Below are positions 1 through 60,303 of a stretch of 60,303 nt of DNA, one piece after another. Made by a program: the position numbers and the translations under genes. The notes below the pieces were generated by a model that worked only from the letters and a program-made list of their open reading frames with translations, did not search any database and was not told where the DNA came from. Positions within the stretch are counted from its first letter, which is position 1. Each line of letters begins with the position of its first letter. The DNA is from Anaerolineae bacterium (GTDB lineage Bacteria > Chloroflexota > Anaerolineae > Aggregatilineales > Phototrophicaceae): assembly GCA_025454525.1 (NCBI GenBank), contig JALOOG010000018.1, positions 1 to 60,303 on the forward strand, written 5' to 3'.

Positions 1-1071
1 ATGTCACCCATTGGTCTTACCATTTTAACAGGCTTTTTAGGCGCGGGGAAAACCACGCTATTGAATCACATCCTTAACGGTGATCACGGACGCAAGATTG
101 CCGTGATCGTCAATGATTTTGGCGCGATCAACATCGATAGCCAATTGGTGGTCGATGTCGGACAAGACGATACGATTGAACTTTCCAACGGCTGCATCTG
201 CTGTACGATCCGCGGCGATCTGTTACAAGCCTTGATCGATCTCACCCGCCGCCCAAGCCCACCCGAATACATCATCATCGAAGCCAGTGGAGTCTCCGAT
301 CCCTTAGAGATCGCGATGACCTTCCGGCAACCGCAATTAGCCACGACGATCGCGATCGATAGCGTCTTAACGGTGATCGATGCCGAACAGATCCGCGATC
401 TGGAACGCGAAAATGAGGTGTTAGCGATCTTACAGGTGGGCGCGGCCGATATTGTGATCCTCAACAAGGTGGATCTGGTTAGCGAGGCGGATTTAGCCAA
501 CGTGCGAGCATGGGTGCGATCGATCATCCCCAACGCCCGCATCTTTGAGACTCGTTATGCCCAAGTCCCGCTAGAATTGATCTTAGATGTGCAGTTGTTC
601 GCACCCGATCGCGTCCGCGCCGTTCATGAGATCCATGTCCACGCGGCTGATGAGCCGATCGATCATGATCATCATCATCACGATCATGATCACACCGATC
701 ATAGCCTTGTATTTCACACTTATCATTGGCACAGCGATCAACCGCTCTCCTTGCGTGCCGTTCAACGGGCGATCGAAACCTTGCCGACCGAGATCTTTCG
801 GGCCAAGGGCTTTCTGTATCTGGTGGATGACCTTGATCACTTGGGGATCTTGCAGGTAGTGGGCAAGCGGGCCAGTGTCACGATCGGGCGTGCTTGGGGA
901 GATCAAGCGCCATTTTCGGAGATCGTGATCATCGGCACGGCCGGCCATGTCGATCGAGCGGCCTTAGATCACACATTTGAGCGCTGTTTAGCGGTGAATG
1001 CGCCGCAATCAGAGTTAGGGCGAATCACCGAACGGGTTTTTGAGTGGTTACGGCGTATACGTCGGGATTGA
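1..1071 (+). CDS. CobW/G3E-family GTP-binding metallochaperone
   Basis: G3E-family P-loop GTPase of the CobW/ZigA/YeiR type, which deliver metal ions (zinc or cobalt) to client proteins in the cytosol. Seen directly: Walker A GFLGAGKT at residues 11-18, the family metal-binding CxCC motif (C65, C67, C68), the guanine-specificity motif NKVD at 155-158, and a His/Asp-rich stretch at about 221-234 (nine His within 14 residues), a typical extra metal-binding loop. The last ~120 residues fit the CobW C-terminal domain. Length 356 is normal for the family. The ATG is the first base of the window, so its ribosome-binding site is not visible, but the protein begins just before Walker A as in homologues. 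It sits upstream of rpmB with a hairpin terminator between; in many bacteria such GTPases accompany zinc-independent ribosomal proteins, which fits the neighbour. The metal and client cannot be read from sequence. Confidence 0.93.
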   Translation: MSPIGLTILTGFLGAGKTTLLNHILNGDHGRKIAVIVNDFGAINIDSQLVVDVGQDDTIELSNGCICCTIRGDLLQALIDLTRRPSPPEYIIIEASGVSDPLEIAMTFRQPQLATTIAIDSVLTVIDAEQIRDLERENEVLAILQVGAADIVILNKVDLVSEADLANVRAWVRSIIPNARIFETRYAQVPLELILDVQLFAPDRVRAVHEIHVHAADEPIDHDHHHHDHDHTDHSLVFHTYHWHSDQPLSLRAVQRAIETLPTEIFRAKGFLYLVDDLDHLGILQVVGKRASVTIGRAWGDQAPFSEIVIIGTAGHVDRAALDHTFERCLAVNAPQSELGRITERVFEWLRRIRRD

Positions 1072-1120
1072 TATTGTGTCTAGCCAACGGTAAAATACCG
1101 CTTTCGTCAGGTGCAACCTC

Positions 1121-1143
1121 GCGACGGCATGGTCGCTTTTTTT
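1121..1143 (+). terminator. Rho-independent terminator or attenuator before rpmB
   Basis: Short stem GCGAC (1121-1125) / GTCGC (1132-1136) with a 6-nt loop, followed by seven T. It lies 47 bases after the GTPase stop and only 23 bases before the rpmB start, so it either ends the GTPase transcript or acts as an attenuator in the rpmB leader. The 5-bp stem is short. Confidence 0.6.
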
Positions 1144-1166
1144 AGGTTTTATAAGGAGAAATTCTC

Positions 1167-1436
1167 ATGGCTCGCAAGCGGATCAGCGGCGCGAAACCTC
1201 AATTCGGGAATAACGTTTCGTTCTCACAAAAGAAAACTCGCCGCCAATTCAAACCGAATATGCAATACAAACGCATCTACGTGCCGGAACTCGGTTACTC
1301 GGTGCGCGTGCGGATCTCAGTCTCGGAACTTCGCACAATCGACAAGATCGGTTTAAAGGCCTTCTTGGAAAAACGCGGTTTATCGCTTAAAGACGTGGCC
1401 CGCAAAGAACCGGCCGCAACCCCTCAATCAGCCTAA
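1167..1436 (+). CDS. rpmB: 50S ribosomal protein L28
   Basis: Large-subunit ribosomal protein L28. The N-terminal signature KPQFGNNVSFS (residues ~10-20), the basic KKTRRQFKPN segment, and the RTIDKIGL block near residue 61 match the family. The start is fixed by the strong RBS AAGGAG (about 8 bases upstream). At 89 residues it is a little longer than the usual 62-80, with an Ala/Pro-rich tail. L28 proteins often carry cysteines forming a zinc ribbon; this one has no Cys at all, so it is the zinc-free (C-minus) form. That is notable next to a CobW-like GTPase, since C-minus ribosomal proteins and G3E GTPases are often co-regulated under zinc limitation. No Zur box was identified. It is followed by a clear terminator, so it is probably transcribed alone. 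Confidence 0.95.
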   Translation: MARKRISGAKPQFGNNVSFSQKKTRRQFKPNMQYKRIYVPELGYSVRVRISVSELRTIDKIGLKAFLEKRGLSLKDVARKEPAATPQSA

Positions 1437-1448
1437 AACGGCTTCTCA

Positions 1449-1482
1449 CGGCGCAATCCGAAACAGGTTGCGCCGTTTTTTT
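1449..1482 (+). terminator. Rho-independent terminator of rpmB
   Basis: Perfect 8-bp stem CGGCGCAA (1449-1456) / TTGCGCCG (1468-1475), 11-nt loop, then seven T (1476-1482). It starts 13 bases after the rpmB stop and ends 4 bases before the stop codon of the convergent gene. Confidence 0.92.
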
Positions 1483-1486
1483 AAGG

Positions 1487-2404
1487 CTAATCCGCCGCAT
1501 TCGACATCAACCCGTAGCGCGCTAAACGCTCTTGATATTGTTGCAAGATGCGATGTCCATGATCCTGAAAATGCCCCTTGACCTGTGAGCTATCCAACTT
1601 GGCCGCCGAATGCGGAGTCTTGAGATCCGGCGCAAAACGCCGTAATTTCCGTCGATACTCCCATGCCTCCAAGCGATCGCCAATCCCGCCCGTTAACAAA
1701 CGCTCTAAGGTGCGTTTGAGCCATTGCCATAACGGGGTCGGTTGATATTCCGGCGCGGAATGAAACGGATGAGCCGCGTTAGCAAGATGCGCTAACGTCC
1801 ACCCGTTGGCATGGAGCAGATCGCTATACACCGCGCAGCCATACAACGGGATCATCTGCATCACCTCATGGGCGATAAACAGATCACATCGATCTTGTTG
1901 TAAGCGGTCTTGGGCTAATACAAAATTTGGGCAGATCGTCACACCGCGTCCTTTACCCCATTTCACCAGCAAGATCGCTAAGGCCCGGGCCGTCCAGACC
2001 CGTTGACTCGTGGTGATCAGCATATAATCGTAATCGTCTTGGGCGTGCGAGGGGTTGTGCATGGCAAGCGATCCGGTCAACGCCACCATGCGGACAAACG
2101 GCAGGCGTGCTAACCAACCTGCGTAAACTTGTGCTGAGTCCCACATGCGTCGCGCCGCTTCTAATCGGGCGATCCGCTTGGGGATCAAGTCACTCCGGGC
2201 CTGTAGGGTGACATAGCCTTCAGCTTGATGTAACAGCGTCTTTAAGGCGGCCGAATGCGCGAGGGTGGATTCGATCGCTAGGTGTGAGATCGCCCGATCA
2301 CTGATCAAAAAGTGGTGGATCTCGTCTAGGGTCATCGGATAATCGAATACGTCACCATACAAGATTGTGCGTAAGATCGCGGCTTCTGTCGGTGTCAGGT
2401 GCAT
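1487..2404 (-). CDS. Nucleotidyltransferase-fold protein
   Basis: Protein of 305 residues with features of a minimal nucleotidyltransferase: a GSLA core near residue 112 followed by D-D-Y-D-Y-M at about 122-127. This matches the GS...DxD metal-binding signature of the polymerase-beta-like superfamily. The N-terminus (TEAAILRTILYGDVFDYP) looks like a winged-helix or helical lead-in found on similar Chloroflexota proteins. The C-terminus is basic (RRKLRRF). The substrate is unknown; relatives sit beside glycosyltransferase or radical-SAM genes, but here the neighbours are rpmB and pdxT. It is convergent with rpmB and divergent from pdxT. The start is an ATG with a modest AAAGGC site upstream. 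Confidence is good for the fold, low for function. Confidence 0.65.
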   Translation of the reverse strand: MHLTPTEAAILRTILYGDVFDYPMTLDEIHHFLISDRAISHLAIESTLAHSAALKTLLHQAEGYVTLQARSDLIPKRIARLEAARRMWDSAQVYAGWLARLPFVRMVALTGSLAMHNPSHAQDDYDYMLITTSQRVWTARALAILLVKWGKGRGVTICPNFVLAQDRLQQDRCDLFIAHEVMQMIPLYGCAVYSDLLHANGWTLAHLANAAHPFHSAPEYQPTPLWQWLKRTLERLLTGGIGDRLEAWEYRRKLRRFAPDLKTPHSAAKLDSSQVKGHFQDHGHRILQQYQERLARYGLMSNAAD

Positions 2405-2557
2405 CGCGTGTTTGCCTTTGAGTGGTATCTCGTTTGATCACCCTATCGTAACCGATCGTGGCTTTGGATCACTTGGACTCATCAGAGTCTTGATCTTCAG
2501 CGCGTCCCCCCGCATGATCACCATAAGCGCAACTCGCACGGAAAGGACAGTGAGTGT

Positions 2558-3133
2558 ATGAACATTGGCGTTCTCGCGCTACAAGGCGCGTTTATTGAAC
2601 ACGAAAAGATGTTAAGATCATTGGGAGTCACGGTGACACAAGTCCGACTCCCCGAACACTTGACCGATCTGGACGGCTTGATTATCCCCGGCGGGGAAAG
2701 CACCACGATCGGCAAGTTAGCGGTACAGTACGGTTTGATCGAACCGTTGCGCGATTTTGCCCAACGTAAAGCGACTTGGGGGACGTGCGCGGGCATGATC
2801 TTCTTGGCAAAAGACATCGGACACGACCGTCAACCGCTGTTAGGGGTAATGGATCTCACGGTGAATCGCAATGCGTTCGGACGGCAGATCGACAGCTTTG
2901 AACGTGCGATTCCGATCAAGGGACTGGTGGGTGATCCGTTTCCAGCGGTGTTTATCCGAGCGCCGATCGCTACCCAAGCCGGCGTAGGGGTCGAAATTTT
3001 GGCGCAATTGGCCGCAGATCAGATCATCGCGGCCCGTCAAGGTCATCTGTTGGCAACGGCGTTTCATCCAGAGCTTACACACGACTCACGTTTACACCAG
3101 TATTTTTATGACATCGTAGATCAAACGCGCTAA
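2558..3133 (+). CDS. pdxT: Pyridoxal 5'-phosphate synthase glutaminase subunit PdxT
   Basis: Class I glutamine amidotransferase that hydrolyses glutamine and channels ammonia to PdxS in DXP-independent vitamin B6 synthesis. Seen: N-terminal GVLALQGAF, the oxyanion loop GGES at 45-48, the nucleophile elbow GTCAG with C77, and the catalytic His/Glu pair in FHPEL (H170, E172). The length of 191 is typical. The start has a GGAAAGGA-like site upstream. The usual partner pdxS is not adjacent in this window, so it must lie elsewhere or in a different operon. The next gene (the acidic protein) starts 16 bases downstream on the same strand and is probably cotranscribed. Confidence 0.96.
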   Translation: MNIGVLALQGAFIEHEKMLRSLGVTVTQVRLPEHLTDLDGLIIPGGESTTIGKLAVQYGLIEPLRDFAQRKATWGTCAGMIFLAKDIGHDRQPLLGVMDLTVNRNAFGRQIDSFERAIPIKGLVGDPFPAVFIRAPIATQAGVGVEILAQLAADQIIAARQGHLLATAFHPELTHDSRLHQYFYDIVDQTR

Positions 3134-3149
3134 GAAAGGGGGACATTCC

Positions 3150-3440
3150 ATGAAGGATTATCGGTTGGGGCCAGATGAGGACGACGATTACAACTTGGAG
3201 GACGACGAACCGATCGATGAACTCGAAGAAGAAGATGATGATGATGAGATCGATCTGGGCTATCAAGAGGACATCAGCGTTGAAAGCGGGTATATGACCG
3301 AAGTCGGCGATGAAGATGACCTTGACGATGAAGGCTATGACCTCGAAGATGACGACGATCTTGACCTCTACGATGATGAAGACGAGGAAGATGAGGACGA
3401 AGACGAGGACGCGGCCTACGAGGACGAATACGAGTTTTAG
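3150..3440 (+). CDS. Hyper-acidic small protein
   Basis: A 96-residue protein of which 56 residues are Asp or Glu; the only basic residues are K2 and R5. It is low-complexity, with long Asp/Glu runs broken by single Tyr, Leu and Gly, no hydrophobic segment and no Cys. The family is not recognised. It is judged real because a strong RBS (AAAGGGGG) lies 8 bases before the ATG, it follows pdxT by 16 bases on the same strand, and a hairpin follows the stop. Such proteins can act as DNA mimics, chaperone-like polyanions or Ca/Mg-binding proteins, but nothing here picks one. It could also be an acidic RNA-polymerase-delta-like tail protein; the folded domain of delta is absent. Confidence 0.75.
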   Translation: MKDYRLGPDEDDDYNLEDDEPIDELEEEDDDDEIDLGYQEDISVESGYMTEVGDEDDLDDEGYDLEDDDDLDLYDDEDEEDEDEDEDAAYEDEYEF

Positions 3441-3461
3441 TGTTCATCGAATCTAACCAAG

Positions 3462-3488
3462 CGGCGGGATCACCATGCGATCCCGCCG
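3462..3488. terminator. Bidirectional hairpin between convergent genes
   Basis: Perfect 10-bp inverted repeat CGGCGGGATC (3462-3471) / GATCCCGCCG (3479-3488) with a 7-nt loop, between the stop codons of the acidic protein and HtrA. There is no T tract on either side, so termination strength is uncertain. Confidence 0.6.
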
Positions 3489-3497
3489 AACAAGCGT

Positions 3498-4556
3498 TTA
3501 GCGTTCGCCGAGGATCACCTCAAACTCCAACGGATCGCCTTCGCGTAAAACCCGGATCGTCACCGTATCGCCCGGTTCGGTTTCAATCGATAGATAGGCG
3601 ATCAATTCGCCGAAATTGTTGATCGGACGATCGTCCACCGCGATGATAATATCGTTGATCTCTAAGCCGCTTTGCGCCGCTGGACTGGTATTACGCCCCC
3701 GTCCCAGATCGGCGATCACCACACCGCGTGTATTATCCGCGAGATTCAGCTCATTGATCAGGTCTAGGGTGATGTCATCCCCGCTTATGCCCAAAAAGGA
3801 ATAACGCACCCGTTGCTCTTCGATCAAGGCCTTGGCCACACGTTTTACCAAGTTACTCGGTACGGCGTAACCGATGCCAGAGTTGACCCGCTCTAAACTG
3901 CTAATTTGGGAGTTCACACCGATCACCTCCCCTTGTAGGTTGAACAACGGCCCACCGCTGTTACCGGGGTTGATCGCTGCATCGGTTTGGATCACCGCGC
4001 CGATCTGATATTGGCTTAGGCCTTGGATGGTGCGCTCTAAGGCGCTGACAATGCCCGTCGTCATCGTCCAACGCTGCCCGAACGGGCTACCTAAGGCCAC
4101 GGTGGTTTGACCGATCACCAAGTTATTCGAGTCACCTAAACTGACTGGGAACAAACGTTCACGCGGTAAATCCACGCGGATCACCGCCAGATCCGAATCG
4201 GGATCGACCCCCACGATCTCCGCCTCAATGATCGTGCCGTCGATAAAATTGACCTCAATGCGGGTATCACGATCCGCGCCTTCCACCACATGGTAATTGG
4301 TGACGATATGGCCGTTTGAATCGATCACAAAACCCGATCCACCACTCACTTCGACAAAATCGCGCCCGCTGCGGATCGCGATGTTAATCGAGACCACCGA
4401 CGGACTCACACGGTTATATAGATCGGCTAGTTGTAATTCTGATTGCGTAAGTTGTGCTAAGAGCGCTTGGGCAAAACCGGAGAGTTGGCTTGTCCCCAAA
4501 ACGTAACCGAATGATACCAAGAGCAACATCACCATTAAACGCTTGATCCGCTTCAC
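3498..4556 (-). CDS. Secreted HtrA/Deg-type serine protease with PDZ domain
   Basis: Trypsin-fold quality-control protease acting outside the cytoplasmic membrane. An N-terminal hydrophobic segment (residues ~7-22) follows Lys/Arg and acts as signal or anchor. The catalytic triad is visible: H89 in TNYHVV, D122 in DSDLAV, S200 in PGNSGGPL. The last ~95 residues form one PDZ domain (GVVIADLG, NDIIIAVDDRPI). Length 352 matches membrane-anchored HtrA with a single PDZ. The start is GTG at 4554-4556, chosen because GGGAG lies 6 bases upstream; in-frame alternatives would cut into the signal segment. It is divergent from the lipoprotein gene across ~120 bp that must hold both promoters. No stress-type regulator is adjacent. 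Confidence 0.95.
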   Translation of the reverse strand: MKRIKRLMVMLLLVSFGYVLGTSQLSGFAQALLAQLTQSELQLADLYNRVSPSVVSINIAIRSGRDFVEVSGGSGFVIDSNGHIVTNYHVVEGADRDTRIEVNFIDGTIIEAEIVGVDPDSDLAVIRVDLPRERLFPVSLGDSNNLVIGQTTVALGSPFGQRWTMTTGIVSALERTIQGLSQYQIGAVIQTDAAINPGNSGGPLFNLQGEVIGVNSQISSLERVNSGIGYAVPSNLVKRVAKALIEEQRVRYSFLGISGDDITLDLINELNLADNTRGVVIADLGRGRNTSPAAQSGLEINDIIIAVDDRPINNFGELIAYLSIETEPGDTVTIRVLREGDPLEFEVILGER

Positions 4557-4678
4557 AATTGACTCCCAACAGTGCTAACATGATGCAATTCGTTTTTGTC
4601 TACTGATCATTGTACGAGATTTTGCGTCATGCAACGCAACGATCGGGTAAAATAACGGCAAAATTAGGGATCAAATTG

Positions 4679-6004
4679 ATGAGAATTTTAACCTTTATGC
4701 TGCTCTTGTTGGGCATCAGCGCCTGTGCTGCCCCGGAAGCGCCCCGCGCCTTGATCACGCCCTTTCCTACCGTCACCCCGGGGCGGATCGTGACCGGACT
4801 GCTCCCCTTAAGCGATGATTTTAGCGACGGGGGACTTTCCCCTGCAACGGCCGTGGCCTTAGCCCGTCAACCGACCGCCACGCCCGATTTTAGCAATTGC
4901 CTTTCGTTGTCTTCTGAGCAAGCGATCGAAAGCACGCCCGCCGTAAGCAGCCGGATCATCAATGAGGAGATCGTGCGCTATTTAAGCAGTGGCGGCGATC
5001 TGGCGGTGTTTCGCGAGACCTTGACCGAAAGTTGGGGGATCATCGGCGAAACCGGTTACATCCGCTCCGATCTGGATCTCACAGGGGAAGGTGTGCCGGA
5101 GATCTTGATCGGTTATACCGTGCCGGAAGGCTTAGGGGAATTGTTGATCGTCGGATGCGCCGAAGGCACGTATCGGAGTTTATTTGAATTAACCTCCGAC
5201 ACCCAAAATCCCCCGCAATTGATCACGATCGGCGATCTGAATCGCGGCGGGATCAACAAGCTGATGATCGCCACGCCCTACTGTGAACGGGATAACACCG
5301 GCCAGATCGTCAATCGGGAAGAATGCCCAGTCAAAACCGAGTTATTGGTCTGGCAACAAGAACGTGATCGTTTCGACAACCTGTTGCCGGACGATGTGAT
5401 CAGTACCCGCCCGCCGGAACTTAACGATATCGATCAAGATCAGGTGAGTGAGGTGATCGTGCGCTTAGAGAGCAACGGCACCGAGTTCACCGGCCCGTTA
5501 CGCACCGGAGTCGAAATTTACGATTGGGACGGGTCAAGTTATGTGCTTTCGATCATCCAATTAGATCCGCCGCGCTTTATGATCCAAGTGATTCAACAAG
5601 CCGATGTCGAATTTGCCCGGCGTGAATATGCCACGGCGATCGCATTGTATCAACAGGCCTTCACCGGAACAGGATTGCGCTATTGGTTTGATGATGAAGT
5701 AGAGATTTTGCGGAGTTACACGCTCTATCGTTTGATCTTGGCACAAGTGATCACCTCATCTCCCGATCATCCATTGACTTTTCAGCAATTGACCACACTG
5801 TATCCGGATCGGGCCACCGCGCCGATCTACGCCGCTTTGGCCTATACTTTTTACACCGAATTTCAGACTTCTGGCAATCTGATTCAAGGGTGTACGTTAG
5901 TGCAAGCGGAGATCACCGCCCGCCCCCAAGCCTTGGATCTGCTTAACCGTTACGGGAGTCGGAGTCCGCGTTATAATGCGATTGATCTGTGTCCGATTCG
6001 TTAA
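4679..6004 (+). CDS. Putative lipoprotein with FG-GAP-like repeats
   Basis: Secreted lipoprotein of 441 residues. The chosen start gives a short signal peptide ending in lipobox ISAC with C16, then a Pro/Thr-rich linker. An in-frame ATG 69 bases upstream would bury the signal peptide, so it is rejected. The core contains segments resembling FG-GAP/integrin-alpha Ca-binding blades: DLDLTGEGVPEILIG, GDLNRGGINKLMIA and DIDQDQVSEVIV, each an acidic loop followed by a beta strand. The C-terminal ~150 residues are helical with a possible TPR (YATAIALYQQAF). Function is unknown; the fold suggests a surface protein that binds ligand or partner. It is followed after 11 bases by the peptidase gene and may be cotranscribed with it. 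Confidence 0.75.
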   Translation: MRILTFMLLLLGISACAAPEAPRALITPFPTVTPGRIVTGLLPLSDDFSDGGLSPATAVALARQPTATPDFSNCLSLSSEQAIESTPAVSSRIINEEIVRYLSSGGDLAVFRETLTESWGIIGETGYIRSDLDLTGEGVPEILIGYTVPEGLGELLIVGCAEGTYRSLFELTSDTQNPPQLITIGDLNRGGINKLMIATPYCERDNTGQIVNREECPVKTELLVWQQERDRFDNLLPDDVISTRPPELNDIDQDQVSEVIVRLESNGTEFTGPLRTGVEIYDWDGSSYVLSIIQLDPPRFMIQVIQQADVEFARREYATAIALYQQAFTGTGLRYWFDDEVEILRSYTLYRLILAQVITSSPDHPLTFQQLTTLYPDRATAPIYAALAYTFYTEFQTSGNLIQGCTLVQAEITARPQALDLLNRYGSRSPRYNAIDLCPIR

Positions 6005-6015
6005 ATGGAGTGTTT

Positions 6016-7140
6016 ATGTTGACGTATTTTAAGGATCAGAAGCAAGCGATGATCGATGAGATCATTGAATTCGTCCGTTATGAAACCCCGTCGCGAGTTA
6101 AGGTTGCGGTAGATGCGTTGGGGGCGGTCATGGCGGAAAAGTTTCAGCAGTTAGGCGCACAAGTCACTCGTTTTGAACAAAACGAGGTGGGCGATCTGTT
6201 GTGGGCAAAGTGGAACACCGATGCCCCCGGTAAGCCGATCTTGTTTCTTGTTCACATCGATACCGTGTGGGACATCGGCACGTTAGAAGATTTTCCGGTG
6301 CGAATTGAGGACGGGCTGTTGTATGGACCCGGCGCAGTCGATATGAAGGGCGGGATCGTGGTGATGCTCACCGCCTTACGCGGCCTGATCGCACAAGCAC
6401 AACTGCCTAACCGCCCGATTCAGGTGTTGGTGAACACCGATGAGGAGATCGGCAGCCGTCATTCCCAAGGCCTGATTCAAGACATCGCCCGTAACGCGGC
6501 CCTGGTCTTGGTCATGGAACCCGGTACGCCCGAAGGCGCGCTCAAAACTTGGCGCAAGGGGATCGCAACCTACCGCGTACATGTGGAAGGGCGGGCCGCT
6601 CATGCCGGCAACACGCCCGAACAAGGGATCAACGCGATCGTTGAACTCTCACAACAGATCTTGAAATTACACGCGCTGAATGACCTGAAATACGGCACTT
6701 CGGTTTCCACCACCTTGATCGAAGGCGGTAGCGCGGGCAATGTGATCCCAGCGAAAGCGAGTGCGTATCTGGACACGCGCTTTATGCACCTGAACGCGAT
6801 GGAACGGATCGCGAATGAAGTGATGAACCTCTATCCGTTTACCCCCGGCGCGAATGTTTGGGCGGAAAAAGTGCATCACCGCCCCCCGATGGAACATAAC
6901 GCCTTGATGCGTGAGACCTTTGAGCGGGCTAAAGCGATCGCCCAAGCGCACGACATTACCTTGCGCGAAGAAGGCAGCGGCGGTGGTTCAGACGGCAATT
7001 TTACCGCCGCGATGGGCATCCCAACCTTAGACGGACTCGGCCCACAAGGGGATGGCCTTCATGCCCGTCATGAGCAGGTGGTGATCAGCAGTCTAGCGAC
7101 GCGGGCCGCCTTGATCGCCGCGCTTTTGCAAAATTGGTAG
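6016..7140 (+). CDS. M20 family zinc metallopeptidase (carboxypeptidase G2-like)
   Basis: Two-zinc exopeptidase of the M20A/CPDG2-like group, which removes C-terminal glutamate or similar residues from peptides or conjugates. The ligands are visible in order: H80 in FLVHIDTVW, bridging D109 in GPGAVDMKGG, catalytic E143-E144 in TDEEIGS, E168 in VMEPG, and a C-terminal His in DGLHARHE. A dimerisation insert lies at about 180-290 (GRAAHAGNTPEQG). The length of 374 is typical. The start was chosen at 6016 with GGAG 6 bases upstream; an upstream in-frame ATG overlaps the preceding gene without an RBS. There is no signal peptide, so it is probably cytoplasmic. The exact substrate is not deducible. 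Confidence 0.93.
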   Translation: MLTYFKDQKQAMIDEIIEFVRYETPSRVKVAVDALGAVMAEKFQQLGAQVTRFEQNEVGDLLWAKWNTDAPGKPILFLVHIDTVWDIGTLEDFPVRIEDGLLYGPGAVDMKGGIVVMLTALRGLIAQAQLPNRPIQVLVNTDEEIGSRHSQGLIQDIARNAALVLVMEPGTPEGALKTWRKGIATYRVHVEGRAAHAGNTPEQGINAIVELSQQILKLHALNDLKYGTSVSTTLIEGGSAGNVIPAKASAYLDTRFMHLNAMERIANEVMNLYPFTPGANVWAEKVHHRPPMEHNALMRETFERAKAIAQAHDITLREEGSGGGSDGNFTAAMGIPTLDGLGPQGDGLHARHEQVVISSLATRAALIAALLQNW

Positions 7141-7225
7141 ATATGGCGATACCCTAAACTTTGGGGGGACAAAACCACGGTGATCCCGTTATCCTAAAAA
7201 GGATGTGAGCGTAGAGGTGATTTAG

Positions 7226-7990
7226 ATGGCTGCTACTCGTGGAACTCCGAATACGTGTCTTACTTTAGTTATTGGTGCCTTATTGATGCTGTTAACCGTG
7301 ATCATCATCGGATTGATCGCGCTTTTACAATCGACGCAACGTGAATTGACGACCGTGCGTGCCGAAGCAACCGCCGCCGCCTTGATACGCCCAACCACCG
7401 TGATGAATCCCACTCAGGGCGATGCGCCTTCACCGATTCCAACCCTAGCCGTACCTGCCGTCGTGCCACTCTTAGAAGATACCTTTACCGAGGCGATCAA
7501 CCCCGCCTTATGGCAATTTACAATGGATGATTGGCGCTTTATCGATCAACGGATGACTGCACGGTCGAGCCGTGCCGAATTGATCTCACAAGGGGCTGAT
7601 TTTCAGAATTACCGCCTTGAGATCTGGTTTCGGGGACAAGGCAATTATCACATTGCCTATAACTTGACCGAAGCGGACGATCAAGGCTTTAGTTTATCCT
7701 TAAACGTCGTGGGAGCTTCTCTGAATGCCGCCACCTTACGCCATGCGTCATTAGATCGCCTCACCGGATCACAGGTGATCGATCGGGCTTCTGGTTTGAA
7801 CATTTTCCCAACGGATGACAGCTATTACTTGCGAATCGATGTCAAAGGCGATCATTCGATCGTCTTTGTGCAGGATCGGGAGATCCTCAATGTCCGACCG
7901 GTGGACGGATCATCCGCCGGCCGGATCGCGATCATCGTGCCGAACAATAGCCAGTTAGAGCAGGTGCGGATCACGCCTTTAGGCGATTAG
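7226..7990 (+). CDS. Membrane-anchored protein with LamG/concanavalin-like C-terminus
   Basis: A 254-residue protein: one strong N-terminal transmembrane helix (residues ~11-35), an Ala/Thr-rich linker with 'RAEATAAA', then a ~170-residue beta-rich domain (DTFTEAINPALWQF..., WFRGQGNYHIAYNL, YYLRIDVKGD, GRIAIIVPNN). It resembles the jelly-roll (LamG/DUF1080-like) domains that bind glycans. The same architecture recurs in the protein at 10501-11928, so these two are paralogue-like surface proteins. The RBS GAGGTGA precedes the ATG. It is convergent with the glycosyltransferase gene, overlapping it by 4 bases. Specific ligand unknown. Confidence 0.7.
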   Translation: MAATRGTPNTCLTLVIGALLMLLTVIIIGLIALLQSTQRELTTVRAEATAAALIRPTTVMNPTQGDAPSPIPTLAVPAVVPLLEDTFTEAINPALWQFTMDDWRFIDQRMTARSSRAELISQGADFQNYRLEIWFRGQGNYHIAYNLTEADDQGFSLSLNVVGASLNAATLRHASLDRLTGSQVIDRASGLNIFPTDDSYYLRIDVKGDHSIVFVQDREILNVRPVDGSSAGRIAIIVPNNSQLEQVRITPLGD

Positions 7991-10161
7991 CGCAACAGGT
8001 AGAGGTCATTCGCGCTATCAGGCAGATCGAGTCGGGCAAAATCCGAGAGACGATACCAACCGATCATCACCGTCCCCTCGCGGGGGATCATCAAACGGCG
8101 ATGATCGGTGATGATGGTGCCGGGTACCCAAGCTGAAGTCGGATACCCCGGAATCGCCCCGTCGCTTTGTGTGATCAAAGTCCCATCTGCGTCCAATAAC
8201 TGCACAGTGAGCATCCAATCTTCGCTTAAATCCGCTTCAGCCTGCCAATTGAACGTGAGATCCAACGTATCTCCAGCACGATTCAGCGTATAACCGATCA
8301 AGCGGATCGCATCTCCGAATTGTGCATCGCTGATGACGCTAGGAGTCGGCGGTTGATAGTGCCGATCGATCCACACCGCGCCGTTTAAGATCAACGCCGG
8401 AACAGCCGATCCGTCCGCATGTTGCATCGGAAGATAAACGGTCTCTAGCGCGGTTTGCCATCCCAATTGCAATTGAAGCAACCGCGGACTTAAGCCCGCG
8501 ATCGAATCCACTTGGACGCGGATCGGGACGCGATAGATCACCTCCGCTTGAAGTGCATCAGTAGGGGCGCTCCCGGGGTAGATCGCGCTTTTGCCAAGGG
8601 GCGCTCCGGTGATCGGATCGATCACGGTGAGATACAACGCCGGATTATCCGGATGCGATCCACTCAGATACAGATCGAATACGATGTCCCCGTCCGGATG
8701 CACGATCGGGCGCGCTAAGCGATAAGCGAGGATCATCAGGTCATCCGTCCGGATCTGGATCGGCACCGCGGCCGGATCGATCGCCTCGACCACTTCTAAA
8801 CGTGGGTAGCCTTGTGCGATTTCACGCCCTGGCACGAGCAAGGCGATTAAGGCGATCGGTAGGATCAACAAAGGCGCATAACGTCCTAACAGGGAGCGCC
8901 AACCGATCACCAGCAACGGTGCGAACCCGATCAAGGCCGGAAACAACAAGCGCCCATACGAAATATCGACACTGCGCGTCCCGATCGCCAATTGCGCGGT
9001 TAACAAAATGACCACAGACAAACACAGCGCGATCATACCCGCATGAGCGCGCCATTTCGCCCATTGCGTAACGAGTCCGATGATCGCCAGTCCGGCGATC
9101 ACAGTGACGTACAGGTAAAAGCCAATCGGGCCATAGACGGGTTGATGCAAATGCCCGATCATCAACCAAAAGGAGCGCCAAATGCGGGTGATCTCACCGA
9201 TCACATTACCCGACTCGGAGGCCACCGCAAATTCACGTCCCCAGAGCGCTTGCGTTGCCCCTAACGCGAGTGGATCACCGTACAACGTCCAATTGCGAAG
9301 ATACCACCATCCGGCGATCACCCCAACGGTGATCAAGGTGATCATGATCGGGCGAATTGCGGTGCGAATTGACCAACGTCCAGTCAATGCCCCCGCGATC
9401 AAGGTAAGATAGACCACGCCGAATAACGAGACTCCGGTGATCTTGGTGATCGCGATCAACGCAAGGATCAGACTCAAGGCGAGCGTGGATCGGCGGGTGA
9501 TGCCATTGCGCCATGTTCGGACTGTCCAATAGACTCCGGCGCTGTATAACAAAATCACCAAGTTATCGTTATTGACACTGCTGCTGATGTTGATCAAGGT
9601 CGGGATCGTGGCCACTAAGGCCAAAGTGGTCAGGGCGATCGCCTCTGAACCGAACAGGAGTCGCGTGGTCTGATAGATTGTCCACAAGCTGATCGCGGCC
9701 AACGTCAAACTATACAGCCGTAAGATCGATAAGGCGTTCGCGGTGTCTCCGGTCAATAACTCGGCGGGGGGATGAAGCCACTTGTGATGATTATCGCTCA
9801 CCGTGCCGCGGATGAAGATCAACGGGTTGGGTTGTAGATAAGCTTCAAGGTCGGTGCGTTGGGTGTGTCCGATCAACAGCGCGCCGATGAGGTAATACAA
9901 CGGCGGTTGATGACGTTCGATCGCCCATTGATCGCGCCGATTGTTGGCATGAGCGATCGCGTCCCGATCGGCGATCACGGGAAGCGCATGAGTGCGACTT
10001 AGCTCATCCACGTATAAAAAATGAGCGGCCTCATCCGAGGACTCAAAGGCCGGCATAGCGCTCGCATAGGTCAACCCTAACAGCATAAACGCGATCAAGA
10101 TCCACAAGGGAAGGGAACGTAACCCGATCATCAAAGCAGTTTCTCCAGTTTGCCCGCTCAT
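7987..10161 (-). CDS. GT-C-fold membrane glycosyltransferase (DUF2142/PMT-like)
   Basis: Polytopic membrane protein of 724 residues. The N-terminal ~440 residues hold about 11 hydrophobic helices, with an extracytoplasmic acidic loop after the first helix (FESSDEAAHFLYVDEL, residues ~36-51) and the HQPPLYYL motif at about 83-90. Both are hallmarks of lipid-phosphate-sugar-dependent GT-C enzymes such as DUF2142/PMT/ArnT. The remaining ~280 residues form a soluble beta-rich extracytoplasmic region. It probably transfers sugars to exported protein or polymer on the outer face of the membrane. The annotated start has a weak RBS; an in-frame ATG at 10131 with GGAG upstream is a good alternative. 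It stands alone on the minus strand, downstream of the coiled-coil protein. Confidence 0.8.
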   Translation of the reverse strand: MSGQTGETALMIGLRSLPLWILIAFMLLGLTYASAMPAFESSDEAAHFLYVDELSRTHALPVIADRDAIAHANNRRDQWAIERHQPPLYYLIGALLIGHTQRTDLEAYLQPNPLIFIRGTVSDNHHKWLHPPAELLTGDTANALSILRLYSLTLAAISLWTIYQTTRLLFGSEAIALTTLALVATIPTLINISSSVNNDNLVILLYSAGVYWTVRTWRNGITRRSTLALSLILALIAITKITGVSLFGVVYLTLIAGALTGRWSIRTAIRPIMITLITVGVIAGWWYLRNWTLYGDPLALGATQALWGREFAVASESGNVIGEITRIWRSFWLMIGHLHQPVYGPIGFYLYVTVIAGLAIIGLVTQWAKWRAHAGMIALCLSVVILLTAQLAIGTRSVDISYGRLLFPALIGFAPLLVIGWRSLLGRYAPLLILPIALIALLVPGREIAQGYPRLEVVEAIDPAAVPIQIRTDDLMILAYRLARPIVHPDGDIVFDLYLSGSHPDNPALYLTVIDPITGAPLGKSAIYPGSAPTDALQAEVIYRVPIRVQVDSIAGLSPRLLQLQLGWQTALETVYLPMQHADGSAVPALILNGAVWIDRHYQPPTPSVISDAQFGDAIRLIGYTLNRAGDTLDLTFNWQAEADLSEDWMLTVQLLDADGTLITQSDGAIPGYPTSAWVPGTIITDHRRLMIPREGTVMIGWYRLSDFARLDLPDSANDLYLLR

Positions 10162-10500
10162 TTTAGAGCAGTCCGGGGAGGATCGTGAGGGCGAAACGTC
10201 TCGGTCTATTTGTTGGGGTCACGGAAGCAAGGGCAGGAAAATTTCTTGTGTAAGACTCCACCCTAACCCTCCTCATAATTGAGGAGGGTAGTTTTTTGAG
10301 GTTACTTGTGAGTAATTTCAGGAAAGTCCCACCCATGGAGACAAATTAGCCCATCTTACGCGGGCCAGTTCCCACCCCATGTTAGGGTGGGGTTGGACGC
10401 AAGAAACTTTTCTGTCCTCTGTAGCTTAAAGCGTTTAACAGAAACTTCCCTGATGTTACTTCTACAGCTCACTATTTTTCTGTTCTTACGATCCTTAAGG
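10162..10500. other. Intergenic region, 339 bp, without gene
   Basis: No open frame with an RBS or recognisable product. It holds the terminator-like hairpin at 10266-10297 (entered separately) and a second hairpin, CCCACCC / GGGTGGG with a 7-nt loop near 10372-10392, without a T tract. No tRNA-like fold was seen. Confidence 0.6.
10266..10297 (+). terminator. Orphan plus-strand terminator-like hairpin
   Basis: Perfect 9-bp stem ACCCTCCTC (10266-10274) / GAGGAGGGT (10281-10289), 6-nt loop, then AG and six T. The T tract is on the plus strand although both flanking genes are on the minus strand, so it would end an unannotated plus-strand transcript or is a remnant. Confidence 0.55.
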
Positions 10501-11928
10501 TCATCGTCCGTCCAGATCAAGTACCCATGCGTTGGTAAATTCGCATCCGGTGTCATCGCTTTCGGCAAAAGTGGCCGCCACGAGTCCGAGTCGCCCATTC
10601 TCTAAGCGGTTATCGCGCCAACTGCCCACTTCCTCACCATTGATCAGCAAAGTGAAGTGACTGCCTTCGCCGATTAACAACCATTCAGACGGCTCACCGC
10701 GCAAGCGCACCCGCCGATCGGCGGCTTGATTGCTCTGCCAATCGCCGTTGACGCGCACCAAAAAGCGCACATCGCCATCGCGATTGAGTCGCACTGTGTA
10801 GAAGTTGCTATCGTCTTGATCGCGGAAACTGAGGCCGCATTCATCTTCATCGGCCCCTTCATCGTTAAAGGTGATCGTGACTCCCATCACAAAATCGTTA
10901 TAGGCGTTCGGATACCATTGGCGTAAGCTCACGTTGTTTTCATCGCTTAGATCTAAAGTCAAACGTGGGAAGGCGATCACCACTTCATCCGCACGATCGG
11001 TGATTCCAGCATCCACCACACCATCGGCTAATGCCAACGCGCTGTCTAGATCGAGGGGCGGCGGTGCGGCTTCGTTGTTATTGCCGCCGTTGCCTTGTGA
11101 TTCAGCGGCAGCGGTGGCTTGTCCCTGCAAAGTGGCAAAATCTTGTGCAACGGCGGTCGCTTCGCGTGCTAAAGTGGCCTGTTCGCGGGCTTGCGCGGTC
11201 GCATCCCGTTCTAAAGTCGCTTGTTCACGGGCTTGCGCGGTTGCTTGGGCTTCAATAGTTGCTAGATCTTCCTCAACTAACCCGATCCGCGCTGTGGCCG
11301 TGGCCAGTTGCCGTGAGGCGGTGGTCGCTTCGACTTCTAAGGTCGCAATCGTCGCTTGCGAGTCATCGAATACAGCGGTAGCCGTGGCCAATTGTCGTGA
11401 GGCGGTGGTTGCTTCGACTTCTAGCGTCGCAATTATCGCTTGCGAGTCATCAAATACGGCGGTTGCGGTCGCCAATTGTTGCGCGGCTGTGGTCGCTTCA
11501 ACTTCTAAGGTCGCAATCATCGCTTGCGAGTCATCAAACACGGCGGTTGCGGTGATCAACAAATCCCCCGCCGCCGTCCCTTCTACCTCTAACGTGGCGA
11601 TCATGTCTTCGGCCGCGTTAAAAACAGCGGTCGCAGTGATCAACTGTTCACGACGTAATCCAATTTCGGTTTGACCTGTGGCCAGATCTGCGGCATATTC
11701 TGTTCCAGTGATTTCCAAAGCGCTGATATTGGCGCGTTCCGTGCCGACGATTTGCGTCGCTTCGTTCGCGATGCCCGTGCCGGCTTGACGAGTGTTATCA
11801 AGGTCGGTTTGAATAGTAAACAGCAGATAACCACCCACTCCCAGTAAGAAAGCGATGATCCCGATCAAAACCAGTAACGGAGTCCGGTTCGACCCGTTGC
11901 GAGGGTCGGTCGTTGTCGTTTCGGCCAT
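10501..11928 (-). CDS. Membrane-anchored coiled-coil repeat protein with LamG-like C-terminus
   Basis: A 475-residue protein: N-terminal cytoplasmic tail, one transmembrane helix (residues ~18-40), then a long Ala/Thr/Glu-rich coiled coil (about 45-290) made of near-identical 28-residue repeats (unit QLATATAVFDDSQA-IIATLEVEATTASR) followed by 14-residue half units (EQATLERDATAQAR). The last ~180 residues are a beta-sandwich resembling the LamG-like domain of the protein at 7226-7990 (SFRDQDDSNFYTVRLN, WLLIGEGSHFTLLINGEEVGSW, RLGLVAATF). Probably a rod holding a glycan-binding head away from the membrane; the ligand is unknown. AAGGG lies upstream of the ATG. Repeat copy number could vary between strains. 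Confidence 0.8.
   Translation of the reverse strand: MAETTTTDPRNGSNRTPLLVLIGIIAFLLGVGGYLLFTIQTDLDNTRQAGTGIANEATQIVGTERANISALEITGTEYAADLATGQTEIGLRREQLITATAVFNAAEDMIATLEVEGTAAGDLLITATAVFDDSQAMIATLEVEATTAAQQLATATAVFDDSQAIIATLEVEATTASRQLATATAVFDDSQATIATLEVEATTASRQLATATARIGLVEEDLATIEAQATAQAREQATLERDATAQAREQATLAREATAVAQDFATLQGQATAAAESQGNGGNNNEAAPPPLDLDSALALADGVVDAGITDRADEVVIAFPRLTLDLSDENNVSLRQWYPNAYNDFVMGVTITFNDEGADEDECGLSFRDQDDSNFYTVRLNRDGDVRFLVRVNGDWQSNQAADRRVRLRGEPSEWLLIGEGSHFTLLINGEEVGSWRDNRLENGRLGLVAATFAESDDTGCEFTNAWVLDLDGR
11301..11640 (-). repeat. 84-nt in-frame tandem repeats
   Basis: Equivalent bases recur at 11301, 11385, 11469, 11553 and 11637, a strict 84-nt period (28 codons). The middle units are the most alike, suggesting recent unequal duplication. 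Shorter 42-nt half units continue to about 11130. All lie inside the coiled-coil rod of the gene at 10501-11928. Confidence 0.9.
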
Positions 11929-12295
11929 CGAAAACCCTTATCCTCTGATACCTACTCGGTAACTATAACGGTAATCAACAGATAGCGGCAAATTTTCATC
12001 CGTAAGTCATTTGAAAAACAAGACATTTGTTACGACTTTTTCGCTCATCTGTGCTATGATCACCGCAAGACAGTGACGGAGTATCCGATAACCGGCCAAT
12101 CGTGATCGAATTTTAATTTTGGGTGCGTCAAATTTCGATCTGACCGTCAAGCTTACGATGCCGTCGCTGAAAAAAATTTTTTCTTTCTGCCGCCGTTTTG
12201 ATGCGATCCCCACATCTGACTTGACCTAATTGGACTTATCGCTTTCGGTTATGATTTAAGGATTGCCGACTCACCCAATCTACTGGACACTTTAG
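11929..12295. other. Intergenic region, 367 bp, upstream of MFS gene
   Basis: No gene is seen. It holds one copy of the repeated 35-bp element (12023-12057, entered separately) and, closer to the MFS gene, a possible -10 TATGAT near 12251-12256 that would suit a promoter for that gene. The stretch around 12164-12186 is very A/T-rich (runs of A then T). Confidence 0.6.
12023..12180 (+). repeat. Dispersed intergenic element, copy 1
   Basis: The core ACATTTGTTACGACTTTTTC... at 12023-12057 matches 39059-39093 at 34 of 35 positions in the same orientation. Weaker resemblance continues downstream: CAAGCTT near 12148 and GTCGCTGAAAAAAATTTT at 12163-12180, compared with GTCGCCGAATAAATTTT at 39224-39240. 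Both copies lie about 240-310 bases upstream of an unrelated gene (MFS here, purD there). It could be a promoter or operator region, a leader, or a small degenerate mobile element. Confidence 0.75.
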
Positions 12296-13459
12296 ATGAA
12301 CTCATTACGTGCTGTCATCACCTTATTGATCGCCCGGTTGATCATCAACCTTGGACGACGCTTCACTTATCCCTTCAACAATGCCATTAGCCGTGAGTTG
12401 GCTGTGCCATTGTCCAGTGTACAGACGGTGGTCGGATTACAGGTAGGGATAGGCTTGTTAAGCCCGGCTTTCGGCGGATTGGCAGAGCGTTACGGCCGCA
12501 AGCGGGTGATGTTAGCCGCATTGGCTTTAATGGGTGTGGCCGCATTGATCGGCACTGTGATCAGCGAATTTTTCGGGTTTACGATTGCGCTACTCTTATT
12601 CGGCATCGCAAAGATGTTATTTGACCCGGCGGCAATCGCTTATGTGGGTGATCGTGTGCCGTATGCCAATCGTGGCCGCGCTTTAGGCCTCTTAGAGTTG
12701 TCATGGGCCGGCGCATTAGGGGCGACCGCCTTGATCGGTTGGATCTTAGAGGCGGGATCCTTACGCGGGGTATTTATCACCTTTGGGATCGCGGTTAGCG
12801 TCGTGTTTATCTTGATCGCGGTGCTGATCCCACCCGATCATCCGGCCCAGTCTGATAATCGGCGTGACTCCGTGCTGAATCCGATCACCGCGCTACGATT
12901 GTTATTGCGCTATCCGGCAGCGCGGGCCGCGCTCATCTTTGGCTTATCGATCTCGGTCGCTAACGAGATCTTTTTTATCAATTACAGTGTCTGGATGGAG
13001 ACCTCCTTTCGGCTTAGCGCCACACAATTAGGCCTGATCACCATTGTGATCGCCTTAGCGGAGTTATGCGGTGAGTTGCTGGTGACCGGGATCGTCGATC
13101 GAGTCGGCAAGCGTCGTTTGGCATTGATCGGCGCGATCGGCGCGGGTTTGATGTATGCGATCGCACCGTTCTTACAATTTGATCTTATCTTGGCGTTGAT
13201 CGGATTGTTCTTGATGTTTTTAGCCGTTGAGACCGGGATCGTCGCTTCGATCCCGTTATATACCGAAGTGGTGCCAGAATCGCGCTCACTGATGATCAGC
13301 GCGATGATCGGGATCACTTCGGCGGGGCGCATGTGTGGCGCGATTTTGGGAGGCAACTTGTATCGCGTTGGGCTTAGTTTTGGTGTGTTAGGCGTGATCG
13401 CCGCGCTGATTGGCATAATCGGTGCGGCGATCCTCTGGCGTGGCGTGAAGCTCCGTTAG
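12296..13459 (+). CDS. Major facilitator superfamily transporter
   Basis: A 387-residue integral membrane carrier with about 12 hydrophobic helices. The MFS motif A between helices 2 and 3 is visible as GGLAERYGRKRVM (residues ~60-72), with a second-half counterpart GIVDRVGKRRLAL (~262-274). This argues for a proton-coupled transporter, often drug or metabolite efflux. The substrate cannot be read from the sequence. Signal-like N-terminus (RAVITLLIARLIINLGRRFTYPF) is the first helix. The gene is monocistronic: a 367-bp upstream region with the dispersed element, and the next gene converges 1 base after its stop. Confidence 0.9.
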   Translation: MNSLRAVITLLIARLIINLGRRFTYPFNNAISRELAVPLSSVQTVVGLQVGIGLLSPAFGGLAERYGRKRVMLAALALMGVAALIGTVISEFFGFTIALLLFGIAKMLFDPAAIAYVGDRVPYANRGRALGLLELSWAGALGATALIGWILEAGSLRGVFITFGIAVSVVFILIAVLIPPDHPAQSDNRRDSVLNPITALRLLLRYPAARAALIFGLSISVANEIFFINYSVWMETSFRLSATQLGLITIVIALAELCGELLVTGIVDRVGKRRLALIGAIGAGLMYAIAPFLQFDLILALIGLFLMFLAVETGIVASIPLYTEVVPESRSLMISAMIGITSAGRMCGAILGGNLYRVGLSFGVLGVIAALIGIIGAAILWRGVKLR

Positions 13460-13460
13460 C

Positions 13461-15455
13461 TTAACCGCAGGGGGCATCCGCCCGCATTAACGACTCGTCG
13501 ATTGCGATTAAAATGTCCTTATAATCGTCAAACAGCTCATCCGTTGCAGAGGTCTCTAACAGGTAGCCATTGGAGAACCGTAAGAAACCCGATCGCCCAT
13601 CATGCTCAAATGGCACAGAGACGGCTGGAATATCGCAACCAAAATAGGCTTCAAAAGCGGCTTCAGGATCGGCGATCCCGTATTCTTGTCCGATCCGTTC
13701 GATCACCATTGACGGCGCATTACCGACTCGATAATCGGGGTCAAATTGACGCAACAACCGTAAGCGCGCCCGTGCATCAGCACCATCATCCGGCACGATC
13801 AACCATTCGGTTTCGCTGACCGTGTATTCCGTCCAACCTTCCGGCTGACCGAGAGAGATCAACGGCAACCCGCCTTCAAAGGGGATTTCATACATTGAAA
13901 ACACATCCCCTAGCAATAGGGCATAGGGCAACAGGTCATGACCGACGTAATCGGGATAGGATTTGAGGTAATCATACATGGCGCGATATAAAGCTTGATT
14001 GGCTTGCCAATCTTCGCTACTTGTGAGCAGCGCCATGCTCCAACCTTCATTTCCGTAGTAACTGGGAAGTGTGGCGGCAAAATCAACACGACGGGACATC
14101 TCTTCAAATTCAAAACGATCGCCCATCAATTGATACGCTATGCTCCGGCCCGTGACCTCACCATCATCCCCTTTGTAGATTGAGACCGGGATCAAGACAA
14201 ACATCGGTGGGGTGTCTTGGCCTTCTCGGAAGGCGTTGAGGGTGTCCTCATCCACCGGTTCAGGGGCAAACACAAACAGATCACGCCCCTCAAAGGTGAG
14301 ATTATAGGCTTCCCATCCCTCTGGTAGCGCGGCCGTGATCGTCAATCGATAGTATTCATCATACTCCATCGTCACCTCATAGAGGTTGGTCAAGTCTGCA
14401 TGATCGACCGCTATCGATCGGGTGCTGCATCCCCAAAAATGCAGCGGATCGACATAATCTGCAAGTACGATCCGCTGATTGACAGGTGCTTGATCGGGTG
14501 CTGGGACAAACACCGGATCAAGGATCATTTGGGAAGGGGACAATTGTGCGTGTAAACGGGTGACATAGGCAAATTGATCGAGTCCATCGGTCAAAAAGGC
14601 GGAGTCTAAAACGTGAGTGGGTTGCACATATTCGGTGACAAACATCAACCCATCAAATTCCGCTTGAAATTGATCGATTATTTGCGGGTAGAGCCGAGAC
14701 ACTTCTCCACTGCCCGCATAATTCAGTTCACTAGAATGACGCAAGACACTGTAATCAGGGACGGGGTTGGCATAATTGGCAGGGGCGTAAGGGGTATCCG
14801 CGAAGATCCACACAAAAACGGGCAATTTTTCTACAGCGGATACCGATGAGATCCGCAACGGAAGCATCAATTCATCCGCGGTGTAAGTTAATTTAATCGG
14901 TTGAATTTCGCCGACTTCTGCATCTTGGCGCAATTTCATCGCCAAGAAACCCATGCCCATTTCAACGTAGGACGCGATGATCGGCTCATGTTCGGGTGCG
15001 ACATAATAGCCATTTTCGCGTAACCAAGTGACCGGATCATCGGCTTGCAGATAAGCGTATTCATAGGGGCCCACGTAACCCATCGCAACGCCAATGGGGC
15101 TACCGCCACCAAAACCCACCACGGTTAACACCCCACGACAGGGGTTCACGGGTTCAATCAGTTGTGGGTGCGTTGTTGCGTAGAGGTCGTTAAACAAGCT
15201 GTTATCGACCACATCAACGATCGGCTCTGACGGCATCGGCAATAACCAGCTAAATTCTTCGGCTTTTCCTTCATATTGGATGTTTAAGATCGCGGTGTAA
15301 GTATCATCTTCATTGACCGTCAAGATCACTTGTTGCGCGCTCTGATACAGGATTTCTTCCGGCGTAGGACCAAAAAAACCACCACACATCAACACCACAG
15401 AAACGCTAAAAAACAACAGAAACGGAACTATACTAAGACGTAAGGTGAAACGCAT
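13461..15455 (-). CDS. DUF2330 family exported protein
   Basis: A 664-residue protein with a signal/anchor helix (residues ~5-24) followed by CGGFFG and, after ~20 residues, Q-Q-V-I-L-T-V-N-E-D-D-T-Y-T and a FSWLLPMPSEP block. This succession (CGGFF ... NxDGT ... F-W-(L/V)-L-P-(V/M)-P) is characteristic of DUF2330, a secreted family of unknown role. The Cys right after the hydrophobic stretch could be lipidated, although the family also uses it in a disulfide. The rest is beta-rich with no catalytic motif recognised. Good RBS AAGGA before the ATG. It lies downstream of the PucC-like gene on the same strand, separated by 173 bp holding a large hairpin, so probably a separate unit. Confidence 0.8.
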   Translation of the reverse strand: MRFTLRLSIVPFLLFFSVSVVLMCGGFFGPTPEEILYQSAQQVILTVNEDDTYTAILNIQYEGKAEEFSWLLPMPSEPIVDVVDNSLFNDLYATTHPQLIEPVNPCRGVLTVVGFGGGSPIGVAMGYVGPYEYAYLQADDPVTWLRENGYYVAPEHEPIIASYVEMGMGFLAMKLRQDAEVGEIQPIKLTYTADELMLPLRISSVSAVEKLPVFVWIFADTPYAPANYANPVPDYSVLRHSSELNYAGSGEVSRLYPQIIDQFQAEFDGLMFVTEYVQPTHVLDSAFLTDGLDQFAYVTRLHAQLSPSQMILDPVFVPAPDQAPVNQRIVLADYVDPLHFWGCSTRSIAVDHADLTNLYEVTMEYDEYYRLTITAALPEGWEAYNLTFEGRDLFVFAPEPVDEDTLNAFREGQDTPPMFVLIPVSIYKGDDGEVTGRSIAYQLMGDRFEFEEMSRRVDFAATLPSYYGNEGWSMALLTSSEDWQANQALYRAMYDYLKSYPDYVGHDLLPYALLLGDVFSMYEIPFEGGLPLISLGQPEGWTEYTVSETEWLIVPDDGADARARLRLLRQFDPDYRVGNAPSMVIERIGQEYGIADPEAAFEAYFGCDIPAVSVPFEHDGRSGFLRFSNGYLLETSATDELFDDYKDILIAIDESLMRADAPCG

Positions 15456-15538
15456 ATCGCATCCTTGTCTACCTATTGAATTGAATATTCTATTGGTAAT
15501 TTTACACGTTGAGCGCGGTTGGCTGTATGGTGGAATCA

Positions 15539-15579
15539 GGCCTTATCACCCCTCGCAAGACGCGAGGGGTAATGAGGCC
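15539..15579. repeat. Large near-perfect hairpin between DUF2330 and PucC-like genes
   Basis: Left arm 15539-15556 and right arm 15562-15579 pair over 18 positions with one mismatch and one G-T pair; loop AAGAC. No T tract on either strand. It lies 50 bases after the PucC-like stop (minus strand). It may protect or attenuate mRNA, or be a remnant of a palindromic repeat. Confidence 0.75.
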
Positions 15580-15628
15580 AATGTTGGTCTGTACAGACTT
15601 CATAAGTCAGGAAGGATTTTTAATGCCT

Positions 15629-17062
15629 TTAGTCCATGGAGGCCGAAAACACTTTCGCCGTTTCGACGGGTTGAACATAGGCATAATCGGTGCGGATCTG
15701 CAACAACGCCACATACGACAAGCCTAAGCCGATCGCGCCTAAGGTAAACACCAGACCGTAGGCTAAGGGGGTTGCTCCAGTCAGCGCAAGGCTCAGATCG
15801 CGCAAGATCCCGCCACTACTTACACCGAGTCCGCGTGCTAATGTGACGACCAACGTCCAAAATCCGAGAAACGTCCCCGCACGTTGATACGGACTCATGT
15901 CCATCATCAACCCTAGCGTGCCAACGTTCCAGATCCCCAACCCTAGCCCTAACAAGATCAAACCGGGAGTCACCAACGGACGGATCTCCGCAAAAGCGGA
16001 CAAAGCGAACAGGGCAAATGTGGCGATCAACACCAACACCCCCAAATTCGAGAGATTCAGGTTATTGAACCGACGGTAACGGCGCGAAAGAAACAGAAAG
16101 GCCAACGTAGCGACAATCGACATACTGCCCCAATAAGCGGCAAAGCGTGAGGTCGTCGCTGCACTCATGCCAAATACTTCCGCTGCGAATGGCTCTAAAA
16201 TCAGATCTTGCGAGAAGGCAAAGGCCATCGACAACGCTAAATACATGCAGAAGAAGCGCAACGGATGAGAACGCCAGACCAAGCTTAAATCTTGGCGGAG
16301 AGTCGTCTTGATCTCTTGCTGAGTCTCCGCCTGTAGGAGGTTGCGTTGACGTTTTTCCTCACCCAGCAGCGAGAAAAACCACAAACTCCCCATCACCAAG
16401 CCGGCGACGATAAACAGATTTTGCAGGGTGTCCGGTGAGAAACTCAAGGTTGTGGTCGCGATCAAGGAAGCAAACGGCTTAAACCCCTCGATCAGATCGC
16501 CATACGGCCGTAGGTAACGTGTCGGATCATAGGCCGGCAATAACAGCGCGAATAAGATCCCGCCCACCGTAAAACCCAGTAACAGAAACGTCCATACGAT
16601 CCCCACCGCCCGTCCGCGCTCTGTGGGACTCGATCGATCGTAGATCAAAGCGAGGAAGGTACTCCCAGAGATCGCCGTCCCCATACTAAACAGGAACATC
16701 GCCACGATGATCGCTAACCATACGCCGACGGTGGCCTCCGCCCCGCGTGCTAATGAGGCGGTGACAAAACCGAGGCCGAAGATGCTCAACAGCATCATCA
16801 AACGCCCGATCCAGATCCAAAATAAGCGCCGATACCCGAACACCGTGCGCTCATCCGAGACTCGCCCCGACCACACCCCTAAGGGGGCCAGAAAATACCG
16901 CAAACTCACCAACAAGCCGATCGGAGTGGCGGCGAACCCCAGATCGCTGATCATGATGCGATTCCAAACGCCCGTAGTGATCACATCTGACATGCCAGAG
17001 CCAAGATGAAAGAAGCCGATTTTGATATTGCGCCCAACTGGTAATTGTTGTTCGTTGTCCAT
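15629..17062 (-). CDS. PucC-like (BCD family) MFS transporter
   Basis: A 477-residue polytopic protein. The first half follows the bacteriochlorophyll-delivery (BCD/PucC/LhaA) branch of MFS: FHLGSGMSDVITTGVWNRIM (residues ~17-36), then GLLVSLRYFLAPLGVWSGRVSD and YRRLFWIWIGR, the positions where PucC proteins have their conserved loop. About 12 hydrophobic helices. In phototrophs PucC assembles light-harvesting complexes, but homologues occur in non-phototrophs with unknown substrate, and no bch, puf or pigment gene lies in this window. Function should therefore not be assumed. Weak RBS before the ATG. It is separated from the DUF2330 gene by the hairpin at 15539. Confidence 0.75.
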   Translation of the reverse strand: MDNEQQLPVGRNIKIGFFHLGSGMSDVITTGVWNRIMISDLGFAATPIGLLVSLRYFLAPLGVWSGRVSDERTVFGYRRLFWIWIGRLMMLLSIFGLGFVTASLARGAEATVGVWLAIIVAMFLFSMGTAISGSTFLALIYDRSSPTERGRAVGIVWTFLLLGFTVGGILFALLLPAYDPTRYLRPYGDLIEGFKPFASLIATTTLSFSPDTLQNLFIVAGLVMGSLWFFSLLGEEKRQRNLLQAETQQEIKTTLRQDLSLVWRSHPLRFFCMYLALSMAFAFSQDLILEPFAAEVFGMSAATTSRFAAYWGSMSIVATLAFLFLSRRYRRFNNLNLSNLGVLVLIATFALFALSAFAEIRPLVTPGLILLGLGLGIWNVGTLGLMMDMSPYQRAGTFLGFWTLVVTLARGLGVSSGGILRDLSLALTGATPLAYGLVFTLGAIGLGLSYVALLQIRTDYAYVQPVETAKVFSASMD

Positions 17063-17233
17063 GAAGTTTTTATAGATTTCTGTAGGTTTGATGAAAAAAT
17101 TGTAAGGTTTTCACGGGCAAATGTCAATCTATTCAGCTTTTTATCACAGGGTTCTAAGGGGATTATCAAATAAAATTCGACATAATGGACATAATTTTAA
17201 AAGTAATTTCAACGCTTATCCAAAGGCGTGATC

Positions 17234-18292
17234 ATGCACACCCTCAATTTATCGCAATGGCTCACTGAATATAGCCAAGAGTGGATTACCGTGACCACCC
17301 GTAACGGGGTCTTTGTATATCTGTCACCTTCGAGTCAAGCGTTGTTGGGGTTAGATGCGTCTGCGTGGATCGGACGATCGATCACCCGGATCTTACACCC
17401 CGATGATCTACCCGCTTATCAGCAAGTGATCCCGTTGGAACACCCGAAGCAGGTGACATGGCGCTTAACGCATCAAGACGGGCGGGATCGTTGGTTTGAG
17501 ATCACTTTACGTCAGATCGAAGGGGATCAAGTGTTGTGGGTTGCGTGTGATGTTACCGATCGTCGTGAGATTAACGCGCTGAAACGCGAAAATGAGCGCT
17601 TGCAACGCGCTTTAGCCCGACAAACCGAACTCAACGCCCTAAAATCGCGCTTAATTCAAGGAATTTCCCAAGAATTTCGCAGTCCGCTCACCGTTTTGAT
17701 GAATACCTACGAGATGTTACACAAATACGACTCTCATCTGGACGCAGCGCAACGTCAAGCTTATATGGATGAATGGCGCGATCAGATCAACGTCCTCACT
17801 CAAATTGTGAAGGATATTGGCCTGTTAATCCAACATGATCCACAACTTTTAGTATTTGAGGATCATCCGCTTGACCTATTGAGCTTGTGTCAGCGCATGT
17901 TACATCGCGTGCGGGATCGCTATGGCATGACTTATGAGTTTAGTTTTTTCTGTGACGGCAATGATCATGTGATCGAAGGCAATGAAAAGCTGTTCAGTTA
18001 TGTGTTAAATGTGCTGATCGAAAATGCGATCAAATACGCCGCGCCCCAAACTGAAATTCAAGTCGAATTGTATCGCAAGACCAGTTACCATGTGATTCGG
18101 GTGTCGGATCAAGGTATGGGACCGATCAACGCCACTAAACCGACCGCGCTCCTTCCATTGTTACGTCAAAAAGGTGTAGCGCTGAATATTGCGCGGGAGT
18201 GTATCGCTTTGCATGGCGGTACACTCAACACCGAAAGCGTGTATGGCAAAGGCAACACCGTCTTGGTTTCGATCCCGATGCGCGCCAGTTAA
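17234..18292 (+). CDS. PAS-domain histidine-kinase-like protein lacking the phospho-acceptor His
   Basis: A 352-residue soluble protein: PAS domain at about 10-110 (FVYLSPSSQALLGLD, HPDDL, WVACDVTD), short coiled coil (114-140), HisKA-like dimerisation helices (~138-205), and HATPase_c (~220-350). The H-box reads ISQEFRSPLT: the His that is autophosphorylated in kinases (S-H-E) is Q146. The ATP domain keeps N264 in the N-box and D292/G294/G296 in the G1 box, but the G2 box reads KGVAL rather than GxGL. This is probably a pseudokinase that senses through PAS and acts allosterically. No response regulator is adjacent. The ATG at 17234 is preferred over GTG at 17228 because AAAGG lies 7 bases upstream of it. 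Confidence 0.88.
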   Translation: MHTLNLSQWLTEYSQEWITVTTRNGVFVYLSPSSQALLGLDASAWIGRSITRILHPDDLPAYQQVIPLEHPKQVTWRLTHQDGRDRWFEITLRQIEGDQVLWVACDVTDRREINALKRENERLQRALARQTELNALKSRLIQGISQEFRSPLTVLMNTYEMLHKYDSHLDAAQRQAYMDEWRDQINVLTQIVKDIGLLIQHDPQLLVFEDHPLDLLSLCQRMLHRVRDRYGMTYEFSFFCDGNDHVIEGNEKLFSYVLNVLIENAIKYAAPQTEIQVELYRKTSYHVIRVSDQGMGPINATKPTALLPLLRQKGVALNIARECIALHGGTLNTESVYGKGNTVLVSIPMRAS

Positions 18293-18298
18293 GCGCGT

Positions 18299-18868
18299 TT
18301 ACGGGCTAGTTAGGACACGCCAATAGATCCCTTTTTCGCGTTGCATCCACCCACGATCGACAAATTCACGGCGGATCAAGGCGTAATCCTCATGATGCCG
18401 TAGGAGGATCTCATTCACTTCGGCCTCACTGTAGCGCCGATCGATCTCAAAGCGTGCTAACAACCACTTGAGGATCACGACATATTTCAACTCACCTACG
18501 GGTAATTGGACGGTGAGATCCTCCGCGACAAACGTTTTAAGCACCTTCTGTTGCCACGGATCACCCACCTCCTCAAACTTGGGGGCAAGCGCGGCGATCC
18601 GATCCCGATCAAACACCTCTTTACTGATGTCGATCAAGGCCTGATTATTGAACGAGTAGTAACGATAATTCCCTTCCGCTCGCATCTGCACCAATCCGAC
18701 CTCCCGTAACATCGTCAGATGTTGCGAGACAGTTGGCTCTTTTAAGCCTAAAATTGTGGCGATCTCGCTCACGGTGCGTTCACCGTTGGCCAAGATCCCG
18801 ACGATCTTGAGTCGGCTTTCGTGTCCCAAGGCCTTGAAAAAACTCAACAACGGTTCAGTATTGGTCAT
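18299..18868 (-). CDS. ArsR-family transcriptional regulator with DUF2087 domain
   Basis: A 189-residue protein with an N-terminal ArsR winged helix (residues ~5-85: FKALGHESRLKIV, TVSEIATILGLKEPTVSQHLTMLREVGLV) and a C-terminal DUF2087 domain (~115-185). There is no ELCVC metal-binding motif on helix 3 or other paired Cys/His cluster, so metal sensing is unlikely despite the ArsR fold; DUF2087 may be the effector part. It is probably an autorepressor: a perfect 16-bp palindrome lies 28 bases upstream of its start. It is convergent with the PAS protein (6 bases between stops) and downstream of the methyltransferase gene's stop on the other side. Confidence 0.9.
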   Translation of the reverse strand: MTNTEPLLSFFKALGHESRLKIVGILANGERTVSEIATILGLKEPTVSQHLTMLREVGLVQMRAEGNYRYYSFNNQALIDISKEVFDRDRIAALAPKFEEVGDPWQQKVLKTFVAEDLTVQLPVGELKYVVILKWLLARFEIDRRYSEAEVNEILLRHHEDYALIRREFVDRGWMQREKGIYWRVLTSP

Positions 18869-18895
18869 GTGATCATCCGTTTTCTATTTCGTTCA

Positions 18896-18911
18896 ATACC
18901 TAATTAGGTAT
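18896..18911. promoter_or_regulatory. 16-bp palindromic operator upstream of ArsR-like gene
   Basis: ATACCTAATTAGGTAT is perfectly self-complementary over 16 bases and lies 28 bases before the regulator's ATG, between it and the methyltransferase stop codon at 18944. Position and symmetry suit a winged-helix dimer repressing its own promoter. Confidence 0.8.
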
Positions 18912-18943
18912 ATCATGAAATAGCGTTGAGTGCAACACCGAAA

Positions 18944-21796
18944 TCATAACCGTTTCATAGACACCACCGGTTCACGGGCAAGCATTTTTCGTAAGATCGA
19001 AAAATCGGGTAAATCAAGCGCTTGGGCGATCGCGTGATCGATGGCGGCGCGAACCGGATCGCGATCGATTTGCGGGAAGGGTTTTAAATCTTCTTGCATT
19101 AAGCGATCATAAGCCGCCGCGAATTGATCCAATTGCGTCTCGCTCAAACTGCGTAAATCTAAGACAGGCATCGTTAAGAGGGTGGTTTTTTTAAATTTGA
19201 CCCATGCTCCATGCGTTTCAGCCCGTTCGGTTAAGGCGATGATGATCGAAAAAACCGAGTTTAACCACAAAACCAAGGCCTTTTCATAACGTGGATCGTT
19301 AAATTCGGGTTTAAACCGAAATGACCACCAAGTGCTGGATAAGACATCTTCCGCTACTTTGACCGAAAACAGTCGTTGGCTGTTGACCCGTAAGCGTTCC
19401 GCGATCAATATGCTGCCTGCAAGCTTCCAGAGCGATTCAACACTTTTTAAGCGTCGGGTCGGCTTGGCATGGGACAGCGGTTGCAAAAAGCTATTCGGGG
19501 TTTGAGTTAATCTCAACACCGCTTGACTATCATGCCCCCAAAAGGCCGGAAATGGCGTGGCATAATCGACTTTTTGAAAACCGTCGGCAATATCACGCGC
19601 ATCGGGGCCCAGTGTGCCTAGATCACACAACTGACACAGTTTAAAACCGTTCTTTTGACCATACCCCGGTAGCCATAACTTGCCCTTAAGCAAGTGATAA
19701 GCGACTCGTGCTAAGTCAACATGAGCGAAGGCACACGGCAAAAACCAATCTTTTTGTAACTCTTCCCATGCGACTTGAATCACTTCACCGGCCTTTTGGC
19801 CATTCATCTTTAAATGATGAGCGCCTTGTCCGGTGATAAAATCCGGCGGATGTAATTGGTCTAGATCCGCGTTTAAGGATAAGGCCTGTAAAGAGGTGGT
19901 GGGGTTATGCCAAAGATTGATGATCGTGGTTTGATGCCCTTGCGGGGCTTTTCCGTTTTGGTTACGGGTAGCGATCAACATCACTTCGCTTAATTCGGTG
20001 CTTTCGGAAAAATTCCACCGCTCCGCATCATGACTCACGATCACATAATCCAGATGATATTTTTGGTTGATCAATTCGCGGGTTTTTGCCCAAGATACCC
20101 CCGAAAGTAGCGCTTTGGGTAAGATCAACGCCAGTTGACCCCCTTCTTTCAGATAACGATCCCCGATCGCCACGAATACAGATCCCAATCCGGCCGTAAG
20201 GTTGGCTTTGGCCCCGGTTTCGCGGATCAGCCGTTGTAAACGTTCTTGCATGTCAGGGCGTTCAGGCATCGATCCAAATAACAAGTTTCCGCCGACACTA
20301 CGGACAAACGGCGGATTCATGACACACAGATCCAAGGTGGGCAATGGCGCGGCGATCACGGTTTCATCGCCTTGTCCGGTGACTTGATGACCATATTTGA
20401 GCGCCCCAAAGCTATCGAAAGGCATTTGCACCGCTTGCCCTTGTAAAAATTCAATACTCCCCAACCGATGAAACAGGCCCCCAATCGGTAAAGAAAACAG
20501 GTTCATTTTTTTCAAGGGAACATCTGGGATTCGCATACTTAAGGTAGAGGCAGTGAGATGAATCGCCGATGACAAGACATCGTAACCGTACAAGACCTCT
20601 TCGGCCACTGCTTTATGAAGTGCGGGCAGCTTTTTGAGTCGTCGGGGGTGGGCAGCATTGGCCTGAATATAATGATCGGTGATTGCCTCGGCCGTAGCGC
20701 TAAGCAACGTCCCCGTACCACAGGCTAAATCGGCAATGCGTAATTGTGCGATTTGTTGGGGGTTTGTCCAATCCACTTTCTGTTTATGTAGAGCCAATTT
20801 AAGCAAGATCGAGGCGGCGGGAATACTGGTGTAATAGGTGCCAAGGTACTTTGCTTCAGACAACAACCGATGATAAACCCGCCCCATTAAGTCATGACGT
20901 AAAGCGGCCCCCATGGCGGTAATGTGTTCAGCCGCGATCAACATCCGATGCACGGCCGCATCACCCGAAAAACGGATCATTGGGCTTTCGGATAACACGG
21001 TAGCGGCAATCGCAAAAATCGCATAATAATTGACATGCTGTAGAATGTATGACCAAGCCCGCGCCAAGTTAGGGTACATATAATCGGGGCCGATCTCTGG
21101 GTTATTCCGGTTGATGAAGGTGTCGAGTCGTGGAATTTTACGATTTTGTTTGGATAACATGCCATGAAACAACACCGCATTCATCAAGATCAAACCCGCA
21201 ATGCGAACCGTGGCCCCGACTTTTTCTGGGGGTAGCTCATCGGTTTCTTCAAAGGTTTCAGCTACCCCCATCGCGATCATTAAACGATCACGATAAGCCG
21301 GATAGACCGCTACTGCTTGGGCATAACGCTCCACGCAGGTATCGATAAGCTCAACGCACCTAGCAACTTCATCATCATTCAGCCATTCGTTAAATGAGGT
21401 ATTTAAGGAACGCACCAAGTAATCAATATCACCGGCGGTATAATTGATTTTTTCAGTGTGCGAGACAATCGCAACTTTGTAATGTGCAACGGCCATCGCT
21501 GCTTTTAAGCTTGAAAATTCGGCATTTCGCAAATGTTCGGGGTAAACCACCGCGATCCCAATATGAGCGATCCCACTTTCCACACGACGACGAGCGGCCT
21601 CTAATGCTTTGGCTTGTGCTTGTGGCCCTTCAATCTCGCCTTCAATAGCGGTGCGTAGACCCTCATAGATCACCAACACATCGGGCATGTGGCGTGTTTC
21701 GCTTAATTCCAAAATATTTTCGGGCGCAGCCACGACCCCGCGATCTTTTAACAATTCGGCTAACACCACATTTAATACTTCTTGTCGTTGTGCCAT
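18944..21796 (-). CDS. Stand-alone N6-adenine DNA methyltransferase, possibly fused to a nuclease-like domain
   Basis: A 950-residue protein. The MTase core shows motif I DLACGTGT at 356-363 (S-adenosylmethionine binding) preceded by LGTYYTSIPAASILL, and motif IV NPPF at 494-497, the adenine-N6 catalytic motif of the HsdM/type IIG class. The C-terminal ~350 residues would hold target recognition. The N-terminus has a PD...(E)xE arrangement (P38-D39, E54, E56, then AAR helices) that resembles a PD-(D/E)XK nuclease but lacks the usual Lys, so cleavage activity is doubtful. No hsdS, hsdR or BREX/DISARM partner is adjacent. The start at 21796 is chosen for AAGGAG 6 bases upstream; a longer frame to 21922 lacks an RBS. 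It could be a type IIG-like defence enzyme or an orphan regulator. Confidence 0.85.
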   Translation of the reverse strand: MAQRQEVLNVVLAELLKDRGVVAAPENILELSETRHMPDVLVIYEGLRTAIEGEIEGPQAQAKALEAARRRVESGIAHIGIAVVYPEHLRNAEFSSLKAAMAVAHYKVAIVSHTEKINYTAGDIDYLVRSLNTSFNEWLNDDEVARCVELIDTCVERYAQAVAVYPAYRDRLMIAMGVAETFEETDELPPEKVGATVRIAGLILMNAVLFHGMLSKQNRKIPRLDTFINRNNPEIGPDYMYPNLARAWSYILQHVNYYAIFAIAATVLSESPMIRFSGDAAVHRMLIAAEHITAMGAALRHDLMGRVYHRLLSEAKYLGTYYTSIPAASILLKLALHKQKVDWTNPQQIAQLRIADLACGTGTLLSATAEAITDHYIQANAAHPRRLKKLPALHKAVAEEVLYGYDVLSSAIHLTASTLSMRIPDVPLKKMNLFSLPIGGLFHRLGSIEFLQGQAVQMPFDSFGALKYGHQVTGQGDETVIAAPLPTLDLCVMNPPFVRSVGGNLLFGSMPERPDMQERLQRLIRETGAKANLTAGLGSVFVAIGDRYLKEGGQLALILPKALLSGVSWAKTRELINQKYHLDYVIVSHDAERWNFSESTELSEVMLIATRNQNGKAPQGHQTTIINLWHNPTTSLQALSLNADLDQLHPPDFITGQGAHHLKMNGQKAGEVIQVAWEELQKDWFLPCAFAHVDLARVAYHLLKGKLWLPGYGQKNGFKLCQLCDLGTLGPDARDIADGFQKVDYATPFPAFWGHDSQAVLRLTQTPNSFLQPLSHAKPTRRLKSVESLWKLAGSILIAERLRVNSQRLFSVKVAEDVLSSTWWSFRFKPEFNDPRYEKALVLWLNSVFSIIIALTERAETHGAWVKFKKTTLLTMPVLDLRSLSETQLDQFAAAYDRLMQEDLKPFPQIDRDPVRAAIDHAIAQALDLPDFSILRKMLAREPVVSMKRL

Positions 21797-21963
21797 AAAC
21801 GCTCCTTGTACAACCGTTCTAAAGTATAATCGATTCAAGGACATTTGGCGAAGCTTAAGGATCTCGAATTTTAAGCGCGTGCGTGTTAAAATATGCGCCA
21901 TGCAACCGCCCGTCGCTTGCATACGTATAAAAAAATAAGGCGGGATTTGGGAGATAAAACGCC

Positions 21964-22563
21964 GTGACCGATCCAGTCATTACGCAATGGGTAAACGCTG
22001 CCATTGACGGCGATCAAGAGGCGTTTGCAGAAATTGTTTACTCCTTCCAAGACGCTGTGTTTAACCTGTGTTATCGCTTGTTAGGGGATAGCGCGGAGGC
22101 GGAAGATGCCGCCCAAGAGGCCTTTTTAAAGGCCTATGGCAATTTGCACCGTTATGACTCTGAACGCTCTTTTAAAACTTGGTTGCTCACGATCGCCTCA
22201 AACCATTGTATCGATCGCTTGCGTAAACGTCGCATGACGACGGTTTCGATCGATGAACCGATCCCGGCCACCCTGTCATTAGCCAGTCGTGATCTGCAAC
22301 CTGAACAGGCGGCTATCCAACAAGAGCGTAGTCGTCGAATGCAGGCGTTGTTAGAGCAGTTACCAGAGGATTATCGCCTCTCGGTGGTACTACGCTATTG
22401 GTACGATTATTCGTATCAAGAGATCGCCGACATCATGAACAGCACCGAAAGCGCGATCAAAAGCCGCTTGTTTCGGGCGCGTCAGATGCTGGCGGATAAA
22501 ATCGATCATTCAGAACGATCATCCGACAGTGGGTTACTGAATCCACTGATGGAGGGGATGTAA
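21964..22563 (+). CDS. ECF-type RNA polymerase sigma factor
   Basis: A 199-residue sigma-70-family factor of the extracytoplasmic-function group. Region 2 spans residues ~22-90 (DAVFNLCYRLLGDSAEAEDAAQEAFLKAY, RSFKTWLLTIASNHCIDRLRKR) and region 4 spans ~125-180 (LPEDYRLSVVLRYWYDYSYQEIADIM, SAIKSRLFRAR). The start is GTG with GGGAG about 12 bases upstream. It is followed after 5 bases by the anti-sigma-like gene and then a small membrane protein: the usual sigma/anti-sigma operon. A short inverted repeat ATGCAA...TTGCAT near 21901-21922 lies in the upstream region and could be part of its control. Confidence 0.95.
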   Translation: MTDPVITQWVNAAIDGDQEAFAEIVYSFQDAVFNLCYRLLGDSAEAEDAAQEAFLKAYGNLHRYDSERSFKTWLLTIASNHCIDRLRKRRMTTVSIDEPIPATLSLASRDLQPEQAAIQQERSRRMQALLEQLPEDYRLSVVLRYWYDYSYQEIADIMNSTESAIKSRLFRARQMLADKIDHSERSSDSGLLNPLMEGM

Positions 22564-22568
22564 TTATC

Positions 22569-23141
22569 ATGCCAAATGAGAAACACTTGCGCCTGATGCA
22601 AGAGGCCTTAGACGGCGAACTCTCACCCGAAGGGCAACAACTGCTCACCACGTTGTTACGCACCGATGGGCAAAGCGCCTTAGAATACGACAAGTTGCAA
22701 CGAGTCGAAACCCTCTTGAATAGCGCACCCCATGAACGCGCCCCGCGTCGTCTGGCCGCGACCATCATGGCACGGGTCGCCGCTCAAATGGAAGCGCAAA
22801 CATGGGTCGAAACCGCCGCCCAAACCAAATCCGATCCGATGGTCGAAATGTCCAAAGAAGTGATCGCCTTATCCGTATTAGCGGTGACGGTAGTGACGAT
22901 GCCGCTATTGATTTCGGCCAGTTGGATGGTGATCAATGCCATGGCCGATCCGTCGCTGTTGACGATGGTCTTACAACAAGTAGTCGGCATGATGTTGCTG
23001 ATGCTCAATATGATGTTGGTGTTTTTAGAAAAAGCGCAATCTTTGATCGAAAGCGATCCGCTCACGGCGGCCGCTTTGATGTCGCTGATTCCAGTCACCT
23101 TGTTATCATTGGTGCGTTATATGTTTGTGGAACAAGCCTAG
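22569..23141 (+). CDS. Putative membrane anti-sigma factor without zinc site
   Basis: A 190-residue protein. The N-terminal ~75 residues (LRLMQEALDGELSPEGQQLL, APRRLAATIMARVAAQ) are helical and match in style the anti-sigma domain of ECF systems, but there is no His-x3-Cys-x2-Cys zinc motif and in fact no Cys. Three hydrophobic helices follow (about 95-118, 125-150, 165-185). By position, directly after the sigma gene, it would hold the sigma factor at the membrane until a signal arrives. An RBS-like GAGG overlaps the sigma stop region. The assignment rests mainly on context. Confidence 0.75.
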   Translation: MPNEKHLRLMQEALDGELSPEGQQLLTTLLRTDGQSALEYDKLQRVETLLNSAPHERAPRRLAATIMARVAAQMEAQTWVETAAQTKSDPMVEMSKEVIALSVLAVTVVTMPLLISASWMVINAMADPSLLTMVLQQVVGMMLLMLNMMLVFLEKAQSLIESDPLTAAALMSLIPVTLLSLVRYMFVEQA

Positions 23142-23162
23142 CCAAACGAGGAGAAATCGCTC

Positions 23163-23375
23163 TTGGACAATCAATTATTGGTGCGCGGTTTGATCGCGGG
23201 CGTGGCGTTATCCGTGTTGGGGATTGGTCTATTTGCGGTCATCTGGATCGCATTGGCCCAAGCGGACACCCTGTTACGCTTGGTGGCCGCGGTTTGTATC
23301 CCGCCGATCGTCTTGGGCATCGGGATCGGTGGGTTGATGATGCGCGTGCGTCGTTCGTCTAATCAGGACTCCTAG
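23163..23375 (+). CDS. Small two-helix membrane protein in the sigma operon
   Basis: A 70-residue protein with two hydrophobic helices (about 8-32 and 38-60) and a short basic tail (RVRRSS). Starts with TTG; GGAG lies about 10 bases upstream, and no ATG or GTG is better placed. It begins 21 bases after the anti-sigma gene, so it is probably cotranscribed. No family recognised. It may assist the anti-sigma factor in the membrane. Confidence 0.6.
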   Translation: MDNQLLVRGLIAGVALSVLGIGLFAVIWIALAQADTLLRLVAAVCIPPIVLGIGIGGLMMRVRRSSNQDS

Positions 23376-23435
23376 CGGACGTTTCGATAATTTGTGTTAG
23401 AATAGCGTCAAAAGTCAGTGAACTTCAGAGACGCT

Positions 23436-24809
23436 ATGTCGAATCCTGATCTTCTTAAATTAGGCGTAGGTTCACGGGTCGCGTTTCTTGCAAACGCGGA
23501 TCCCCAGTTGATCGCGGAAACGTTGGTGGCCTTTGCCAACACCGAAGGCGGCACAATCGTGATCGGAGTCCATGAAGACGGCACGCTCACCCATACGCCA
23601 TTCAACAACACCCAGATCGAACAAGCACTTAAGGCCGCCGATCATCTGTGTAGTCCAACAGTGGTAATTGGCAACTGGGAAGAACTCCAAATTGAGGATG
23701 ATAAGCTCTATGTGATCCGTGCAGCGCGGAGTATTGAATTACACGCGCTAACTGATGGACGTGTGTTGATCCGGAGCGGTGTCAAAAACCGTCCGTTGGG
23801 TGGACAAGAGATCTTACGCTTGGCCAGTGCCAAACACACCGGTGATTACGAGTCCGAATTGATCATCGGGGTCAGCAAAAATGATTTTAGCCGCAAATTG
23901 TTAGATGAATATCTCACTAAACGCGCCGAACGCACCAAGCGCCCATACAACGGCAAAATTGATGATTTATTGCGCGAGATCGGCGCGGTAGATCACGATG
24001 GACATCCCACCATCGCGGGGATTTTGATGTTCACCGAATATCCGCAACAATGGCTACCACAATCAAGCGTAGTCTTTGCCAAGTTTGTCGGTAAGACTCC
24101 GCGAGGTGAAAGCGGCTTGGCCGGTTATACCCGTCGTGAAGAATTGACCGGCCCACTCCCACGCTTGATCGAAGCCTCTTGGAATATCATCTGGAGTGAG
24201 ATGGCCGTCAGCGCGGTGGTCAAGGGACTCGAACGCGAAGAAACGTTTGAATATCCCCAATTTGCGGTGCGAGAAGCGTTGGTCAATGCGATCTGTCATC
24301 GAGATTACCGTTTGAAGGGCCGTCGCACCGAGATCCGGATGTACGCGGATCGCTTGGAGGTGATCTCACCCGGAGGATTGCCGGGCTTCATCACCGTTGA
24401 AAACATCAAAGACGAACACTTTAGTCGTAACCCACGTATTGTCAACGGGCTGTTCCAATGGGGTTATATCGAAGAATTAGGACTCGGTATTGATCGCATG
24501 ATGGAAGTGATGCAACAGGCCGGCCATAAACCGCCCTATTTCGATGCCCGACCGTACAGTTTTGCCGTGACGCTGTATAATGTACGACAAAAACACGCGC
24601 CCCCTGATTGGACACGTAACACCAATTACCGACAAGGGCGTGCGCTTCAATACATCAAAGAACACGGTTCGATCACCAACCGCGAATATCGGCAATTGTG
24701 CGCGGGGGTCTCTGCCGAAACCTTGCGCTTGGATCTAGCGGATATGGTCGAAAAAGGCTTGTTATTAAAAATCGGCTCAAAAAAAGGCACATATTACATC
24801 GTCAAGTAA
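23436..24809 (+). CDS. AlbA_2/RecG-like ATP-binding regulator
   Basis: A 457-residue protein of the widespread 'ATP-binding protein, putative transcriptional regulator' family: N-terminal AlbA_2 (Schlafen) nucleic-acid-binding domain (residues ~15-125: ETLVAFANTEGGTIVIGVHEDG, LYVIRAARS), a central HATPase_c_4 domain with FAVREALVNAICHRDY (~275-290), a glycine-rich ATP lid (YIEELGLGIDRMM), and a C-terminal winged helix (~400-457). Members have been linked to stress control, plasmid or phage functions, but most have no assigned role. ATG at 23436 is preferred to GTG at 23418, which sits closer to a TTAGAAT -10-like sequence. It follows the sigma operon by 60 bp. Confidence 0.88.
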   Translation: MSNPDLLKLGVGSRVAFLANADPQLIAETLVAFANTEGGTIVIGVHEDGTLTHTPFNNTQIEQALKAADHLCSPTVVIGNWEELQIEDDKLYVIRAARSIELHALTDGRVLIRSGVKNRPLGGQEILRLASAKHTGDYESELIIGVSKNDFSRKLLDEYLTKRAERTKRPYNGKIDDLLREIGAVDHDGHPTIAGILMFTEYPQQWLPQSSVVFAKFVGKTPRGESGLAGYTRREELTGPLPRLIEASWNIIWSEMAVSAVVKGLEREETFEYPQFAVREALVNAICHRDYRLKGRRTEIRMYADRLEVISPGGLPGFITVENIKDEHFSRNPRIVNGLFQWGYIEELGLGIDRMMEVMQQAGHKPPYFDARPYSFAVTLYNVRQKHAPPDWTRNTNYRQGRALQYIKEHGSITNREYRQLCAGVSAETLRLDLADMVEKGLLLKIGSKKGTYYIVK

Positions 24810-24847
24810 CTTGCGCGACGCTCAACACAAGGATTACGTAGTAAAGT

Positions 24848-27133
24848 ATGGATGGTCTGCTCACCCTCATTATTATCGGGATATTGTTCGCGCATGTGGT
24901 CTTGGGGATCGTGCTATTCACCCGTGGATCGCGCCATTGGATGTTGTTCGCGTGGATCGGACTTTCCGGTTTGGTCACATTGAGCGCGCTCTTGCCGTCC
25001 GATCTGCTGATCGCGGGCAAGTTTGGCGGTGGTTTCTTCTTGATGTTATGGTTGATCGCGTTGATCGGTTATTTTGGCTTTTTGATGATCCGCGATTTTT
25101 CACAGACTTACTCGAATCCCCGTTTGTTAAATGGTTGGTTGATCGGGGTATCTGTGTGGGCGATTGCGGTGATCATTGGATCGATCGTGAGTCCGACCGT
25201 GCCGTTAGGTCAAATGGGCTGGTTAGCACAAACCTTTAATCAGCCCGTGTTAAGCAGCATCGTCTTGATCATCGGGCTATTTGCCGTCGGTGCGGCCTTA
25301 TTAGGGATCGGGTTTTACCTATTTTACAAGGCCTTGTTACCAGAGTTAGCCAATCGCGCCCTATTTTGGATCTTGACCGCGGCCACCTTGTTAACGAGTG
25401 TGGTCTTGACGGGCAGCGGATCGTCATTTTTGATCGGCATCGGCTTGATCACCCAGCTGATGACCGTGATCAGTGTGATCTATGCCAAGCGCAACTTGCG
25501 AATCTTTGATATTCGTGGCAATTTGTCTCAAACGTTGAGTAGTTTACTCCTAATGATCATCACCGCGATGATCTTATTCGGTGCGTTTTACTCGGTGACG
25601 GGACTCAATTTCCAGACACGGCCACAAGGCCTGTTATGGATCGCGATCTTATCAGTAGGTGCGGCCGCCTTCTATGTGCCGTTGCGCTTGGTGGTCGAAT
25701 TTGTGATGAACCGCCTGTTACGCTTGCCGATCGCAGATGCCGCGCATGTGTCCCGTGAATATAGCCAACAGGTCTCGCAAGCGGTGGAGATGAACTCATT
25801 AGCTCATGCTGCCTCAACCACCTTGAATCGGGCGATGCGCTTACGGCGCTCTGGTTTGATGTTAGTCAACGGCACAGATGACGAAGTGATGGAGCTATTG
25901 ATGGTTCCTGGGGGCAGTTTCGGAGAAGACACCAAAGGCAAGATCCTGTCGATCCCGCTGAAAAGCAAGGCGTATCGTGTGTTGGCACGCGATCATCGAC
26001 CGCTGATGCAATTTGACCTGTTATTTGACCCTAAATTTAACGATCTCACCGCGAATACCCGTGAGTCCTTCATCAAACTCCAGATGAATATTTATGTGCC
26101 GATCGTGATGGATAACATCATGATGGGCGTGTTAGCCTGTGGGCCAAAAATCAATGATGCGGCCTTACAAAAATCGGAGGTTGAACTGCTGATCACCTTA
26201 GCCCAACAAACGGGTTTCGCCTTACGCAATGCTCGCCTTGTGGCCGATCTGCAACACCTCAACGCGAGTATGCGATCGCTGAATCGGGGGCTAGAAGAAG
26301 CCAATAAAGAATTAGCGAAATTGGACTCGGTGAAATCGGACTTTGTGACGATCGCGAGTCATGAATTGCGGACTCCCTTGGCCCAGATTCGCGGTTATAC
26401 CGACATCATCGACGCGGTGAACGAACAGGGCATGTTGGATCAAGAACAAACCAATGTCTTGGTAGGCAATCTCCGCAAAGCCACCGAACGTATGGAAGAA
26501 TTGATCTCCGCGATGTTGGATGTCAGTCAATTAGACGTAAATGCGATGGATTTGCGCTTTACCCAGACTCCCCCCGACACCTTGTTACGCATGGCGATTG
26601 AACCCCTAACCGACGCGATCAAACAGCGCAAATTGACCTTGATCTTACGCGGTGTCAAAGGATTACCTCCGCTTAAGGCCGATCTACAACGGTTAGTCCA
26701 AGCCTTTCGTAATATCATCGTCAACGCGATCAAGTTCACCCCAGACGGCGGCCGGATCGACATTGCGGCCTCGTTACAACCTGCTCAAGCCAAAGACGGC
26801 GTAGATCACATCCTGATCACGATCGCGGACACCGGAGTCGGGATCGCACCGGAACACATTGATCTGATCTTCAAGAAGTTTTATCGCACCTATGATCCGT
26901 CGCTGCATTCCACCGGAACCTATAAATTTTTGGGTGCGGGGCCAGGCTTAGGCTTGACGATCGCTAAAGGCGTGATCGAGGCGCACGCGGGGCGGATCTG
27001 GGCCGAGAGTCCCGGTCATAGTGCCGAGAATTTCCCCGGTACCACCTTTTATGTTTTGTTGCCGATCAATCCACCGACCGAGACGAATCGTAGTTTGACG
27101 TTTGAGACCAACATCAATAAACCGCGTAATTGA
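24848..27133 (+). CDS. Membrane sensor histidine kinase with GAF domain
   Basis: A 761-residue kinase. About nine hydrophobic helices fill residues 1-290, followed by a GAF-like domain (~320-470: LAHAASTTLNRAMRLRRSGLML, VPIVMDNIMMGVLACG), a short coiled coil and the kinase core. H-box SHELRTPL has phospho-acceptor H505. The N-box (IIVNAIKFTPDGG), G1 (ADTGVGI), F-box (FKKFYR) and G2 (GPGLGLTIAKG) are all intact, unlike the degenerate kinase at 17234. The polytopic N-terminus suggests sensing of a membrane-embedded signal or the membrane itself. No response regulator lies next to it, so its partner is unlinked. A clear terminator follows. Confidence 0.93.
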   Translation: MDGLLTLIIIGILFAHVVLGIVLFTRGSRHWMLFAWIGLSGLVTLSALLPSDLLIAGKFGGGFFLMLWLIALIGYFGFLMIRDFSQTYSNPRLLNGWLIGVSVWAIAVIIGSIVSPTVPLGQMGWLAQTFNQPVLSSIVLIIGLFAVGAALLGIGFYLFYKALLPELANRALFWILTAATLLTSVVLTGSGSSFLIGIGLITQLMTVISVIYAKRNLRIFDIRGNLSQTLSSLLLMIITAMILFGAFYSVTGLNFQTRPQGLLWIAILSVGAAAFYVPLRLVVEFVMNRLLRLPIADAAHVSREYSQQVSQAVEMNSLAHAASTTLNRAMRLRRSGLMLVNGTDDEVMELLMVPGGSFGEDTKGKILSIPLKSKAYRVLARDHRPLMQFDLLFDPKFNDLTANTRESFIKLQMNIYVPIVMDNIMMGVLACGPKINDAALQKSEVELLITLAQQTGFALRNARLVADLQHLNASMRSLNRGLEEANKELAKLDSVKSDFVTIASHELRTPLAQIRGYTDIIDAVNEQGMLDQEQTNVLVGNLRKATERMEELISAMLDVSQLDVNAMDLRFTQTPPDTLLRMAIEPLTDAIKQRKLTLILRGVKGLPPLKADLQRLVQAFRNIIVNAIKFTPDGGRIDIAASLQPAQAKDGVDHILITIADTGVGIAPEHIDLIFKKFYRTYDPSLHSTGTYKFLGAGPGLGLTIAKGVIEAHAGRIWAESPGHSAENFPGTTFYVLLPINPPTETNRSLTFETNINKPRN

Positions 27134-27151
27134 AATTGAAATTGAAATTGA
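27128..27151 (+). repeat. AATTGA hexanucleotide repeat, four copies
   Basis: Four perfect copies of AATTGA in tandem covering the last codons and stop of the sensor kinase gene. Slippage by one unit changes length by two codons but the TGA stop lies in the first copy, so the protein end is unaffected. Confidence 0.9.
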
Positions 27152-27159
27152 ACCTGAGA

Positions 27160-27184
27160 ACGGGGTGTTTAAGGCCCCGTTTTT
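27160..27184 (+). terminator. Rho-independent terminator of sensor kinase gene
   Basis: Stem ACGGGG (27160-27165) / CCCCGT (27175-27180), 9-nt loop, then five T in all. It sits between the kinase stop and the convergent sigma factor stop. Confidence 0.8.
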
Positions 27185-27192
27185 GGATAAGC

Positions 27193-27858
27193 TTAGCGGA
27201 TCAACACCGGAATCGGGGCATATTGCGGTTGTAGGGCAGAGACACGCATCGGCTGCCCCAACATCACCACTAGCGCGCCAGTAGTGATGATCAACAGGAT
27301 TAGCATCGAAAAATCGAACACCAGACCGCGTAAATGTTGGCGGGCATATTGCAGACGTTTTTTGACGGTGGTCACGGGAAGCGAGAGCGACTCGGCAATT
27401 TCATTCAGCGATTGGCTTTGCAGGTAGAAGCGCTCTGTTACGACGCGCTCATGTTCCGGCAAGCGGTTGATCGCCTCATTGAGGCGGCGTTGTAATTCGC
27501 GCTCCTCAAACCATTGTTCCGGTAAATCGGCTTCGATCGGGATCTCTAAGGTCATACCGTCTAACGATTCGCTGACTTGGGCCTGATGTCGCAACAAGCG
27601 TAACGCATGAGTCCGCACAATGGCTCGCAACCAACCGGGGAAAGCACTCGGATCGCGCAAGTGATCCAACTGTTTAAACACGGTGACAAAGCTCTCTTGT
27701 ACTGCGTCTTCGGCCAAGGGCGCATCGCGAATGATCCCGAACGCATGACGGTAGGCCAATTGTTGAAAGCGATGGATCAACTGATTAAAGGCTTGCGAAC
27801 GTTGTTGAGGGTTCTCGTGTTGTTGTGCTTCAGTGACTAATTGTGAATAATCGTCCAT
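27193..27858 (-). CDS. ECF sigma factor with C-terminal membrane helix
   Basis: A 221-residue protein. Sigma region 2 lies at ~25-92 (FQQLAYRHAFGIIRDAPLAEDAVQESF, FPGWLRAIVRTHALRLLR) and region 4 at ~122-178 (LPEHERVVTERFYLQSQSLNEIAESL, VTTVKKRLQYARQ). Unusually the chain then continues through a hydrophobic helix (183-200) into a ~20-residue Pro-rich tail, so the factor appears to be tethered to the membrane. No separate anti-sigma gene is adjacent; the tail may replace it, for example by proteolytic release. ATG at 27858 is chosen; a longer in-frame start at 27981 would overlap the divergent thioesterase gene. No strong SD is visible. Confidence 0.88.
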   Translation of the reverse strand: MDDYSQLVTEAQQHENPQQRSQAFNQLIHRFQQLAYRHAFGIIRDAPLAEDAVQESFVTVFKQLDHLRDPSAFPGWLRAIVRTHALRLLRHQAQVSESLDGMTLEIPIEADLPEQWFEERELQRRLNEAINRLPEHERVVTERFYLQSQSLNEIAESLSLPVTTVKKRLQYARQHLRGLVFDFSMLILLIITTGALVVMLGQPMRVSALQPQYAPIPVLIR

Positions 27859-27951
27859 AGCAAATCCGGTGATTGTAATCCACTTTATTATAGATGAAAA
27901 CCGATGCGATCGCTTCTGTTTGATACTATTTTGCAACATGGAGGAGACAAG

Positions 27952-28452
27952 ATGAAACCCCCAACTCTTTCGATCGGACAAATAACAACTTCATTAGAGC
28001 GCCTATATGTGCAGACGATCCCAGACACCTACCGCGATGAGAACAATCACATGAATATCCGATGGTATCTGGCGATCTTTGACGAAGCCGCCTATCCACT
28101 CTTTGATCAATTTGGTTTAGCGCCGGCCGCGATGCACACCGTCGGCGCAGGCACGTTCGACCTTGAACATCACTTACATTATCTGAATGAGGTGGGCATC
28201 GGCGATACGATCGCGGTCTATCATCGGGTGGTGGGACGATCGTCCAAGCGCGTTCATTACCTCTCGTTTATGGTCAATGAGACGCGCGGAAATTTAGCGG
28301 CGATCTGGGAAGTGGTCAATTCGTATATCGATCTCACGGTGCGAAAGACGGCCCCCTATCCGCCCGATGTGGTCGCCAAGATCGATGCGATTCTCGCCCA
28401 ACACACGGCCTTAGATTGGGACGCGCCGATCTGCGGGGTGATGCGCGCTTAA
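27952..28452 (+). CDS. Hotdog-fold thioesterase
   Basis: A 166-residue protein of the 4HBT/acyl-CoA thioesterase type. Near the N-terminus, YRDENNHMNIRWYLAIFDEA (residues ~26-45) matches the active-site block in which Asp/Asn-x-x-x-HMN-x-x-Y starts the hotdog helix, and later FDLEHHLHYLNEVGIGDTI gives the second strand with a catalytic acidic residue. It resembles the betainyl-CoA or carnitine-linked thioesterase group, which is of interest because a Rieske oxygenase of the quaternary-amine type lies 8 kb away, but that link is only inference. The strong RBS GGAGG is 9 bases upstream of ATG. Divergent from the anchored sigma gene. Confidence 0.85.
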   Translation: MKPPTLSIGQITTSLERLYVQTIPDTYRDENNHMNIRWYLAIFDEAAYPLFDQFGLAPAAMHTVGAGTFDLEHHLHYLNEVGIGDTIAVYHRVVGRSSKRVHYLSFMVNETRGNLAAIWEVVNSYIDLTVRKTAPYPPDVVAKIDAILAQHTALDWDAPICGVMRA

Positions 28453-28459
28453 TTTAGAA

Positions 28460-28484
28460 ACGGGCAGTCTTAACATCTGCCCGT
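28460..28484. terminator. Hairpin between convergent genes
   Basis: Perfect 8-bp stem ACGGGCAG (28460-28467) / CTGCCCGT (28477-28484) with a 9-nt loop, lying between the thioesterase stop and the SH3-like protein stop. No T tract. Confidence 0.6.
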
Positions 28485-28495
28485 AACATCATTCC

Positions 28496-29128
28496 CTAGG
28501 GCAAGGGTAACTCTCGTAAAACATAACGACAATTGGGTAACATATCGACATAAGTTTGGGGAATCCAACCTATCGATTCAACCTCACTAGTAGAGTAAAC
28601 TTGATACCAATTCATATAAAAGCCTAAGACTCCCAACGTTTGACCTTGCACCAACTCAATACCCTCTTTAGGGGGATAATTTGAACCTGGTCCAAGGGAC
28701 AAGAAACCACGGACAATTCGCACTGTGGCTGGACAACTCCCATCAAGAATCGCCAAAGTTGGCGTAGGGGTGACGGAAGGCGTAAACGTAAAAGAGGGGT
28801 AAGGGGTTGGGGTTGTAAAAACCGTGGCTGTTTCGGTTAATGTTATGCTGGGAGTCAGTGTAAGGGTCTCAGTGAAGGTTGCACTGGCTTGTGGAGTGAG
28901 CAAGGTTGCTGTAAGCGTAAGATTCACCTGTTCCGTTTGTGTTGATGCAACAGCAGTAATAGACATAGTTAATTGATTTATATTTGAGTGATTTGTTATT
29001 GTAAGCCCAAAAAGAATGACCACAATCACATAAAGAAAAATAATTGCGCCATTAATGATCTTTTTATGATTTTGAATCGCTAAAAGCTCCCTTTTTTCTT
29101 TAGAAACCGGTTGTTGATTGTCACTCAT
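28496..29128 (-). CDS. Membrane-anchored SH3-like domain protein (operon gene 3)
   Basis: A 210-residue protein: cytoplasmic head, one transmembrane helix (~25-47), a Thr/Pro/Ser-rich spacer (~60-135, TLTLTPSITLTETATVF...TPTPYPSFTFTPSVTPTP), then a bacterial SH3b-like domain (VRIVRGFLSLGPGSNYP, VLGFYMNWYQVYSTSEVESIGWIPQTYVDML). SH3b domains bind cell-wall peptides or other surface partners. ATG at 29128 is preferred over a longer frame. It is the last of three minus-strand genes with similar anchoring. It has fewer GATC sites than flanking housekeeping genes. Confidence 0.75.
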   Translation of the reverse strand: MSDNQQPVSKEKRELLAIQNHKKIINGAIIFLYVIVVILFGLTITNHSNINQLTMSITAVASTQTEQVNLTLTATLLTPQASATFTETLTLTPSITLTETATVFTTPTPYPSFTFTPSVTPTPTLAILDGSCPATVRIVRGFLSLGPGSNYPPKEGIELVQGQTLGVLGFYMNWYQVYSTSEVESIGWIPQTYVDMLPNCRYVLRELPLP

Positions 29129-29215
29129 GGTTAATCTCACTGTGTTGGTTTTCAATAGAGTATAACGGAATCTAAAAAAGTGGTAAGGGGGCAAATGGCC
29201 CCCTTTTCCTATCAC

Positions 29216-31516
29216 CTACCTGATCGTGATTCCCAAGGTATTAGGCTGGAGATTGGTAAAACCTTTGCTCGCAAGATCCAAAGAATAACTCAAAGTGTAC
29301 GTGCTTGGTGTAAGTAAAACCTGACTACTATTCATCAAATCGAAATTGAATTCAATCGTCCCTACTTGAGTCGATTGTGAAAATTGATATGGCACTATAT
29401 ACCGCCCTACCTGATGACCATTGGCATCTGTTACTACAATTACCAAGGGAATGTTATTGCTCGAAACCCAATTAGCATCATCCAGATCTAGAACTACAAA
29501 TTTAATCGGCATTCCCGTCGGGCTATTAAACGGAAATGCTGTAGGTTGCCCTAAAATGGGTGTAACGATATTGGCAACATCCCGAACCATGAGCGTACAT
29601 TGAGTCGTGACAGATAAATTTAGCAGATTGCCATTCGGAAAACTTGGATTAATGGCAAAATTGACCGAGCCACTCGTCATGTTGTTCGTTTCATTATAAC
29701 TATAATTCCAGCCTTGGGCGGATACCAGCGACACCAAGGATGTTTGTGGGACACCATTTCTTGTAAAGTTCCAGTTCAAATTGATCTGGCTCTGCAAGGG
29801 CGTTAAATTGGTTGGAGATCCAGCAATGTTCAATCCTATCGAGATGTTCCATGAGTCACCAGGATAAAAAGAACCATTTCTAGCTGGTGTCGGGCAGTTC
29901 AAACCCGTGTAATTGAGCTGGGTTAGGCTCAGCGGTGCAGTGACATTCGGAAGTGCGATCTGAATGCCATCAGCAGCCATTAATTGAAAATTCAATTGTG
30001 TGAGATCATGATACAAGGGATAAAACAACGTCTCATACCAAGAGGCGGTAGGATCAAGCCTTAATATTTCCGACTGACATTGGTTAGAGGCACTAGTACG
30101 ACAAGCGGCCATTGAAATACTAAAATTTGCCGCGCTAGGAACAGTCGGTATTGGGGTAAATTTGACAATGGCCTTAATTTCTTCATATTGATAGAAATTT
30201 GTCACCGATTGCCAAACTCCTAGATTTTGAGCGTTATAAGTGGCATGAGGCATTAAAAACACATCCGCTTTCACCGCTTCTAGCGCCACATACACTCCCC
30301 CATAACTTGAGGTGCTGACATTATTCACATTCGGCGAATTGATCGCGCCGATGATGACCCGATAAGGCTCAGGCAGATCAAAATCTCGTTTAAAAAATGC
30401 GAATGAGGTTGGAGTCATTAGAAAACGTTCATTGGCCTTTTCAACCGGATGGATCAACAGATCCATGCTGCTAAACACTGACAATTGTTTTAGCAAAAGT
30501 GGAAACTGATAGGAATTATCGAAAGTATCAAGCCTACTATCCGAATTAAAGGCTAAATATTGGATATTAGTCGGTAGGTAAGGAGAAGCATCGACGATGC
30601 GATCGATCAGGTGAGTCAATACCGGACTCAAACGCTCATCAAAACCACGTTGCGTTGGCGGTTGAAAATGGAGTTGATGATCCCGATATTGAACAATTTG
30701 TAGCCAAGAGTCCTGAAAATAGGTCGAATAGACATCCCCCGCGACCAATAGGTAACGTTGAACATCTACCCCTTGTAGATCCCCGGCCACACCCTCTAAA
30801 TGTCTATGGATTGCTGACAAATCCCAACTAACATTGCTACAAGGGCTAAACTCACCACAGGCCAATCCATCCGAGATATAGATCAGGTTATCGTAATGGG
30901 GATTACCGGTAAGATGATCATTTAACAGTGTCAGTGCCGCTTGCGTGGCGCGTTGATAATTTGCGCCTTGTGTATTACAGAATAAAATATTACAACTAGA
31001 TTCCACTTCCTGTACGATGTTTGGAATATTTTGAGCAAGATCCAGATCGCGTAACGAGATCCAAGGGACATCACGTCGACCGTTTTGTAGATCGAACGTC
31101 AAGGTGGTTGGTTGCTCATTAAAGTAGATCACCCCAAAGCTCAATCCGATGTTAGCCCCTTCTTGATTAAAGAAGCTTTGAAGATCCGCTAAATATTGGA
31201 TATTTCGGGCTAATGCACTACTACGAAACATGGGGTCAGGATCTATCTTGTCCGTATCCATGTTAACAGATTGCGAAACCATAAAAACAAACCGAATTTC
31301 ATTGACTCGATCTACGGAATTAATGGGGGGGGCGATCGGTTGATTGACCTCTGGCGCTATCATGCTAGGGGTTTGCGTGTTCGTTTGCAAAGAGAAAAAA
31401 ATGAGTAATAATAAGCTTAACGTCACTGTAATGCTAATAATCATACGGACGTTAAACATCCCAGACACTTTTGCGGTTTCAGTGGTGATTTTTGGCTTTA
31501 AAACTTCTTGAGTCAT
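29216..31516 (-). CDS. Large membrane-anchored vWA-like protein (operon gene 2)
   Basis: A 766-residue protein: N-terminal tail, one transmembrane helix (~25-43), then an extracytoplasmic part. Residues ~74-300 look like a von Willebrand A fold: beta strand IRFVFMVSQSVNMD, then ...ATQAALTLLNDHLTG..NLIYISDGL (~205-235). The MIDAS DxSxS is altered: the Asp position is M79, with S81 and S83 retained, so metal binding may be lost. The middle and C-terminal parts are beta-rich with Ig-like character (LNLSVTTQCTLMV, VVTDANGHQVGRYIVPY). Its first codons begin 4 bases after the upstream SH3-like gene, indicating an operon. Function unknown; an adhesion or surface-assembly role is inferred from the fold. 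Confidence 0.72.
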   Translation of the reverse strand: MTQEVLKPKITTETAKVSGMFNVRMIISITVTLSLLLLIFFSLQTNTQTPSMIAPEVNQPIAPPINSVDRVNEIRFVFMVSQSVNMDTDKIDPDPMFRSSALARNIQYLADLQSFFNQEGANIGLSFGVIYFNEQPTTLTFDLQNGRRDVPWISLRDLDLAQNIPNIVQEVESSCNILFCNTQGANYQRATQAALTLLNDHLTGNPHYDNLIYISDGLACGEFSPCSNVSWDLSAIHRHLEGVAGDLQGVDVQRYLLVAGDVYSTYFQDSWLQIVQYRDHQLHFQPPTQRGFDERLSPVLTHLIDRIVDASPYLPTNIQYLAFNSDSRLDTFDNSYQFPLLLKQLSVFSSMDLLIHPVEKANERFLMTPTSFAFFKRDFDLPEPYRVIIGAINSPNVNNVSTSSYGGVYVALEAVKADVFLMPHATYNAQNLGVWQSVTNFYQYEEIKAIVKFTPIPTVPSAANFSISMAACRTSASNQCQSEILRLDPTASWYETLFYPLYHDLTQLNFQLMAADGIQIALPNVTAPLSLTQLNYTGLNCPTPARNGSFYPGDSWNISIGLNIAGSPTNLTPLQSQINLNWNFTRNGVPQTSLVSLVSAQGWNYSYNETNNMTSGSVNFAINPSFPNGNLLNLSVTTQCTLMVRDVANIVTPILGQPTAFPFNSPTGMPIKFVVLDLDDANWVSSNNIPLVIVVTDANGHQVGRYIVPYQFSQSTQVGTIEFNFDLMNSSQVLLTPSTYTLSYSLDLASKGFTNLQPNTLGITIR

Positions 31517-31520
31517 CTGT

Positions 31521-32249
31521 TTAATTCTCCGGTGTGTTTAGATTTGAAGGTGAAATCGGGATTGGCATACCGTCTTTACAAACAGTGGGTGTAGACACGA
31601 ATGTCTCACTGATCCAGCCTTGGAATCCGTTAACAGCTATCCACAACCAATTTCTATCAGGTGATATATAAATGACCTGTAAGGGAGTGGCATTCACTAA
31701 GATTAGTTCTGATGGAAGTAAGACTCTGACTCCTTGTTCATTATACAAGTAATCTAATTGTGTGATGATGAGATAAACGCTACACCGCGGAGTTGGGGTA
31801 GGCGTGGGGGTAATTGTCGGGGTAGAAGTCGCCGTTGGTATGGTTGCGGTTGCGCTTGGCGTTAAGGTATGAGTTAAGGTTGCGCTCGGCGTGACGGTTG
31901 GTAAATGAGTAGCTGATGGTATAGAGGTTGCAGTTTCAACAGGTGTTGGAGTAGGCGGACAACACGGTGGTGTTGAACTAGAGTTTAGGGTAAATCCTAA
32001 CACTACAACCAGAGTAACAACGCTTATGACACGTTCACGTAAGGTATCAATCTCGCCAAAGGCCGCGGCGACTGCTATTATTAAACAAAGCGGTATAAAA
32101 ATAGCATTCGCAACTCTAAAACGAGTATCCTCGTCGGGTAAACTAAATAAATAATATAATATTACAATAATTACACCACATGCCGCGATAAATAACACCA
32201 CGTCCAATGTGTTTTTAAACAGATTTTGTCGAATGGATGCGATAGTCAT
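31521..32249 (-). CDS. Membrane protein with SH3-like C-terminus (operon gene 1)
   Basis: A 242-residue protein with three N-terminal hydrophobic helices (~15-37, ~45-65, ~70-90), a CCPP motif, a Thr/Pro-rich spacer (~92-155), and a C-terminal SH3-like segment ([44 protein letters not shown]). It resembles the third gene of the operon in layout. It is the first of the three genes; no strong SD is visible at the ATG. Function unknown. Confidence 0.7.
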
Positions 32250-32436
32250 AATGTAATTCCGTCTGAACTGTGATGAAGTTAATGGCTGCCTAGCTGTTAA
32301 ATATACAGTAAAAGTTCAAAATAACCAATTAAGGTTTTGTGTTTTGACCTTAATGTTCTTGGGAATTTGGGAATTCAGAACATCTGTTTAATAAAGATGA
32401 TCTTTCAGAAATGATAACGTTATTTTGCCCGTGTGT

Positions 32437-32442
32437 TATAAT
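32437..32442 (+). promoter_or_regulatory. Extended -10 promoter element for the deformylase-like gene
   Basis: TATAAT preceded by TG one base earlier (TGTTATAAT), the extended -10 form. The predicted transcript would begin about 32449, leaving a ~24-base leader with an AGAGGA RBS before the ATG at 32473. It also excludes an in-frame ATG upstream at 32425. Confidence 0.7.
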
Positions 32443-32472
32443 CCGATGCAAAACAAGAGGACACACCCTATC

Positions 32473-33051
32473 ATGAATTTGATCGAAACCCGTTGGACGA
32501 CCTTAGCCACGCTTCCCCCAGAATTGCGTTGGTTTGGCGATCCCGTCTTACGCGCACCCGCGCTCCCACTCACCGATCCCCACGAGATCCAAGCCTTATC
32601 CGCCGATCTAGCCCGCGTTTTAGGCACAATCCGCGCTCAAACTGGACTCGGACGCGCCATTGCTGCCCCCCAAATCGGTGTTTTACGGCGCATGTTTGTC
32701 GCTTATGATCTTGATACCGATCGCTATTTGACCTATGTGAACCCCGTGATCACTGCCAAGAGTGCCGAACATGGCCGTTATCAAGAGATGTGCTTAAGCG
32801 GGATGCCCTTGGCCGCCACCGTGATCCGACCCTGGGAGATCGAAATGGACTATCTTGACCTAAACGGCACATCGCACCGCGAAACACTTGACCCGATGCG
32901 CTCACGCATCGCACAACATGAGATCGATCATCTAGACGGTATCCTGTTCACCGATCGCGCCGATCCTAAAACGATCGGGTTTGAATTTGATTGGGCCACG
33001 TTGCGTCAACGTAACGTCTTAAGCAAAGTAGAGGATTCCGCATGGACATGA
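32473..33051 (+). CDS. Peptide deformylase-like protein
   Basis: A 192-residue metalloenzyme of the peptide deformylase fold, which removes formyl groups from new proteins. Motif 1 is AAPQIG (64-69); motif 2 reads EMCLS with metal ligand C107, where typical enzymes have EGCLS; motif 3 is HEIDHLDG with H149, E150 and H153. All three metal ligands and the catalytic Glu are present, so activity is plausible, though the Gly-to-Met change at the oxyanion position marks it as a divergent member. It may be a second, specialised deformylase. The rRNA methylase gene overlaps its 3' end by 10 bases, so the two are translated together. Confidence 0.85.
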   Translation: MNLIETRWTTLATLPPELRWFGDPVLRAPALPLTDPHEIQALSADLARVLGTIRAQTGLGRAIAAPQIGVLRRMFVAYDLDTDRYLTYVNPVITAKSAEHGRYQEMCLSGMPLAATVIRPWEIEMDYLDLNGTSHRETLDPMRSRIAQHEIDHLDGILFTDRADPKTIGFEFDWATLRQRNVLSKVEDSAWT

Positions 33052-33800
33052 TCACCAGCTTACAAAATCCGCGTGTTAAACTGATGAATGGGTTACAAAC
33101 CCGGCCCCGTACCCGTCGCAAAGAGCGCAAAATGGTTTTAGAAGGGGTACGCTTGCTCAGGGATGCGATCGAACGCGGCAGTAAACCTGAATTTGTGTTT
33201 TATGACCCGAAAACGGTGGATTATGAGTTCCTAGCGGACTTACAAGGCCACAATTTTGAGGTGCTTCCCGTGACACCGGAAGTCATGCAACACGTTAGCG
33301 ACACCCAAACGCCGCAAGGTGTGATCGGCGTATTCCCAATCCCCACGCCCTATATCCCACGCCAACCGCGGAGTGTTTTGATCCTCGATAATGTGCGTGA
33401 ACCCGGCAATGTCGGCGGCATGTTACGTACCGCGGCCGCCGCCGGTACCGAGTTGGTGATCCTCTCGCCCGGATGTGCTGATCCGTATAACAATAAGGTG
33501 TTACGCAGTGGCATGGGCGCGCATTTTCGGATTCCCGTCGTTGAAGCCGGTTGGGAGGAGATCAACGGGTATTGTGAGCCGCTCAAAGTTTACTTGGCCG
33601 CGGGCAATGGCGAGATCAGTTATGATCAAGTCAATTGGCGTGAACGATGGGCCTTGGTGATCGGCAGCGAGGCGCACGGGGTGAGCGAGTCGATCTCCGG
33701 CACGCGGATTCGGATTCCGATGGCCGCCGCCACCGAATCCTTGAATGCGACCATCGCCGCCGCCGTGATCTTATTCGAGGCCCAACGTCAACTCCGTTAA
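33042..33800 (+). CDS. SpoU/TrmH-type RNA 2'-O-methyltransferase
   Basis: A 252-residue SPOUT-class methyltransferase. An N-terminal substrate-binding segment (~1-95, TSLQNPRVKLMNGL, KMVLEGVRLL) precedes the knot domain with motif 1 LDNVREPGNVGGMLRTA (~114-130), motif 2 LVIGSEAHGVS (~201-211) and motif 3 RIPMAAATESLNATIAAAV (~220-240). It methylates a ribose in rRNA or tRNA; the exact site is not readable. ATG at 33042 has AGAGGA 6 bases upstream inside the deformylase gene. The two-gene translation-related operon is sensible in function. Confidence 0.94.
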   Translation: MDMITSLQNPRVKLMNGLQTRPRTRRKERKMVLEGVRLLRDAIERGSKPEFVFYDPKTVDYEFLADLQGHNFEVLPVTPEVMQHVSDTQTPQGVIGVFPIPTPYIPRQPRSVLILDNVREPGNVGGMLRTAAAAGTELVILSPGCADPYNNKVLRSGMGAHFRIPVVEAGWEEINGYCEPLKVYLAAGNGEISYDQVNWRERWALVIGSEAHGVSESISGTRIRIPMAAATESLNATIAAAVILFEAQRQLR

Positions 33801-33857
33801 CAGACCATTTAATGGTATGATCAAGGGTAATCGTAGCATGATTTTACGGAGTCACAA

Positions 33858-34739
33858 ATGACCCTCGATCCGATCCGCCAACTGATCAAAGCGGGTGATT
33901 TCGCACAAGCACGCGACTGCTTACGTCCCTTGCTTAAAGAAAATCCGAGTGCGGAGGTCTGGTACTTGGCCGCACAGGCCAGCGACGATCGCGCCCGTGC
34001 CATTCAATGCCTAAAAAAGGCCTTAGCGCTTGATCCGCTCCATACCCAAGCGAATCGACTCTTGTTAAAGTTGGAAGGCGGGGCCAATCTGAATAAAACC
34101 ACGACCAGTGAGGCCCCGACCGTTGTCCCGCCCCCTGTCTTTTCCACCCGTGAGCGTGAGCAGCGCGCACAACGCTCTCGCAAGCATTCCAATTGGCTAT
34201 TGATCAGCGGTGTAAGCTTGGTGATCTTGATCTTGGGCCTCTTTTTTCTGTTCAATGTGATTGGGCTTGTGCCAGGCTTTGTCGGATTGATCACCCGCTT
34301 AATGGGTGGCCCGTCCGCGGTGACTGAAGTGAATGGCCAACCGATCGAAGAAGTCGCCTACCCAGTGGCTTTAGCGGGGCAATTGCCGATCGTGGTCTCT
34401 AAACGATTTAATGGCCAGATCTACGAATACGTTGATATTTTGGATCATGGGTATGTGCATGAGTACAAGGTCTTTATGCTCACCCAAGAGCCTTACGCCG
34501 TGATGATCGATTTTTCCACGCCGATCGATCGTGACTTTGAGCGTAACGTAGGCTTTTTTGACCCCAATGGCAACGATGTTACCCGGACGTTGTGTGGGCG
34601 ATCTCCTAACCTTGCCGCTCCTGATCCGGCACGCTTGATCTGGCGCTGTCAATCGAATCGGGAAGGTTGGTACAGTATGCAGATCGTGGGGATTCGCGGC
34701 GAAAGCATCGGTATCTATCGCATCGTGTTAACTTTCTAG
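33858..34739 (+). CDS. TPR-like membrane protein of unknown function
   Basis: A 293-residue protein: N-terminal TPR-like helices (~5-72: IKAGDFAQARDCLRPLLKENP, AIQCLKKALALDPLHTQANRLLLKL), basic linker, one transmembrane helix (~110-132), and a C-terminal ~150-residue beta-rich domain with Cys pairs (TLCGRSPN, WRCQSN) suggesting a disulfide and an external location. No family recognised. The C-terminal part may be a pre-peptidase or PPC-like beta-sandwich (EGWYSMQIVGIRGESIGIYRIVL). GGAG before the ATG is good. Its end overlaps the convergent kinase gene by 12 bases. Confidence 0.7.
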   Translation: MTLDPIRQLIKAGDFAQARDCLRPLLKENPSAEVWYLAAQASDDRARAIQCLKKALALDPLHTQANRLLLKLEGGANLNKTTTSEAPTVVPPPVFSTREREQRAQRSRKHSNWLLISGVSLVILILGLFFLFNVIGLVPGFVGLITRLMGGPSAVTEVNGQPIEEVAYPVALAGQLPIVVSKRFNGQIYEYVDILDHGYVHEYKVFMLTQEPYAVMIDFSTPIDRDFERNVGFFDPNGNDVTRTLCGRSPNLAAPDPARLIWRCQSNREGWYSMQIVGIRGESIGIYRIVLTF

Positions 34740-36647
34740 CAACGCTTGGGAAAATTCGCCGGCCGTCGCAAAACGATCATGTGGGTTCTTGGCCATCGCC
34801 TTGTGAATCGCTTTCACCACCGCCTCCGGGGTATCCGGTCGGATAAGTCGTGGATCTGGCACGGGTTTATAGAGGTGGGCAAACAAAATTTGTCCCACAT
34901 TGCCTTTAAAGGGCAGTTCACCCGTGATCATGTGATAGGTCATCACCCCTAACGAATAGATGTCCGCCCGTGCGTCAATGGGCATTCCACTTTGGATCTG
35001 TTCGGGAGCGGAGTAATCGATGGTACCGATCAAACTGGTATGGGTCAGATCCGTTTCTTCCTCATCATCCACCTTGACGATCCCAAAGTCCATGAGGATC
35101 GCCTCCTGGCGGACGACCGTCGTCTGAAGCATGATGTTACTCGGTTTGATGTCCCGATGCACCAGCCCTTGTTCATGGGCATAATCCAACGCGGACGCAA
35201 TATCGCGCACGATCCAACGCACCGTATGTAAGGGTAAGCAGCCTTGCGCCTTAAGAAAACTCCCCAACTCTTTCCCGTCCGTGTATTCCATCACCAAGAA
35301 ATAAGCGCCGTTCAGGTTCCCATAATCGTACAACCCGACGATGTTCGGATGCCGTAAGGAGGCCACAATCCGTGCCTCACGTTGAAACCGCTTTAGGTAT
35401 TCAGGGCGTTGCGCCAATTCAGGGGATAAGATCTTGATCGCAACTTGACGATTTAACGAGATCTGTCGTCCACGATAGACCGCGCCCATCCCGCCTTTTC
35501 CGATCATCTTGCCGATCTCATATACCCCGAACGCTTGTCCGGTAAAAACTTGATTCGGCGTTTCATTTTCCGCACGTTGACGTTGCTCTAATTGGTTGAG
35601 GTCAAAGCGCAACAGGAAAAAGCGCCGATCGATCAAATGTTGTAACGCATTGCGCGTCGGTTGAAATAACCCGATGATCACCGCCACCGCCAACGCTAAC
35701 GCCAATTGAGATTGCTGAAACACCTGTTGCACGATCAAAAAGCCGATCGCAAAAAACAGGCTTAGGATCACGGTGACACCCCCGTATAACAGCGACCGAT
35801 TGAGGACAAAATCGATGTTATACAGCTTATAGCGCAAGACCGCGATCGCTAACGAGACTTGTAAGCCCACTCCGGTGATCCCAAGGATCAAGCTACTGGT
35901 GAGGTTATGGTATAAGCGCATCGGATGTAACGGATCGATCTGCAACACGGCCAACAAGGCAAAGATCGCGTTATTCAAGGCCATCAACGTAATCAACAAG
36001 ACAAACATCACCATCACCAAGCGGATCTGACGGCGTTGGGGGGGGGAGGCAGCGCGATACCGTTGCAAATGGGCGACCACAAAGCTGATCGTGACGACCG
36101 TGAGTGTCACCAACAACACCCCCGTGTTAGGCGGTAACATCACTTGGCTTTGAGCGATCGCCGCCCACAAGACCACCAATGGCGCAGCGTAGCGTGTCCA
36201 CTGTGGGCCAAAACGGCCATCTGGGAACAGATAGCCGATCACGATCAAACTCGAAAGCGAGATAAACGACATCCACGCGGGCGCATTTAAGCCGAAGCCG
36301 AAAGTGGCCGTAGCGACCATCGTAAAGCCCAAGGCCATCACATACCAGTCATCGGAGCGCCGCCACACGATAAACACCGCGACCGCGTAAGCCGATAAGA
36401 TCACCACATACGGCATGACGGTGAGGAAACCCAAGTAAAATTGCGGGGTCAAGCCCGCCGCGCTGAAATTTTCAAGGCCACTCATCAACCCTTCCATCCG
36501 TTGATTATAGAGCGGCTCTAAGCTCAAAGTTGTGTAGATCACGTAAAAAGTGGTAAAAATAAACCAGATCACTTGCATGGCGCGTTGAAGTGAGGGGCTG
36601 TTGATCCGGGAACGGGTAATAAACGTGGAAGAGAGGGGTGCAGTCAT
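34728..36647 (-). CDS. Ser/Thr protein kinase with polytopic membrane sensor module
   Basis: A 639-residue protein. Residues ~20-330 carry about ten hydrophobic helices, ending in LRYKLYNIDFVLNRSLLYG (~271-289), the linker typical of Chloroflexota membrane histidine kinases. The C-terminal eukaryotic-like kinase has the Gly loop GKGGMG (383-388), K405 in VAIKIL, HRDIKPSN with catalytic D499, DFG at 520-522, and an APE-like SAPEQ. All catalytic residues are intact. In effect it is a sensor normally attached to a His kinase that drives a Ser/Thr kinase instead. The promoter at 36675-36704 and GGAG SD are good. Targets unknown. Confidence 0.93.
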   Translation of the reverse strand: MTAPLSSTFITRSRINSPSLQRAMQVIWFIFTTFYVIYTTLSLEPLYNQRMEGLMSGLENFSAAGLTPQFYLGFLTVMPYVVILSAYAVAVFIVWRRSDDWYVMALGFTMVATATFGFGLNAPAWMSFISLSSLIVIGYLFPDGRFGPQWTRYAAPLVVLWAAIAQSQVMLPPNTGVLLVTLTVVTISFVVAHLQRYRAASPPQRRQIRLVMVMFVLLITLMALNNAIFALLAVLQIDPLHPMRLYHNLTSSLILGITGVGLQVSLAIAVLRYKLYNIDFVLNRSLLYGGVTVILSLFFAIGFLIVQQVFQQSQLALALAVAVIIGLFQPTRNALQHLIDRRFFLLRFDLNQLEQRQRAENETPNQVFTGQAFGVYEIGKMIGKGGMGAVYRGRQISLNRQVAIKILSPELAQRPEYLKRFQREARIVASLRHPNIVGLYDYGNLNGAYFLVMEYTDGKELGSFLKAQGCLPLHTVRWIVRDIASALDYAHEQGLVHRDIKPSNIMLQTTVVRQEAILMDFGIVKVDDEEETDLTHTSLIGTIDYSAPEQIQSGMPIDARADIYSLGVMTYHMITGELPFKGNVGQILFAHLYKPVPDPRLIRPDTPEAVVKAIHKAMAKNPHDRFATAGEFSQALLES

Positions 36648-36674
36648 GCCAACAACTCCAGTTTCTTACACCCT

Positions 36675-36704
36675 ATTATAGCACCCAACACGCAAAGATT
36701 ACAA
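36675..36704 (-). promoter_or_regulatory. Sigma-70-type promoter of the Ser/Thr kinase gene
   Basis: On the minus strand TTGTAA (36699-36704) and TATAAT (36675-36680) are separated by 18 bases. The start would fall near 36668, about 20 bases before the kinase ATG. Confidence 0.75.
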
Positions 36705-36733
36705 TTACAACAATACTGTAACATTTTACTTAA

Positions 36734-37879
36734 GTGAGTGTGGTTGCCTTGGTCAATTTATCTGATTTTACCCCTACTCCCGATCTCGCTACGGCGGAGA
36801 CAATGCCCGCCCGTTGGTATACCGATCCGGCCATTTTGACCTTAGAGCGTGAGCGCGTCTTTTGGCGCACTTGGCAACCCGTCGGACAAAGCGAATTAGT
36901 GCAACGCCCCGGCGATTTTTTCACCTGTGAGGTGGCCGGAGAGCCGTTAGTGGTGACGCGCGGACAAGATGATCAGTTGCGCGCTTTTTACAATGTTTGT
37001 CGGCATCGCGGGGCGGCCGTGGCCCGCGCTAAAGGCAACCGCAAAAGCCTACAATGTATGTATCACGGGTGGACGTATGGCCTAGACGGACGTTTATTGC
37101 GCGCCCCCGAATTTGAAGGCGTGGCCAATTGGGATGCAAGCACCGTCTGTTTACCTCCGGTTCAAGTAGAGATCTGGGGACCGTTTGTGTTTGTGAATCT
37201 TGATCCCAACGCGCCACCAATGCACGAAACCGCTTACGGCAAAATTTACCAAGAGATCCGATCCAAAGGCTTTCATATTGAGGCGATGCGCCGCGTTGAA
37301 CGGCGTGATTACCTGATTCAATGCAATTGGAAGGTGTACGTCGATAACTACTTAGAAGGCTATCATTTGCCGATCGCACATCCGGGCCTATTCAAAGAAT
37401 TGGATTACGATCAATACCGCGTCGATACTTTCGATACTTATTCCTCACAATATGCGCCGATCCGCCCAGCAACCTCCGGCGATCTCCGCGATCGGCGTTA
37501 TGTGCGCGATGCAGATCACGGGGAAGCAGAGGCGCTCTACTATTGGATCTTCCCGAATGTGATGCTCAATGTCTACTTAGATAACCTGTCGATCAATATC
37601 ATCTTACCGATCGGCCATGAGCAGACTTTGACGATCTTTGAATGGTATTTTGAACCCCCCGGCACCGGGGCCGGTTGGGAATCGATGCAACAGATCATCG
37701 CGTTTAGCGATCAAATTCAACAAGAGGATATCGAGATCTGCGAATTGGTACAAAAAGGTCTCGTTTCGCGCTCTTATGATAAAGGGCGATTTTCGGTCAA
37801 GCGCGAAAACGGTGTGCATCATTTTCAAACGTTGTTACATCAACACCTAACTACACCTTCAACGGAGTCCACGTCTTAA
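36734..37879 (+). CDS. Rieske non-haem iron oxygenase, alpha subunit
   Basis: A 381-residue aromatic-ring-hydroxylating-dioxygenase-type alpha subunit. The Rieske cluster ligands are C89 and H91 (NVCRHRG) and C108 and H111 (CMYHGW). The mononuclear iron site is shown by NWKVYVDNYLEGYHLPIAHPG with H211 and H216, and D204 as the bridge. Sequence style resembles the choline/carnitine/quaternary-amine monooxygenase group more than true ring dioxygenases. No reductase or beta subunit is adjacent, so electrons must come from an unlinked partner. The start is GTG at 36734, without a clear SD; a nearby GTG at 36740 is possible. It overlaps the convergent acyl-ACP-reductase-like gene by 29 bases. Confidence 0.9.
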   Translation: MSVVALVNLSDFTPTPDLATAETMPARWYTDPAILTLERERVFWRTWQPVGQSELVQRPGDFFTCEVAGEPLVVTRGQDDQLRAFYNVCRHRGAAVARAKGNRKSLQCMYHGWTYGLDGRLLRAPEFEGVANWDASTVCLPPVQVEIWGPFVFVNLDPNAPPMHETAYGKIYQEIRSKGFHIEAMRRVERRDYLIQCNWKVYVDNYLEGYHLPIAHPGLFKELDYDQYRVDTFDTYSSQYAPIRPATSGDLRDRRYVRDADHGEAEALYYWIFPNVMLNVYLDNLSINIILPIGHEQTLTIFEWYFEPPGTGAGWESMQQIIAFSDQIQQEDIEICELVQKGLVSRSYDKGRFSVKRENGVHHFQTLLHQHLTTPSTESTS

Positions 37880-38954
37880 GGTTATGTTGAGCGCGCTCTC
37901 TTACACGGGTGATCGTCTCATCACTCACGGGTTTCTCAAAGCTCCGAAAACCCGATAATCGAAAACCGTGTTTATGGGCGATCCGACCGATCTCCAACGC
38001 TTGTTCGATCGCGATCTCTTTGCCCACCGTGTAATCCTCATAGCGGCCTTCTAAGGCAAGAGCCATCGTCTCCGCCATACACGCATAAGATTTTCGCTCT
38101 GGAAAGCCAAAATCAAAATGAAAATCAACCGGGCCCGGGACTTCCACCATCCCACCTTCGATCACCAACACATCATTCCGTTCCTCAATCACCCGCCGCG
38201 AGACATCCCGCGGCCGCGCCACATCACACACCACCGCACCCGGTTTGAGATGCTTCGGATAAATCACCTCATGGATCGCGCTGGTGACGGTCAAAATCAG
38301 ATCACAGTTATAGATCGCGTCCATGTGCGTGGTAGCGATCACTTTAGCGCGATGTCCTTCACACAATTCGCGGACGGGTTCGATCGCCTCGCTCCGCCGC
38401 CCAACGATCACCAATTCTCCACATTCCCGCGCCATCATTTGCGCGCAAGTTTTGCCGATCGCGCCCGTGGCTCCCACCACCGCCACCCGCCCCTCTGACA
38501 GATCGATCCCCATGACTTTCGCCGATTCGCGGATCGCCTCGACCGCGATCACCACTGTGTAACTATCACCCGTGGTGACCGGAATCGCTAATTGTTCGGC
38601 CACCGTGATCCCTGCATCGCCCACCACCGACGTATACGCACCCAGTCCCAATAACCGCGCCCCTAAGTTTTCGGCCATGCGACCACACGCGATCAACTTC
38701 TGATACACCACCTCTACCGGCAACGACATCATCGTAGGCGGGGTAAACGGGCAGGCGATAAACCAGCCTTTGATCTCGTTTCCGGTGCTTTCGGAGCGAA
38801 TCCCAGTGATCTCCGAGAGGTAGACAGGCGGAAAAAAGCGCGAAAAAAAGTTAATCTGTCTTTCTGTCAGGATCTTGCCCAAAAGTGGGAACTTGCGCGC
38901 CACATCTTTTTTAATCTGAATGGGATGAATAATAAACGCAAAGGTATCTTGCAT
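37851..38954 (-). CDS. Long-chain acyl-ACP reductase-like protein (AAR family)
   Basis: A 367-residue NAD(P)-dependent enzyme resembling cyanobacterial fatty-acyl-ACP reductase, which makes fatty aldehydes. Seen: GLGAYTSVVGDAGITVA (~103-119), the Rossmann loop GATGAIG at 161-167, and a C-terminal AC-x-AE-T/S-M block with C292, which aligns by eye with the acyl-thioester Cys (C294) of the Synechococcus enzyme, then GRIAHKHGF. The cyanobacterial partner ADO, which makes alkanes, is absent; instead a Rieske oxygenase converges on it. It could instead be the related shikimate-dehydrogenase-like branch. Role in aldehyde, alcohol or wax-type lipid synthesis is inferred. Promoter not identified. Confidence 0.8.
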   Translation of the reverse strand: MQDTFAFIIHPIQIKKDVARKFPLLGKILTERQINFFSRFFPPVYLSEITGIRSESTGNEIKGWFIACPFTPPTMMSLPVEVVYQKLIACGRMAENLGARLLGLGAYTSVVGDAGITVAEQLAIPVTTGDSYTVVIAVEAIRESAKVMGIDLSEGRVAVVGATGAIGKTCAQMMARECGELVIVGRRSEAIEPVRELCEGHRAKVIATTHMDAIYNCDLILTVTSAIHEVIYPKHLKPGAVVCDVARPRDVSRRVIEERNDVLVIEGGMVEVPGPVDFHFDFGFPERKSYACMAETMALALEGRYEDYTVGKEIAIEQALEIGRIAHKHGFRLSGFRSFEKPVSDETITRVRERAQHNLKTWTPLKV

Positions 38955-39048
38955 GATGCGATCCTAAAAGGCTTACTTTTCGCTTATTTTACCCCAGATC
39001 GTATCAGATTCCTTCTAACATTTCCTTAACAGTCTGGGTGATCGCTTG

Positions 39049-39240
39049 AAAAGTCGTAACATTTGTTACGACTTTTTCGCTCATCTGGGCTATCATTCAT
39101 GTTATGCGATCGATCTGATACGAAAGGCATAGCTGATGAAAACCCTGACTCGGTACAAGCTTGTTGATAACTTTTGGGCGCTCACCTGTTCAAAATTACA
39201 ATCAATCTAACCACGTTGCCGCTGTCGCCGAATAAATTTT
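39049..39240 (+). repeat. Dispersed intergenic element, copy 2, with perfect hairpin
   Basis: The core 39059-39093 matches 12023-12057 at 34 of 35 bases. Here the left flank adds AAAAGTCGTAAC (39049-39060), giving a perfect 12-bp inverted repeat with GTTACGACTTTT (39065-39076) and a 4-nt loop, followed by T. In copy 1 the left arm is not conserved, so the conserved part is the right arm plus ~20 bases beyond. Downstream CAAGCTT (near 39158) and the GTCGCCGAATAAATTTT block (39224-39240) are also shared loosely. Confidence 0.75.
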
Positions 39241-39311
39241 TGGTCTTTGCCGCTACCACTGTCGCCACCTTGCCTTAGAATCACAGCGGATACCCTCAAT
39301 AGATCTTTAGG

Positions 39312-39341
39312 TTGACAGTCTTTCGCTCTCTAAGGGATAAT
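39312..39341 (+). promoter_or_regulatory. Sigma-70 promoter of the purine operon
   Basis: Consensus -35 TTGACA (39312-39317), 18-base spacer, -10 GATAAT (39336-39341). The transcript would start near 39348, 22 bases before the purD ATG. This rules out the ATG at 39340 as a start. Confidence 0.9.
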
Positions 39342-39369
39342 GCGCTCATTTCAATCGGGGGGAGCAACG

Positions 39370-40623
39370 ATGAGTCGATCGGTGATGATTGTCGGATCAG
39401 GCGGGCGAGAACATGCGTTAGCGTGGAAAGTCGCACAATCGCCACGGGTATCGCGCTTGTATCTTGCGCCAGGCAATGCGGCCCAGATCGGGGAGTCTGT
39501 CCGGATCAGCGGTGAGGATCTGCCCGCCTTACGCCAATTTGCGATTGACCAACAGATCGATTTAACGATCGTCGGGCCAGAAGCCCCCCTCGCCGCGGGG
39601 ATCGTGGATCTGTTTCAAGCGGCGGGTTTAGCGATTTTTGGCCCGTCACAGGCGGCCGCACAGTTGGAAGCGTCTAAAGCGTTTTCTAAACAATTTATGC
39701 AAGAATATCAGATCCCGACGGCCGCTTATGCGAGTTTTAGCGATTATGAGGCAGCCCGGGCTTACCTAGACACACTCAACGCGCCCGTGGTGGTCAAAGC
39801 ATCCGGGTTAGCTGCGGGTAAAGGCGTGATTGTCTGTGACGATTCGGCGCAAGCACATCAAGCACTCCAAGAGATCATGCGGGATCAAGCGTTCGGGGCG
39901 GCCGGTGCAACCGTGGTGATCGAAGAGCGCTTAACCGGACGTGAAGTATCTGTCTTGGCCTTTAGCGACGGTGATACCGTGATCCCGATGCCCCCGGCCC
40001 GGGATCATAAACGGGTTTTTGACGGGGATCAGGGCCCAAATACGGGTGGCATGGGCGCTTATGCCCCAGTACCTGATGTAGACGCGGCTTTATTAGAGGA
40101 AATCCACACCACGGTATTACAACGCGCCGTAGACGGGATGCGGGCGCGTGGGACTCCCTATGTCGGGGTGTTATATGCGGGTTTGATGCTCACACCGGAC
40201 GGCATTCGCACCTTAGAGTATAACTGTCGCTTTGGGGATCCGGAAACGCAAGTGCTGTTACCGTTATTAGACAGCGATCTAGTGGAAGTGATCGAGGCCT
40301 GTATCACAGGCCGATTAGCCGATTGTCCGGTCACATGGCGTGACGGGGCGTGCGCGACGGTGGTATTAGCGGCCCCCGGCTATCCGGGCCATTATCCGAA
40401 GGGATCACCGATCCACGGGATCGATCAAATCGCCGATGCGATGGTCTTTCAGGCCGGCACGGTGTTACAGGGCGGGCAGATCGTGACAGCGGGCGGACGG
40501 GTGTTAGCGGTCTCCGCATTGGATCACACCTTAAACGGCGCGATCCAACGCGCTTATCAAGCGATCCCCAAGATCCACTTTGACGGGATGCACTATCGCC
40601 GTGACATCGGACAACTGCTATGA
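39370..40623 (+). CDS. purD: Phosphoribosylamine-glycine ligase (GARS)
   Basis: Second step of purine synthesis: joins glycine to phosphoribosylamine with ATP. The ATP-grasp protein has 417 residues, with N-terminal VMIVGSGGREHALAWK, the ATP-binding PVVVKASGLAAGKGV loop (~143-157), and the GARS signature with RFGDPETQVLLP (~290-301). The length is typical. Start at 39370 has a strong GGGGGGAG site. First gene of a compact operon (purD, kinase, purM, purN) in which every junction overlaps by 1-4 bases. Confidence 0.97.
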   Translation: MSRSVMIVGSGGREHALAWKVAQSPRVSRLYLAPGNAAQIGESVRISGEDLPALRQFAIDQQIDLTIVGPEAPLAAGIVDLFQAAGLAIFGPSQAAAQLEASKAFSKQFMQEYQIPTAAYASFSDYEAARAYLDTLNAPVVVKASGLAAGKGVIVCDDSAQAHQALQEIMRDQAFGAAGATVVIEERLTGREVSVLAFSDGDTVIPMPPARDHKRVFDGDQGPNTGGMGAYAPVPDVDAALLEEIHTTVLQRAVDGMRARGTPYVGVLYAGLMLTPDGIRTLEYNCRFGDPETQVLLPLLDSDLVEVIEACITGRLADCPVTWRDGACATVVLAAPGYPGHYPKGSPIHGIDQIADAMVFQAGTVLQGGQIVTAGGRVLAVSALDHTLNGAIQRAYQAIPKIHFDGMHYRRDIGQLL

Positions 40624-41144
40624 ACCGGATCGTCGTGATCGGCACCAGTGGATCGGGCAAAACCACTTTAGCCAAGCAGATCGCGGCGCGGTTACAGTTG
40701 CCACATCAGGAGCTAGATGATCTGCATTGGAATGCCGATTGGCAAGAAACCCCGCTCTCTGAATTTCGGGAGCGCGTGAGTGAGGCGATCCGATCGGATC
40801 AGTGGGTGATCGATGGGAATTACAGCAAAGTGCGTGATCTGATCTGGACACGCGCCGATACGATTGTATGGTTAGATTATGCAAGATGGGTGGTCATGTG
40901 GCGGGTGATCACCCGCACCTTACGACGGGTGATCACCCGCGAGTCGCTCTGGCGATCCGGCAATGTCGAAACGTTAGAGAAGATGTTCGGGCGCGACTCG
41001 GTGATTGTGTGGGCATGGACGACCTATGAGCGGAGAAAAGGCGAAACGCCGCGTTTATTGGCGCAATATCCACAAGTGCGCGTGATCCGCTTGACGCATC
41101 CGGATGAAACCAAACGATGGATAGAGGAGCTAGGCAAAGTATGA
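40620..41144 (+). CDS. P-loop kinase (adenylate-kinase/FlaR-like) embedded in the purine operon
   Basis: A 174-residue P-loop protein: Walker A GTSGSGKT (8-15), an LDDLHWNADW block (~36-45), a WVIDGNYSKVRDLIWTRAD segment (~62-80) and a C-terminal RVIRLTHPDE. This is the pattern of the FlaR/topology-modulation/adenylate-kinase-like family, small NTP-binding proteins of uncertain substrate. It overlaps purD by 4 bases (ATGA) and purM by 4 bases, so it is translationally coupled to both. A role in nucleotide phosphorylation is suggested by the context only. Confidence 0.85.
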   Translation: MNRIVVIGTSGSGKTTLAKQIAARLQLPHQELDDLHWNADWQETPLSEFRERVSEAIRSDQWVIDGNYSKVRDLIWTRADTIVWLDYARWVVMWRVITRTLRRVITRESLWRSGNVETLEKMFGRDSVIVWAWTTYERRKGETPRLLAQYPQVRVIRLTHPDETKRWIEELGKV

Positions 41145-42163
41145 CCAATGATGCTTATCGGCGGGCGGGGGTGGATATCGCGGCCGGCACGCGGGCCACA
41201 GAATTGATGAAAGCGGCCGTTCACGCCACTTACACATCGGCGGTGTTATCGAAGACAGGCGCATTCGGTGGGTTATACGATGCTCGCCAATTAATGGAGA
41301 TGGATGCCCCCGTCTTGGTTGCGTCTACCGATGGAGTCGGTACAAAAACGATGGTTGCAGCCAAGCTAGGGCGATGGGATACCATCGGCCAAGATCTGGT
41401 CAACCATTGTGTGAATGACATCTTGGTACAAGGGGCGCGCCCGCTGTTCTTCTTGGATTACGTCGCCTCCTCTAAACTAGACCCAGAGCAGATCGCCGCG
41501 GTGGTTGGAGGTTGCGCGATCGCATGTCAAGCGGTCGGAGCGGCCCTTTTAGGCGGTGAAACGGCTGAAATGCCGGGGGTGTATCAACCGGGTGAGATCG
41601 ATCTGGCCGGCACGATCATCGGCGTGGTTGAGCGCGCCCGGATCATTGATGGATCGGCGATTCAGGTTGGGGATGTGATCCTCGCGTTGCCTTCTAGCGG
41701 CTTACACACCAATGGTTACTCGTTAGCACGGAAGGCCTTAGCCGATCTCAATTGGACGGAGGTGCATCCGGACTTGGGGATCAGCATCGAGGAGGCTTTG
41801 TTAGCGGTGCATCGTCCATATCTACGTGAGATTGAAGCGCTTTGGCAAGCCGGAGTCCCCCTTCACGGATTGGCACACATCACAGGCGGCGGTGTGATCG
41901 ATAACTTGCCGCGCATCTTGCCTACGGGAGTCGGGGCAGTGATCCGGCGCGGGACATGGACTGAACCGTCAATTTTTCCCTTGATTCAGCGTTTTGGGGC
42001 AGTCACAAGTGCGGAAATGTTCCATGCGTTTAACATGGGCTTAGGCATGTTGATCATCGTGAGCGCCGATCAAGCCGATCGGGTGCAAATGACCTTACCA
42101 GAAGCGCGACTCGTTGGGGAGATCCTTGCCGGCCCTTCGATCGTCACAGTGGATGGGATCTGA
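41141..42163 (+). CDS. purM: Phosphoribosylformylglycinamidine cyclo-ligase (AIR synthetase)
   Basis: Fifth step of purine synthesis. The 340-residue protein has YRRAGVDIAAG at the N-terminus, STDGVGTKT (~65-73), GGETAEMPGVY (~139-149), HGLAHITGGG (~243-252) and a C-terminal MFHAFNMGLGM, all signatures of PurM. The ATG at 41141 overlaps the preceding stop (ATGA) with GAGGAG 13 bases upstream; the in-frame ATG at 41117 is inside the kinase gene and lacks an RBS. Confidence 0.97.
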   Translation: MTNDAYRRAGVDIAAGTRATELMKAAVHATYTSAVLSKTGAFGGLYDARQLMEMDAPVLVASTDGVGTKTMVAAKLGRWDTIGQDLVNHCVNDILVQGARPLFFLDYVASSKLDPEQIAAVVGGCAIACQAVGAALLGGETAEMPGVYQPGEIDLAGTIIGVVERARIIDGSAIQVGDVILALPSSGLHTNGYSLARKALADLNWTEVHPDLGISIEEALLAVHRPYLREIEALWQAGVPLHGLAHITGGGVIDNLPRILPTGVGAVIRRGTWTEPSIFPLIQRFGAVTSAEMFHAFNMGLGMLIIVSADQADRVQMTLPEARLVGEILAGPSIVTVDGI

Positions 42164-42771
42164 TGCGCCGTTTAGTGGTCATGGTCTCTGGGAGTGGCAC
42201 GAATCTACAGGCGTTGATCGATGCGATCGCCGATCGGCAGATCGCTCATGCGGAGATTGTCCTCGTCGTGTCGAATCGCAAGGGGGCTTATGCGCTCACC
42301 CGTGCCGAACAATCCGGCATTCCGACCTTATATTTCCCGTTGAAGCCTTATCATGATGACGGACGATCGCGGGCGGACTATGATACCGATTTAGCCCAAG
42401 CGATCGCACCTTATCAACCCGATCTGATCGTCTTAGCGGGTTGGATGCACATCTTAGGTGAGACATTTTTAGCGCGTTTTCCGCAACAGGTGATCAATCT
42501 GCATCCGGCGCTCCCCGGCATGTTCGCGGGGACACATGCGATCGAACGGGCGTTTGAGGCGTATCAGCGCGGTGAGATCCCCGAAACCGGTTGTATGATC
42601 CATTATGTGATCCCAGAGGTAGACGCGGGCGCGGTGATCTTACAGCGGGTCGTGCCGATCCAACCGGATGATACCTTAGCGGACTTTGAGGCCCGTTTGC
42701 ATCAAACCGAACACGCGCTGATCGTAGAAGCGGTAGCGCAATTGACTGCGTTAAGTGAGGACGACTCGTAA
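42163..42771 (+). CDS. purN: Phosphoribosylglycinamide formyltransferase
   Basis: Third step of purine synthesis: formyl transfer from 10-formyltetrahydrofolate. The 202-residue protein shows VSGSGTNLQALIDA near the N-terminus and the catalytic triad equivalents N112, H114 (NLHPALPG) and D154 (EVDAGAVI). Length is typical. TGATG junction with purM (one shared base). Its 3' end overlaps the convergent Nudix gene by 21 bases. Confidence 0.97.
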   Translation: MRRLVVMVSGSGTNLQALIDAIADRQIAHAEIVLVVSNRKGAYALTRAEQSGIPTLYFPLKPYHDDGRSRADYDTDLAQAIAPYQPDLIVLAGWMHILGETFLARFPQQVINLHPALPGMFAGTHAIERAFEAYQRGEIPETGCMIHYVIPEVDAGAVILQRVVPIQPDDTLADFEARLHQTEHALIVEAVAQLTALSEDDS

Positions 42772-43371
42772 GCGATGCTCTAACTCGCTTAACATGATCG
42801 CGGTTGCGCCCCACACTTTATGACCGCACAACTCGTAATACGGGATGATCACGCGGGTTTGACCGAATAGCCGTTCTTCTTCACGTTTCATCGTATCATC
42901 CAGCAGATCGGGTAACGGCACGGTAAACACTTCAGCCACTTCGATCGGATTCGGGATGAAGCGCGGGGCATACGGGAGATAACCGACGGTCGGATAGACG
43001 TTAAAATGACTAGGGGGGATGTAGATCTTGGTTAGTTCACCCAAGATCAGGATCTCATCACAGAGTCCCAGTTCCTCACAGGTTTCGCGCAAGGCGGTGA
43101 TCGCTTTGCTAGGGTCTTGGGGATCACATTTTCCACCCGGAAAGCTAATCTGCCCACTATGGCCGCGTAGCGACTCGGTGCGACGGGTGAGGACGATGTG
43201 TAGCGCGCCGTCTTGATGTGGAAATAACAGCGCCAACACACCTGCATCGCGAGGCGGGCCGGATTGCTCTGTCCAACCGCGTGGATTTGGGGCCATCCGA
43301 AGTACGGCCCCCTCAAAGTCAAAAGCGGGCAACGTCAAAGCGGCCCGAACGTGATCTAAGGTGATGATCAT
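42751..43371 (-). CDS. Nudix hydrolase, CoA-pyrophosphatase-like
   Basis: A 206-residue Nudix protein. The Nudix box runs from GGKCDPQD to LRETCEELGL (~77-100), with the REU-x-EE-x-G core intact and an Asp where the first Glu of the box usually stands. The preceding GHSGQISFPGGK block is characteristic of the CoA/NADH pyrophosphatase (NudL/YeaB) group, so it probably cleaves CoA or its derivatives. It starts inside the last codon of the isoaspartyl methyltransferase gene (ATGA overlap of 4 bases), forming one minus-strand operon, and converges on purN. Confidence 0.92.
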   Translation of the reverse strand: MIITLDHVRAALTLPAFDFEGAVLRMAPNPRGWTEQSGPPRDAGVLALLFPHQDGALHIVLTRRTESLRGHSGQISFPGGKCDPQDPSKAITALRETCEELGLCDEILILGELTKIYIPPSHFNVYPTVGYLPYAPRFIPNPIEVAEVFTVPLPDLLDDTMKREEERLFGQTRVIIPYYELCGHKVWGATAIMLSELEHRLRVVLT

Positions 43372-44525
43372 TCTGATTGGATCTCATCTAACCATGCGTG
43401 CAAGAGATGATCATGGCGCGGATAACGTTGACCGCGGGCGGGAGTTTCATCCGTTTTCGGGTATAACGCTAAGCGCAAGCGATCGATTGTGGGACGACCG
43501 ACGCTGACCCAATCGGCCAAGAGTTTTTCAACGGCCAAAAAGGCATCCGCACCCGCGAAACAATGGGTCATGCCTTTTTCGTCATACGGGATCAAGCAAG
43601 CACTGCCGGGGGTGAACAGGCCGAAGCCCGCGCCTTGTACACCATAGGCTTGTTGATCTTTAAGGACACGAAATAGGGCAAACGTATACCCTGTGGGTTC
43701 ATGCAGCATGATATACGGCATGAAACCGCGCCAAAATTCGTCATCGGAGAGGGTATAACTGAGATGACATTGGTCTTGATCGGCGGATAAGAGCAGATGC
43801 AAGGCCGCGGTATCGATCATGTCGAGTCCGTCGCCTGCTAAGAACATCGAAGCGCTATTGACTCGTTTGTGGAAGACGGGGGCTGCGGCCTCACCACGCA
43901 TCAAGACAAACCCACACGGCCGATTATCGCTGCTATACAGTGATCCATCGGGTGTAGGACGAAAGGCGGCGCTCACTTGCATCCCATTGAGAGCGATCGG
44001 CAAGACGATCACGCCATCCGATCGGAGTTGATCGTGCCATACAGCAGGTAGATCCCACAAGCCAACTGTGGCCAAGATGCGATCGTAGGGCGCATGTGGT
44101 GCATAACCTAGCGCACCGTCTCCAGTGATCACGGTGACTTGTGGAAGCCCTACCGCGGCCAGATGATCGCGGGCTTGTTGTGCGATCATTTCATCGTATT
44201 CAATGGTGGTGACAGAACCCGATGGCCCGACGATGTGTTGCATAATCGCGGCGTTATACCCGGTGCCAGCGCCGATCTCTAAGACCCGATGGCCGGGGCG
44301 CAAGCCTAATTGACGCAACATGATCAGCATCATACTCGGTTGACTCGATGAACTGATCACTTGGCCTTCGCTATCATAATGGGTGGGGATTGCGGTGTCA
44401 CTATACACCTCGTCCCACGGCACTTCTGGTAAAAACGGATGACGCGGTATGGCCCGAAAGGCGGCCTCGTGGGCCGCATCGGGAAATAACGTCTGAAGCG
44501 CGTCAGCTAACCGGTTATGATCCAT
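43368..44525 (-). CDS. Protein-L-isoaspartate O-methyltransferase, extended
   Basis: A 385-residue PCMT-type protein-repair methyltransferase. Residues ~10-215 form the catalytic domain: IPRHPFLPE, YSDTAIPT, ISSSSQPSMM (substrate loop), then LEIGAGTGYNAAIM and the GDGALGYAPHAPYDRILAT acceptor block. The ~170-residue C-terminal extension is not in classic PCMT and may be a regulatory or substrate domain. The start at 44525 overlaps the upstream small-protein gene by 11 bases; longer in-frame starts at 44561 or 44606 are possible but would overlap more. Confidence 0.88.
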   Translation of the reverse strand: MDHNRLADALQTLFPDAAHEAAFRAIPRHPFLPEVPWDEVYSDTAIPTHYDSEGQVISSSSQPSMMLIMLRQLGLRPGHRVLEIGAGTGYNAAIMQHIVGPSGSVTTIEYDEMIAQQARDHLAAVGLPQVTVITGDGALGYAPHAPYDRILATVGLWDLPAVWHDQLRSDGVIVLPIALNGMQVSAAFRPTPDGSLYSSDNRPCGFVLMRGEAAAPVFHKRVNSASMFLAGDGLDMIDTAALHLLLSADQDQCHLSYTLSDDEFWRGFMPYIMLHEPTGYTFALFRVLKDQQAYGVQGAGFGLFTPGSACLIPYDEKGMTHCFAGADAFLAVEKLLADWVSVGRPTIDRLRLALYPKTDETPARGQRYPRHDHLLHAWLDEIQSE

Positions 44526-44811
44526 ACCATGCCCGACGCTTGCGTAAGGACACGCCTGCATCTTCTCCGCTCCGACGGGCGGTACGTACCCGACCGCGTG
44601 CATCAATGTTCACTTGGCCGGCCTTTTGCAGGCGGGCAAATTCTTCCGGTGTGATCACCGGAGCGGGTTCTCCGCCGAGTCGTTCTAGACGTTCTTGCAT
44701 ACTCTCTTGTTCCACGGCCGGAGGTTGGGGTGTATTTTGATCTTCAATAAAATTGTCCTCTTCCGGCGGGACAGGGGTATGCGGGGGGGGTGGATTGTTT
44801 TGATCAGTCAT
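44515..44811 (-). CDS. Small Pro/Glu-rich hypothetical protein
   Basis: A 98-residue polar protein: an N-terminal half rich in Pro, Glu and Asn (NNPPPPHTPVPPEEDN...) and a C-terminal half with charged helix and Arg cluster (ARGRVRTARRSGE...LRKRR). No family recognised. It precedes the PCMT gene, overlapping by 11 bases, and GAGGGA lies upstream of the ATG, so it is probably translated. A short disordered adaptor is a guess. Confidence 0.6.
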   Translation of the reverse strand: MTDQNNPPPPHTPVPPEEDNFIEDQNTPQPPAVEQESMQERLERLGGEPAPVITPEEFARLQKAGQVNIDARGRVRTARRSGEDAGVSLRKRRAWYGS

Positions 44812-44919
44812 GTTCCCTCACTTAATTCAAGAAGGTTCTCCTTTAGTATAACTGAAAATGCCACGAGATTGAAATTGCAATACTGCCAATCCAATCAAAT
44901 TCCCCTAACTTTGGGGGAT

Positions 44920-44956
44920 TTATCAGATATAAGTGCTGATAAACCTAACTTATCAG
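44920..44956 (+). promoter_or_regulatory. Alternating TTATCAG/CTGATAA motifs upstream of GT-C gene
   Basis: Three seven-base motifs in alternating orientation: TTATCAG (44920-44926), CTGATAA (44936-44942) and TTATCAG (44950-44956). The centre can pair with either flank, giving two mutually exclusive hairpins, or the sites can act as repeated protein half-sites. They lie 125-160 bases upstream of the glycosyltransferase ATG. Just before is CCCC..GGGG (44902-44916). Confidence 0.6.
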
Positions 44957-45080
44957 TACAAAGGCTATTTTCATGACTTCCGCCTACCTATATTGGACAA
45001 ATTTAAGATAGAGACATTTTGCCGATTGTGGTGTATAAACGCTAGGACTTTCGTGAGCAAATGCGAACACCGGATGATTT

Positions 45081-47009
45081 ATGCAACAAACCATGACTCC
45101 CACTGAAACCACAACTTCACGCGCCACGCCACAAGTGTGGACGCTTTCATTAGAAGGAATCGTTTATCTTGCCTTGATCGTGTTGGCGCTGGTCTTTCGA
45201 CTCGCGGAAATCGACTCGATCCCCTTGACTCCGGCGGAAACCGCTGATGCGTTGGCCGCATGGCGCACGATCTCACCGGACGGTGCGCCTGTGCCAGAGG
45301 AGTTCACCACCGATAGCCCGGTCTTATTCACCATGCAACGGATCGGCTTCACCTTATTAGGCCCCACCGAGTTAGCCGCACGTTTATTGACCATGTTAAC
45401 GGGTTTGGCCTTGGCTTTTACACCGCTTTTGTTTCGCGATCGTTTAGGACGCACGCGCACGCTGTTATGGGTGGTGTTATTGGCCTTTTCGCCGATCGCA
45501 TTGCTTGCATCGCGCACCAGTAGCCCGATGATCTGGGCCTCATTAGCCGCCGTGTTCGGGATCTACTTTTTCAGTCGTTTTTGGCACACGACAAACACCG
45601 TAGACGGTGTGTTGACGATCGTCGCTTTCGGATTACTGCTCTTATTCAGTGAACCAGGCGGGATCGTGTTAGGTGTGATCTTATTCGGCGCGGCTGTGAT
45701 CGCCGTCATGAGTCATCCCGATCTCATGAGTGAAGGCGCTACGCCTTTAGCGCAAGTGCGCCAATTACCTTGGGTAACAGGCATCCCAATCACGATCTTG
45801 ATCGTATCTGCGATCGCGACCGGCTTCTTGACCTACACCACCGGACTTTCGGGCATCGGAGAAGCGCTCAATGGCTTTTTGTCCGGGTGGACACAACGCC
45901 CACCGAATACCCCTTGGGTCTATCCGTTGTTCACCTCGATTTACTATGAGCCGTTTTTAGCGATATTTGCGATTGTGGGTACTTTCATCTTAGTCCGTCA
46001 ACATACGCTCACCTTGATCGATCGCTTCTTGATCGGCTGGGTGATTATGGGGATCATCGCGTCGATCTTCTTTGTGGGTGCAAGCGCCGATCACGCGCTT
46101 TGGTTGACCTTACCGTTAGCCGGACTAGCGACCCATGCCCTGTTACAATGTTTGATCACCGTGCGTTTGCCCAATCTCTGGGAAAATGCGTCAGAAGATG
46201 ACGACATCAATCGGCTTTACACCGTGCAGGTGGGGAAATGGATCGTCGCATTGGTGTCGTTAGGCCTATTGATGATGTTAGCGCTCCACTTGCAGATCAT
46301 CGCACGCGGTTTGTTAGAAACCGCCGATGTCATTGCGTTTGTGGAGCGTTTAGCATCGGGTGGGGTGCGTGAATTACAAAATAGTACGCTGTGGTTGGTG
46401 ATCACGATCTTGTTGTTCTTGGTGAGTGGCTTATTGGCAGCCAGTGTTTGGGGCAATACGACCACGTTACAAGGCCTTGGCTTGGGACTGTTGGTCTTTA
46501 TGCTGATCAACGGCACTGCGGCTGCGTGGAGTGCCTCGGTATTTGATTATGACAACCCCGCTGAATTGTGGCACACCCATGCCACCGCCCGCGAGGCCGT
46601 TTTGATGCGCGAGACGATGATCCAATTAGCTGATCGAGAGACCTTAGGTCATCGTGACTTACGGATCACGGTCGTGATCGACTCCGAACGCGGTTTAACC
46701 CGGGACGGGGTTTTGGCATGGCAATTACGTGATTTCCGTCATACGACCTTTGTCGAAACCGTGGAAGCCGCCCGTGCCGCGCCGATCGTGCTGATGCCCG
46801 AATTAGAGGCTTCCCCGGACTTAGGCGGCGCGTATGTCGGTCAGCGGATCTATCTCACCCGCAACTGGGATCCTGGACAATTGCGCGGACTCGATTTCTT
46901 GGCTTGGTGGTTTCAGCGTCAAGTCCGCGAAACGCCACAACCCCAGCTCACCGTGATGCTGTGGGTGCGCCGCGATATTTACGAAAGCGCCCCTATTAGC
47001 GGAGAATAA
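45081..47009 (+). CDS. Polytopic GT-C-like membrane protein
   Basis: A 642-residue membrane protein with about 12 hydrophobic helices (residues ~25-480) and a soluble C-terminal domain (~490-640). The first external loop (IDSIPLTPAETADALAAW, ~52-69) has the acidic residue position used by GT-C enzymes, followed by TELAARLLTMLTGL as in ArnT/PMT and TIGR03663-like proteins. It may add sugars to exported polymers, but the acidic motif is weaker than in the protein at 7987, so catalytic function is less sure. RBS is weak. It precedes the ABC exporter by 74 bases but a separate promoter lies between. Confidence 0.75.
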   Translation: MQQTMTPTETTTSRATPQVWTLSLEGIVYLALIVLALVFRLAEIDSIPLTPAETADALAAWRTISPDGAPVPEEFTTDSPVLFTMQRIGFTLLGPTELAARLLTMLTGLALAFTPLLFRDRLGRTRTLLWVVLLAFSPIALLASRTSSPMIWASLAAVFGIYFFSRFWHTTNTVDGVLTIVAFGLLLLFSEPGGIVLGVILFGAAVIAVMSHPDLMSEGATPLAQVRQLPWVTGIPITILIVSAIATGFLTYTTGLSGIGEALNGFLSGWTQRPPNTPWVYPLFTSIYYEPFLAIFAIVGTFILVRQHTLTLIDRFLIGWVIMGIIASIFFVGASADHALWLTLPLAGLATHALLQCLITVRLPNLWENASEDDDINRLYTVQVGKWIVALVSLGLLMMLALHLQIIARGLLETADVIAFVERLASGGVRELQNSTLWLVITILLFLVSGLLAASVWGNTTTLQGLGLGLLVFMLINGTAAAWSASVFDYDNPAELWHTHATAREAVLMRETMIQLADRETLGHRDLRITVVIDSERGLTRDGVLAWQLRDFRHTTFVETVEAARAAPIVLMPELEASPDLGGAYVGQRIYLTRNWDPGQLRGLDFLAWWFQRQVRETPQPQLTVMLWVRRDIYESAPISGE

Positions 47010-47030
47010 GTGCTAAATGAGTATTACGAC

Positions 47031-47075
47031 CCTTGTCTCAGTCCCTACGTACAATAAAGGTGCATTGAGACAAGG
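47031..47075 (+). promoter_or_regulatory. Inverted repeat over the promoter and RBS of the ABC exporter operon
   Basis: Perfect 10-bp arms CCTTGTCTCA (47031-47040) and TGAGACAAGG (47066-47075), 25 bases apart. A -10-like TACAAT (47050-47055) lies between and the right arm overlaps the AAGGAG RBS. It could be an operator for a repressor, or, if transcription begins upstream, a hairpin hiding the RBS. Confidence 0.75.
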
Positions 47076-47083
47076 AGTTTGTT

Positions 47084-48082
47084 ATGACTGCATCCTCTTC
47101 CCCTTCGCTTGTACAGATCCGCGGACTGGGTAAAACCTATAAACGTGCCGACGGGACTCCGGTAAAAGCCGTTAAAAATATTGATTTAGACATCTTGACA
47201 GGTGAAATTTTCAGCCTTTTGGGACCCAATGGAGCGGGTAAATCAACCACCATTTCCATGATCAGCGGTCTGATCCCACCAACGCAAGGTGAGGCTCACA
47301 TCGGCGGTTATTCGATTGTGAAACAACCGATGCAAGCCAAGCGCTTAATGGGAGTCGTGCCACAAGAGATCGCACTCTATCCCACGCTTAGCGCACGCCA
47401 AAACCTTGAATTTTTTGGCAGGATGTACGACATGCAGGGCGCGGCCTTGCGTCAACGAGTCGATGAAGTTTTAGAGGTGATCGATCTCAAAGACCGTCAA
47501 CACGATCGGGTTGAGACGTTCTCTGGCGGCATGAAACGCCGCGTGAACATCGGCGTAGGCTTGTTGAATAAACCGCAATTGATCTACATGGATGAACCCA
47601 CGGTAGGCATTGATCCCCAAAACCGCCGTCGCATCTTAGACACTGTGTTATTGTTGCGCGAACAGTACAAGATGACCGTGTTATATACCACGCATCTCAT
47701 GGAAGAGGCGCAAGAGTTAAGCGACCGGGTAGGCATTATTGATCATGGCGAGATTATCGCCTGTGGCACACAAACCGAATTGATGCACCGGGTGGGTGAA
47801 GAAGACCGCTTGATCTTAAGCATTGATCAACCGAATGTCTCTGACACCGTGTTAACGCGCTTTCAGACCGAAATTGACGGGGTTCAACGGGCTGTCTGTG
47901 AGATCAATCCGGATGATCACAGCGTCAAGCTGATTATTTTCGCTCAACGGGGTCGCAAGGCCTTACCGGATGCGATCCGTTTAGCCAACGATGCGGGCGT
48001 GAAAGTCACCTCGGTAGAAGTCCGTGAACCAGATTTAGAGTCGCTATTCCTAAAATTGACCGGCCGCGCTTTGCGCGATTAA
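47084..48082 (+). CDS. ABC-2 type exporter, ATP-binding subunit
   Basis: A 332-residue ABC ATPase of the drug/polysaccharide-export (CcmA/DrrA-like) group. Walker A GPNGAGKS (47-54), Q-loop near 94, signature SGGMKRR (147-153), Walker B LIYMDEPT (166-173), D-loop and H-loop (TTH). The C-terminal ~110 residues form the extension usual in DrrA-like ATPases. Strong AAGGAG before ATG. First gene of a three-gene operon with two permeases. Confidence 0.97.
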   Translation: MTASSSPSLVQIRGLGKTYKRADGTPVKAVKNIDLDILTGEIFSLLGPNGAGKSTTISMISGLIPPTQGEAHIGGYSIVKQPMQAKRLMGVVPQEIALYPTLSARQNLEFFGRMYDMQGAALRQRVDEVLEVIDLKDRQHDRVETFSGGMKRRVNIGVGLLNKPQLIYMDEPTVGIDPQNRRRILDTVLLLREQYKMTVLYTTHLMEEAQELSDRVGIIDHGEIIACGTQTELMHRVGEEDRLILSIDQPNVSDTVLTRFQTEIDGVQRAVCEINPDDHSVKLIIFAQRGRKALPDAIRLANDAGVKVTSVEVREPDLESLFLKLTGRALRD

Positions 48083-48094
48083 CGGAGCGTGATC

Positions 48095-49384
48095 ATGCGA
48101 AAAATTCTGATTATTGCTGCTAAAGACCTTCGCGAAACGTTTTCCGACCGCAATCTGTTATTGATCATGTTTGCCGCGCCCTTAGCGATTGCCACGATTA
48201 TCGCGTTGGTATTCGGCGGGGTGAGTCGCGGCGCTTCACCGCTCCAAAACATCCCGATCGCGATCGTCAACCAAGACACAGGAAGCGCGTTTGTCAGTTA
48301 TGGGCAGATCTTCACCGAGATCTTTATCCCGGCGACTCCCGATCCTGAAAATGAGTTAGAACAACTAGTAGATGCGATCGCCTTAACTGATCCGGTGGCG
48401 GCCCGTGCGGGAGTCGATGCTGGCACCTATGCCGTTGCGATCATCATCCCACCAGACTTTACCTCGAATCTCTCGTATGTTGGGCCCGGTATCCCATTAG
48501 GGACAAGTAGCATTGAGATGTACGCCGATCGCGATCGACCGATCGGCGCGGAGATCATCCGTAGCATCACCGACGGCATTCTGACTCAATTAGCGGCCAG
48601 CAACATTGCTTTAGCGGCCGGACTCGACACCTTGATCGCGGATTCGCCGTTGATCGCAGCCTCTGCGCCCTTCAGCGATGCCTTTAACAACGCGATGGCC
48701 GCCACTTTCACGCCGTCGCTCAATACGATCCAAGTGGAGTCGCTCACCATTGAGCAGCAAGCGCGCACTTTTAACCCGTTGGTATTGGTCGGATCGGCAC
48801 AAGCGATCTTTTTTGCCTTGTTTACGGCCAATGGCGGCGCATCCCATATCCTTGAAGAAGGCCGCAACCGCACTTTACATCGCTTACGCATGTCTCCCAC
48901 GCACCCGGTGACGATCTTACTCGGTAAGATGGCCGGTACATTTGTAATGGTGTTTGTGCAGTTGGTGTTATTGGGAATCGCGTTTATGTTGGTGAATACA
49001 TTGTTAGCGGGTCAATTTGAACTAATCTGGGGGCCAAATCCGATCGCTTTGTTGTTGATCACCTTCACAATCACTTTAGCCTCTACCGGACTCGGATCGA
49101 TCGTCGCGGCCACGGCTAAAAATCCAGAGCGCGCCCAAATCACCGGCACAGTGATCGCGATGTTTATGGGCATGGTTGGGGGCGCGTTCTTCCAGACCGG
49201 GACGGACTCCGCTTTTGGGGGGATCGAACGTCTTTCGATCGTCTATTGGGGGTCAAATGCCTTACAGCGTTTGGCAAGTGGTCAGAGTGATATCGTGCTT
49301 CATGCTGTGGTGATGACCCTATTCGGTGCGATCGCTTTTGCGATCGGCCTCTGGTTGTTTCACCGTCAACTACAGGAGGACTAA
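48095..49384 (+). CDS. ABC-2 type exporter permease 1
   Basis: A 429-residue ABC-2 permease: N-terminal helix (~18-40), a large external domain (~45-235), then five C-terminal helices with the ABC-2 motif (ILEEGRNRTLHRLRMSP, ~250-266, followed by GKMAGTF). The ATG at 48095 lies 7 bases after GGAG; the GTG at 48089 would be too close. It pairs with the next permease to form a heterodimeric channel. The substrate could be a drug, lipid or peptide. Confidence 0.93.
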   Translation: MRKILIIAAKDLRETFSDRNLLLIMFAAPLAIATIIALVFGGVSRGASPLQNIPIAIVNQDTGSAFVSYGQIFTEIFIPATPDPENELEQLVDAIALTDPVAARAGVDAGTYAVAIIIPPDFTSNLSYVGPGIPLGTSSIEMYADRDRPIGAEIIRSITDGILTQLAASNIALAAGLDTLIADSPLIAASAPFSDAFNNAMAATFTPSLNTIQVESLTIEQQARTFNPLVLVGSAQAIFFALFTANGGASHILEEGRNRTLHRLRMSPTHPVTILLGKMAGTFVMVFVQLVLLGIAFMLVNTLLAGQFELIWGPNPIALLLITFTITLASTGLGSIVAATAKNPERAQITGTVIAMFMGMVGGAFFQTGTDSAFGGIERLSIVYWGSNALQRLASGQSDIVLHAVVMTLFGAIAFAIGLWLFHRQLQED

Positions 49385-49386
49385 CG

Positions 49387-50637
49387 ATGAAAATTTGGCA
49401 TATTGCACTAAACGACTTACTGGTCACGCGCTCATCCCCTTCCACATGGTTATTTTTGTTCGCGGTGCCGGCGATATTAGTGGTGGTACTTGCGCTTCCT
49501 AACGGGGGATTTCAAGATCCCAATGCACCCGTTTATCAACGGTTAGATGTGATCGATAGCGATCAGAGTCCCGCTTCGTCCGACTTACTGATGCACATGC
49601 GACGCGCAAATGCGACGTTATTGTTATGTCCCATAGACAACGATGAAACCGATCGTTGTGGTTTAGGCGATGCAGCGTTCACCCTTGAGTTAGCCACAGA
49701 GCGCTTACGACAAGGGCGCACCGAAGGGTATTTGACGATCCCCGCAGGTTTTGGTGAAGCGGTGATCGGACAAACACCGTTTAAACTCGGTTTCTATAGT
49801 TTGCCGACGACCGAATTAAACCCACAAGAACCGCTCTTACAGACGGTCAACGCGGCGCTCACCCGGGTCAACGCCTTAGCGACGGCCCAACGATTCGCCG
49901 ATGTATTATATGCGGATCTGGGAGGCAATCCCGAATTTTCGCAACAGGTTTATCAGCGCGCTCAAAGTTATTGGGCCACGGAACCGATCACGATCCGCTT
50001 TGAGCAGACTCCGGCGGCTACGATCAACAGCGATCAACCCGTTGGGTTTCAGCAATCCGTCCCTGGCACGGGTAGCATGTACGTGATGAATGTCGTTTTA
50101 GCGGGATCGGTGGTGCTGTTGTTAGAACGCAAACAAGGCACGATGCAACGGATCTTAACAATGCCGGTGAGTCAAGGCGCGTTTATCGCGGGCAAGATGT
50201 TAAGTCGGGTGATCTTAGGCATGATTCAATTTATGGTGGCCTTTGCCGTCGGACTCTTGTTCGGTACACGCTATGGGAGTGATCCGATCGCGTTGATCTT
50301 GCTGATGTTCGCGTTTGTCCTGTGTATCAGCGGACTCGCGTTGTTGTTGGCAACGGTGATCAAAAGTGAAGAACAAGGCAGCGGTTTAGCGTTGTTTCTG
50401 ATGTTGACGCTTGCCCCGTTGGGAGGAGCTTGGTGGTCATTAGAACTAGAGTTTATTCCGGAATTTATGCGTGTGATCGGCAATCTGACTCCGGTCGGTT
50501 GGGTGATGAATGGCTTTAACAAGTTGATCGTGCAGGATGGTGGTTTGATCGCGGTTTTGCCGAATATTGGGATCTTGGTTGCGGTCGCAGGGGTATTATT
50601 CGCGATTGCATCCTACCGTTTGCGGTACGAGCAGTAA
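49387..50637 (+). CDS. ABC-2 type exporter permease 2
   Basis: A 416-residue ABC-2 permease, similar in plan to its neighbour: N-terminal helix (~18-37), extracytoplasmic domain (~40-225), then helices with LLERKQGTMQRILTMPVSQ (~240-258) and GKMLSRV. It starts 3 bases after the first permease's stop, with GGAGGA in that junction. It completes the exporter. A terminator follows at 50653. Confidence 0.94.
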   Translation: MKIWHIALNDLLVTRSSPSTWLFLFAVPAILVVVLALPNGGFQDPNAPVYQRLDVIDSDQSPASSDLLMHMRRANATLLLCPIDNDETDRCGLGDAAFTLELATERLRQGRTEGYLTIPAGFGEAVIGQTPFKLGFYSLPTTELNPQEPLLQTVNAALTRVNALATAQRFADVLYADLGGNPEFSQQVYQRAQSYWATEPITIRFEQTPAATINSDQPVGFQQSVPGTGSMYVMNVVLAGSVVLLLERKQGTMQRILTMPVSQGAFIAGKMLSRVILGMIQFMVAFAVGLLFGTRYGSDPIALILLMFAFVLCISGLALLLATVIKSEEQGSGLALFLMLTLAPLGGAWWSLELEFIPEFMRVIGNLTPVGWVMNGFNKLIVQDGGLIAVLPNIGILVAVAGVLFAIASYRLRYEQ

Positions 50638-50652
50638 GCAGATGACAAAAGG

Positions 50653-50681
50653 ACTCCGCCTCATTTTGGGGTGGAGTTTTT
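50653..50681 (+). terminator. Rho-independent terminator of the ABC exporter operon
   Basis: Stem ACTCCGCC (50653-50660) / GGTGGAGT (50670-50677) of 8 bp including one G-T pair, then T run to 50681. It follows the permease stop by 15 bases. Confidence 0.85.
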
Positions 50682-50714
50682 GATACGCTGAGTGTGATGT
50701 AAAGGATAAACGAG

Positions 50715-52079
50715 ATGTTGACCTCAATACACTTAGAAAACTTCAAAAGTTGGCAAGAATTAGAGATCCAACTTGCGCCGATCACCCTGTTATTCGGCAC
50801 AAATAACAGTAGAAAATTCAGCGTTTTACAAGCGTTGTTGATGCTCAAACAGACTGTAAACAGCTTTGATCGTAGTCAGCGACTCAATTTTGGCAGCGAT
50901 GATCACGATTAGGGAGCAGCTAAAAGAGGTGATGAATACCTTTTCCCACTGCCAAGAAACGACAAGCCAAGTGTGGTTGGGCGTATCTCTAAACAGTGAT
51001 AACCCTAAAGGTTTCAAAACACCCCCATACAGAGACTTTTTTACCTATAACGCTCATTGGCAACTGAATCATCTTAAAGAGGTGATTATTACGAAAGTGT
51101 CTATCAAAAAGACATAGAGTATGAAATCAAACTGACTGCAACCGACGACGGGGATTATCACATTGATAAAAACCTAAAACTTCCCCCTCATTTGGAAAGA
51201 TCATCAAAATTTGGAAACTTTGTCCCAAAATCCGACATAGTAACTCTTGACCACTGTTACAAAATAAAAGCTTCACCCTCTTTTGAGATATATCAAGATA
51301 AAGATAAGATTATTGCATTTAACACCATCGAAAACATCAAATTTTCATTTAAATGTTTGATGGCCTCTATTCATTATCTAGCTGCCCTACGATCCTACCC
51401 ACAGCGTAACTACTTATGGCGTGATACTATCCCCCATATCATTGAACCTAGCGGTAAAAATGCGATCGAATTGTTGATCGTATCCACCCATCGTGAGACC
51501 GAACTCTTAGAAAACGTCACGGAATGGATGATCAAACTCGGTTTGATCCAAGACTTAAAGTTAGAAGCACTGGACAAGGAACATCGGTTTTATCAACTGC
51601 AAGTGCAAGTCGCCAATAGCCATAGCGCGCTCTTTGATGTTGGCTTTGGGATCTCGCAAGTGCTACCCGTGATCACACTGTTATTTTTTGCACCAGAGGG
51701 CTCGATTCTCTTGTTAGAACAACCGGAACTTCACTTACACCCTAGAGCGCAAAGCGTTTTAGCAGATCTGATGCTGCATGTGGCCGAAACACGTCACTTA
51801 CAATTGATCGTCGAAAGCCATAGTGAGCATCTGTTGACGCGCTTACAGCGGCGCGTGGCAGAGTCCGAAAATGGGTTTGCAACACCGGACAATGTAAAAG
51901 CCTATTTTTGTCGCATGACCGATCAAGGCGCGCATATTGAGGATGTATGTATGGATCAATATGGGCAAATTCAAAATTATCCCGATAACTTTTTTGGCGA
52001 TAATTCAGGCGATTTAGACGCGCTCACCGATGCTGCCTTAGCGCGGCGGAGAGCAGAACTCCGGCGCAATCAATCATGA
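50715..52079 (+). pseudogene. Broken OLD/AAA-type ATPase with two compensating frameshifts
   Basis: Remnant of an ATPase of the AAA_15/AAA_21 (OLD-like, DUF3696) kind. Frame 0 from the ATG at 50715 (good AAAGGA RBS) reads LENFKSWQELEIQLAPITLLFGTNNS, then stops at 50910-50912. The continuing protein lies in frame +1 from about 50900 to 51115 (LKEVMNTFSHCQETTSQVWLG), then returns to frame 0 to 52079 (DIEYEIKLTATDDGD..., later LLLEQPELHLHP near Walker B and SHSEHLLTRLQRR). The Walker A core, normally GxNxSGKS, reads NNSRKF, so nucleotide binding is lost even without the frameshifts. The compensating shifts may be assembly errors, but the Walker A changes argue for true decay. Confidence 0.8.
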
Positions 52080-52579
52080 GTCGTTATGTTATTGAGACCA
52101 ATGTCTGGGTGATGGCGGCGAAAAGCGGTAAGGTCAACGAGATCTCTGATGAAGCTGAAATTGATGCGACCGAGTTATGTCTGAATTGGTTGCGACAATT
52201 CGCACAATCCCATGATCAAATGGTGGTGGATTCAGCTTTAATCTATCGGATTTTAAAGGAATATCTCCACAATTTAAGAGCGCAGAGCCTAGCGCGGGAT
52301 CTCTTAAACCAATTAGAGCGACAACCGCGTGATCGCATCGTTGATATTGCGATTAAGGTTGATCATGATGGTTATGCTCTTGTCCCCACCCATTTAGCGA
52401 TCGCGGATCGCAATGATCGTAAGTTTATCGCAGTGGTGTTGGGTTGTGCGCCAGATCAACCGCCGATTGTCAACGGCACAGATACCGATTGGGACAAGGA
52501 AAAAGATCGCCTGATCGTGGGTGGGATTGATATCCATGAACTTTGCCCTCATTACATCAGACAAAAGCGAAAATCTTGA
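52076..52579 (+). CDS. PIN-like domain protein coupled to the ATPase gene
   Basis: A 167-residue protein with a PIN-like layout: VIETNVWV at the N-terminus (E at residue ~6 where Asp is usual), E in ILKEYLHN (~63), D in ADRNDRKFIAVVLG (~104-112) and D in NGTDTDWD (~127). These four acidic residues would form the metal site of an RNase, with the first Asp-to-Glu change noteworthy. The start overlaps the ATPase stop (ATGA, 4 bases), so the pair is translationally coupled. ATPase-nuclease pairs of this kind often act in phage defence or toxin-antitoxin roles. It still reads intact although its partner is broken. Confidence 0.72.
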   Translation: MSRYVIETNVWVMAAKSGKVNEISDEAEIDATELCLNWLRQFAQSHDQMVVDSALIYRILKEYLHNLRAQSLARDLLNQLERQPRDRIVDIAIKVDHDGYALVPTHLAIADRNDRKFIAVVLGCAPDQPPIVNGTDTDWDKEKDRLIVGGIDIHELCPHYIRQKRKS

Positions 52580-53163
52580 TCGATCAGTAACCATAGGAAA
52601 ATCCTACATCAATGGAGACCGATCCATTTGTACCATCAGGGCCGATTCCTCTCGTTATGTATGGAAGCTAGGGGACAGTTTTGAGTCTCAAAGCAAGTCC
52701 TTGGGTGTGAAAACAGACCTACGATCCCCAACTAAGCCCAGATCAAGGTTTGACAAACCCAACGCTTAAAGCGTTTATTGAGTGTTTTGCTCCGTCTCAT
52801 CCAAGACAATTCTTCAATGATCCGCGTCAAACTCGTATAAATGTGTGAGGATTCCCCACCCAAAACTCAACAAGGTAAATTCTGCCCCACCGCCTGTCTA
52901 ACGCTACAACGTGCTTGACCCGTTCATTTTGCTAGGAATACCGTAATTTCGGGTTTTTCAGTGTATGCCACTTCGCTAACTCTGAACCCTTTTTTCAAAC
53001 CTTTCTACCCAAAATTGTTCCCTGCTAGGAATTGTCTTGTCTTGCGTGGCATGGAGGATGTTTGATGATCCTGATCAGGATTTTCTCATGCGGTTTGGAG
53101 TTGATATTTAGGGAGGATCTCTAGAATAAATGTCAAGGGACATTAAGTTAGAGAGATACTCAA
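52580..53163. other. Intergenic region, 584 bp, no recognisable gene
   Basis: A frame at 52521-52769 overlaps the PIN-like gene and has no RBS or recognisable product. Symmetric sites: AACGCTTaAAGCGTT (52761-52775) and ATCCTGATCAGGAT (53068-53081, 14-bp perfect palindrome), the latter about 85 bases upstream of the dehydrogenase ATG. A 10-base direct repeat TGCTAGGAAT occurs near 52930 and 53023. The region is low in GATC compared with neighbours, and looks like decayed DNA. Confidence 0.6.
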
Positions 53164-54366
53164 ATGAAACTTAAACACCTGTTGTATGTGTTGATGTTAG
53201 GCGTGGTTTGTTTACCAATTTTGGCTCAAACCCCGACTCCACCACCCGCCGAACCCAACACCGTCACCGGAAGCGCCTTAATTGTGGCCGCAAGGCCTTT
53301 TGAAGAGACACGCTTGGCCGATTTACAGCTTCCCCCCGGTTTTACGATCGCGGTGTTCGCTCAAGATCTCGGCAATATCCGTATGATCGCGGTGCGTGAG
53401 GACGGCACGATCTACTTGACACGCCGTGAACAGCGAGATGTGATCGCGTTGTTTGATCGCGATGGCGATGGGATCAACGATCAAAAAGACCCGCTGATCG
53501 TCGCGTCAGATCTGTCGTTTATCCATGGGATTACAATTCACCAAGATCAATTGTATCTGGCCACCGATACGCATGTCTACGTGGCAGATATGCTTGAAAA
53601 CGGGGAATTAAGCGCGCTTGCGCCGATCATCACCGATCTGCCGGACGGTGGGCAACATCCGAATCGTACCCTCGCTTTTGATGCGGATGGGTTTTTATAT
53701 ATCACCGTCGGGAGCGAGTGTAACGCTTGTATGCCAACGCCTGAAACCGCCGTGATCCTACGGACAAATGCCGATGGATCCGAGCAGGTGGTGTTTGCTT
53801 CTGGGTTACGGAATACGATCGGCTTCGGTTGGCATCCGATGAGCGGTGAGATGTGGGGCATGGATCATGGGACGGATTGGCGCGGAGATAATACCCCACC
53901 CGAAGAATTAAATCGTTTGGCGCAAGGCGTTCATTATGGTTGGCCCTATTGTTACGGTGGTCAACAAGTGGATGTGTTTGTGCCGGCCGATCCAAGTGCG
54001 ATGAGTAAGGCGGAGTTTTGTCAGACAACGATCGCACCCGCATTAGAGTATCAAGCGCATAGTGCGCCGATTGGCATGATCTTCTATACCGGGTCGCAAT
54101 TTCCGGCGGAGTATCAAGATGATGCGTTGATCGCCATGCGGGGATCGTGGAATCGGCGTGAGGCAGTCGGTTACAAGATCGTGCGATTGCGGTTTGATGA
54201 GCGCGGTCAACCGACGGCATTTGAAGATTTTATCACGGGATGGTTGATCGAAGAGGGGCGCGCTCACTTTGGGCGGGTAGCGGGACTCGCGTTACTGCCA
54301 GATGGATCATTGCTGATTAGCGAAGATACTAACGGTATCTTGTATCGTGTGAGTTACAACGGTTAA
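53164..54366 (+). CDS. Exported PQQ-type sugar dehydrogenase-like protein
   Basis: A 400-residue secreted six-bladed beta-propeller resembling L-sorbosone or soluble aldose dehydrogenases. Signal peptide (residues ~1-21, ending LAQ), Pro-rich linker, then LQLPPGFTIAVFAQDLGNIRMIAV (~54-77) opens the propeller. Typical blade motifs follow: HGITIHQDQLYLAT (~121-134), GWPYCYGG (~258-265), WNRREAVGYKIVRL (~330-343). It probably oxidises a sugar or alcohol using PQQ outside the membrane, but PQQ and metal ligands cannot be confirmed by eye. PQQ synthesis genes are not in this window. Confidence 0.88.
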   Translation: MKLKHLLYVLMLGVVCLPILAQTPTPPPAEPNTVTGSALIVAARPFEETRLADLQLPPGFTIAVFAQDLGNIRMIAVREDGTIYLTRREQRDVIALFDRDGDGINDQKDPLIVASDLSFIHGITIHQDQLYLATDTHVYVADMLENGELSALAPIITDLPDGGQHPNRTLAFDADGFLYITVGSECNACMPTPETAVILRTNADGSEQVVFASGLRNTIGFGWHPMSGEMWGMDHGTDWRGDNTPPEELNRLAQGVHYGWPYCYGGQQVDVFVPADPSAMSKAEFCQTTIAPALEYQAHSAPIGMIFYTGSQFPAEYQDDALIAMRGSWNRREAVGYKIVRLRFDERGQPTAFEDFITGWLIEEGRAHFGRVAGLALLPDGSLLISEDTNGILYRVSYNG

Positions 54367-54373
54367 CCCACGT

Positions 54374-54408
54374 AAAAAATCCCCTCATCACCGGAAGGAT
54401 GAGGGGAT
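54374..54408 (-). terminator. Rho-independent terminator of leuS (minus strand)
   Basis: Perfect 11-bp stem: left ATCCCCTCATC (54379-54389) and right GATGAGGGGAT (54398-54408). On the minus strand it is followed by TTTTT, just after the leuS stop. It also closes the convergent dehydrogenase transcript, without a plus-strand T tract. Confidence 0.92.
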
Positions 54409-54414
54409 CACGGC

Positions 54415-57180
54415 TTAGATCACGATGTTTAATTTTGGTTCTTGGCCGCCGATAAAGATCACGCGGCGAATCGGCGCGCCATTCATGTTACGTTGGACGG
54501 CCTCACTCGCTAAGGCGTGTTGTTGTGCGGTGGCTTCATCAATGCCGGCCGGGACTTCGACCCGATCACGCACGCGGCCGTTGATCTGAATGACTAAGGT
54601 TACGATGTCCTCCGCGGCTTTGTCTGCATCATAGACTGGCCACGATTGCAGATGAACACTGTATTCAAAGCCTAATTGCTCCCACAGTTCTTCCGAGACG
54701 TGTGGGGTGATCGGGGCCATCATAATCAACATCATCCGCATGGTTTCGCGCCATGCCTCTCGACTTAAGCTGTTTTCGCGCACCGCATCGTAGACCTCAT
54801 TCTTTAACGCCATGAGTGCCGATACCGCAGTGTTAAAGCTAAAGTCCTCTAAGCTCTGGGTGACACGATGCAGAGTTTGATGAACCCGGCGTTCGATCTT
54901 GCGCTCCACCTCTGGTTGACCCGCACCTGTTGGTGAGTTTTGCGCGATGTCCCAGACGTTATTGAGCCAACGCACCACGCCTTTGATCCCTTCGCTATCC
55001 CATGGCCCGCCTTTTGACCAATCAAACGCGAACATCAGATAAGCGCGTAAGGTATCTGCGCCGTATTGTGCGACCAATTCATCCGGATTAACGACATTGC
55101 CCTTACTCTTGGACATGCGTTGAATCTCCAGATGTTGGCGTAACTGGTGATAATTGGCTTCACCTTCAATACGTGGGATGATCACCGATGCACCGTCTAC
55201 CACTTCTACCGTATGGAGATGTCCGTCTGTCCCCTGCACGGTCAACAGATTTTCGGTGCGTTTCATGATCTCCCCCATGACCACTTGATCGGTGATGTCA
55301 ATGGCGGGCAAAGTTTCGACGACTTCCACATGATCGGCGAACAATTTGGCCCCTTCACGGCGACCAGAAGCCACGATCACATCACCTTTACGCTCCTCAC
55401 CCAAGATCTGCCCCTGATTCCGTAATTGGATCATCGGCTCATCTAAGGAATCATGGCGGCCACGGGCTGCCTTGATCTTTAGAGTCTCCTCAAACATGCC
55501 AGAGTCGCGCATGGCCTTGTTAAACCAACGGGTGTACATCAAGTGCATCGTGCCATGTTCTGATCCGCCCGTGTAAGTATCCACAGGTAGCCAATAGGCT
55601 GCTTCTTCCGGATCAAACGGCCCGCCGTCGTAATTGGGGCTTAGATAACGCAAGTGATACCAAGACGAACACATGAACGTATCCATGGTATCGGTTTCAC
55701 GGCGGGCGGGATTCTCATCGCGATCAAAGGTGTTGACAAACGTCTCATGTTGCGCCAAGGGATTACCGTAACCCGTCATCTTGACATCTTGTGGCAATAA
55801 GACCGGCAATTGATCTTCGCGGACGGGTTCGATCGTGCCGTCTTCTCGATATAACATCGGGATCGGCGATCCCCAATAACGTTGACGGCTGATCAACCAA
55901 TCACGCAAGCGGTAATTGACCGCTTCTTGACCGCTTCCCTGACTGTTGAGCCAATCGATCACGGCGGCGATCGCCGGATTTTTGCGGCCTTTTTCGCCAT
56001 TGGAGATCATGCCGTTAAAGTGATCGCTATTGATCATCACGCCGGGGCCGGTATAAGCTTCGGTCATGGTTTGTCCGTCAAATAGTTCACCTTGAGGCTG
56101 GATCACGGGGGTGATCGTCAGGTGATAATGACGGGCAAAGGCAAAATCGCGCTCATCATGGGCCGGTACGGCCATAATCGCGCCGCTGCCATAGGTGATC
56201 AAGACATAATCGGCGATCCAAATCGGGATGCGTTGTTGATTGACCGGATTGATCGCATATGCCCCCGTCCAGACTCCCGTTTTTTCGCGGCTATCTGAGG
56301 CGCGTTCTAATTCGCTGAAACGGGCCACCGCGGTTTTATAGTCGGTCACCGCTTGACGTTGTTCCGGTGAGGTGATCGTGTCGATTAACGGGTGTTCGGG
56401 CGCTAAGACCATAAAGGTCGCCCCCCACAAGGTATCCGGCCGCGTGGTATAGATCAAGATCGGATCGCCGTGTTCGGTGTGGAAGGTGACATGCGCGCCT
56501 TCGCTCTTGCCGATCCAATTGGTTTGCATGGTGCGGATGTGATCGGGCCAATCTAAGCTGGGGTAATTCAGCATTTCGTCCGCGTAACGGGTATAGCGGA
56601 AAAACCATTGTGTCATCATCTTTTGGATCACCGGTTGTCCGGTGCGCTCATCTTTGCCGTCGATCACCTGTTCATTTGCCAAGACGGTTTGTAGAGTGGG
56701 CGACCAGTTGACCAGAGCCTCACCGCGATAGGCTAAATCGTGATCATAGAAGCGCTTGAAAAACCATTCCGTCCACTTGTAATAGTCGGGATCGGAACTG
56801 ACGATCTCGCGTTCCCAATCGAACATCGCGCCCATGCTCCGGAGTTGTTTCCGCATCCGCTCGATGTTGTTATACGTCCAAGTGGCGGGATGAATACCGC
56901 GTTGTATGGCGGCATTTTCGGCCGGTAAACCGAACGCATCAAAGCCCATGGGGAATAAGACGTTAAAGCCTTGCATCCGCTTGTAACGGGCGCGGGCATC
57001 GGAGGGGGTCATGGCGAACCAGTGACCGATGTGCAGATCGCCGCTAGGGTAGGGCAGCATGGTCAAGGCGTAATGTTTGGGTTTGTTCCAATCGACGCGA
57101 GAGCGATACAGGCCGTCGGAATCCCATTTTGCCTGCCATTTGGATTCAATCTTTTGTGGATTGTACTTGTGATCAGTCAT
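54415..57180 (-). CDS. leuS: Leucyl-tRNA synthetase
   Basis: Class I aminoacyl-tRNA synthetase that charges tRNA-Leu. HIGH motif at 50-53 (DLHIGHW) and RMSKS near 688-692 (usual KMSKS has Lys first; here Arg). The editing domain (CP1, ~225-425) includes TTRPDTLWG and DERDFAFA. Length 921 is longer than the usual ~800-880, with an insertion (~585-680) before the KMSKS loop that fits the Leu-specific domain but is larger. The ATG follows AAGAAGG closely. A structured leader of nearly 400 bases precedes it, and a strong terminator follows. Confidence 0.97.
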   Translation of the reverse strand: MTDHKYNPQKIESKWQAKWDSDGLYRSRVDWNKPKHYALTMLPYPSGDLHIGHWFAMTPSDARARYKRMQGFNVLFPMGFDAFGLPAENAAIQRGIHPATWTYNNIERMRKQLRSMGAMFDWEREIVSSDPDYYKWTEWFFKRFYDHDLAYRGEALVNWSPTLQTVLANEQVIDGKDERTGQPVIQKMMTQWFFRYTRYADEMLNYPSLDWPDHIRTMQTNWIGKSEGAHVTFHTEHGDPILIYTTRPDTLWGATFMVLAPEHPLIDTITSPEQRQAVTDYKTAVARFSELERASDSREKTGVWTGAYAINPVNQQRIPIWIADYVLITYGSGAIMAVPAHDERDFAFARHYHLTITPVIQPQGELFDGQTMTEAYTGPGVMINSDHFNGMISNGEKGRKNPAIAAVIDWLNSQGSGQEAVNYRLRDWLISRQRYWGSPIPMLYREDGTIEPVREDQLPVLLPQDVKMTGYGNPLAQHETFVNTFDRDENPARRETDTMDTFMCSSWYHLRYLSPNYDGGPFDPEEAAYWLPVDTYTGGSEHGTMHLMYTRWFNKAMRDSGMFEETLKIKAARGRHDSLDEPMIQLRNQGQILGEERKGDVIVASGRREGAKLFADHVEVVETLPAIDITDQVVMGEIMKRTENLLTVQGTDGHLHTVEVVDGASVIIPRIEGEANYHQLRQHLEIQRMSKSKGNVVNPDELVAQYGADTLRAYLMFAFDWSKGGPWDSEGIKGVVRWLNNVWDIAQNSPTGAGQPEVERKIERRVHQTLHRVTQSLEDFSFNTAVSALMALKNEVYDAVRENSLSREAWRETMRMMLIMMAPITPHVSEELWEQLGFEYSVHLQSWPVYDADKAAEDIVTLVIQINGRVRDRVEVPAGIDEATAQQHALASEAVQRNMNGAPIRRVIFIGGQEPKLNIVI

Positions 57181-57572
57181 CCTTCTTAACCTTTGATTGT
57201 TGAAAAGCGAATAGGATAAAACAGCGGAATAGACGTTCGCTTAGGTGTGAGAAGAGATGATGTAGGGGGCGCGCGTTTTAGAGCGCCTTGGTAAGAGAAG
57301 AGCGGACGACCGCGTGCGTCCGGGGGTGGGTGATCATGATACTTGATCCTTGAACGTAAATTGGTTCATGAGAGACCAGTGTGCCATATTTTGCGGAGGT
57401 TGTCTAGGGGTGAAAAGCGATAGGGACTACAGGGAGGTGGAGAGTCAAATCTCACCTAATCCTGTGATCCCTCTAGCGATTATTCAGGTTGTGGTGCAAG
57501 CACCGTCCGTACATCGAATATACATACATTAATATATTATAAATTAATTATATAAATTTACTGGCATAAGTT
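57181..57572 (-). promoter_or_regulatory. Structured leader and promoter region of leuS
   Basis: A 392-bp gap. On the minus strand, reading into leuS, several hairpins can form: near 57422-57472 (imperfect ~20-bp stem with 6-8 nt loop), CGGACG / CGTCCG near 57303-57322, and GGCGC / GCGCC near 57267-57285. Such a set is like amino-acid-responsive leaders, but no T-box TGGNACC core or Leu codon-rich leader peptide is seen. The outermost ~60 bases (57510-57572) are very A/T-rich. Confidence 0.5.
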
Positions 57573-58583
57573 TTACTTAGCGACTTCTACAACCTCAATC
57601 TCAACTTCATTTTCTCCGCCTATAGCATACACAATTTCGTTATCTATTGTCCATGCTGTTCCAATAATGTGTGATTGAGTTTGTACGGAATAGATCAACT
57701 CTTCGGTTTCTATATTCCAAGTTTCTATCATGTTATAACTGATTCCTACGATAAATGTCTCGTGATGTTCCCATAGCAGTTCAATGCTCCCCAAATGAGA
57801 TGATGTAACGGTGATGCTTTTGACCAAATTTCCAGTTGAGGCTTCCCAAATACGAATCTTGGAATCGCTGCTACTGGCAGCAAATTGTTCTCCGTTAGGA
57901 CTCCAAAGTGTTGAGACAAAGTAGTCTTCCCCTTCAAGACTCACCATATATTCTTGTGCTTCGACCTCGGTATTCCATACAAAAATTCTAGAGCCTATAC
58001 TAAATAGCAGAAGTGGATCTGTAGGATGCCAATCGAGGCTATACACACTATTACGTAATCCAAACTCGTGTTCTTGACTCACCATTCCCGTTTCAGTGTC
58101 CCAAATAGTTAGGTAGTGAACGCTAAGCCCAACGATACTGTTTTGATTTCCCGCAGCCAAATAGCGGCCATCAGGACTCCAAGTCACGGCATTGACAAAC
58201 GCACGACTATTTAAAAAGTGGATGATTTCACCTGTGTCGACATCTGCAATCCGTCCAAGGCTATCGGCATGATCGCCGCTAAAACTAATCGCAAGTCGAT
58301 CTCCAAGGGGCGAAAATTCTAGATCACTAAACCTCAAGATCGGATTTGGCCCCTTATCACTCAAATCGGGAGATGTCACTTCGCTCACAAGGCGTTGGGT
58401 CTCTGTTTCATAGATCTCAACGTGCCAATCTGACCACCCTACAGCATAACGGGACCCATCCATGGCTTGTGTAAAAATAACGGTAATTGGTTCTAATACA
58501 TCCTCTTGACCATAAACCACAGTTCCTGATATGAGAATAATGCTAAGCAAAATCACACAAAAATTGATGTTATGGTTCTTCAT
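57573..58583 (-). CDS. Exported WD40-repeat protein
   Basis: A 336-residue protein: signal peptide (residues ~8-25, ending VYGQ), then a beta-propeller of about five to seven WD40-like blades, e.g. FSDLEFSPLGDRLAISFSG, AVTWSPDGRYLAAGNQ, SLDWHPTDPLLLFSIGSRIFVWNTE, TLWSPNGEQFAASSSDSKIRIWEAST. It probably scaffolds other surface proteins. GGAG precedes the ATG. It begins 21 bases after the large upstream protein's stop, so the two form an operon. A/T-richer and GATC-poor (7 GATC in about 1 kb). Confidence 0.85.
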   Translation of the reverse strand: MKNHNINFCVILLSIILISGTVVYGQEDVLEPITVIFTQAMDGSRYAVGWSDWHVEIYETETQRLVSEVTSPDLSDKGPNPILRFSDLEFSPLGDRLAISFSGDHADSLGRIADVDTGEIIHFLNSRAFVNAVTWSPDGRYLAAGNQNSIVGLSVHYLTIWDTETGMVSQEHEFGLRNSVYSLDWHPTDPLLLFSIGSRIFVWNTEVEAQEYMVSLEGEDYFVSTLWSPNGEQFAASSSDSKIRIWEASTGNLVKSITVTSSHLGSIELLWEHHETFIVGISYNMIETWNIETEELIYSVQTQSHIIGTAWTIDNEIVYAIGGENEVEIEVVEVAK

Positions 58584-58604
58584 GAGAATAGCTCCTTTAG
58601 ATAG

Positions 58605-60303
58605 TTAACGTTGATAAAAATAGGGATTGTCGACTCTTTGATAAACGTTGCTGATCCAACGACACGATTGAACCCGATATTGGGCATCTCGTTGTCTATC
58701 AAAAAAGATTACTGGTTGAAGTATCGAGTCAAAAACGGGGTAGTAAATCTCTCGTGGGGAGGGCGTTGATGTCGGGGTGTAATGCGGCGAGCCGATTACC
58801 CACATAAATTCATAGAATTTTGCATTTACTTGACTGTTTAGTAAGGCTGTGAGTGGTGTATCTCCGGTACAGTTGGAAATAACTATGCTAATCTCTTCAG
58901 CATCTGTACCGCTCAATCTGTTGGCGACTTTGCGTTGAAATGAACCTTCACTTGGATCGCAAAGGGTATAGCTTGCAAGTGCATAAGAGGCTAAACAGTT
59001 TTGTTCGTATTGATCGATCACTGTATTGATGATACTATCGGGATCTGCGTAAACCCGATTGTAAAAATCTAAGCGACTCTGAGAATATAAATTGTCTATA
59101 TCTGATGACCACATGGAAGCATTACAGTTGGCGTAATGTTCCAGCCAAGACAAAATTTTAGCATCGTCTTGGGTAAGCAATGCTTCACGATAGGTTAATG
59201 GTGTTCCATTGCTTTCAGGTGGCCAGCAAATTGGTATCATCCATAGCCAATTTGAGTTTACTTCATCTGGATACGAAATTCCATTGATTAATTCACCTTC
59301 GTATTTTTGTGGAGGTCTTGGTTGATTACCCAAAGAACCTTTATAATTAGTGGTAAAGTAAGTGTGGAGCTTATTTGTATCGTATGTCTCTTGCAGTCGC
59401 TCAACATTCAACACCCCATTTATCATCGTCTGAACATCCATTACTAAAGAGGAATTACACCCTAATGTGTTTGCATCATCCCCATGAACCACGCGAAAAA
59501 TGTCAATGTTAGTTGATGGAATTGTCCAACCGCGACTTTGACAACCCACCCCCGCTGGTCGATAGTCTAGGGTTCGTCCTTCGCTAGTTTCGTTAAAAAT
59601 CGCCCAGAACATCGCGGCTTTAATTCCCTGATCTGGACCATTAAAATCGATCCTATCAAGATCAGCCCCAAAGATCGTGACAAGCGTATTAGGAATGTTT
59701 TGTTGTATACCATTACCATCGGTATAGGTAAAGGTATAGTTGCCCAAAATTGGCCCACTATGTCGCGCTTCAACATAATCTGAAACGGTAATCGCCTGCC
59801 CTGCACCAATTTCTACGCCAGTCCAGCGAATACGACTACCGTTATGAAGTCCATTTACTCGTTCTACAAACCCTAAATGTTCAGTGTTGGTATAACTCGC
59901 TTGACCGGCACTGATGACACCAAACAATTGCAGTTCCCAGTTTCGTAAGGGTTGGGTGGTATTGTTATCAATTCGCACTGTAATCTTGATTTTATCTGCA
60001 TATGGGATCGGCGTTGTATCGAGCGGATAAGCTTGTACCGTTGCTGTTCCGCCCACAACATTTGGGCTTACATTTTCTACACTAAATGAGATAACCAGAG
60101 GTGGTAATGGTGTTTCACTAGGCATACGGGTAGGTGTTGGTGTGTGAGTCAGGGTGCGGGTGGGCGTTGGTGTAGGTAGCGGGGTAATCACACCTGAACT
60201 GTAGGCCCAGTCCATATTTCCATCCGTGCGAATGTAGTTTTGGGTGTTATTGACCCGATTTAACGGGCGAAACCGTCCACCATCATGGCGGATCGTTGCT
60301 AAA
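58605..60303 (-). CDS. Large surface protein, 5' end outside the window
   Basis: Partial gene: the frame runs open to the window edge on the minus strand (565 codons visible) and an ATG at 60215 is internal, since coherent protein sequence precedes it. Visible: a Thr/Pro spacer (PTPTPTRTLTHTPTPTRMP), a Ig-like/cohesin-like beta segment (DKIKITVRIDNNTTQPLRNWELQLFG...YTFTYTDGNG), then a ~350-residue domain with several Cys and Trp residues (YRPAGVGCQSRGWTIPS, WLWMIPICWPPES, LEHYANCNASMW). No family recognised. Extracytoplasmic location is inferred. It shares an operon with the WD40 gene. Confidence 0.7.
   Translation of the reverse strand, partial: LATIRHDGGRFRPLNRVNNTQNYIRTDGNMDWAYSSGVITPLPTPTPTRTLTHTPTPTRMPSETPLPPLVISFSVENVSPNVVGGTATVQAYPLDTTPIPYADKIKITVRIDNNTTQPLRNWELQLFGVISAGQASYTNTEHLGFVERVNGLHNGSRIRWTGVEIGAGQAITVSDYVEARHSGPILGNYTFTYTDGNGIQQNIPNTLVTIFGADLDRIDFNGPDQGIKAAMFWAIFNETSEGRTLDYRPAGVGCQSRGWTIPSTNIDIFRVVHGDDANTLGCNSSLVMDVQTMINGVLNVERLQETYDTNKLHTYFTTNYKGSLGNQPRPPQKYEGELINGISYPDEVNSNWLWMIPICWPPESNGTPLTYREALLTQDDAKILSWLEHYANCNASMWSSDIDNLYSQSRLDFYNRVYADPDSIINTVIDQYEQNCLASYALASYTLCDPSEGSFQRKVANRLSGTDAEEISIVISNCTGDTPLTALLNSQVNAKFYEFMWVIGSPHYTPTSTPSPREIYYPVFDSILQPVIFFDRQRDAQYRVQSCRWISNVYQRVDNPYFYQR

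Follow-up and report, generated by a model that had tools for sequence, protein, structure and literature searches.

The question raised by this locus is what a protein with a vWA-like domain does beside two smaller membrane proteins that carry Thr/Pro spacers. We analysed a window comprising the whole 60-kb contig (60,303 nucleotides), in which the three adjacent minus-strand genes reported by a first-pass annotation are present as co-directional open reading frames: gene 1 (P0002, 242 aa, 31521..32249), gene 2 (P0001, 766 aa, 29216..31516) and gene 3 (P0003, 210 aa, 28496..29128). The start of gene 3 was taken as the ATG at 29128, the ORF as listed opening at a GTG at 29215. Hydropathy analysis agrees with the claim that all three proteins have an N-terminal membrane segment, with three hydrophobic windows in gene 1 (beginning at residues 17, 46 and 74), one only in gene 2 (from residue 25) and one in gene 3, and these anchors support the envelope location proposed for the trio. 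The Thr/Pro spacers ascribed to two of the proteins are evident from the sequences of genes 1 and 3. The proposal of a three-gene operon is clear only for genes 1 and 2, which are separated by 4 bases; gene 3 lies beyond an 87-base gap containing a terminator-like hairpin (29185..29205, minus strand; terminator scan and folding) and may be a separate transcription unit. The 35 nucleotides surrounding this hairpin fold at -16.5 kcal/mol (z -2.4, 3 of 200 shuffles as good), and the region holds 3 terminator-like sites versus 3.6 in shuffled sequence, which is no excess. Another hairpin, followed by TTTCT, lies 3' of gene 3 (28460..28484, minus strand); it was found by folding (-14.4 kcal/mol for the surrounding 45 nucleotides, z -3.4, none of 200 shuffles as good) and is absent from the terminator-scan list.

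The two outer proteins had been described as having SH3-like ends. For gene 1 this is well founded at the sequence level, and we assign its C-terminus (31578..31784, minus strand) to the bacterial SH3b domains on the basis of profile comparison (hhalign 94.5%, P 7.4e-8, score 40.5 against 16.2 for the best of 200 shuffles) and of an HMM built from SH3 domains of its own genome (E 9e-10). The same region matches Pfam SH3_6 below the cut-off (E 0.003). It is flanked by C156 and C224, and our guess is that these two cysteines form a disulphide. For gene 3 an SH3b end is probable only. Its C-terminus, flanked by C132 and C200, gave a Pfam SH3_2 match under the cut-off (E 0.02) and nine PDB matches (E 0.21-1.5), all to SH3-containing proteins: SH3 is named in two of them and we take the remaining seven to be SH3 proteins as well. 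Its hhalign score (18.6) is below that of the shuffles (24.3), and the SH3 HMM gave no match at E<=1. Gene 1 and probably gene 3 thus resemble the bacterial SH3 proteins of Pfam SH3_2, SH3_3 and SH3_6, and differ from them in scoring below the Pfam cut-offs, in their cysteine brackets and, for gene 1, in the three-segment anchor. Weak matches to the three-segment part of gene 1 (E 4e-4 to 0.003) occur in 4 of the 80 other genomes searched.

We next consider gene 2, for which the first-pass annotation had proposed a vWA-like domain (residues 62-308 as first aligned; 30593..31333, minus strand). A Pfam search returned no vWA domain for this protein. Profile comparison with controls nevertheless backs the proposal and places the domain close to one particular set of vWA proteins. 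Residues 66-307 match by hhalign (97%, P 4e-10) a family of secreted vWA proteins from genomes of the same class, whose genes adjoin genes for Tubulin_2 (PF13809), which we take to be FtsZ-like 1 (FtsZl1). The match strengthens with the number of relatives in the family profile, from P 5e-6 with 6 relatives to 2.9e-9 with 17 (residues 51-330, 96.1%, 219 columns) and 3.9e-10 with 25. The corresponding scores are 65.2 against 24.6 for the best of 100 shuffles (17 relatives) and 74.2 against 25.7 for shuffles (25 relatives), and random subsets of eight family members gave 87-96% in six out of six draws. By comparison, gene 2 reached a score of 26.9 (11.8%) against a set of 11 generic vWA domains that its genome also encodes, and 0.2% against each of two other vWA sets of 7 and 3 domains, tubulin-fused vWA included. 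With motif 1 masked, gene 2 scored 56.9 on the family profile versus 27.0 on the generic one. In leave-one-out tests all 17 family members and all 11 generic domains preferred their own profile, and masking of motif 1 left this unchanged.

The height of the score is a different matter. On the family profile, generic vWA domains score between 50.7 and 84.1 (25-67 masked), and gene 2 at 65.2 (57 masked) falls far short of the true members, which score 168-415 (143-373 masked). Gene 2 is therefore no higher on the family profile than generic vWA domains, and its low generic score and long alignment alone distinguish it. Because generic domains score about equally on this profile, it is the preference that carries the lineage claim, and for that reason we hold membership of the vWA domain in the FtsZl1/Tubulin_2-operon lineage to be quite probable, short of certain. 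Other methods gave little: the HMMER score with the 6-member profile was 1.0 bits, the 17-member profile did not match gene 2 at E<=1, and single-sequence hhalign against 28 domains was weak (best P 0.0097). Single-sequence AlphaFold without relatives produced two models (pLDDT 32.7 and 41.0) that are too poor to show folds, and Foldseek with these low-pLDDT models gave 0 matches at E<=0.001 and no vWA title among the 50 matches listed. We also considered that gene 2 belongs to another, unsampled vWA family and resembles the FtsZl1 set through an artefact of the profiles. This would fit the equal scores of generic domains and the fact that the likeness is seen by profile-profile comparison only, but the preference tests, masking, subsets, shuffles and a reversed-sequence control make it improbable.

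In the alignment that supports this assignment (A3), the invariant columns include, in gene 2 numbering, D94, R98, F132, A190, D216, G217 and P312. The same alignment, together with hhalign, shows that the metal site is altered as the first-pass annotation had noted, in a register two residues away from the one it gave: the gene 2 string FVFMVSQSVNM aligns to the family IVFLVDQSGSM, so that the degenerate MIDAS motif 1 is SQSVN (S81-Q-S83-V-N85; 31262..31276, minus strand) where the family has DQSGS, and not MVSQS. In motif 2 the MIDAS Thr is replaced by A185 (30962..30964, minus strand), and in motif 3 the Asp is kept as D216 of an SDG (30869..30871, minus strand). Gene 2 thus reads S-S-N-A-D where 17 of 17 relatives read DSSTD (D to S, S kept, S to N, T to A, Asp kept), and by this alignment the metal-binding residues of its vWA domain are mostly replaced. 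Of the eight cysteines of gene 2, a C-x5-C pair after the SDG resembles the C-x4-C that follows TDG in two family loci (L223 and L227). These features bear on the proposal of the first-pass annotation that the trio serves adhesion or assembly at the cell surface, here taken as a unit that would act on its own and bind an external ligand through the vWA domain. Such a unit would be expected to display stalked, membrane-anchored vWA and SH3b domains and paired cysteines, but the classical adhesive metal-site residues are mostly replaced and no sortase or pilin gene was recognised by eye among the neighbouring ORFs, and we regard this explanation as rather unlikely.

The genomic context separates the locus from the FtsZl1 systems. 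Among the ORFs of at least 60 codons in the window, none matches at E<=1 an HMM that we built for Tubulin_2, and the Tubulin_2 gene by which an FtsZl1 system is recognised was not detected at this locus; the matches in the same genome are two on contig C200 and a weak one on contig C95. Elsewhere, family vWA and Tubulin_2 genes occur on one fetched stretch in 18 of 20 and 6 of 9 cases. Operons of FtsZl1 with vWA proteins were described by Makarova and Koonin in 2010 (PMC2875224), who predicted a role in membrane remodelling and reported an intact MIDAS in the majority of the vWA proteins. The initial impression that no described system is present thus holds in that the locus is without that system's tubulin, and does not hold in that its vWA domain prefers the family found in those operons. 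A search of titles and the beginnings of abstracts found no experimental study of FtsZl1/vWA operons. Gene 2 is like the proteins of these operons in its vWA preference, in being anchored and in that two genomes of the same order have anchored SH3-ended proteins upstream of the vWA gene (2 of 29 family stretches show an SH3 neighbour), although genes 1 and 3 have no significant similarity to those SH3 proteins. It differs in having no FtsZl1/Tubulin_2 nearby, in the replaced MIDAS residues, in its N-terminal anchor and in its C-terminal region: a hydrophobic block with a tail near the C-terminus, seen by eye in 6 aligned family members, is absent from gene 2, no similarity to the family was found downstream of the vWA domain, and no relatives were detected for the approximately 450 C-terminal residues.

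The vWA protein of contig C200 in the same genome (L115:1540-4350, 937 aa) shares the vWA alignment and the cysteine after the DG motif with gene 2. Unlike gene 2, it has an intact DQSGSM, adjoins two Tubulin_2 genes and carries, as judged by eye, an N-terminal signal-like segment and a hydrophobic block near the C-terminus. Its presence raises the possibility that gene 2 supplies this FtsZl1/vWA machine in trans with an outer subunit, accessory or decoy, which would tune the machine by taking the place of a partner on the intact vWA protein without responding to metal. Several such vWA genes are also present in each of two other genomes (G797 and G827). However, gene 2 and the family share no C-terminal domains, C200 is a different contig from that of gene 2, and gene 2 is without a close homologue in the genomes searched; we regard a subunit in trans as unlikely.

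Our best explanation, kept tentative in view of the equally high scores of generic vWA domains on the family profile, is that the trio represents the outside half of an FtsZl1/vWA machine that has become detached from its tubulin and is now a metal-independent, SH3b-associated envelope scaffold. Gene 2 would derive, with strong divergence, from the secreted vWA proteins found alongside FtsZ-like 1 in genomes of the same class. It would have retained the outward-facing vWA domain, whereas most of the residues that bind metal would have gone, as would the tubulin neighbour and the membrane helix and tail at the C-terminus. Together with two SH3b proteins on Thr/Pro stalks it would most likely form a static, metal-independent complex of the cell envelope that serves binding or acts as a scaffold, in which the SH3b ends would attach to a protein or to a polymer of the wall or surface and the vWA face would hold a protein partner without cation switching. 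A more general reading, which we consider doubtful, is that the outward FtsZl1/vWA half can leave the tubulin and become an independent, metal-insensitive envelope complex in which a MIDAS-less vWA protein is combined with SH3b proteins on stalks; BLAST and Pfam would overlook such a class. If true, a vWA relative lacking both tubulin and metal site would split the outer-surface role from the cytoskeletal role, and gene 2 would be a MIDAS variant made by nature. A further suggestion is that components of machines of this kind can diverge past the reach of BLAST and Pfam.

The sparsity of GATC sites had been taken as a hint that the trio has a different origin. The sparsity itself is real (1.4, 11.7 and 1.6 per kb in genes 1, 2 and 3 for a window mean of 17.5), but it gives no independent sign of foreign origin. 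When synonymous codons were shuffled within each gene to obtain an expectation, 1 site was observed versus 1.7 expected in gene 1, 1 versus 0.5 in gene 3 and 27 versus 17.3 in gene 2 (ratio 1.56), the ratio being 1.54-2.27 in 39 of the 42 other genes tested and 1.15-1.29 in three. The low GATC content of the SH3 genes is thus a composition effect, and we rejected it as a foreign-origin signal. The trio has a GC content of 42-43% and a GC3 of 0.35-0.42, whereas GC3 is 0.50-0.66 in 39 of 43 other listed genes. This AT-richness, the absence of tubulin, the lost MIDAS and the lack of close copies would also suit a decaying, now functionless remnant of a former FtsZl1 locus. Against this, the 766-codon frame of gene 2 is intact, its GATC excess over the codon-shuffled expectation falls towards the lower limit of what the host genes show and genes 1 and 2 are spaced by only four bases; we give such decay little credence.

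Conservation of the trio elsewhere, which the first-pass annotation had put forward as a check, was not observed for the middle protein. With the own genome counted, nothing beyond chance was found by single-protein search in 61 relatives or 396 genomes of the class, nor by profile search in 400 genomes of the phylum; the genomes searched showed none of the same genus. The same was true of its own genome, genome contigs (two pattern scans), viral contigs, plasmids and phages, and of PDB, Pfam, NCBIfam, PHROGs and PADLOC. The one match in the relatives (genome G059, E 0.003) was dismissed as chance since it is interrupted by a stop and a long ORF, presumably UvrD-like, overlaps it in a different frame, and six weak matches in the phylum (E 0.008-0.09), four of them with stops, were also taken as chance. 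A defence role was set aside, PADLOC giving no match for any of the three proteins. In 20 stretches around a neighbouring SpoU-type gene, several of which end at contig ends (2-6 kb), no thioesterase, deformylase or trio proteins were detected (tblastn E<=1e-3). The SpoU-type gene itself is present in 39 of 41 genomes, and one of these stretches (L094) keeps the TPR neighbour.

The three minus-strand ORFs of the trio lie where the first-pass annotation placed them, gene 1 at 31521-32249, gene 2 at 29216-31516 and gene 3 at 28496-29128, and each encodes hydrophobic segments (three in gene 1, one each in genes 2 and 3). Lysine and arginine outnumber aspartate and glutamate ahead of the first segment (2 vs 1, 4 vs 2 and 5 vs 3 in genes 1, 2 and 3), so by the positive-inside rule the large domains of all three proteins should face outward. 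Genes 1 and 2 are separated by 4 bases and genes 2 and 3 by 87 bases containing a terminator-like hairpin; another hairpin is located after gene 3. Promoter-like (13 vs 10.3) and terminator-like sites (3 vs 3.6) occur in the region at frequencies similar to those in shuffles. GC and GC3 of the trio are low. The earlier suggestion that sparse GATC hints at a different origin fails once codons are shuffled; gene 2 has a GATC excess close to the lower limit of the host range, a mild sign that it has long been resident. Across the whole window (1-60303) GATC is abundant (1055 sites, 17.5 per kb), exceeding codon-shuffled expectation 1.54 to 2.27 fold in 39 of the 42 genes outside the trio.

Gene 2 was an orphan in BLAST and HMMER searches of its own genome, relatives, class and phylum genomes, and protein and profile databases, and it is absent from the 21 VWA_2 matches of its own genome (16 above cut-off). 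One of these matches, on contig C200, was conspicuous through its layout. Genes for a Tubulin_2 protein (E 4.2e-46) and for a vWA/Tubulin_2 fusion lie on that contig as well. With Tubulin_2 presumably equivalent to FtsZ-like 1 (FtsZl1), C200 shows the same arrangement of genes as the FtsZl1/vWA system. A vWA/FtsZl1 arrangement of this kind is described in PMC2875224.

Counting the own genome, searches for members of this vWA family succeeded in 6 of 298 genomes of the class with a single query, in 85 of 396 with a profile (E<=0.001) and in 9 of 154 genomes of the order (E<=1e-5). Tubulin_2, detected with an HMM made from five of these loci, which therefore match by construction, shares a stretch with a family vWA gene in 18 of 20 cases; of the two exceptions, L185 stops at the vWA gene. 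In a further set the count was 6 of 9, where L223, counted without Tubulin_2, is the continuation of the L222 contig, and L222 does carry Tubulin_2. That 48-kb contig (C317 of genome G797; L222, L223) carries three family-type vWA matches (E 1.5e-87, 7.9e-69 and 1.1e-11). A second, diverged vWA/Tubulin_2-like locus lies on own-genome contig C95 (L221:3-5871; frames of 988 and 953 codons).

Compared by hhalign with a profile of six relatives, gene 2 aligned over residues 62-308 (86%, P 5e-6); its score on this profile was 56.9, vs at most 26.8 for 100 shuffles and 20.8 for the reversed sequence. When 244 ORFs of the own genome (300-1300 codons, taken from fetched stretches) were scored in the same way, 12 exceeded 37, all at VWA_2 matches, the C200 protein included. 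These controls show vWA membership, not yet lineage. Gene 2 reached 96.1% (P 2.9e-9, score 65.2) against 17 relatives vs 11.8% (score 26.9) against 11 generic vWA domains, 96.7% (P 3.9e-10) against 25 relatives, and 87-96% against six random 8-member family subsets. Seven tubulin-fused or neighbouring vWA domains (one more was left out, its motif missing) and three C95-type domains each gave 0.2%. Leave-one-out sorted 17/17 family members and 11/11 generic domains correctly, and gene 2 grouped with the family, in each case whether the first MIDAS motif was masked or unmasked. Several results speak against this placement: on the family profile, generic domains reach 50.7-84.1, equal in height to gene 2; HMMER family profiles fail on gene 2, single family members score only weakly against it, and its residues 311-766 had no match in the hhalign family comparisons. 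The E of 3.5e-63 in the search with the joint alignment stems solely from the presence of gene 2 therein. We consider it likely that the gene 2 vWA domain is of the FtsZl1-operon lineage.

Two aligners place FVFMVSQSVNM of gene 2 opposite the family IVFLVDQSGSM, and the five MIDAS positions read S-S-N-A-D vs D-S-S-T-D in 17/17 relatives. Given the vWA reading, the MIDAS has very probably been lost, and metal binding would be lost too.

The SH3-like ends of the first-pass annotation held for gene 1, which matched 11 own-genome SH3b domains picked by eye (hhalign 94.5%, P 7.4e-8; score 40.5 vs 16.2 for the best of 200 shuffles); its PDB matches are a mixed list of 8 rows. For gene 3 the same reference gave 9.5% and a score of 18.6, under the shuffle maximum of 24.3, 13 SH3b domains gave 3.2%, and the SH3 HMM had no match at E<=1. 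An SH3 end is here only probable, on the basis of Pfam SH3_2 (E 0.02) and of PDB matches to SH3-containing proteins in 9/9. Two genomes, G798 and G797, have genes for an anchored protein with an SH3 end and for a Thr/Pro protein ahead of the vWA gene. Their SH3-ended proteins are 40-42% identical; that of G798 matches Pfam SH3_3 at E 0.0015, under the cut-off, and that of G797 gives no Pfam match. Among ORFs with a minimum length of 100 or 150 codons, the 29 stretches yielded no other SH3 neighbour. C200 starts inside a homologue of the Thr/Pro protein, and therefore any SH3 gene there would be outside the contig. On the reading that we favour, the trio derives from the outer half of the FtsZl1/vWA machine and would act as a metal-independent envelope scaffold, an explanation that, as a whole, we put forward tentatively.

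Elsewhere in the window, another AT-rich, GATC-poor island (57573-60215) encodes a WD40 protein and a Thr/Pro protein, the latter without a Pfam match. A HEC-03-like defence pair lies at 50703-52579 (HEC-03B E 1.7e-71, HEC-03A E 5.9e-12); by eye its first gene seems broken, with the AAA-like N-terminal part in a different frame. The 992-aa protein at 18944-21922 has an N6_Mtase match and weak Eco57I matches. The protein at 23418-24809 matches a portion of a PADLOC model labelled pAgo (E 4.5e-28), probably, at a guess, a common associated domain rather than Argonaute.
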